Shown: positions 1 through 33,090 of the stretch, in pieces
Layout of the letters: each line of letters begins with the position of its first letter
Numbering within the stretch: the stretch's first letter is position 1
Assembly (NCBI GenBank): GCA_025964835.1
Contig: JAOPYB010000199.1
Location: 1-33,090, forward strand
Source: Nocardioides sp.
GTDB lineage: Bacteria > Actinomycetota > Actinomycetes > Propionibacteriales > Nocardioidaceae
DNA length: 33,090 nt
Reading direction: 5' to 3'
Made by a program: the position numbers and the translations under genes
The notes under the pieces: generated by a model
What the model was told of the DNA's origin: nothing
Databases searched by the model: none
The model's input: the letters and a program-made list of their open reading frames with translations, nothing else

Positions 1-22
1 TCGAGCCTGTCGAGATCCTCGC

Positions 23-1750
23 TCACAGCAGCTTCTCCTGGATGTGCACGGTCCGCGACCGGACCCACTCACCGAGACCCTTGGCCTGGGGGTCGAAGCG
101 GGTGGAGGCGGCGACGCCCTGGCCGAGCAGGCCGTGGATCACGGCGTTGACCGCGCCGAGGTTCGGGAGCACGAAGACCTCGACCTCGAGGTCGGCCGCC
201 TCGGGGACGAGCTCGCGGACCTTCTTGGGGGTGATCATCTTCGCCAGCCAGGTCACGCGGGCGGCGTACTTGTCGGAGTCGTCGTGCGCGACCCACAGGC
301 CGAGGTTGGCGTCGCCGCCCTTGTCGCCGGAGCGCGCGTGCACGAACGTCCCGAGCGGGGGACGGCGGGTGAGCGAGTCGGGAGGTGCGGGGTACGGCGA
401 GGGGCGGCGGCCGGCATCCGGCTCGTGCGCGGCGAACCCGGTCGGCTCCTGCACCACCTCACGCGAGCCGTCCGCGTGCACGACGGTGTGGGTGACGACC
501 GCGCGGTCGACGTACGCCGGACGGTAGACGCCGTACGGCGAGGGCGGCCCCGGGGGCGCCGTCATCGTGAAGCCCGGGTACGACGCGAGCGCGAGCTCGA
601 CGGCGGGACCGGTGAACGCCTTGGCGACCGGCTCGGGCTTCGGGTCCATCACCGTGCAGCGGAGCAGGCAGGACGCGCCCTCCTCGGTGTCGGCGTCGGG
701 CGCCGGCAACGCGGTGCGGGTCCAGGTGACCGAGTCGGCCGTCAGCGAGGGGGTGAGCTGGGCGCGCAGCCACTCGGCCTTCTCCTCGATGTTCAGGCCG
801 GTGAGCACGAACTCCATCGAGTTGCGGAAGCCGCCGAGCTCGTTGACGCAGACCTTGAGCTGCTCGGGGGGTGCCTGGCCGCGCACGCCGGTGACCGCCA
901 CGCGGTCGGGCCCGGCCTGGCTGAGCTGCACGGTGTCGAGCAGCGTCGTGACGTCGGGGCCGAGGTAGCTGGTCGACTGGATCTCGTAGACCAGCTGGGC
1001 CGTGACGGTGTCGACGGTGACCGCACCACCGGTGCCCTCGTGCTTGGTGACGACGCAGGAGCCGTCGGCCGAGATCTCGGCGAGCGGGAACCCCAGCGGC
1101 TGGCCCGCGTGCGGAAGGCTGCGGAAGCCCGAGAAGTTGCCGCCGGTCGCCTGGGTGCCGCACTCCAGCACGTGGCCCGCGACGACGGCGCCCGCGAGCT
1201 CGTCGTACGACGTGGGCGTCCAGCCGAAGCGCGCCACGGCCGGGCCCACGACCAGCGAGGCGTCCGTGACCCGCCCGGTGACCACGATCTCGGCGCCCGC
1301 GGTCAGGGCGGCGGCGATGCCGAAGCCGCCGAGGTAGGCGTTGGCGGTCAGGGCTCCCCCGAGACCCAGCTCGGCGGCGCGGTCGCGCAGGTCGTCACCC
1401 TCGACGTGCGCGATCGCCGGGTCGAGCCCGAGCCCCCGGGCGACCTCGCGGAGCCGGTCGGCGAGGCCCGCGGGGTTCAGGCCGCCCGCGTTGGCCACGA
1501 TCTTCACGCCGCGCTCGAGCGCGAGGCCCAGGCAGTCCTCCACCTGGCGCACGAACGTGCGCGCGTAGCCGAGCGACGGGTCCTTCATCGTGTCCTTGCC
1601 GAGGATCAGCATCGTCAGCTCGGCCAGGTAGTCGCCGGTCAGGACGTCCAGGCCCCGCCCGTCGTGGGCGCCCTCGAGCATCTCGCGCATGGCGGAGAGC
1701 CGGTCGCCGTAGAAGCCGGAGCAGTTGCCGATCCGCAGTACGTCGGTCAT
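23..1750 (-). CDS. Acyclic terpene utilisation AtuA-like protein (DUF1446 family)
   Basis: 575 aa ORF; N-terminus LRIGNCSGFYGDRLSAMREML and DVLTGDYLAELTMLIL, C-terminal HARSGDKGGDANLGLW are typical of AtuA/DUF1446 proteins. Confidence 0.85.
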   Translation of the reverse strand: MTDVLRIGNCSGFYGDRLSAMREMLEGAHDGRGLDVLTGDYLAELTMLILGKDTMKDPSLGYARTFVRQVEDCLGLALERGVKIVANAGGLNPAGLADRLREVARGLGLDPAIAHVEGDDLRDRAAELGLGGALTANAYLGGFGIAAALTAGAEIVVTGRVTDASLVVGPAVARFGWTPTSYDELAGAVVAGHVLECGTQATGGNFSGFRSLPHAGQPLGFPLAEISADGSCVVTKHEGTGGAVTVDTVTAQLVYEIQSTSYLGPDVTTLLDTVQLSQAGPDRVAVTGVRGQAPPEQLKVCVNELGGFRNSMEFVLTGLNIEEKAEWLRAQLTPSLTADSVTWTRTALPAPDADTEEGASCLLRCTVMDPKPEPVAKAFTGPAVELALASYPGFTMTAPPGPPSPYGVYRPAYVDRAVVTHTVVHADGSREVVQEPTGFAAHEPDAGRRPSPYPAPPDSLTRRPPLGTFVHARSGDKGGDANLGLWVAHDDSDKYAARVTWLAKMITPKKVRELVPEAADLEVEVFVLPNLGAVNAVIHGLLGQGVAASTRFDPQAKGLGEWVRSRTVHIQEKLL

Positions 1751-2544
1751 CGCGGCGCCCGCCCCTCGCCGGGAGGTCCCGCGAACGCCTGGGCGACGCC
1801 CAGCCAGCGCTCGGCGTCCTCGCCCGTGGCCACCAGGTCGGTGTCGTCGCGGTGCCGGCGCTGGGTGACGAGCAGGCAGAAGTCGTACGCCGACCCGACG
1901 ACGCCCTGGGCGGCCCGCTCGCGACCCCAGGTCCAGGTCTCGCCCGAGGGGGCGGTGAGCTCGATCCGGAACTCCTCGGCGGGCGCCTCGAGGCCGTGCA
2001 CCGAGTAGGCGAAGTCGCGGGTGCGGACACCGAGGTGGGCCACGTGCCGGATCCGATCGCCCGACTGGGAGCGCAGGGCCTCCGGCTCGATCCCGATCGC
2101 CTCGTAGACGTCGAGAGCGTGCGCCCAGGTCTCCATGAAGCGGGCCGTCGCCATCGACGCCGGCGACATGGGCGGGCCGAACCAGGGCATCTTCTCACCG
2201 GCGGGGACGCCACGCAGGGCGTCGGCGAGCGCCGTACGCGCTGAACCCCAGCGGGCCAGCAGGGCCTGCGGTGAGAGCCGGGCGACCTCGAGGGCGCCGG
2301 CGTCGACGAACCCGGCCGGGTCCTCCATCGCACGGAGCACGAGCGCGTCCCAGGCCCCCTTGTCGGTGGCGGCGATCGCGGCCACCTCGTCGGTCCAGAG
2401 CAGGTGGGCGATCTGGGTGGCGACGTCCCAGCCGGCGGCCGGCGTGGGCCGGCGCCAGCCGGCCTCGTCGAGGCCGGCCACGGCGTTCCAGAGCAGATCG
2501 CTCTCGGCCAACAGGTCGTCGAGGAGGTCGTCGAGCAGGGTCAT
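1747..2544 (-). CDS. TIGR03084-like maleylpyruvate isomerase/DinB-fold metal-binding protein
   Basis: Start ATG at 2544 (MTLLDDLLDDLLAESDLLWNAVAGLDEAGWRRPTPAAGWDVATQIAHLLWTDEVA); overlaps AtuA start by ATGA. Confidence 0.8.
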   Translation of the reverse strand: MTLLDDLLDDLLAESDLLWNAVAGLDEAGWRRPTPAAGWDVATQIAHLLWTDEVAAIAATDKGAWDALVLRAMEDPAGFVDAGALEVARLSPQALLARWGSARTALADALRGVPAGEKMPWFGPPMSPASMATARFMETWAHALDVYEAIGIEPEALRSQSGDRIRHVAHLGVRTRDFAYSVHGLEAPAEEFRIELTAPSGETWTWGRERAAQGVVGSAYDFCLLVTQRRHRDDTDLVATGEDAERWLGVAQAFAGPPGEGRAPR

Positions 2545-3206
2545 GCGCCCACCTTGTCCGGGGAGGTCGTGCGGAGGTGGTCGAGGGCGGGGTCGAGGGC
2601 CTGGTCGAGAGTCTGGGCCCATTGGTCGAGGACACGTCCGCGGCGGCGGGCGTCGTCGGAGATCGTGTTGGCGAGGCCGAGCCCGCGCACCAGGTCGAGG
2701 CTGGCCTGCACGAGCTCGCGGACCCCTGGGCGCGACTCGTCGGCGCCGAGGAGCTCGACCGTGAGCCGGTGCACCTCGCGGCCGACGCGCAGCTCGAGCG
2801 GCCCGACGGCGGCGAGCAGCGCGGGCTCGGTGCGGGCCGCGACCCAGAGCTCGAGGGCCGCGGTGAAGACCGGGGAGGTGAAGTGCTCGGCGAGCATCTG
2901 CAGCACCGCGCGGGTGCGCCGGGGGCCGGTCGGGAGGGCCGCGGCCGCGGCGGCGAGCTCGGCGCCACGGACCTCGGTCAGGTGCTCGACCGCCGCGACC
3001 ACCAGGTCGTTCTTGGTCGGGAAGTGGTGCAATTGGGCACCGCGGCTGACCCCGGCGCGCTCGGACACCAGCGTGGTGGACGTGCCGCTGAAGCCGCGCT
3101 CGACCAGGCACTCCACGGTCGCCTCGAGCAGCCGGCCCCGCATCAACCGGGTCCGCTCCTCCTGGGGCACCCGGGTGGTGCCGGTCGTCCCGGCCTGGCT
3201 GGTCAC
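2541..3206 (-). CDS. TetR/AcrR family transcriptional regulator
   Basis: HTH region RLLEATVECLVERGFSGTSTTLVSERAGVSRGAQLHHFPTKNDLVVAAVEHL; GTG start at 3206; stop overlaps next gene start. Confidence 0.85.
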   Translation of the reverse strand: MTSQAGTTGTTRVPQEERTRLMRGRLLEATVECLVERGFSGTSTTLVSERAGVSRGAQLHHFPTKNDLVVAAVEHLTEVRGAELAAAAAALPTGPRRTRAVLQMLAEHFTSPVFTAALELWVAARTEPALLAAVGPLELRVGREVHRLTVELLGADESRPGVRELVQASLDLVRGLGLANTISDDARRRGRVLDQWAQTLDQALDPALDHLRTTSPDKVGA

Positions 3207-3212
3207 CCGCTC

Positions 3213-3241
3213 AGGATGGCCCGCCACGAACAAACAGTCAA
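3213..3241 (-). promoter_or_regulatory. Candidate promoter of tetR, TTGACT-N17-CATCCT, 6 nt before GTG (leaderless)
   Basis: Minus-strand -35 at 3236-3241, -10 at 3213-3218, GTG at 3206. Confidence 0.45.
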
Positions 3242-3377
3242 GCCTGCCTTTTAGTTCTGCGACGCGGAGTCCTGAGATGCTCAGGCCGCAGCAGGCGGGG
3301 CCCGGCGTCACTACGCTGGCCCCAATGGAACTCCCATCTCGCACGACCGAGCTCGACCCTCCCTGAAGGGGGAAACG

Positions 3378-4043
3378 ATGTCCGACTCCGGAACCCCGCC
3401 GCCCGACCCGTACGGCCAGCAGCCTCCGCCGCCGCCGAACCCCTACGGCCAGCCCGCCGATCCGGCCCAGCCGGCCCAGCCGCCGGCCGCTGCGAACCCC
3501 TACGGCGGGCCGCCGCCGCCGGCGTACGGGCAGGCCCCGCCGGCCTACGGCCAGCCGTCCTACGCCGGCGCTCCGGGCGACTACGCCCACTGGGGCAAGC
3601 GCGTCGGCGCCACGCTCGTCGACGTCCTCGTCAGCCTCGTCGCCGGCCTGCCGGCCTGGATCGGGCTGATCATCCTGGCCGCCAACACCACGACGACGAC
3701 CGCCCCCGACGGCACCGTCACGTCCTCGAGCGACGTCGGTGCCGGCGTGATCGCGCTGATCGTCGTGGGTTACCTGCTGCTCATCGTCGTGGGGATCTGG
3801 AACATCGTGATCCGGCAGGGCCGCACCGGCTACTCGATCGGCAAGGGGGTGCTCGGCATCAAGCTGGTCAACGAGGGCACTGGCCAGCCGATCGGAGGCT
3901 GGATGTCGTTCCTGCGCCAGATCGTCCACTTCGTCGACCAGATCTGCTACATCGGCTACCTGTGGCCGCTGTGGGACTCAAAGCGGCAGACGTTCGCCGA
4001 CAAGATCCTCGGCACTGTCGTCATCAACCAGCCCAAGGGCTAG
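3378..4043 (+). CDS. RDD family membrane protein with Pro/Tyr/Gly-rich N-terminus
   Basis: PYGQQPPPPPNPYGQP low-complexity head followed by WGKRVGATLVDVLVSL...GYSIGKGVLGIKLVNEGTGQPIG typical of RDD proteins. Confidence 0.85.
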   Translation: MSDSGTPPPDPYGQQPPPPPNPYGQPADPAQPAQPPAAANPYGGPPPPAYGQAPPAYGQPSYAGAPGDYAHWGKRVGATLVDVLVSLVAGLPAWIGLIILAANTTTTTAPDGTVTSSSDVGAGVIALIVVGYLLLIVVGIWNIVIRQGRTGYSIGKGVLGIKLVNEGTGQPIGGWMSFLRQIVHFVDQICYIGYLWPLWDSKRQTFADKILGTVVINQPKG

Positions 4044-5383
4044 GAGTAAGAGGGGGAGCGCCGGGTCCGGCGCTCCTTCTCCAGCTCGGTCCGGTAGCTG
4101 TGCGCGTCCACCTGGATGGTGTGCCGCTTCGAGGCGACGTACCGCTTGCGGACCGCCTCGTCGTAGGCCCGGATCTGGGCCCGCATCTCGGGCACGGGCG
4201 GCAGCGTGACGGCGCCCGTGACCAGGTCGGCGACCCAGTGGGCCTGGGCCTCCGCGAGCGGCATCACCGCGCCCAGGGGCTGGATCAGGCCGACGAAGTA
4301 GAGACCGGAATGGTCCGGGGAGACCACCCGGCGGTAGAGGTCGACGTGGTTGTCCTGGGCGCGGACCACGGTGTCGTCGAGGAACGGGAACGACACCTTG
4401 TAGCCCGTGGAGTAGACGACGACGTCCGCCTCGACGGACGTGCCGTCGACGAAGAAGATCTTCGACCCCTCGAAGCGGTCGATGTTGGGTCGCACCGTGA
4501 TGTCGCCGTGCCCGAGGCGGGTCAGCAGGTCGTCGCTGATCGTCGGGTGCGCCTCGAGGATGTCGTGGTCGGGCTCCGGCAGGCCGTAGTCGGTCATCTT
4601 CCCGACCGCCACCCGCAGCATCGCCTTCATCCCGAGCTTCTGCAGCGCGAACGGGCCGCGGGCGAGCGGCGAGCTGGTCAGGTGGTCGGTCGGCATCCCG
4701 AACATGTACTTGGGCAGCACGTGCGCACCGCGACGCATCGCGAGGTAGGTCTCGGCCGCCACCCGTGAGGACTCGACCGCGATGTCGGTCGCGGAGTTGC
4801 CGATCCCGAGCACCACGACCCGCTTGCCCGCGAAGACGTCGGGCGTCCGGTAGTAGTGCGCGTGCAGCTGGGCGCCCGGGAACTCCTCGCTCCCGGGGAA
4901 GCCCGGCTCCGGCCACCGCGGGTCCCAGTGATGGCCGTTGGCGACCACGACGTGGTCGTAGTGCCGGGTCGACGCCTCGCGCGCGTTGGCCAGCGGCCGC
5001 ACCGTGACGTCGTACCCGCCGCCCTCGCCGGCCGCCACCTTCACGACCTCGGTGCGGAACGTGATCCGCTCGCGCAGGCCGAAGTGGTCCACGTAGGAGT
5101 CGAAGTAGTCCGCGATCTGCCAGTGGCTCGGGTAGTCCGGAAGCGTGTCGGGCATCGGGAAGGCGGCGTACTCCATCGCGGTCCGCGAGGTGTTGATGTG
5201 CAGCGAGCGGTACGCCGAGCTGACGCCGTTGTCGTTCTCGTAGCGCCAGTTGCCACCGACGTTCGAGCCCATCTCGAAGCAGCCGAAGTCGATCCCGCGG
5301 GTGGCCAGGACCTGGGCCGCGGCGATGCCGGAGGAACCGGCCCCGACGATGCAGACGCGTCCGCCCGTGACCCGTCCGCTCAT
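4040..5383 (-). CDS. Flavin-containing monooxygenase (NAD(P)-binding)
   Basis: GxGxxG motifs VCIVGAGSSGIAAAQVL and VVVLGIGNSATDIAVE; FMO-like NVGGNWRYEND...LHINTSRTAMEYAAFPMPD. Confidence 0.85.
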   Translation of the reverse strand: MSGRVTGGRVCIVGAGSSGIAAAQVLATRGIDFGCFEMGSNVGGNWRYENDNGVSSAYRSLHINTSRTAMEYAAFPMPDTLPDYPSHWQIADYFDSYVDHFGLRERITFRTEVVKVAAGEGGGYDVTVRPLANAREASTRHYDHVVVANGHHWDPRWPEPGFPGSEEFPGAQLHAHYYRTPDVFAGKRVVVLGIGNSATDIAVESSRVAAETYLAMRRGAHVLPKYMFGMPTDHLTSSPLARGPFALQKLGMKAMLRVAVGKMTDYGLPEPDHDILEAHPTISDDLLTRLGHGDITVRPNIDRFEGSKIFFVDGTSVEADVVVYSTGYKVSFPFLDDTVVRAQDNHVDLYRRVVSPDHSGLYFVGLIQPLGAVMPLAEAQAHWVADLVTGAVTLPPVPEMRAQIRAYDEAVRKRYVASKRHTIQVDAHSYRTELEKERRTRRSPSYS

Positions 5384-5412
5384 GTCGGCCGACCCTACGC
5401 GAGACTCGGAGC

Positions 5413-6186
5413 ATGAGCACCGCAACCGCGAAGACGATCCTCATCACCGGCGCCTCGTCGGGTCTCGGCGCCGAAATGGCCCGCCAGTTCGCCGCCCGGG
5501 GCAACGACCTCGCGCTGTGCGCGCGGCGCCTCGAACGGCTCGAGGAGCTGAAGGCGGAGATCCTGGCCGCCCATCCGGAGCGCCGGGTCGAGTTCCGCGC
5601 GCTCGACGTGACCGACGACGACCAGGTCTTCGAGGTCTTCCGCGGCTTCCAGGCCGACTTCGCCCGCGACGGTCGCACCATCGACCGGATCATCATCAAC
5701 GCCGGGCTCGGCAAGGGTGCGCCGCTGGGCACGGGCAACTACGCGGCCAACCGCGAGACGGCGATGACGAACTTCGTCGCGGCGCTGGCCCAGTCCGAGG
5801 CGGCGATGGAGATCTTCCGCGCCCAGGGCTCCGGGCACTTCGTGATGATCTCGTCGATGTCGGCGGTCCGCGGAATGCCCAAGTCGATGACGACGTACGC
5901 CGCCACCAAGGCCGGCGCCGCCCACCTCGCCGAGGGGCTGCGCACCGAGCTCTACGGCAAGCCCATCAAGGTGAGCGTGATCTACCCGGGCTACATCGCC
6001 TCGGAGATGAACGAGCAGGTCGCCTCCGAGCAGCCGCTGATGGTCTCGACCGAGAAGGGCGTCCGCGCCATCGTCTCCGCGATCGAGAAGGAGAAGGCCT
6101 CGGCCGCCGTCCCCCCGCTGCCCTGGGCGCCCCTCTCGGTCGTCATGCGGCACGCCCCGCTGCCGCTCCTCAAGCGGATGATCTGA
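5413..6186 (+). CDS. Short-chain dehydrogenase/reductase
   Basis: TGASSGLG cofactor motif, INAG, YxxxK (YAATK) active site. Confidence 0.9.
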   Translation: MSTATAKTILITGASSGLGAEMARQFAARGNDLALCARRLERLEELKAEILAAHPERRVEFRALDVTDDDQVFEVFRGFQADFARDGRTIDRIIINAGLGKGAPLGTGNYAANRETAMTNFVAALAQSEAAMEIFRAQGSGHFVMISSMSAVRGMPKSMTTYAATKAGAAHLAEGLRTELYGKPIKVSVIYPGYIASEMNEQVASEQPLMVSTEKGVRAIVSAIEKEKASAAVPPLPWAPLSVVMRHAPLPLLKRMI

Positions 6187-6196
6187 CGCCCCCTTC

Positions 6197-6238
6197 GGTC
6201 GAGGTGCGAAGGCGCTCTGGCGCCTGAGCCTCGAAACC
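6197..6238. repeat. Dispersed hairpin element copy (GGTCGAG...AGGCGC-tctg-GCGCCT...CTCGAAACC)
   Basis: Outer arms ggtcgag/ctcgaaacc with inner perfect 6-bp stem; same architecture as copies at 9300, 32385 and 32480. Confidence 0.65.
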
Positions 6239-6309
6239 CGGTGACGTAGCCAGGGCGGCGACCACCGGGAACCCGGAAGTCCCGGCGGCCGGGGGAAGCA
6301 CCTGTCACG

Positions 6310-6741
6310 ATGGCCCACGTGCACCTGACCGGCTGGTCGCGGTGGCCCTCGGACGCCGGCCCCGCCACTGAGAGTCTGCGCCGGTCCCTGCACCTGGCCC
6401 TGCTGGGGCTGGTGGTCGTCGGTGCGTCGCTCCTCGCCCTCGGCGCGGCGGCAGCCGTCGGGACGTCGCTGCGCGTCCAGGTGGCCCTGGTGACCGTGAC
6501 CGAGGTGGCTGTGGTCGCAGCCGCCGTCCGGCGTCACATCTCACTGGGCAGCGTCATCGTGCTCTGCGTGTGCAGCGTCTGGTCGGCCGCCCTCCCCGAC
6601 GTCGGCCAGCTCCACACGGGCGCCGCCGTGTCGAGCGCGGCTTACCTCGTCCTGTGCGCCGGGTCGTTCCGTCCCCTCGCGGCGGTGACGCTCGGCCTCC
6701 CGGGTGTCGCGGGCTTCCCGGGCGCTACACCCTCGTGGTGA
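6310..6741 (+). CDS. Hypothetical membrane protein (about 4 predicted TM segments)
   Basis: 143 aa ORF with several hydrophobic stretches (LALLGLVVVGASLLALGAAAAV; VALVTVTEVAVVAAAV). Confidence 0.55.
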   Translation: MAHVHLTGWSRWPSDAGPATESLRRSLHLALLGLVVVGASLLALGAAAAVGTSLRVQVALVTVTEVAVVAAAVRRHISLGSVIVLCVCSVWSAALPDVGQLHTGAAVSSAAYLVLCAGSFRPLAAVTLGLPGVAGFPGATPSW

Positions 6742-6845
6742 GCCAGCCGCCGAACCGGACGACGTACGCCCTCGAGTTCGAGGGCGCGGACGAGGTCACG
6801 GTCTACCAGGACGACCGGGAGCTGTTCCGGCTCACTCGCCAGTAG
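6738..6845 (+). CDS. Putative small protein (~35 aa)
   Basis: VSQPPNRTTYALEFEGADEVTVYQDDRELFRLTRQ; GTG start overlaps TGA of upstream gene (GTGA). Confidence 0.4.
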   Translation: MSQPPNRTTYALEFEGADEVTVYQDDRELFRLTRQ

Positions 6846-6864
6846 CCATCGGGGCCCGCCGCCC

Positions 6865-7536
6865 TTACCGGTAGGTCAGGTGGTCGCCCTCGAGGTGCGG
6901 GTGCTCGTTGAACGTGAGCAGCCGGGCACCGGTCGATCCGACGACCACCCGGGTCACCGACGAGTTCACCGTGACCGTGTTGAACCGCCCCCACAGCCGC
7001 GCGAGGGTCGCGGGATCACCCGTCGGGTCGACGAGCGCGGCGCACGCGGCCGCGATGGGACCGCCCGAGCTCACGGCCACGACGGTCCCGCCGGGACCGG
7101 CGGCCGCACAGGCGCCGTCGAGGGCGGCGCGGACCCGGGTGACGAAGGCGGTGTAGGACTCGGGGTACTCGTCGTCGTGCTGTCCCGCGGTCCAGCGGCC
7201 GGTGGCGAGCTCGAAGAAGTGCTGGAACTCGCGGCGGTCCAGCTCGCGGTCGGCCGGGAGGTCCGGGTACGCCGCCACGACCCCGAGGTGGTCGAACTCG
7301 TTCCAGCCCGGGTCGACCTGGGCTTCCGTCGACCAACCGCCGCCGCCCGCCATACCCTCGGCCGTCTCGCGGTGCCGGCGCATGTCGCCGCGCAGCACCA
7401 CGTCGGGGGCGACGCTGCGCTCGGCGAGCCAGGCGCCGAGCAGGCGGCTCTGCTCCCAGCCGCGCTCGGAGAGCACGTCGTAGTCGGCCGCGCCGAACGA
7501 CGCCTGCCCGTGACGGACCAGCAGGACGAGGCCCAT
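6865..7536 (-). CDS. Histidine phosphatase family (phosphoglycerate mutase-like) protein
   Basis: LLVRHGQASFG RHG motif; VAVSSGGPIAAACAAL. Confidence 0.9.
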   Translation of the reverse strand: MGLVLLVRHGQASFGAADYDVLSERGWEQSRLLGAWLAERSVAPDVVLRGDMRRHRETAEGMAGGGGWSTEAQVDPGWNEFDHLGVVAAYPDLPADRELDRREFQHFFELATGRWTAGQHDDEYPESYTAFVTRVRAALDGACAAAGPGGTVVAVSSGGPIAAACAALVDPTGDPATLARLWGRFNTVTVNSSVTRVVVGSTGARLLTFNEHPHLEGDHLTYR

Positions 7537-8657
7537 CAGGCCCCGATCAGCGAGCGGCAGCGGGTCTCGAGGTAGCCGACGGCCGGGCCGAAGACGGCGT
7601 ACGCCTCGTTGGTGGTCTGGCCGTGGAAGTAGCGGTACCAGATCTGCTGGGCGATCACGGCCAGCCGGAAGAGGCCGAACACCTCGTAGAAGCGCCACTG
7701 CTCCGGGGTGAGCTCGAAGCCCATCCGCTCGCAGTAGCGCTCGACGAACTCGGCGCGGGTCCACATGCCCGGCTCGGCCGTCGGCTGGCGGCGGAACATC
7801 TGGAAGAACTCGTCGTCGTCCTGCTCGACCCAGTAGGACAGCATCCCGCCCAGGTCCGTCAGCGGGTCACCGACGGTGGCCATCTCCCAGTCGAGGACGC
7901 CGATGATCCGCGGTGCCGAACCCGGGGGGCGGGCACCGGGCGCGAGCACCATGTTGTCGAGGCGGAAGTCGTTGTGGATCAGTCGCTGCGCCACGTCGGC
8001 GGGCTGGTGCGTCTCGATCCACGCGACGACGTCGGACCAGTCGCCGGTGTCGTCGGTGCGGGCCTTCGCGAACCGGTCGGTCCACCCCGACACCTGGCGG
8101 GCGACGTAGCCGTCGCCGCGCCCGAGCTCGGCCAGCTCCGGGTGGCCGTCGACGTCGACGGAGTGCAGGGTGACGAGCACGTCGAGGGCGTCGCCGCACA
8201 GGGCGGAGGCCCCTTCCGGGCTGAGCGGCCAGGGGAGCTCGCGGCGCAGGATGGTGCCGTCGAGCTTCTCCATGACGTAGAACTCCGAGCCGATGACCGA
8301 GTCGTCCTGGCAGAAGCCGACCATGCGGGGGACGTACGGGAAGACCGGTGCGAGGGCCGACTGGATACGGAACTCGCGGCCCATGTCGTGCGCGCTCCTG
8401 GCCTTCGCACCCGCCGGCGGGCGTCTCAGGATCAGGTCGCGTGGGGCCCGGCCGGGAGGCGAGTAGCGGAGCAGGTACGTGAGGTTCGAGGCGCCGCCGG
8501 GGAACTGGCGCACCTCGGGCGTCCCCTCGAGGTCGCCGACCAGCTCGTCGTCGAGCTGGGTGGCGCCGGCCCGCAGCCAGGCGGCCATCGCCTCGACGTC
8601 GAAGGCGTCCTCGTCGCGGACCGGCTTGGCCGGGTTGCCCCCGTCGGTCGCGCCCAT
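7536..8657 (-). CDS. Aminoglycoside-phosphotransferase-like protein (acyl-CoA dehydrogenase-associated phosphotransferase family)
   Basis: PGGASNLTYLLR, LIHNDFRLDNMVL (HxDxxxxN) and GVLDWEMATVGDPLTDLG motifs. Confidence 0.9.
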   Translation of the reverse strand: MGATDGGNPAKPVRDEDAFDVEAMAAWLRAGATQLDDELVGDLEGTPEVRQFPGGASNLTYLLRYSPPGRAPRDLILRRPPAGAKARSAHDMGREFRIQSALAPVFPYVPRMVGFCQDDSVIGSEFYVMEKLDGTILRRELPWPLSPEGASALCGDALDVLVTLHSVDVDGHPELAELGRGDGYVARQVSGWTDRFAKARTDDTGDWSDVVAWIETHQPADVAQRLIHNDFRLDNMVLAPGARPPGSAPRIIGVLDWEMATVGDPLTDLGGMLSYWVEQDDDEFFQMFRRQPTAEPGMWTRAEFVERYCERMGFELTPEQWRFYEVFGLFRLAVIAQQIWYRYFHGQTTNEAYAVFGPAVGYLETRCRSLIGA

Positions 8658-9436
8658 CAGACGCTCCTGTCCAGCTTCGCGGCCTGCGCGCGCATCACCG
8701 CGTCGTACGTCGCGCGGTCGGCCTGCTTGAGGCCGTAGGCGTCGCGGGCCGGCTGGTCGGGGATGATCACCTCGTCGCCGCGCGCCATCCCCTCGAGGAC
8801 GGCGGCCGCGATGTCGTCGGCGGTGATCGAGGAGCTCTCGACCAGCTGCGCGATGACGGCACCGAGGGCGGCGTCCTCGCCCCGCATCGACGCCATCAGG
8901 TTGGTGCGGAAGAAGGACGGGCACACGACGCTCGCGCGGACGCCGTACGCCGCGAGCTCGTGGCCGGTCGTCTCGGTGAGCGCGACGACGGCGGCCTTGA
9001 CCGCGTTGTACGACGCCATCCCGGCGGGGTGCACCAGCCCGGCGAGCGAGGCCACGTTGACGATGTGCCCGGCACCCTGGCGCTTGAACATCGGGACGAA
9101 CGTGCGGGTGCCGCGGACCGCGCCGAAGAGGTTGATCTGGGTGATCCACTCCCACTCGGCCATGGTCGCAACGTCGAGCCGGCCGCCACCGGCGACGCCG
9201 GCGTTGTTGACCAGCACGTCGAGGCCGCCCCACTCCGACTCGACCCACACCAGCGCGGAGGCCCAGTCCTCGTCGGAGGTGATGTCCAGCCGGCGCTCCT
9301 GGTTTCGAGACGGGCGCTGCGCGCCCTCCTCGACCAACGAGAGGTCGGTGGCGAGCACCTCGTCGCCCCGGGCCCGGAACGCCGCAGTGAGCGCGGCACC
9401 GAGGCCGGAGGCCGCGCCGGTGACGAGGACCCTCAC
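8657..9436 (-). CDS. SDR family oxidoreductase
   Basis: RVLVTGAASGLGAAL, VNNAGVAGGG, YNAVKAAV; GTG start at 9436. Confidence 0.9.
   Translation of the reverse strand: MRVLVTGAASGLGAALTAAFRARGDEVLATDLSLVEEGAQRPSRNQERRLDITSDEDWASALVWVESEWGGLDVLVNNAGVAGGGRLDVATMAEWEWITQINLFGAVRGTRTFVPMFKRQGAGHIVNVASLAGLVHPAGMASYNAVKAAVVALTETTGHELAAYGVRASVVCPSFFRTNLMASMRGEDAALGAVIAQLVESSSITADDIAAAVLEGMARGDEVIIPDQPARDAYGLKQADRATYDAVMRAQAAKLDRSV
9300..9336. repeat. Dispersed hairpin element copy inside SDR coding sequence
   Basis: tGGTTTCGAGac GGGCGC-tgc-GCGCCC tcCTCGACCa; encodes LVEEGAQRPSRNQE on the minus strand. Confidence 0.7.
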
Positions 9437-9546
9437 CGGGGTCCCCGGGCGAAGCGGAACGAAGTGAGCATTCGTCTGGGGTGGATCACCGGGGTCCCCG
9501 GGCGAAGCGGAACGAAGTGAGCACTCGTCTGGGGTGGATCACCGGG
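9434..9546. repeat. 53-bp tandem repeat, two copies (9434-9486, 9487-9539) with one mismatch plus a 7-bp third start (caccggg)
   Basis: Unit caccggggtccccgggcgaagcggaacgaagtgagcaNtcgtctggggtggat read directly. Confidence 0.95.
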
Positions 9547-10804
9547 TCGCGCCGTACTTGCCGAGCTCGAGGCGGGCCACGACGCCGCGGTGCACCTCGT
9601 CGGGGCCGTCGGCCAGGCGCAGGGCGCGGGCCGACGTCCACGCGGCCGACAGCGGGAAGTCCTCGGAGAGCCCGCCACCACCGTGCAGCTGCATCGCCAT
9701 GTCGATGACCTGCTGGGCCATGTTGGGGACGGCCACCTTGATCTGGGAGACCTCGGAGAGGGCGTTCATCGGGCCCCCCACGTCGAGCTTCCAGGCCGCG
9801 TTGAGGACCAGCAGGCGGGCCATGTCGATGGCGATGCGGGCATCGGCGATCCGCTCCCGGTTGCCGCCGAGCGAGGCGAGCGGCTTGCCGAAGGCGCTGC
9901 GCTCGAGGCCCCGCTTGCAGGCCAGCTCCAGGGCCATCTCCGCGAGCCCGATCAGCCGCATGCAGTGGTGGACGCGGCCGGGACCGAGGCGGCCCTGGGC
10001 GATCGCGAACGCCTCGCCCGGGCCGCTGAGCACGTTGGTCAGCGGCACCCGCACGTCGGTGAAGGACACCTCGCCGTGCCCGAGCGGCTCGTCGTAGAGG
10101 CCCATCGTGTTGAGCATCCGCTCGACCTTGACGCCCGGGGTGTCGCGGGGCACCAGCACCATCGAGTGCCGGTGGTGGCGATCAGCGTCGGCATCGGTCA
10201 GCCCCATGAAGACGAAGATCTTGCAGTCCGGGTTGCCGACCCCGGTCGACCACCACTTGCGGCCGTTGATGACGATCTCGTCGCCGTCGACAACGGCGGT
10301 CGCGGCCATGTTGGTCGCGTCGGACGATGCCACGTCGGGCTCGGTCATCGTGAACGCCGAGCGGATCGCGCCGTCCAGCAGCGGCTCGAGCCACCGCTCG
10401 CGCTGCTCCGGCGTGCCGTAGCGCAGCAGCACCTCCATGTTGCCGGTGTCGGGTGCGTTGCAGTTGAGGACGAGCGGGGCGATCGCGGACCGTCCGGTGA
10501 GCTCGGCGATCGGCGCGTAGTCGACGTTGGTCAGCCCCTCGCCGCCGTCGGTGCCGAAGCGGGCGGCGTACTCCCCCGCGTGCTCCTTCGGCAGGAAGAG
10601 GTTCCACAGGCCCCGCGCGCGCGCCTTGTCCTTGAGCTCCTGCAGGACCGGGAGCGGCTGCCACGGGTCGCCCGTGCGCCTCAGCTCGGCGACCTCACGG
10701 TGGTACGCCGGCTCGATCGGGTCGATCTCCTCGGTGATGAACGCGGCCACCCGCGCGGTGAGGTCGGTGGCCCGGTCCGAGGGAGAGAAGTCCATGTGTC
10801 GCAC
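9539..10804 (-). CDS. Acyl-CoA dehydrogenase family protein (start probably ATG 10795)
   Basis: AFTMTEPDVASSDATNM, INGRKWWSTGVGNPDCKI, QLHGGGGLSEDFPL typical of acyl-CoA dehydrogenases. Confidence 0.92.
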   Translation of the reverse strand: MRHMDFSPSDRATDLTARVAAFITEEIDPIEPAYHREVAELRRTGDPWQPLPVLQELKDKARARGLWNLFLPKEHAGEYAARFGTDGGEGLTNVDYAPIAELTGRSAIAPLVLNCNAPDTGNMEVLLRYGTPEQRERWLEPLLDGAIRSAFTMTEPDVASSDATNMAATAVVDGDEIVINGRKWWSTGVGNPDCKIFVFMGLTDADADRHHRHSMVLVPRDTPGVKVERMLNTMGLYDEPLGHGEVSFTDVRVPLTNVLSGPGEAFAIAQGRLGPGRVHHCMRLIGLAEMALELACKRGLERSAFGKPLASLGGNRERIADARIAIDMARLLVLNAAWKLDVGGPMNALSEVSQIKVAVPNMAQQVIDMAMQLHGGGGLSEDFPLSAAWTSARALRLADGPDEVHRGVVARLELGKYGATR

Positions 10805-10851
10805 CCTAGTGTGAGGGTCTGGGCACCGATCTGCCCGTCCGAGGAGTGCCA

Positions 10852-11412
10852 GTGAAACGATCCGCCGGTGTCGTCGCCGTCCTGCCGACGATGCTGCTGC
10901 TGGTCTGCGGGACGGCCTGCGGCGGTGGGTCCTCGGCGGGTTCGGGCGCGACGTCCGACGGGCCGGACCCCGACCGGAACGTGATCCGGCAGGGGCTGGC
11001 CGACGTGGTCGCCCGTGCCCAGCCGGGCCCCGGCGACGCCGCGGAGGGCCAGTGCTTCGGCAACACGCTGATGGGCCAGACGACGCCGCAGCAGCTGCAG
11101 GACGTCGGCGTCCTCGACGCGTCGTACCGCGTGGTCGAGCACCTGCCGAAGCTGCCCGAGGACCTGGCGGAGACCTGGGCGGGAGCCCAGCTGCGCTGCA
11201 CCGACTTCGTCGAGCGCTCCGCGCAGGCCCAGGAGGAGATCAGCCACGGCGGGCTCGACCCGGAGGCGTACGCCGACTGCCTGCGCGGCGCCCTCTCCGA
11301 GGACGAGCTGCGGGCCGCGATGGTCGACACCCTCACCGGCGACTGGGGCGGGGCCGACCTCGACCGGTTCAGCGCGGCCCAGGGCGACTGTGCCGCTCGT
11401 TCGCCTCGCTGA
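10852..11412 (+). CDS. Hypothetical secreted lipoprotein
   Basis: Signal peptide plus lipobox LLVCGTAC followed by GGGSSAGSG linker; gaggag SD before GTG. Confidence 0.6.
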   Translation: MKRSAGVVAVLPTMLLLVCGTACGGGSSAGSGATSDGPDPDRNVIRQGLADVVARAQPGPGDAAEGQCFGNTLMGQTTPQQLQDVGVLDASYRVVEHLPKLPEDLAETWAGAQLRCTDFVERSAQAQEEISHGGLDPEAYADCLRGALSEDELRAAMVDTLTGDWGGADLDRFSAAQGDCAARSPR

Positions 11413-11446
11413 ACCCGAGCGCTGGAGCTGAGCGTCGTCCCCGGCG

Positions 11447-11475
11447 TTGACACCCGATGTGACCCCCATTACCCT
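11447..11475 (+). promoter_or_regulatory. Candidate sigma70-type promoter of tctABC: TTGACA-N17-TACCCT
   Basis: -35 at 11447-11452, -10 at 11470-11475. Confidence 0.65.
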
Positions 11476-11478
11476 GTG

Positions 11479-11505
11479 GGAAAAGTTTTCTGCAAGACGA
11501 AAACC
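11479..11505 (+). promoter_or_regulatory. Candidate operator GGAAAAGTTTTCTGCAAGACGAAAACC
   Basis: GAAAA-G-TTTTC palindrome and GTTTTC-N8-GAAAAC inverted repeat; 15-mer shared exactly with 28428-28442. Confidence 0.55.
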
Positions 11506-11525
11506 TGCGATCCGAAGGACGTCAC

Positions 11526-13037
11526 ATGCTTGACGCGCTCACCGGGGCCCTGGGCGAGGTCCTCACCCCGACCTCGCTGCTGATGATGGTGATCGGAGTC
11601 GTCCTCGGCTTCGTGGTCGGCATCCTTCCGGGGCTCGGCGGTGCGGTCACCCTCGCTCTCCTCCTGCCCTTCACCTACTCGATGGACCCGATCCCTGCCT
11701 TCGCCCTGCTCCTCGGCATGTACGTGGTGGCGTCCACGGCAGGTGACATCACCTCCGTGCTGTTCGGCGTCCCGGGTGAGGCGTCATCCGCTGCGGTGGT
11801 CCTCGACGGCTATCCGATGACCCGGCAGGGCCAGGCAGGCCGTGCGCTCGGCGCCGTCCTCACCAGCTCCGCGGTCGGCGCCCTGGTCGGCATCGTGGTG
11901 CTGATCCTGGCCATCCCCGTCATCCGGCCCGTCATCCTCGCGATCGGCCCGCCGGAGTTCTTCGGGCTCGCCCTGCTGGGTCTCACGTTCGTGGTGACGC
12001 TGTCGTCCGGCCAGATGCACAAGGGCCTGCTGGCCTGCCTCTTCGGCGTGCTGGTCTCGCTCGTCGGCCTCGACCCCTCGACCGGAGTGCCCCGGTTCAC
12101 CTTCGGCTCCCTCGACCTCTGGAACGGCGTGAGCATCGTGCCCGTCGTCATCGGGCTCTTCGGTGGCGCCGAAGTGCTCCAGCTGATGATGCAGAAGGGC
12201 AGCGTCGCCAACGTCACCGCCCCGCCCGACGCCGTCCAGGGCGTGAAGTCCGGCATCATGGACACGCTGCGGCGATGGCCGCTCGCGGTTCGCTCCGGCG
12301 CCATCGGCACCGCGCTGAGCCTCGTGCCGGGCATGGGCGGCTCCGTCGCGCAGTTCATCGCCTACGGCCACGCGAAGCAGGTCTCGAAGAAGCCCGAGGA
12401 GTTCGGCAAGGGCTCGGTGGAGGGCGTGATCGCGTCCGGTGCCACCGGCGTCGCCAAGGACTGCGGCTCGCTCATCCCGACCATCGCCTTCGGCATCCCG
12501 GGTTCGGCCTCCAGCGCCGTCCTGCTCAGCGCGTTCCTGATCCTCGGGCTCAACCCGGGCAAGGAGATGCTGACCACCGACCTCGAGGTGACCATGTCCA
12601 TGGTCTGGATCACCTTCTTCGCCACCGTGGTGGCCGTCGGGGCCGCGCTCCTGCTGGTCCGTCCCCTGGCGAAGCTCACCTACATCTCAGGCCCCCTCCT
12701 GATCCCGTTCCTCATCCTGCTGCTCTCGATCGGCGCCTACAGCGAGGCCAACAGCTTCGTCGACATCGTGCTGATGCTGCTGTTCGTCGCCATCGGCGTC
12801 GCCTGCATCCGCTGGGACTGGCCGCGGGTGCCGATGCTCCTCGGCTTCGTGCTGGGCTCGATCCTCGAGCGCTACCTGTTCCTGTCCAACTCCCTCTTCG
12901 GTGCCGACTGGCTTCTGCGCCCGGCCTTCCTGGCCATCGCCGCCTGCATCGTCCTGGTCTTCGTGTCCTACGGCGTGAAGGTGCGCCGCGAACGCCGGAC
13001 CACGCCCGCCCCCGAGCTCGACGAGGTTGCCCGATGA
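11526..13037 (+). CDS. tctA: Tripartite tricarboxylate transporter large permease, TctA family
   Basis: PGLGGAVTLALLLPFTYSMDPIPAFALLLGMYVVASTAGDITSVLFGVPGEASSAA is TctA signature-like. Confidence 0.95.
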   Translation: MLDALTGALGEVLTPTSLLMMVIGVVLGFVVGILPGLGGAVTLALLLPFTYSMDPIPAFALLLGMYVVASTAGDITSVLFGVPGEASSAAVVLDGYPMTRQGQAGRALGAVLTSSAVGALVGIVVLILAIPVIRPVILAIGPPEFFGLALLGLTFVVTLSSGQMHKGLLACLFGVLVSLVGLDPSTGVPRFTFGSLDLWNGVSIVPVVIGLFGGAEVLQLMMQKGSVANVTAPPDAVQGVKSGIMDTLRRWPLAVRSGAIGTALSLVPGMGGSVAQFIAYGHAKQVSKKPEEFGKGSVEGVIASGATGVAKDCGSLIPTIAFGIPGSASSAVLLSAFLILGLNPGKEMLTTDLEVTMSMVWITFFATVVAVGAALLLVRPLAKLTYISGPLLIPFLILLLSIGAYSEANSFVDIVLMLLFVAIGVACIRWDWPRVPMLLGFVLGSILERYLFLSNSLFGADWLLRPAFLAIAACIVLVFVSYGVKVRRERRTTPAPELDEVAR

Positions 13038-13552
13038 GCGCCAACACCCCCGCACACCCCCGCCGGCCCACCATCGACGCCGAGGTCCTCGGCGGCATCG
13101 TGCTGGCCATCGTGTTCGGTGGCGCCTTCTGGCTGGCCCGCGGCTGGGACCGCCAGGCGGCGATCTTCCCGCTGGGCGTCAGCGCCGCGGGGTTCCTGCT
13201 CGCGATCGCCCTGACGGTCCGCGCCCTGACGTCGCGTCGGATGCGCGCCGAGGCCGAGACGCCACACGAGGAGATCGCCGCCGACGACAACCTCGAGTAC
13301 ATCTTCCAGACTGCGACCGCCCGGCAGTGGATCGTCACGCTGGCATGGTTCGGCGGGTTCTTCGTAGCGCTCTACGTGCTGGGGCTCTACGCGTCGGCCC
13401 TCATCTTCACGGTCGCCTACCTCCGCACGCAGGACCGGCGCTCCTGGCTGTTCGTCATCGTCTACGCGCTGGTCCTGGTCGCCGTGCTGTACGGCGCCTT
13501 CACGGTGCTGCTCGCGAAGCCCGTCCCCCCGGGCTTCTTCGGGCTCGTCTGA
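13034..13552 (+). CDS. tctB: Tripartite tricarboxylate transporter small permease, TctB family
   Basis: Hydrophobic ~172 aa protein starting ATGA-overlapped with tctA, between tctA and tctC. Confidence 0.85.
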   Translation: MSANTPAHPRRPTIDAEVLGGIVLAIVFGGAFWLARGWDRQAAIFPLGVSAAGFLLAIALTVRALTSRRMRAEAETPHEEIAADDNLEYIFQTATARQWIVTLAWFGGFFVALYVLGLYASALIFTVAYLRTQDRRSWLFVIVYALVLVAVLYGAFTVLLAKPVPPGFFGLV

Positions 13553-13605
13553 GCCCAGACCGCACATCTCGGACCGAAGTTGTCACCCTCCAAGAAAGTA
13601 GAAAC

Positions 13606-14631
13606 ATGAAGAAACTGACCACCGTGGCTGCGCTCGTCGCCTCGGCCCTCGCGTTGAGCAGTTGCCAGCAGGGCTCGGGTTCCAGCAAGACCTCCGGAAA
13701 CTTCGAGGGCGAGACGATCCAGCTGGTCGTGCCGTTCGACCCCGGCGGCGGCTACGACGCCTACGCCCGCCAGCTGGCACCCGCGCTCGCGGACGAGCTG
13801 GGTGCGAAGGTCGTCGTCGTCAACAAGCCCGGCGCCGGTGGCCTGATCGCCCTGAACGGGCTGCGCACCGCCAAGCCCGACGGCACGACGATCGAGATCC
13901 TCAACATGACCGGCACCATCGGCAGCGCGCTCGCGGAGGCCGACGGCGTGCAGTACGAGCCGGAGAAGTTCAGCTACATCGGTCAGATCGGCAGCGAGCC
14001 CGACCTCGTGATCGCGCGGTCCGACGGCGACATCTCGTCGTACGACGACCTTGTCTCGGCGTCCTCCTCTTCGGCCGTCAGGTTCGCGGCCACCGGGCCG
14101 GGCTCCAACGAGTACGTCGACCCGCTGGTGCTCGACGAGGCACTCGGCATCAACAGCGACGTGGTGACCGGCTTCGGTGGTTCCGGCGAGGCGGCCCTCG
14201 CGCTCCTCCAGGGCAATGTCGAGGCCTACTCGCGTTCCCTCTCGAGCCAGCTGCCCACCATCCAGAGCGGCGACGCCGTGCCGGTCCTCGTGCTCGGCAG
14301 CGAACGTCTCGAGGACTACCCGGACGTCCCCACCGTGCTGGAGGAGGCCTCCGACGCCGAGCAGAAGGCGATCCTGCAGTACCACGTCGACCTGCTCGAG
14401 AGCGGACGCACCATTGCCGCCCCGCCGGACATGGACGAGAAGCGCCTGGCCGAGCTGCGCGCGGCCTTCGCCAAGGTCGTCCAGGACCCCGAGTTCATCG
14501 CCGACGGCGAGGCGGCCGGCCGGCCGATCACGTTCCTCGGCGGCGAGGACGTCCAGAGCGAGGTCTCGGACCTCGTCGACGCCCCGGCTGACTACATCGA
14601 CATCCTCAAGGCGGCCTACAGCGGCCAGTGA
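13606..14631 (+). CDS. tctC: Tripartite tricarboxylate transporter substrate-binding protein, TctC family
   Basis: Lipoprotein signal (ALALSSCQQGS); VPFDPGGGYDAYARQLAPALADELGAKVVVVNKPGAGGLIALNGL typical of TctC. Confidence 0.93.
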   Translation: MKKLTTVAALVASALALSSCQQGSGSSKTSGNFEGETIQLVVPFDPGGGYDAYARQLAPALADELGAKVVVVNKPGAGGLIALNGLRTAKPDGTTIEILNMTGTIGSALAEADGVQYEPEKFSYIGQIGSEPDLVIARSDGDISSYDDLVSASSSSAVRFAATGPGSNEYVDPLVLDEALGINSDVVTGFGGSGEAALALLQGNVEAYSRSLSSQLPTIQSGDAVPVLVLGSERLEDYPDVPTVLEEASDAEQKAILQYHVDLLESGRTIAAPPDMDEKRLAELRAAFAKVVQDPEFIADGEAAGRPITFLGGEDVQSEVSDLVDAPADYIDILKAAYSGQ

Positions 14632-14657
14632 GGCCCTGACCGGCTAGACCCGATACC

Positions 14658-14694
14658 CCGCGACCCGGCCCGTGTCCCACGGACCGGGTCGCGG
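14658..14694 (+). terminator. Hairpin downstream of tctC
   Basis: CCGCGACCCGG / CCGGGTCGCGG perfect 11-bp stem followed by tcattt. Confidence 0.65.
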
Positions 14695-14747
14695 TCATTT
14701 CGGCGCCTTGAGCACGTTGCGGACGACGGGACCGGCGCGGGCCCGTG

Positions 14748-15581
14748 TCAGACGTCGACGAGGATCTCCTCGAGCCGCGCCGCCGCCGCGTGCAGGTGCC
14801 GCACCACGCTGAGCTGCCGCTTCTGGCTCATCCTGCCGACAGGGGCCGAGGCGTTGATGGCCGCGACGGTCAGACCACGCCGGTTCCGGACGGCCGTCGC
14901 CACCGACACGATGTCGTCGGCCTCGCGCCGGTTGTAGGAGTAGCCGCGCTCGCGCACCCTCTCGAGATCTTCGTCGAGCTCGGCCCGCTCCTCGGGCGAG
15001 AGATGGGCACCCTCGTCTCCCGCTGCGCTGGCCAGGACCTCCTCGAGCTGCGCCGGGGTCAGGTCTGCCAAGATCGCCTTTCCGGTCGCCGTGCGGTGCG
15101 CGGGGAAGAGCTGTCCGGTGCGATCCGCGACCCGGAGGGCGCGCTGCGACTCGGCGCCGGCGACGTAGCGGATGCGCCCGCCCTCGAGCTGGGCGAGGTG
15201 CACTGTCTCGTCGATGGTCACGGCGAGCTCGGAGAGGATCGGGCCGGCCAGCGCGCGGATGTCCATGCTGCGGACCGCGCCGTACCCGATCTCGAGCAGG
15301 GCCGGGCCGGCGGTGTAGACCCCGTGTCCGTCAGCCTGCCGCACGAAGTCGTGGTGCATCAGCATGGCCAGCAGCCGGTGGGCTGTCGAGTGCGCGACGT
15401 TGAGCGAGGTCGAGACGTCGGAGAGGCGGAGCTGCTGACGGTCGCGGAACAGCAGCAACAGTCGCAGTGCGTTGTCGACCGACGAGATGGGATAGGCGGG
15501 AGCCTTCTTCGCGGGCACGTCCTTGCCTTCCGCCTCAGCGGGGCTGTCGGCCACGGGTTCCTCGCTCTCGCTCTCGGTCAT
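14748..15581 (-). CDS. IclR family transcriptional regulator
   Basis: SSVDNALRLLLLFRDRQQLRLSDVSTSLNVAHSTAHRLLAMLMHHDFV wHTH; IclR effector-domain motifs (TGKAILADL, GYSYNRREADDIVSVATAVRNRRG). Confidence 0.92.
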   Translation of the reverse strand: MTESESEEPVADSPAEAEGKDVPAKKAPAYPISSVDNALRLLLLFRDRQQLRLSDVSTSLNVAHSTAHRLLAMLMHHDFVRQADGHGVYTAGPALLEIGYGAVRSMDIRALAGPILSELAVTIDETVHLAQLEGGRIRYVAGAESQRALRVADRTGQLFPAHRTATGKAILADLTPAQLEEVLASAAGDEGAHLSPEERAELDEDLERVRERGYSYNRREADDIVSVATAVRNRRGLTVAAINASAPVGRMSQKRQLSVVRHLHAAAARLEEILVDV

Positions 15582-15679
15582 GGCACAGAGCCTGCGGCTC
15601 GCTGCACACGGGCTCAAGGCCGAGCCTGATCATAGACAGCACAGGGGGTGGTCAGCCCTTCTTGGCACGGTCGGCATGG

Positions 15680-17149
15680 TCACCGGCTCGGCAGGAAGAT
15701 GTTGACCGTCTTCTGCTCGGTGAAGCTGAGCAGCTCGTCGAGCCCCTCCTCGGAACCGAGACCGCTCTGCTTCACGCCGCCGAAGTTCGTCCCCGGGAAG
15801 TGGCTCGACGTCCCGTTGATCCAGACGTAGCCCGCCCGGACGGCGCGGGCGGCGAGCAGCGCGCGGTTCAGGTCATTGGTCCAGATCGACGCGGTCAGCC
15901 CGTAGTCCACCCCGTTGACCATGCCCCACAGGTCGTCGTCGTCGCTCCATCGGGTGATCCCCAGGACCGGCCCGAACACCTCGTTTCGGAACAGCCGCAT
16001 GTCGGGCGTCACCTCGGCGAAGAGCGTGGGCTCGAGCCAGTAGCCCCGGTCGAACTCGTCACCCTTCGGCCGGCCGCCGCCGGTGACCAGGCGTGCTCCG
16101 TCCTCGAGTGCGGCGGCCACGTGGCTGCGAACGTTGGCGAGGTGTCGCGCCGAGTTGAGGGGTCCCATTCCGGTGTCGTCGTCCAGCGGCATGCCCACCT
16201 TGATTCCCGCCATCGATGCGGCCACCCGGTCGACCACCTCGTCGTACAGATCGGCGTGCACCAACAGCCGACTCGTGGACCCGCAGGACTGACCCTGGTG
16301 GCCGAAGTTCATGGCCGTGACCGCCGCGGCGCTCACCGCGGCCGGGTCGGCGTCGGGAAAGACGACGAAGGGGTTCTTGCCGCCCAACTCCAGACTCACG
16401 TGCTTGACCGACGTCGTGGCCGCGAGCCGCTGGATCTCCATCCCGGTGGGGACCGAGCCGATGAAGGAGAGACGACGGACGGCGGGGTTCTGCACCAGCG
16501 CGGCTCCCGCCTCGCGCCCGGTGCCCGTGACGATGCTGACGACACCCGGTGGAAAGACGTCGGCGCACAGCTCGGCAAGGATGGACGTGGAGAGCGGCGA
16601 CTCCTCCGAGGGCTTGAGGATCACCGTGTTGCCGGCGACGAGGGGCGCTGCGAGCCGCGAGGCGGCGAACATGAACGGGTGGTTGAAGGCGAGAATGCGC
16701 CCCACGACGCCATAGGGCTCGCGCACCGAGAAATGCAGCCCGGTCGCCGAGGCGGGGATGGTCTCCCCCTTGAGCTCGAGCGCCAGGCCGGCGAAGTAGT
16801 CCATGAGCGTCGTCGCCATCGAGACGTCCTTGACCATGCGGCTCCTGGTGTTCCCGGTGTCCTGGACCTCGAGCTCCAGCAGTTCGGGTGCCCGCAACGT
16901 CGCCCGCCGGGCAAGCTCCCTGACCAGCGCGGCCCGGTCCGTCGCGCTCGTCGCGGCCCACGGGCCGGCGGCCCGCTCGGCCGAGGCGACGGCACGGTCG
17001 ACGTCGAGACGGCGTCCCGCGGGGACCTTGCCCAACGGCTCCTCGGTGCTCGGGTCCAGTGACACGATCCATTCGCCGTCGGCGGACGCACACAACTCGC
17101 CGTCGACGAGCATGGGGTATTCCTTGAGGTCGGTGTCGACGGGAGTCAT
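15680..17149 (-). CDS. Aldehyde dehydrogenase family protein
   Basis: LSFIGSVPTGMEIQ, LELGGKNPFVVFPDAD, GQSCGSTSRL (catalytic Cys), EVFGPVLGI. Confidence 0.93.
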   Translation of the reverse strand: MTPVDTDLKEYPMLVDGELCASADGEWIVSLDPSTEEPLGKVPAGRRLDVDRAVASAERAAGPWAATSATDRAALVRELARRATLRAPELLELEVQDTGNTRSRMVKDVSMATTLMDYFAGLALELKGETIPASATGLHFSVREPYGVVGRILAFNHPFMFAASRLAAPLVAGNTVILKPSEESPLSTSILAELCADVFPPGVVSIVTGTGREAGAALVQNPAVRRLSFIGSVPTGMEIQRLAATTSVKHVSLELGGKNPFVVFPDADPAAVSAAAVTAMNFGHQGQSCGSTSRLLVHADLYDEVVDRVAASMAGIKVGMPLDDDTGMGPLNSARHLANVRSHVAAALEDGARLVTGGGRPKGDEFDRGYWLEPTLFAEVTPDMRLFRNEVFGPVLGITRWSDDDDLWGMVNGVDYGLTASIWTNDLNRALLAARAVRAGYVWINGTSSHFPGTNFGGVKQSGLGSEEGLDELLSFTEQKTVNIFLPSR

Positions 17150-17208
17150 CAGAGCCTTTCCAGTGGTGGCCGGGTATCGGCGCGAGGCAGGGAGCGGATC
17201 GGGGACGG

Positions 17209-18180
17209 TCAGGGAGCGAGGAGCCTGCGCGGGTTCTCGACGAAGAGGTTGCTCAGCTCCGCGTCCGTGGTGCCCAGGGCACGCAGCTGCCCGATGACCA
17301 TGCGAAGCATCTCCGCGTGGGGCGGCAGCCAGTCGAAGAAGACGTCGGAGCTGATGACCACGTGCTCCGAGCCGAGTCTCTGGACGAGGTCGTACACGTC
17401 CTCGATGTGGACGGGGGCGTGGGGCATCATCGTGAGGACGGCGGTCATCTCGACGACCGCACCGGCCGCGGCCACGTCCTCGATCAGCGTCGCCGACGCG
17501 TTGATCGAGGGCGAGAACGGATGGGCGAAGAGCATGCGGTCGTGACCGATGTCGGCCGCCGCCTCGACCAACTTCACGCTCTCGGCCGTCGACAGGTGAC
17601 CGGTCGACACGACGAGCCCGCGCTCCTTGGCGACATGGAGGACCTCACGCGCCTCCGGGCGGACACCGCCGGAGGAGTCGAGGATCGTGACCGCGCTCCG
17701 GTCCAGGTAGGGGCCCATCGACGGCAGGATCTTGTCGATGACCTGCCGGCGCACCACGCCGCCGTGGGCGTGGTCGTTCACCGAGCCCCAGGTTGGCATG
17801 AAGACGACCTTGGCGCCGTGCGCGGCCGCGGCCTCGACGGTGGTGGGCTGGATGCCCCCGATGAGCGGGTTGAGCGTGATCGAGGAGTGGACCGTGAAGG
17901 ACGGGTCGTCCAGGGCGCTCGCCAGGATCAGGGCTCGGTCCATCGTCGGCCAGAAGTGCGACTTCAAGACGATGCCCGCCATCCCGGCATCGCGGGCGGA
18001 CCGGACCAGGGTGAGGTCATCGGTGCGCTGTCCCCACTCGAGCCCCACGTCGGGATAGCCGTGGACGTGCATGTCGACGGCGCCCACGAGCGCGCGCTCG
18101 GCTCGTGGTGTCGAGCCCGGCCAGGAGATGGCGGGGGCGCCGGCCCTCGGGCCGGGCGCCGGCGTCTGCGGCTCGCTCAT
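17209..18180 (-). CDS. DUF6282-like amidohydrolase-fold protein
   Basis: VDMHVHGYPDVG (HxH), VLKSHFWPT, STGHLSTAES, MLFAHPFSP putative metal ligands; family name from recall. Confidence 0.65.
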   Translation of the reverse strand: MSEPQTPAPGPRAGAPAISWPGSTPRAERALVGAVDMHVHGYPDVGLEWGQRTDDLTLVRSARDAGMAGIVLKSHFWPTMDRALILASALDDPSFTVHSSITLNPLIGGIQPTTVEAAAAHGAKVVFMPTWGSVNDHAHGGVVRRQVIDKILPSMGPYLDRSAVTILDSSGGVRPEAREVLHVAKERGLVVSTGHLSTAESVKLVEAAADIGHDRMLFAHPFSPSINASATLIEDVAAAGAVVEMTAVLTMMPHAPVHIEDVYDLVQRLGSEHVVISSDVFFDWLPPHAEMLRMVIGQLRALGTTDAELSNLFVENPRRLLAP

Positions 18181-19298
18181 GCCTGGGGATCGATCAAGGG
18201 CTTCATCACGCCGTTCCGCATGGCCTGCATCGCCTGGGTGAGGCCGTCGAGCCCGGTGGCAGGCGTCAGCATGGCGTCCCAGTCGAACTGACCGCGGGAT
18301 TCCTTGAGGAACTCCAGCGCCTTCCAGTAGTGGCCCACGTGCGCGGAGAGGGCCCCGACCACGGTGAGCTGCTTTCGGACCACGAGGCTCGGGTCCACCG
18401 GCACCCTCTCGCTCGAGGTCTGTCCCGCGACTCCGAAACGTCCTCCCGGCGCCAGGAGCTCGAGCCCCTCGCTGTAGGCCTGGGGCGCCCCCGACATCTC
18501 CAGCACGACGTCGGCGCCGCGCGAACCGCGGGTCGCGTCCCGGACGAGTCCCGCGCGCGCGGCCGGGTCGGGGACCTCCTCGAGGGAGATGAGCTGGGAG
18601 GCGCCGTAGGCCTTGGCGATCTCGAGCCGCGGCCCAGGGGCTCCGACGGCAGTGATGTGCTGGATGCCGGTGTGGTGGAGCATCGCGACGGCGAACAGCC
18701 CGAGGGGCCCGGTCCCCTGCACGACGACGGACTCATGGCTCTCGACGACTCCCACCCGCTCGAGGAGGTGGACGACAGTGCGCAGCGCGCAGCTGGAGGG
18801 AGCCGCCCAGTCGTCGGGCACCTCGTCGGGGACCTTCACCCGTCCCGAGGTCGGGAAGACGTAGCAGTACTCCGCAAACGCGCCCGTCAGCCCGGGGAAG
18901 CTGTTGACCGAGACGCGTCCGTAGCTCTGGCGGTTCAGGCACAGGGACGGCGACCGGCCCACGCCGCAGTAGTAGCAGTGGCCGCAGGGGGCGTGGGTCC
19001 ACACGATCCTGTCGCCGGGGGCCAGGGACTGACCGATCGAGTCGACCTGGGGTCCGTCACCGAAGGCGACCACCTCGCCGACCATCTCGTGGCCCATGAT
19101 CGAGGGCAGGTTCTTCTGGTCGGCGGTGAATCCGGAACCGAGCCAGGTGTGAACGTCGGTGCCGCAGACGGACGCCCGCAGGACCCTGGCGAGGATGGCG
19201 CCCGCCTCGAGCTCCTGGGGTACGTCGACCGACTCGACGGTCGTGGGCGTCCCGAAGGCCGTGAGGAGCGCTGCTCGGCTCCTGAGTGGATAGTTCAC
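18177..19298 (-). CDS. Zinc-binding alcohol dehydrogenase (MDR superfamily)
   Basis: CGTDVHTWLG, GHEMVGEVVAFG, CGHCYYCGVGRSPSLC structural zinc site. Confidence 0.92.
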   Translation of the reverse strand: MNYPLRSRAALLTAFGTPTTVESVDVPQELEAGAILARVLRASVCGTDVHTWLGSGFTADQKNLPSIMGHEMVGEVVAFGDGPQVDSIGQSLAPGDRIVWTHAPCGHCYYCGVGRSPSLCLNRQSYGRVSVNSFPGLTGAFAEYCYVFPTSGRVKVPDEVPDDWAAPSSCALRTVVHLLERVGVVESHESVVVQGTGPLGLFAVAMLHHTGIQHITAVGAPGPRLEIAKAYGASQLISLEEVPDPAARAGLVRDATRGSRGADVVLEMSGAPQAYSEGLELLAPGGRFGVAGQTSSERVPVDPSLVVRKQLTVVGALSAHVGHYWKALEFLKESRGQFDWDAMLTPATGLDGLTQAMQAMRNGVMKPLIDPQA

Positions 19299-19328
19299 CG
19301 GTTGTTCCCTTCAGAGGATGAGTGGGCC

Positions 19329-20198
19329 CTAGCCGGGCGTGGGCTGCGTTCGGGTGGTCTTGGCGGCGTCGCCCGCCACCCGGCGCTCGATCGCGCCGAG
19401 GGTCTGGTCCATGACGAGCGCGAAGGCCAGCACGACGAGAATGCAGAAGTACACGGCGCCCGCGTTGAACTGCACGCGGTAGGCGGTGATGAGCGTCCCG
19501 ATGCCCCCGCTGGTCGAGGCGAGCATCTCGCACACGATGACGGCGATCAGCACCAGGCCGCCACCCAGGCGCAGTCCCGAGACCACGACGGGGAGAGCGG
19601 CGGGAATCAGGACCTTGGTCAGGAGCTGGCGGGGTGAGGCGCCCATGCTCTGGGCGGAGCGGCGCAGGCCCTCATCCACGGAACGGACGCCGCTCGCCGT
19701 CGTCAGCAGGACCGGGATCACCCCGTAGAGGCTGGCGAACAGGACCTTGGAGACCTGCCCCGGGCCCAGCCACACCGAGATCAGGGGGTAGACGACGACC
19801 AAGGGGACGGCGTAGAGGGCACCGAAGATCAGCAGCAGGAAACGGAGCCTCGGCGAGGTGCCGATCACGAACCCCGCGACGATCCCCACCAGCCACGCGA
19901 AGACCAGCGCGACGAGTATGGCGGACAAGGTGGGCCACAGTGACCCGACGATCGGCGACCACTGATCGGCTCCGGCCCGGAGAGACGCCGAGAGCGGCAC
20001 GATGAAGGCGCTGGGTGCCGACATGAGGCGCGGAACCAGCTCCCAGCAGACGAGGAGCAGCGCCACGACCGCGAGGCGCCAGCCCAGCAGCGTCCGCCGC
20101 GACCTGTCCCGCTCTGGCTCCGGGAGCGCGACGTCAGCCACTGGCCGACCCCGGACCTCGTCGACCGTGCTCACTCCTGACTCCTGATCAGTCGCCAC
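19329..20198 (-). CDS. ABC transporter permease (NitT/TauT/SsuC-like)
   Basis: BPD-type transmembrane domain; EAA-like loop SAQSMGASPRQLLTKVLIPAALPVVVSGLRL. Confidence 0.88.
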   Translation of the reverse strand: MATDQESGVSTVDEVRGRPVADVALPEPERDRSRRTLLGWRLAVVALLLVCWELVPRLMSAPSAFIVPLSASLRAGADQWSPIVGSLWPTLSAILVALVFAWLVGIVAGFVIGTSPRLRFLLLIFGALYAVPLVVVYPLISVWLGPGQVSKVLFASLYGVIPVLLTTASGVRSVDEGLRRSAQSMGASPRQLLTKVLIPAALPVVVSGLRLGGGLVLIAVIVCEMLASTSGGIGTLITAYRVQFNAGAVYFCILVVLAFALVMDQTLGAIERRVAGDAAKTTRTQPTPG

Positions 20199-20974
20199 AG
20201 GCGGTTGCGCAGGTGCAGGAACTTCTCCGTCTCGGTGATCTCCACCGGGCGAGGCCTCGGCAGGTCGATGAGGACACGCTCGACCACGCGCCCGGGGCGA
20301 GCCGCCATCACGATGACCTCGTCGGAGAGATAGACCGCCTCCGCGAGGTTGTGGGTCACGAAGATGACCGTGTTGTGGATCTCGTCCCAGAGACGGAGGA
20401 GCTCCTCGCCCATGTCCATCCGGGTCTGCTCGTCCAGGGCGCCGAACGGCTCGTCCATGAGCAGGACGGCGGGCCGCTGGATCAGGGCCCTCGCGACCGC
20501 CACCCGCTGCCGCATGCCTCCCGAGAGCTCACGGGGGTAGCGGTCGGCGTAGCCGGCGAGGCCGACCTTCTCCAGGAGCTCGCGCCCTCGCGCCTCACGC
20601 TCGGCGCGGGGGTCCTTGCGCAGCTCCAGCGGGAAGGCCACATTGTCCAGCGCGCTGCGCCATGGGAGGAGGCAGGCGTCCTGGAACGCGACGGCGACCT
20701 TGTCGGGCTGCGGCCCGGTGACCTTGGCACCGGCGACGTATCGATCTCCCGCCGTCGGCGTGATGAGTCCGGCGAGAATCATGAGCAGCGTCGACTTGCC
20801 GCATCCGCTGGGGCCGACGATCGAGACGAACCGCTTGGGCCCCGCGCTCACGTCGACGTTCTCGAGGGCGGGGACGGGCCCGCGCGCGGTGTGGTAGGAG
20901 TGCTGGATCCCGGTCACCCGGATGACCGCCTCGTCGGTCAGAGGGCGTTCCGCGTTCAGCTGGGGGATGGTCAT
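20171..20974 (-). CDS. ABC transporter ATP-binding protein (NitT/TauT/SsuB-like)
   Basis: Walker A GPSGCGKST, signature LSGGMRQRVAVARAL, Walker B VLLMDEPFGALD. Confidence 0.95.
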   Translation of the reverse strand: MTIPQLNAERPLTDEAVIRVTGIQHSYHTARGPVPALENVDVSAGPKRFVSIVGPSGCGKSTLLMILAGLITPTAGDRYVAGAKVTGPQPDKVAVAFQDACLLPWRSALDNVAFPLELRKDPRAEREARGRELLEKVGLAGYADRYPRELSGGMRQRVAVARALIQRPAVLLMDEPFGALDEQTRMDMGEELLRLWDEIHNTVIFVTHNLAEAVYLSDEVIVMAARPGRVVERVLIDLPRPRPVEITETEKFLHLRNRLWRLIRSQE

Positions 20975-21747
20975 CAGGTTCCTTCTCTCCAACGGTCTTG
21001 TCGTCGTTCACACCAGCGCAACAGCTCGTTGAGGGCTATGCCGATGACTGTGATGACCGCGATCACGGCCAACAGGGGGGCGACCTGGAAGGTCTGCCCG
21101 TAGAGGTTCACGAGGTAGCCCAGCCCCTGCCGAGACACATACATCTCCGCGATCAGGACCCCTGTGATGTTGAGGATCATCGCGATACGCGCGGCCTCCA
21201 GCAGTGTGGGCATCATCGACCGGAGGTAGATCTTCGAGAAGACCTCGCGGCGCCTGGCGCCCTGTGAGCGCGCCATCGCGACCAGGTTCGGGTCGACGCT
21301 CGCGATTCCGACCATCGTCGCCATCACGATCACCGCGAAGGAGCTGAAGGCTCCGAACGCGATCTTCTGGTCCCCGCCGATCCCGATGACGAGGATGAAC
21401 AACGGCAGGAAGAGCGACTTGGGCACGCTGAGCAGGAAGGTCAGGAACCCGACGGACACCTGGGCGACCAAGGGCCACGAGCTCAGCAACAAGCCCAGCC
21501 CGACGCCCAGGACCAGCGCCAGGACGAAGGCCACCAGGACGTAGGTCAGGGTGATGCGCACGTCGAAGAAGAGGCCCCCGGCCACCAGGTCGGAACCCGC
21601 CGACGCGATGACCGAGGGTGCCGGCGCGGTCTCGGGTGTGAGGACCCCGAGCCGCGCCAGCAGCTCCCACGTCGCGAGAAGGACCACGAGCAGGCCGACC
21701 GCCAGCTGGGCGTCCCGCGTGGAGTGCAACAGTCTCGTCATGACCAC
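20974..21747 (-). CDS. ABC transporter permease (second, distinct from 19329-20198; start may be ATG 21741)
   Basis: EAA-like loop ARSQGARRREVFSKIYLRSMMPTLLEAARIAM. Confidence 0.88.
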   Translation of the reverse strand: MVMTRLLHSTRDAQLAVGLLVVLLATWELLARLGVLTPETAPAPSVIASAGSDLVAGGLFFDVRITLTYVLVAFVLALVLGVGLGLLLSSWPLVAQVSVGFLTFLLSVPKSLFLPLFILVIGIGGDQKIAFGAFSSFAVIVMATMVGIASVDPNLVAMARSQGARRREVFSKIYLRSMMPTLLEAARIAMILNITGVLIAEMYVSRQGLGYLVNLYGQTFQVAPLLAVIAVITVIGIALNELLRWCERRQDRWREGT

Positions 21748-22722
21748 TCAGGACACGAACTGATCGGTGAAGATCTCCTCGGCCGGCGGCAGGCTGCCCT
21801 GCGCGTCGAGTCCAGCGACCGAGGCAAGGGACAAGGCGTTCTCGATCCAGACGGGATCGATGGCGCCGTCGGGGGACAGCGACATGATCGTCGACTCGTA
21901 CTCCTCCTCGGCCAGGGCGCCGGAGATGCCTTCCTTCTCCTCGATGAGCTTCAAGGCGTACGCCTTGTCCTCCTGCAGCTTCACGACGCCCTGGTAGATC
22001 GAGGTGAGCGCTGCCTGGATCTGCGTGGCGTTGTCCGCGATGTCCGCGTCGGTGGCGACCCAGCCGTCCGGGATCGTGGGCTCCATGTCCTGGCCCAGGT
22101 CCGAGACGACCTTCCCGCCGTCCATCACTGCCTGGTAGCTCAACGGAGGGAGCTGGACGATCGCGTCCACGCGGCCGCGGGACAGGTTCTCGTTGAGGGC
22201 GCCGTAGCCCAGCGCCTGGTTCTTCCAGGTCACGCCGGCGTCCTCGGCTGCCCACAGGGAGAAGAACTCGCCCGTGCCACCCGGGTTGCCGATTCCCACG
22301 TTCTTGCCGTCGAGATCGGCCGTGCTGGCGATCGAGCTGTCAGCGGCTGCGACGACCAGCCACCCGGCGGACGTCGCCATCCCCGTGCCGACCAGCTTCT
22401 GGTCGATGTTGTGGGACCGCGAGACCGCCACACCCTCGGGGTTGAAGCTGATCAGGTCGGCCTCCCCCGCGGTGAGCGCCTCGGTGGCGGCACCGCCGCC
22501 CTGGTAGGCCGTGATCTCGACCGAGAGGCCGTTGTCCTCGAAGTAGCCCTGCTCCTCTGCGGCGTAGACGCCGAGGTACGGGCCGTAACCGGCGGCCGCG
22601 AGACCGATGCGGAACTTCCCGGAGTCACTGCTGCTGGCCTTCTCGCGCGGATTGGCACAGGCGGTGACGGAGAGGCCGAGGACTGCGGCCAGGGCGGCCG
22701 CGCCGATGGAGCGTCGATTCAT
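21748..22722 (-). CDS. ABC transporter substrate-binding lipoprotein (NitT/TauT/SsuA-like)
   Basis: Signal/lipobox LGLSVTACANP; RIGLAAAGYGPYLGVYAAEEQGYFEDNGLSVEI typical of SsuA/NMT1-like. Confidence 0.9.
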   Translation of the reverse strand: MNRRSIGAAALAAVLGLSVTACANPREKASSSDSGKFRIGLAAAGYGPYLGVYAAEEQGYFEDNGLSVEITAYQGGGAATEALTAGEADLISFNPEGVAVSRSHNIDQKLVGTGMATSAGWLVVAAADSSIASTADLDGKNVGIGNPGGTGEFFSLWAAEDAGVTWKNQALGYGALNENLSRGRVDAIVQLPPLSYQAVMDGGKVVSDLGQDMEPTIPDGWVATDADIADNATQIQAALTSIYQGVVKLQEDKAYALKLIEEKEGISGALAEEEYESTIMSLSPDGAIDPVWIENALSLASVAGLDAQGSLPPAEEIFTDQFVS

Positions 22723-22819
22723 TGATTTTCCTTCGAAGTCAGATCCAGAGCGGCGCCCGAGCGGAACCCTGACATTCGGATGTTTTCTCGTGGACAGAAA
22801 GAATGTCTGCTGGGAAGTG

Positions 22820-22849
22820 ACGATACTCACGGCCGGCGAGCGGTGTCAA
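22820..22849 (-). promoter_or_regulatory. Candidate promoter of the ABC/ADH/DUF6282/ALDH operon: TTGACA-N18-TATCGT
   Basis: Minus-strand -35 at 22844-22849, -10 at 22820-22825. Confidence 0.6.
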
Positions 22850-22910
22850 CGGACTGCCACGGGCGGACCCCGCCCGGAAGGACAGCTCGTCGGTCCTGCG
22901 GGCGCCCGAA

Positions 22911-22951
22911 AGCCCCCGGCGACGCGTCCGGAGGCGCGTCCCCGGGGGGCT
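22911..22951 (-). terminator. Strong GC hairpin 3' of the dioxygenase operon
   Basis: AGCCCCCGGCGACGCG-tccggagg-CGCGTCCCCGGGGGGCT near-perfect inverted repeat next to the stop at 22966. Confidence 0.6.
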
Positions 22952-22965
22952 CTGGGCGGACCGGA

Positions 22966-23526
22966 CTAGACGAAGATGGACAGGTTCTTGGCCAGCAGGA
23001 CCGACTGGTCCAGCAGCAGGGTGCGCCGGCAGACCTGCCAGTCGTCCCCGACCTTGCGGAGCCGGTCTCGACGGCGTCCGACCAGGAAGTCGGTCTCGTC
23101 GGCCACCCGGTTGCGGTAGACGAGGAAGCGGCAGCTCACCTCGACCTCGGGCAGCGAGATCTCGTCCAGCCGGATGTTCGTCACCAGGTGCGAGACCCGG
23201 GAGACGGGCTCCTCGGCCCAGTGCACACCCGTCTGCAGCTGCGTCACCCGCATCTCGACGGTGTCCTTGGGCTCGTCGAACCAGCAGACCTCGGCGCCCG
23301 CGCGCGTCTGCTCAAGGCTGTCGACGTCGTCGTACTTGACGTTCATGCGCATCGGCACGGAGTACTGGTAGTCGTCGGCCAGCATGGCCAGCCACTCGGT
23401 GTAGCGCCTCTCGTCGAGCAGGTCTGCCTCGCGGAAGAGGAAGTCGCTGATCTCGTAGTGCAGCGCCATCCGCTCGATCGACGTCGGTGCGGTCATCTCG
23501 GTGGTCCCTTCCTGCGTCGCGCTCAC
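22966..23526 (-). CDS. Aromatic-ring-hydroxylating dioxygenase beta subunit (start GTG 23526 or ATG 23496)
   Basis: FLFREADLLDERRYTEWLAMLADDYQYSVPMRMN...VSHLVTNIRL...RFLVYRNRVADETDFLVGRRRDRLR. Confidence 0.92.
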   Translation of the reverse strand: MSATQEGTTEMTAPTSIERMALHYEISDFLFREADLLDERRYTEWLAMLADDYQYSVPMRMNVKYDDVDSLEQTRAGAEVCWFDEPKDTVEMRVTQLQTGVHWAEEPVSRVSHLVTNIRLDEISLPEVEVSCRFLVYRNRVADETDFLVGRRRDRLRKVGDDWQVCRRTLLLDQSVLLAKNLSIFV

Positions 23527-24959
23527 GACTCGGTCGCCTCGCGTGCGTTGATGGCGTCGTTCCGGTCGTCGACGGCGGCCCGGCGGGTGAGCTCGGGCCA
23601 GCCGAGGTTGTCGACGAACTCGGCCCAGCGCCGGTAGAAGGCGCGGGCGTTGACCTCGCCGGCGATGGCGTGGTCGGAGTGCACGGCGCCGGGCAGCTCG
23701 CTGAGCCGCTCGCGGCCCAGGCCCTGCTGGTAGTTGTAGGGGAAGCGACGCGCGACGACGCCGCTGCTGGCCTGGGTCGCGTAGTCCCAGTTCTCCATGT
23801 CGTCCTGCTCGGTCATGCCACCCGGGCCGGCGTAGCGCATGTAGTACTGGCGCAGCCACTCGCGCACGAAGTCGGGCGCGGACTTGTCGACGACGAACCA
23901 GCGCCACACCTCGGTCTCGGTGGCGCTGATCGGGTGCGCGACGAGGATCGTGCGCGGGAATCCGGCGGAGAACGACATGTTCGGGAACATCGTCGCGGGA
24001 CCGCGGCCCCCGAGGGGACGACCCTCCGCGCGCAGCTTCTCGGCGCGCTTCGCCCAGGCGGCGTCGAAGTACTCGGTGAGCTCGGGCTCGGCGAACTCCG
24101 GGTAGGGCAGCTCGTACCCGAGGTTGTCCGAGGCGCCGTGGCCCAGGCGGAAGGACGTCTTCATGCGGCCCTTGGAGAAGCCGCCCTGGTTCTGACGCTC
24201 GCCGTGCCGGCGCTTGCCGCGGCCACCGGGGCCGATGCCGACGGCCTCGACCGAGGCGTGGGTGGACGCGCCGTGGTAGGTGTCGCCCAGGAAGTTCTCG
24301 GACACGAACTTCCAGTTGGACTTGATCCGCCACTTCATGACCCCGCGGAAGACCTCGGTCTCCCCCTCGGTGCCGTCGAAGGCGTCGGTGAGGTTGTCGA
24401 GCCACCAGTGGAACTCGCCGGCGTACTCCTCGAACTCGGGCGCCTCGGGGTCCCAGGTCGCGAAGATGAGGCCCTTGTAGTTGTGCACGCGGGGGCAGCG
24501 GACCAGGCCCCACTTGGCCTTGTCCAGCTGGCCCTGGTAGGCGGACTTCATGTGCGGCACGCCGTGCAGGTCGCCGGGGACGTCCACCAGGGAGCCGTCG
24601 ATCGAGTACGACCAGGCGTGGTAGGGACACGTGAACTGCATCGTGTTGCCCTCGTCGTAGCGCGAGACCCGCATGCCGCGGTGACGGCAGGAGTTCAGCA
24701 GGACGAACACCTCGCCCTTGTCGTCGCGGGTCATCAGCACGGGGTCCGAGCCCATCCAGGAGCTGAAGAAGTCACCCGCGTTCGGGACCTGGCTGGCGTG
24801 GCCGACGAACAGCCAGGCCCGGGGGAACAGGTTCTCGAGCTCCATCTTGTGGATGCGCTCGTCGACGAAGATCTCGCGGCTGATCTGCCCGCTCTCCACG
24901 TCGATCAGGTCGCTGACGCGGATCTGCTCCGCGCTTCGCTCCAGGTCTTCGATGCTCAT
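23523..24959 (-). CDS. Aromatic-ring-hydroxylating dioxygenase alpha subunit (Rieske)
   Basis: Rieske CRHRGMRVSRYDEGNTMQFTCPYHAW; mononuclear iron site NWKFVSENFLGDTYHGASTH. Confidence 0.95.
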   Translation of the reverse strand: MSIEDLERSAEQIRVSDLIDVESGQISREIFVDERIHKMELENLFPRAWLFVGHASQVPNAGDFFSSWMGSDPVLMTRDDKGEVFVLLNSCRHRGMRVSRYDEGNTMQFTCPYHAWSYSIDGSLVDVPGDLHGVPHMKSAYQGQLDKAKWGLVRCPRVHNYKGLIFATWDPEAPEFEEYAGEFHWWLDNLTDAFDGTEGETEVFRGVMKWRIKSNWKFVSENFLGDTYHGASTHASVEAVGIGPGGRGKRRHGERQNQGGFSKGRMKTSFRLGHGASDNLGYELPYPEFAEPELTEYFDAAWAKRAEKLRAEGRPLGGRGPATMFPNMSFSAGFPRTILVAHPISATETEVWRWFVVDKSAPDFVREWLRQYYMRYAGPGGMTEQDDMENWDYATQASSGVVARRFPYNYQQGLGRERLSELPGAVHSDHAIAGEVNARAFYRRWAEFVDNLGWPELTRRAAVDDRNDAINAREATES

Positions 24960-24995
24960 GACTTCCTCTCAGGTGGGACGGGGGTGGTGCGCGGG

Positions 24996-26231
24996 TCAGG
25001 CAACCGGTGCCATCCCGGACGACAGGGCAAGGAGGGCGCGCTGGACGTCCTCCACGGGCTGGCCGGCCGCCCAGGCGGACCGGCACGCGGCGACACCGCG
25101 CGGCCAGCCGAAGGTGACGCCGGCGACGAAGCCGCCGCCTCGCGAGTACAGGGCGACCGTCTTCGCGGATCCGCGGACGTCGAAGGTGTGCAGCTCGACC
25201 CGGTCGGCATCGTGCGGGCGGCCGACCATCTGGATCTTGGTGCCGAACTGGTCGGACCAGAAGTACGGCGCCTTCGCGGCCTCCGCGGGTGCGAGCGGGT
25301 GGATGATCTGCTGGGCGACGACGTGCGCCTGCTCGACCGCGTTGGTCCAGTGCTCGACGCGGCGGTAGACGTCCGTGGCGGGATCCCAGCGCCGTGCGAC
25401 GTCGCCGACGGCGTACACGCCCTCGGCGGCCTGCACGGCACAGCCCTCGTCGACGAGGACACCGTCCTCGAGCGGGATCCCGGAGGAGGCCAGCCATTCC
25501 GTGTTGGGCGTGGTGCCGATGCCCACGACGACGGTGGCGGCCTCGCGCGAACGACCGTCGGCGAAGCGCACGACGGCACCGTCCCGGGTGGTCTCGATGG
25601 CGGCGACCGACGCCTCGGTCAGCACGTCGACGCCCTGCGAGCGGTGCAGCTCGGTCAGGTGCTGGCCGACCTCGGCCCCCAGCGCCCGCGCGAACGGGGC
25701 CTGCAGGGCCTCGGCCATGGTGACGTCCACGCCGAGCGAGCGGGCCGACGAGGCCACCTCGGCACCGATGAAGCCCGCGCCCACGACCATCAGCGGGCCG
25801 CCACCGGCGAGGGCCCGGGACAGCTCGCGCCCGTCGCGCAGCTCGCGCACCGCGAACACGCTCTCGTGGTCGCCCAGGGCGCCGGGGAGGGTCCGCGGCC
25901 GCACGCCGGTGGCGATGACCAGGGCGTCGTACTCGACCTCGTCACCTCCCTCGACCTGCACCAGCCGCTCGTCGATGTCGAGCGCGGTGGCGCGCTGGCC
26001 CAGCCGGCCCTCGACCCCGAGGCCGTCCCAGCCGCCCGCGCCGAGGAGGCCGATCTCGTCCTCGGTCATCGAGCCCACGAGCACCTGCTTGGACAACGGC
26101 GGCTTGTCGTAGGGCAGCTCGCGCTCCTCGCCGAGCATCACGATCTCGCCGTCGAACCCGCCGGAGCGGAGGTCCTGCGCGGTCCGCACACCCGCGACCG
26201 ACGATCCGACGATGACGACCCGCTCACTCAT
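24996..26231 (-). CDS. FAD-dependent ferredoxin reductase
   Basis: VVIVGSSVAGVRTAQDLR, MVVGAGFIGAEVASSARSLG, GVYAVGDVARRWDP. Confidence 0.92.
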   Translation of the reverse strand: MSERVVIVGSSVAGVRTAQDLRSGGFDGEIVMLGEERELPYDKPPLSKQVLVGSMTEDEIGLLGAGGWDGLGVEGRLGQRATALDIDERLVQVEGGDEVEYDALVIATGVRPRTLPGALGDHESVFAVRELRDGRELSRALAGGGPLMVVGAGFIGAEVASSARSLGVDVTMAEALQAPFARALGAEVGQHLTELHRSQGVDVLTEASVAAIETTRDGAVVRFADGRSREAATVVVGIGTTPNTEWLASSGIPLEDGVLVDEGCAVQAAEGVYAVGDVARRWDPATDVYRRVEHWTNAVEQAHVVAQQIIHPLAPAEAAKAPYFWSDQFGTKIQMVGRPHDADRVELHTFDVRGSAKTVALYSRGGGFVAGVTFGWPRGVAACRSAWAAGQPVEDVQRALLALSSGMAPVA

Positions 26232-26436
26232 CGGCTGGCCCGCCGGCGGCCTGCGTCCAGATCGCGGAGACCGGGCAGCTGCGGACCGCCTCCTCGGTGG
26301 TGTCCAGCTCGTCCGGCGCGACTGCGTCGTCGAGGACGACGACCATGCCGTCGTCGTCGAGGTCGAAGTGCTTGGCGTCGATGGCGACGCAGTTGCCGTA
26401 GCCCTGGCACTTGCCGATGTCGGCGTGAATTCGCAT
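26224..26436 (-). CDS. Small ferredoxin, apparent [3Fe-4S] type
   Basis: MRIHADIGKCQGYGNCVAIDAKHFDLDDDGMVVVL...AVRSCPVSAI: Cys-X5-Cys ... Cys-Pro pattern. Confidence 0.9.
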   Translation of the reverse strand: MRIHADIGKCQGYGNCVAIDAKHFDLDDDGMVVVLDDAVAPDELDTTEEAVRSCPVSAIWTQAAGGPADE

Positions 26437-26444
26437 GGTCCCTC

Positions 26445-26473
26445 TTATCAAGACGGTTTAATGGCAATACCAT
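26445..26473 (+). promoter_or_regulatory. Candidate leaderless promoter of MFS gene: TTATCA-N17-TACCAT
   Basis: -10 ends 6 nt before ATG 26480; no Shine-Dalgarno visible. Confidence 0.5.
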
Positions 26474-26478
26474 TAAAC
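26456..26478. promoter_or_regulatory. Operator-like perfect inverted repeat GTTTAATGG-CAATA-CCATTAAAC
   Basis: 9-bp perfect arms, 5-nt spacer, in the 43-bp divergent region. Confidence 0.85.
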
Positions 26479-26479
26479 T

Positions 26480-27628
26480 ATGAACGACGAACCCTCCTGT
26501 CAAGCCTCGCCCTTCGAGGAGCTGTTCAGCGGCACCGGCGCGGCCCTGTTCTCCTTCGCGATGGGCCTCTCCGCCGTGGCCGCCCCGCTGCTGGCCCTCT
26601 CGGCGGGCTACCACGCCGGAGAGGTCGGCGTGTACGTGGCCGGCTCCGCCTTGGCCCAGCTCGCGACCCGGGGCGCCATGAGCGTCCTGATGAGGCGGAT
26701 CGCGGACAAGCAGTTCGTCGTTCTCGCCGGCTTTGCCATGGCGCTCTCGTGCGCGCTGTTCGTCGGCTCGACGGCCTGGTGGGCCTTCCTCGCCTCCCAG
26801 GTCTTCCAGGGGGTGGCCCGAGGCCTGTTCTGGACCGGCACCCAGACCCATGCGGTGCGCACGTCGAGATCGTCGGTCGGCGCCATCGCGAAGGTGAACC
26901 TGGCCTCGGGGATCGGGCTGATCACGGGTCCGGTCGTGGCCGGGCCCATCGTCGACCACTGGTCCGCCGCCCGGGCCCTGACGGTCGCCGCGATCAGCGG
27001 CCTCGTCGTCGTGCTCCCCGCGGCGCTGATGGTGCGCCTGCCGCCGATGCGGCCCGCGAGGCCCGACGGGGCGACCACCGCCGTCTGGCGGCGTCCGGGA
27101 GTGGGGATGGCGAGCTGGGCCGGCGCCAGCGCCGGGGCCTGGCGCAGCCTGATGAACTCCTACGTCCCGATCATCCTCGACCAGGCCCGGCAGTCCTCCT
27201 CGGTCATCGGCGTCGTGGTCGGGGTCTCGAATGCCACCTCCATCGCCGGGGGTGCGGCCGCAGGCTGGATCCGCGAGGCCCGGCTGCGGTCCTGGCTGGT
27301 CGGCGGCATCCTCGTGACCGGCCTGGGGCTGACCCTGTTCGGACTCCTGGCGGGGCATGCGCTGGTCGCCGGCGCCGCGCTCGCACTGTCCGGTGCGGGT
27401 GCCGGCCTGCTGCAGACGGTCGGGCCCGCCCTGGCCACGGAGGCGGTGAGCCCCGAGGAGCGCGGCGAGGCGATCGCCTCTGCCGGCACGTTCCGGGCCG
27501 CCGCCCTGCTCGCCGCTCCGCTCGCCGTGGCCGGACTCATCACCGTCACCACCCTCCCGGTGGCCGTCGCCATCGCCGGGGCGGCCCTGGCGCTGCCGCC
27601 GCTGCTGAACCGCCGACGGTCCACATAG
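26480..27628 (+). CDS. MFS transporter
   Basis: Many hydrophobic segments; SAGYHAGEVGVYVAGSALAQLATRGAMSVLMRRIADKQ loop; MFS-like. Confidence 0.88.
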   Translation: MNDEPSCQASPFEELFSGTGAALFSFAMGLSAVAAPLLALSAGYHAGEVGVYVAGSALAQLATRGAMSVLMRRIADKQFVVLAGFAMALSCALFVGSTAWWAFLASQVFQGVARGLFWTGTQTHAVRTSRSSVGAIAKVNLASGIGLITGPVVAGPIVDHWSAARALTVAAISGLVVVLPAALMVRLPPMRPARPDGATTAVWRRPGVGMASWAGASAGAWRSLMNSYVPIILDQARQSSSVIGVVVGVSNATSIAGGAAAGWIREARLRSWLVGGILVTGLGLTLFGLLAGHALVAGAALALSGAGAGLLQTVGPALATEAVSPEERGEAIASAGTFRAAALLAAPLAVAGLITVTTLPVAVAIAGAALALPPLLNRRRST

Positions 27629-27653
27629 GATCGCCGGGACGAAGGAGACTCGC

Positions 27654-28376
27654 GTGCCAGAAGACATCGCCACGGACCTGACCGACGGGCTCTTCCGGCC
27701 GGTGGTCGGGACCCGCATGTCCGCGACGATCGTCGACCAGATCCGTGCCCTGATCCGCTCGGGCCAGCTGCCCGTGGGCGCGCGCCTGCCGGCCGAGCGT
27801 GACCTCTGCACCCGGTTCGGCGTCAGCCGGCTCACGGTCCGCGAGGCGCTGCGGATGCTCGAGGCCAACGGCCTGGTGACCATCCGGCTCGGCCGCGAGG
27901 GCGGCGCCTTCGTCTCCGTCCCGACGACCGGGCAGGTCGGCCAGGGCATCACGGACCTCCTCACGTCGGCGGCCGTGTCGTCCGCCGACGTGACCGACGC
28001 GCGGAGCGTCCTCGAGCTCGGCTTCCTGCCGCAGGTGTGCGAGCGGGCCACCGATGCCGACATCGAGCACCTCCGCGCCCTGTGCGACCACGCGGAGAGG
28101 GCTCGACTGTCGGGTGGCTACGACGTGGAGATGTCGTTCGAGTTCCACCGCCAGCTCGTCGCCGCGACCCACAACCCCGCGGCCGTGATGCTCGTCGACG
28201 CGTTCCGCGACCCGATCCTGCAGTCCCTCAGCGAGGCCCGCCACGTCGGCACGTCCGGCGTCGAGGAGCACCGCGCGATCGTCGAGGCCGTCGCCACCAA
28301 GGACGCCGATCTCGCCGTGGAGCTGATGAGCCACCACCTGCACCGCACCGTCCAGCGGCTGCGGCACGCCGACTGA
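27654..28376 (+). CDS. GntR family regulator, FadR/FCD subfamily
   Basis: IRSGQLPVGARLPAERDLCTRFGVSRLTVREALRMLEANGLVTIR wHTH; FCD-type C-terminus. Confidence 0.93.
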   Translation: MPEDIATDLTDGLFRPVVGTRMSATIVDQIRALIRSGQLPVGARLPAERDLCTRFGVSRLTVREALRMLEANGLVTIRLGREGGAFVSVPTTGQVGQGITDLLTSAAVSSADVTDARSVLELGFLPQVCERATDADIEHLRALCDHAERARLSGGYDVEMSFEFHRQLVAATHNPAAVMLVDAFRDPILQSLSEARHVGTSGVEEHRAIVEAVATKDADLAVELMSHHLHRTVQRLRHAD

Positions 28377-28388
28377 TCCCCGGGACGA

Positions 28389-28417
28389 TTGCCATGCCGT
28401 TCGGGGTCGGCTAGTCT
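28389..28417 (+). promoter_or_regulatory. Candidate promoter TTGCCA-N17-TAGTCT
   Basis: -35 at 28389-28394, -10 at 28412-28417, ahead of the dehydrogenase/aldolase pair. Confidence 0.55.
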
Positions 28418-28426
28418 TCTCTAACA

Positions 28427-28442
28427 AGAAAAGTTTTCTGCA
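28427..28442 (+). promoter_or_regulatory. Candidate operator AGAAAAGTTTTCTGCA
   Basis: AGAAAA-G-TTTTCT perfect palindrome; 15-mer identical to 11480-11494. Confidence 0.55.
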
Positions 28443-28453
28443 CAGTAGGACGA

Positions 28454-29326
28454 ATGAACACTTTTGGGATCATCGGGCTCGGCCGCATGGGGTCGTCGCT
28501 GGCGCGGGCGCTGCTCGCGCAGGGCGTCGTCGTGCACGGTCAGGACCGGGACGCGGACACGGCTGCAGCCGCCAGCTCCGACGGCGTCACCGTCCACGAC
28601 GACCCGGCCTCGCTGTGCGCGGCCGTCGACGTCCTGGTGACCTCGCTGCCCACGGTCGACGCGGTCGTCTCCTGCCTCACCGAGCTGGCCCCGCACGTGC
28701 GGGCCGGGACCCTCGTCCTGGAGACGTCCACCTGCGCTCCGGAGCACGCCGCCGCGCTCGCGCCGGTGCTCGAGGCCAGGGGCGCGACCTTCGTCGACTG
28801 CCCCGTCAGCCGCAAGGCACCGCACATGACGATGCTGGTCGGCGGCCCCCCGGGTGTGCTGGGCGAGAGCGCCGCGGCCCTGGAGCTGGTCTCCGACGAC
28901 CTCGTCTACTGCGGTCGCCTCGGCGGTGGCTACGCCGTCAAGCTGCTCAACCAGTACGTCAAGTACTCCCGCTTCCTCGCGGCCTCCGAGGCGCTGCTGT
29001 TCGCGCGCGGCGAGGGTCTCGACGCCAACGCGGTCCTGCGCGGCCTGCTGTCCGGGACCGGTGCGGAGGCCGGCCTCGGCACCGCCGAGGAGTTCTTCAC
29101 CGGCGACCGCGAGGCGATCGAACGGCACGCCCCGACGGACACGATCGTGAAGGACGTCGAGCTGGCCCGGCGGATGCTCGGCGGTGCCGGCTTCCGCAGC
29201 CCGACCTTCGACGCCCTCGCCGAGTTCTTCCTCGCCGCCGGCGTCACCGACCTGCACGACCGGCCCTACCCCGAGAGCGCTTCCCTGCTCGAGGCCTTCC
29301 GCTACGCCGCCCGAAAGGACAGTTGA
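28454..29326 (+). CDS. NAD(P)-dependent oxidoreductase, 3-hydroxyisobutyrate dehydrogenase-like
   Basis: FGIIGLGRMGSSLARALL Rossmann; GGGYAVKLLNQYVK catalytic Lys region; atypical DCPVSRKAPHMTMLVGG. Confidence 0.85.
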   Translation: MNTFGIIGLGRMGSSLARALLAQGVVVHGQDRDADTAAAASSDGVTVHDDPASLCAAVDVLVTSLPTVDAVVSCLTELAPHVRAGTLVLETSTCAPEHAAALAPVLEARGATFVDCPVSRKAPHMTMLVGGPPGVLGESAAALELVSDDLVYCGRLGGGYAVKLLNQYVKYSRFLAASEALLFARGEGLDANAVLRGLLSGTGAEAGLGTAEEFFTGDREAIERHAPTDTIVKDVELARRMLGGAGFRSPTFDALAEFFLAAGVTDLHDRPYPESASLLEAFRYAARKDS

Positions 29327-30090
29327 TGTTCGCCGAGTCAGGGCCTGCCACCACCACCGAGGACGTCGCCTTCGAGGCGTCGCGGCACGCGGTCGCCACC
29401 GCCTGCCGGATCCTCGCCCATCGGGGGCTGGCCGAGGACGTCCTCGGCCACGTGAGCGTGCGCACCGTCGGGGGGCTGCTCGTCCGCTGCCGGGGCGCCA
29501 ACGAGCGCGGCCTGCTCTTCACGGATCCGGTGGACGTCCGGGAGGTCGACGAGGACGGTGAGCTGGTCGACCAGGGCGACCACGGCTATGCGCCCCCCAA
29601 CGAGCTGCCCATCCACGCCGAGATCCTCAAGGCGCGCCCCGACGTCAGCTCCGTCGTGCACGTGCACCCGCCTGCCGTCGTGGCCGCGGACCTGGCCGGG
29701 CTCGCGCTGCGACCCATCGTCGGCGCCTACAACATCCCCGCCAGCCGGATGGCCAGCGACGGAATCCCGACCTACCCCCGCAGCGTGCTGGTGAACTCCG
29801 CGGCCCTGGGTCGAGAGCTCGCCGAGGCGCTCGGCGACAAGCCGGCATGCATCATGCGGGGTCACGGCATCGTCACCGTCGGCACCACCGTCGCGGAGGC
29901 CGTGAGCCGGGCCCTCAGCGTGGATGCGCTAGCGCGAATGACCCTCTGGGCGACCGTCAACGGGCGACCCCCCGCGCCCCTGCCTCCCGAGGACATCAGC
30001 ACCCTTCCCGATCTGGGCGCCTCCTTCAATGACTCGCAGATGTGGCGCTTCAACGAGGCCGCGCTGGCCGCCGGTGGCTTCGCCCTGTGA
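29326..30090 (+). CDS. Class II aldolase/adducin family protein
   Basis: HAEILKARPDVSSVVHVHPPAVVAADLAG (HxH), MRGHGIVTVGTTVAEAV; TGATG overlap with upstream gene. Confidence 0.92.
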   Translation: MFAESGPATTTEDVAFEASRHAVATACRILAHRGLAEDVLGHVSVRTVGGLLVRCRGANERGLLFTDPVDVREVDEDGELVDQGDHGYAPPNELPIHAEILKARPDVSSVVHVHPPAVVAADLAGLALRPIVGAYNIPASRMASDGIPTYPRSVLVNSAALGRELAEALGDKPACIMRGHGIVTVGTTVAEAVSRALSVDALARMTLWATVNGRPPAPLPPEDISTLPDLGASFNDSQMWRFNEAALAAGGFAL

Positions 30091-30139
30091 TCGCAGCCGG
30101 GCTACGCGACACTCCAGCCGAGGTCGCGCCGCCCGACGG

Positions 30140-32365
30140 TCAGGCCGGGAAGGACTCGCCGTTCTCCGCCATCGAGCGGAGGTACGCCGTCGGCCGGAAG
30201 CGGTCGCCGTACAGCTCGGCCAGCTCGTCGGCCCGCGCGACGAAGGCGGCCAGCCCGATCTCGCCGTCCCCTGACTCGGACGCGGCCTGGTAGCCGGTCA
30301 TGTACTGCGCTGCCCCGCCGGTCATGGGCGGGAAGCCGATGCCCATGATCGAGCCGATGTTCGCGGCGGCCGCCGAGGTGATGACGCCCTCCTCGAAGCA
30401 CTTCGCGGTCTCGAGCGCCTCGACGACGAGCAGCCGGTCCTTCACGTCCTGGAACGGGATCTGCTCCTCGGCCACCGGGAACGTCTCGGCGAGCCCGGCC
30501 CACAGCGACTGTCGCTTGCCGTCCTCGTCGTAGTCGTAGAAGCCCGCACCCTCGAGCCGCGACGGGCGACCGATCTCGATCATCTTCTCGACCACCCCGT
30601 AGCCGGGGTGCGCCTCGATCGTGACGCCGTCGCGCTCGGCGGCCTGCTCGGTCGCCGTGCGGATCTTGGCCATCAGCTCCATGTTCAGCTCGTCGCTGAG
30701 CTGGAGGGTGCCGACCGGGTAGCCGGCCTGTGTGGCCGCTCGCTCCAGCGAGATCGGGTGCACGCCCTCGGCGAGCATCGCGAGCCCCTCGGTGACCATC
30801 GTGCCGATGACCCGAGAGGTGTAGAACCCGCGGCTGTCGTTGACGACGATGGGGGTCTTGCGGATCTGCTGGACGACGTCGTACGCCTTGGCCAGCGCCT
30901 CGTCCGAGGTCTCCGCACCGCGGATGATCTCGACCAGCGGCATCTTGTCGACGGGCGAGAAGAAGTGCAGCCCGATGAAGTTCTTGGGCCGGTCCACGCC
31001 GGACGCCAGCTCGGTGATCGGCAGCGTCGACGTGTTCGAGCAGAGCAGGGCGTCGGGGTTCACGAACCCGGCGATCTCGGCGAACACCTTGGCCTTGAGC
31101 GCCGGGTCCTCGAAGACCGCCTCGATCACCAGGTCGCAGCCCGCGAGGTCGGCCGGGTCCTGGGTGGCCGTGATCCGGCCGAGCACCTCGGCCTTCTTCT
31201 CCTCGGTGCTCCTGCCGCGCGAGATGGCCTTGTCGAGCAGCTTCGCGGAGTACGCCTTGCCCTTCTCGGCGTTCTCCACGGCGACGTCCTTGAGGACGAC
31301 CTCCATGCCCGCGCGGGCGCAGGAGTAGGCGATGCCGGCGCCCATCATGCCGGCGCCGAGGACGCCCACCTTGACGGCCCTGTACGGCGGGATCCCGTCG
31401 GGACGGAGCGACCCGGAGTTGATCGCCTGCAGGTCGAAGAAGAACGCCTGGATCATGTTCTTCGAGCCCTGGTTGACGATCAGGTTCGTCAGGTAGCGCG
31501 ACTCGATCCGCGAGGCGGTGTCGAAGTCGACCTGCGCCCCCTCGACCGCGGCGGACATGATCGCGCGCGGCGCGGGGTACACGGCGCCCTTGGTCTGCTT
31601 GCGCAGCAGCGCCGGGAAGGCCGGGAGGAACGCCGCGAGCTTGGGGTTGCTGGGCGTGCCGCCGGGCATCTTGTAGCCGGGCTGGTCCCACGGGTTCTGC
31701 GAGGCGTCCGGGTTGGCCTTGATCCACGCCTTCGCGGCCGGGACCAGCTCCTCGCGGCTGGCGACGAGCTCGTCGACCAGGCCCTTCTCGCGCGCCGCGT
31801 CGGGCTTGAACTGGGTGCCGGGGAGCAGCACGTCCATCAGCGCGGGCTGCAGGCCCAGGAGGCGTACGACGCGCGTGACGCCGCCGCCGCCGGGCAGCAG
31901 CCCGAGGGTCGACTCGGGCAGCCCGAGCGAGACCTTGGGGTCGTCGACGACGATGCGGTGGTTGGCGGCCAGGCAGATCTCGAAGCCACCGCCGAGGGCG
32001 GCGCCGTTGACGGCGGCCACGACCGGCCGCGGGAAGAGCTCCAGGCGGCGCAGCCCGGCCTTCACGGCCTCGCCCATGGCGAAGACCGACGGGGCGTCGG
32101 CCCGGGTCGCCTGGACCATGCTCTTGAGGTTGCCCCCGGCGAAGAACGTCTTCTTGGCGCTGGCGATCACGACACCGGTCACGCTGTGCTCGTCCGCGGC
32201 CAGCTCGTCGTACAGCCGCTGCACGGCGGCGGCCATCGAGGTCAGGTAGAGCTCGTTCATGGTGTTCGCGCTGGCGGTCGGGTCGTCGAGGGTGAGCGTG
32301 ACGATGCCGTCCGCGTCGCGGTCGTAACGGACGGCGGTCTGCTGCTCGGTGGTGCTGGTGCTCAT
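30140..32365 (-). CDS. fadB: 3-hydroxyacyl-CoA dehydrogenase / enoyl-CoA hydratase bifunctional protein (FadB/FadJ-like)
   Basis: Hydratase AAVNGAALGGGFEICLA; dehydrogenase VGVLGAGMMGAGIAY, IGLHFFSPVDKMPLVEII. Confidence 0.93.
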   Translation of the reverse strand: MSTSTTEQQTAVRYDRDADGIVTLTLDDPTASANTMNELYLTSMAAAVQRLYDELAADEHSVTGVVIASAKKTFFAGGNLKSMVQATRADAPSVFAMGEAVKAGLRRLELFPRPVVAAVNGAALGGGFEICLAANHRIVVDDPKVSLGLPESTLGLLPGGGGVTRVVRLLGLQPALMDVLLPGTQFKPDAAREKGLVDELVASREELVPAAKAWIKANPDASQNPWDQPGYKMPGGTPSNPKLAAFLPAFPALLRKQTKGAVYPAPRAIMSAAVEGAQVDFDTASRIESRYLTNLIVNQGSKNMIQAFFFDLQAINSGSLRPDGIPPYRAVKVGVLGAGMMGAGIAYSCARAGMEVVLKDVAVENAEKGKAYSAKLLDKAISRGRSTEEKKAEVLGRITATQDPADLAGCDLVIEAVFEDPALKAKVFAEIAGFVNPDALLCSNTSTLPITELASGVDRPKNFIGLHFFSPVDKMPLVEIIRGAETSDEALAKAYDVVQQIRKTPIVVNDSRGFYTSRVIGTMVTEGLAMLAEGVHPISLERAATQAGYPVGTLQLSDELNMELMAKIRTATEQAAERDGVTIEAHPGYGVVEKMIEIGRPSRLEGAGFYDYDEDGKRQSLWAGLAETFPVAEEQIPFQDVKDRLLVVEALETAKCFEEGVITSAAAANIGSIMGIGFPPMTGGAAQYMTGYQAASESGDGEIGLAAFVARADELAELYGDRFRPTAYLRSMAENGESFPA

Positions 32366-32384
32366 CTGAAGTCCTGTCTGGGGC

Positions 32385-32423
32385 GGTGGTCGAGGAAGGA
32401 CGAAGTCCTGTCTCGAAACCACG
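32385..32423. repeat. Dispersed hairpin element copy
   Basis: GGTGGTCGAGga AGGAC-gaa-GTCCT gtCTCGAAACCAC. Confidence 0.75.
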
Positions 32424-32479
32424 GGTTCCGGAGTTCTGGGTGGCGGGGCTCTGGGTTGCGGTGGTCTTGTGCCTCACCG

Positions 32480-32536
32480 GGTCTCGACACGCGGGTCACG
32501 GCTTCGTTCCTCAGCCGTGCCGCTCGGTCGACCACC
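32480..32536. repeat. Dispersed hairpin element copy (diverged/longer)
   Basis: GGTCTCGAC ... CACGGCT-tcgttcctc-AGCCGTG ... GGTCGACCACC. Confidence 0.6.
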
Positions 32537-32562
32537 AACAGCTGGACTGACCTCGTCCTCGG

Positions 32563-33090
32563 TCAGACCAGCTCGACGATGGTGGCGATACCCATGCCCC
32601 CGCCGACGCAGAGCGTGGCGAGGCCGCGGCGCAGGTCACGACGCTGGAGCTCGTCGACGAGGGTGCCGAGGATCATCGCGCCGGTGGCGCCGAGCGGGTG
32701 GCCCATGGCGATCGCGCCCCCGTTGACGTTGGTGATCTCGTGGCTGATCCCCAGGTCCTGCATGAAGCGCATGGCGACGGCCGCGAAGGCCTCGTTGATC
32801 TCGAAGAGGTCGATGTCCTCGACCTCGAGGCCGGCCTTGGCGAGGGCCTTGCGGGCCGCCGGGGCGGGGCCGGTCAGCATGATCGTCGGGTCGGCGCCGG
32901 AGACAGCGGTCGCGATGATCCGGGCGCGCGGAGTCATGCCGAGGTCGGTGCCGACCTGCTCGGAGCCGATCGCCATGATCGCGGCGCCGTCGACGATGCC
33001 CGACGAGTTGCCGGCGTGGTGGACGTGGTCGATCTTCTCGACCCAGTGGTACTTCTCGAGCGCCACGTCGTCGAAGCCGGCCTGCTGGCC
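32563..33090 (-). CDS. fadA: Acetyl-CoA C-acyltransferase (thiolase), C-terminal part, truncated by window edge
   Basis: [47 protein letters not shown] thiolase signatures; reading frame open to the window end. Confidence 0.93.

Follow-up and report, generated by a model that had tools for sequence, protein, structure and literature searches.

IclR-family regulators bind A/T-rich boxes, WTTYC and GRAAW, that alternate in direction; three-box alternating sites have been predicted for 32 IclR orthologous groups and include those of PcaU, PobR and HmgR, the site centres lie 20-80 nt upstream of start codons, and a regulon usually consists of the regulator's own operon together with one or two of its neighbours (Suvorova and Gelfand, 2021; PMC8222616). 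Two IclR-family proteins from phthalate-type clusters, the phthalate regulator OphR of Rhodococcus sp. DK17 and the IclR protein of Arthrobacter keyseri pRE1 (40% identity), resemble the case described here in that their clusters encode a class II aldolase decarboxylase and a Rieske dioxygenase. The published OphR motif CGCGTACGCG, however, is GC-rich and unrelated to the Nocardioides sites (PMC8222616). No GAAAA/TTTTC site was found near the iclR gene of A. keyseri pRE1, nor was such a motif seen in the vicinity of IclR relatives of 40-48% identity.

The window (the whole stretch of Nocardioides DNA that was analysed, 33,090 nucleotides) contains a cluster of genes with which a phthalate-like compound is taken up and degraded (Table 1). 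Besides tctABC and a second operon formed by a dehydrogenase gene and phtC, it includes two units on the minus strand, one for ferredoxin reductase and the Rieske dioxygenase, and the other for an NMT1-type ABC transporter, an alcohol dehydrogenase, a DUF6282 protein and an aldehyde dehydrogenase, with iclR as its last gene. An earlier note on this DNA had located iclR (14748-15581) just beyond tctC but left unstated that the gene lies on the minus strand, is convergent with tctABC and ends another transcription unit. Its product is an IclR-family protein with an N-terminal HTH_IclR domain (44.8 bits, 1.1e-11, cut-off 22) and an IclR_C effector domain (120.5 bits, 7.5e-35, cut-off 24; both scored by Pfam on the ORF 14748-15617). 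The only other regulator in the annotated part of the window is the GntR/FCD protein. A 53-bp direct repeat (2.2 copies, 98%) is present at 9433-9546, flanked by short-chain dehydrogenase and acyl-CoA dehydrogenase genes.

Both operons carry, just 3' of their promoters, an exact copy of the 15-mer GAAAAGTTTTCTGCA on the plus strand, at 11480-11494 and 28428-28442, as reported in the earlier note. We consider it likely that both copies serve as operators in a single phthalate-type aromatic acid regulon and are bound by the IclR protein of the cluster, which would repress by blocking RNA polymerase and be released by an inducer. IclR would dock on the AT-rich alternating boxes (GAAAA, TTTTC and GAAAAC), covering the region from the -10 hexamer to about +25, and would thereby repress both tctABC, responsible for uptake, and dehydrogenase-phtC until released by an aromatic carboxylate or a pathway intermediate; through a looser third site before the iclR unit it could also control its own synthesis. 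A repressor blocking initiation is the most likely mode of action, since the sites begin 4 nt (site 1) and 10 nt (site 2) past the -10 hexamers, over the transcription start. The spacer and -10 hexamer of the tctA promoter also contain a degenerate CRP-like element, TGTGA-N6-TTACC (11456-11474), present in the sister genome G172 (see below) too.

Table 1. Promoters, candidate operators and genes of the cluster; coordinates are those of the window.
Feature	Coordinates	Strand	Description
tctABC promoter	11447-11475	+	TTGACA (11447-11452), N17, TACCCT (11470-11475); read from the sequence
Putative operator, site 1	11480-11504	+	GAAAA-G-TTTTC-TGCAAGAC-GAAAAC; three alternating boxes
tctA, tripartite tricarboxylate transporter permease	11526-13037	+	Pfam TctA, 7.4e-129; 59% identity to FB24 TctA
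tctB	13034-13552	+	42% identity to FB24 TctB
tctC, solute-binding protein	13606-14631	+	Pfam TctC; 49% identity to FB24 TctC
iclR, candidate regulator, 277 aa	14748-15581	-	Pfam HTH_IclR, IclR_C
Probable site 3 (looser)	22782-22800	-	TTTCTG-N7-GAAAAC; leader of the ABC-ADH-DUF6282-Aldh-iclR unit
ABC-to-iclR unit promoter	22820-22849	-	TTGACA-N18-TATCGT; 10/12 (shuffles: 0.0 expected); kept in G172
Putative separate operator	26456-26478		GTTTAATGG-CAATA-CCATTAAAC; in the region from which the MFS-gntR and ferredoxin/Rieske units diverge
GntR/FCD regulator	27654-28376	+	Pfam GntR, FCD; 51% identity to FB24 GntR; directly upstream of site 2
dehydrogenase-phtC promoter	28389-28417	+	TTGCCA (28389-28394), N17, TAGTCT (28412-28417); from the sequence
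Site 2, reverse reading	28414-28438	-	GAAAA-C-TTTTC-TTGTTAGA-GAAGAC; three-box form as at site 1
Putative operator, site 2	28428-28442	+	second exact copy of GAAAAGTTTTCTGCA
3-hydroxyisobutyrate-dehydrogenase-like gene, NAD-binding	28454-29326	+	Pfam NAD_binding_2, NAD_binding_11; first gene after site 2
phtC, 3,4-dihydroxyphthalate decarboxylase	29326-30090	+	NCBIfam NF053537 equivalog, 314.7 bits (cut-off 200)

Of the inverted repeats described in the earlier note, GTTTTC-N8-GAAAAC is exact at site 1 (11485-11504), its sole exact occurrence in the window; site 2 bears a partial mirror image of it on its other side. Read on the minus strand, site 2 takes the same three-box form, its third box being imperfect and overlapping the promoter -10, and the pattern GAWAASTTTTC-N8-GAA is common to site 1, site 2 in this reading and the FB24 site described below. 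The 33-kb window has seven GAAAA/TTTTC pentamers, every one of them inside the leaders of sites 1, 2 and 3. Site 3, a probable third operator, would front the operon that ends with iclR, which makes autoregulation likely. Its pattern was found 0 times in shuffles with a gap range set post hoc, and the whole leader is well conserved; for these two reasons we regard the site as probable and not certain. In G172 it is retained with an altered spacer (L012:12831-12814). Further along, the untranslated sequence ahead of the NMT1-type gene includes a stretch of about 45 nt (22768-22725) that is nearly identical in both Nocardioides genomes; indels speak against a coding extension, and no Rfam match was obtained for this segment. 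A conserved GC-rich stem-loop (22870-22970), flanked by the Rieske beta gene on one side and the ABC unit on the other, has no T run and was not scored as a terminator; it probably separates two transcription units.

Comparison with the published IclR operators reveals both agreement and departure. The site centres lie at about -41/-31 from the start codon of tctA, -21 from that of the dehydrogenase gene and -69 from that of the ABC/iclR unit, all within the 20-80 nt range. The convergent (group-1) order of boxes, WTTYC/GRAAW, is found as TTTTC ... GAAAA at site 1, at its counterpart in G172 and at the FB24 site; the boxes of sites 1 and 2 stand 8 nt apart and those of site 3 stand 9 nt apart, compared to the published 7 nt (WTT), 8 nt being known only from the NGT subgroup (NGT-12), which has another box sequence (PMC8222616). 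The order and direction of the three boxes fit at sites 1 and 2 and in FB24, but the divergent boxes are separated by 1 nt instead of the 3-4 nt of catalogued IclR operators (PMC8222616). Likewise, the group-2 consensus TGRAACAN1-2TGTTYCA (PMC8222616) differs from GAAAA-N1-TTTTC, which is 2-3 nt tighter and agrees with it at 9/14 positions at best. As to the regulon layout, a site is clearly present at the adjacent operons, and at the operon of IclR itself through the looser site 3 alone. The earlier note had drawn a comparison with the box of E. coli IclR, TGGAAATNATTTCCA, another A/T-rich odd palindrome, and its count of 9 matches in 14 specified positions is correct but does not amount to a family match; the outer TGG/CCA of that box is missing from the Nocardioides sites, and the protein scores 85.6 bits against the cut-off of 380 for the E. 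coli IclR equivalog. The resemblance to the E. coli consensus is weak support, and the alternating-box architecture (PMC8222616) offers the better comparison. We regard the sites as a well-supported addition to a known kind of operator and not as a new kind of system. Whether they also represent a new IclR operator geometry, with a divergent pair of 1-base gap and a convergent pair that have the central box in common, placed in both orientations to the promoter and reflecting two alternative dimer arrangements of one protein, is a speculation we would put forward tentatively and with more doubt than confidence.

A scan of 216 genomes of the genus detected the two-copy pair in the source genome and in one Nocardioides MAG (G172) alone, whose contig is syntenic with the window (88.6% identity) and whose IclR is 96% identical to that of the window. 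Site 1 is conserved there (L012:1550) and site 2 is exact and syntenic (L012:18474). The promoters persist as TTGACA-N17-TACCGT for tctABC, kept despite diverged upstream sequence, and TTGCCA-N17-TAGCCT for dehydrogenase-phtC. In the inner spacer of site 2, which separates the outer box from CAAGAAAAG, every one of the five bases is changed, with CTTC, GAAAAGTTTTC and CAAGAAAAGTTTTCTGCA unaltered beside it. G172 was also the sole return of a genome scan with the IclR alignment, and a TctA scan of 375 genomes of the class found the source genome alone.

A plasmid search revealed a homologous cluster, MFS-gntR-Rieske-iclR-phtC-tctABC, on plasmid 2 of Arthrobacter sp. FB24 and on pASPHE302 of Pseudarthrobacter Sphe3, with orthologues of the Rieske alpha subunit (79%), TctA (59%), PhtC (58%) and GntR (51%) and with GntR-type and IclR-type operators conserved. 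The gene order differs from that in Nocardioides, dehydrogenase-phtC and tctABC being divergent around one operator; in FB24, tctABC, the dehydrogenase gene and the aldolase gene are arranged in this way around the site, and iclR adjoins. The intergenic region shared by the two FB24 operons contains TTGACA...GATAAGTTTTCCGGACCGCGAAAAC, TTGACA occupying the place that matches the Nocardioides promoter, and the site itself (L029:22398-22422) lies behind the tctA promoter as GATAAGTTTTC-N8-GAAAAC, so that GTTTTC-N8-GAAAAC is exact in both lineages. This position is the only match to GAWAASTTTTC-N8-GAA in the FB24 stretch, and none occurred in shuffles. Lack of conservation upstream of orthologous tctA had been named beforehand as a finding that would speak against a shared operator; the core was found upstream of tctA of FB24, from another order of Actinomycetes. 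The independent lineages with the site number only two, the Nocardioides pair and the Arthrobacter plasmid. Another exact GTTTTC-N8-GAAAAC is located on the FB24 plasmid at L029:10294-10313, in an intergenic region near a XerD-type recombinase unit. Two loci with a Rieske alpha relative of 74-76% identity, one on a Mycolicibacterium rufum plasmid and one in genome G561, were set aside: they lack the motif, and neither tctABC nor a close orthologue of IclR is present.

The iclR gene is frameshifted on both plasmids (FB24, L029:19786-20560; Sphe3, L030), in FB24 with 46/42% identity to the Nocardioides protein in two frames, and the operator-like site is intact. Conservation on these plasmids therefore does not prove the use of the site by IclR, and the FB24 lineage is better evidence for the site than for the protein. 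The broken iclR beside an intact site, and the quarter of the source genome (G000) that is absent from its 3.56-Mb draft (546 contigs, 72% complete), speak for a binder whose gene lies outside the cluster, with iclR placed here only incidentally. We nevertheless regard this explanation as unlikely, because the sites are confined genome-wide to this cluster, including the leader of the iclR unit, which argues for a local regulator. In the draft genome, neither GAAAAGTTTTCTGCA with up to two mismatches nor the 11-mer GAAAANTTTTC occurs beyond the two sites, which answers the concern raised in the earlier note about random genomic matches, and GTTTTC-N8-GAAAAC with up to one mismatch is found at 11485-11504 only. 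With one mismatch allowed, GAWAASTTTTC-N8-GAA returned from the whole of G000 and G172 just the sites, apart from a second match within site 1 that overlaps the first and has one mismatch, and it is absent from genomes G196 and G561. Several matches were set aside: an exact 15-mer in genome G217 (L018; 8.2 Mb, same order) adjoins bioB and is unrelated, single-mismatch matches in other genomes of the genus (L003-L008, L010) showed neither a visible link nor a pair, and one-mismatch 11-mers elsewhere in the source genome (L045-L047) have apparently unrelated neighbours.

The GntR/FCD protein, whose gene adjoins site 2 and is kept in the FB24 cluster (51%), could instead bind the GAAAAGTTTTC sites. 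We find this improbable, as the MFS-gntR promoter of both Nocardioides genomes has kept another palindrome, AATGG-N5-CCATT, which is single-copy in each genome, recurs in FB24 at the promoters of MFS-gntR and ferredoxin (L029:14041, 16074) and has no equivalent at sites 1 and 2. The spacing TGG-N5-CCA, that of FadR-type sites, is seen at 26460-26474 and is missing from both sites. The palindrome at 26456-26478 is likely to be bound by GntR and to define a second regulon. The FB24 dehydrogenase/tctA intergenic region contains a one-mismatch copy of AATGG-N5-CCATT (L029:22349). As GntR has a candidate operator of its own, IclR remains the local candidate and is most likely the binder of the GAAAA/TTTTC sites; the proposal of the earlier note, that two operons share an operator and that the local IclR is the first candidate to bind it, draws support from the conservation of the core, its rarity, the probable site 3 and the separate GntR operator.

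Since the repeats sit in the initially transcribed region, they might act as a leader RNA hairpin or as promoter or UP elements with no protein-bound operator involved; this is very improbable, given that no RNA folding signal was detected (z = -0.09 and +0.79), Rfam yielded no match for a leader RNA, and the mirror orientation of site 2 suits DNA and not RNA. The least credible explanation, with next to nothing to recommend it, is a chance or spread repeat element: the window does hold 58 repeated 15-mers, against an average of 15 in Markov simulations, but the others are GC-rich (7 A/T at most, compared to 10 in GAAAAGTTTTCTGCA), GAAAAGTTTTCTGCA is placed at two promoters and conserved in two lineages, and the differing flanks of its two copies show that it is not a duplicated segment. 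The argument from improbability in the earlier note accordingly holds for AT-rich 15-mers, none with 10 A/T being repeated in 60 simulations, and not for repeated 15-mers as such. Moreover, GAAAAGTTTTCTGCA with up to three mismatches has no further match in the window (0.01 expected from shuffles), and GTTTTC-N8-GAAAAC occurred in 0 of 20,000 simulated intergenic regions.

The proposed operator gives an uncharacterised IclR protein a testable regulon comprising uptake, the dehydrogenase and decarboxylase, and probably its own operon. In the aromatic-acid cluster common to Nocardioides and the Arthrobacter plasmids, it sets the IclR regulon apart from that of GntR with its AATGG-N5-CCATT element. 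Repressor-operator pairs for phthalate-type compounds are useful as sensors, and the site could serve to probe the alternative dimerisation proposed for IclR proteins.
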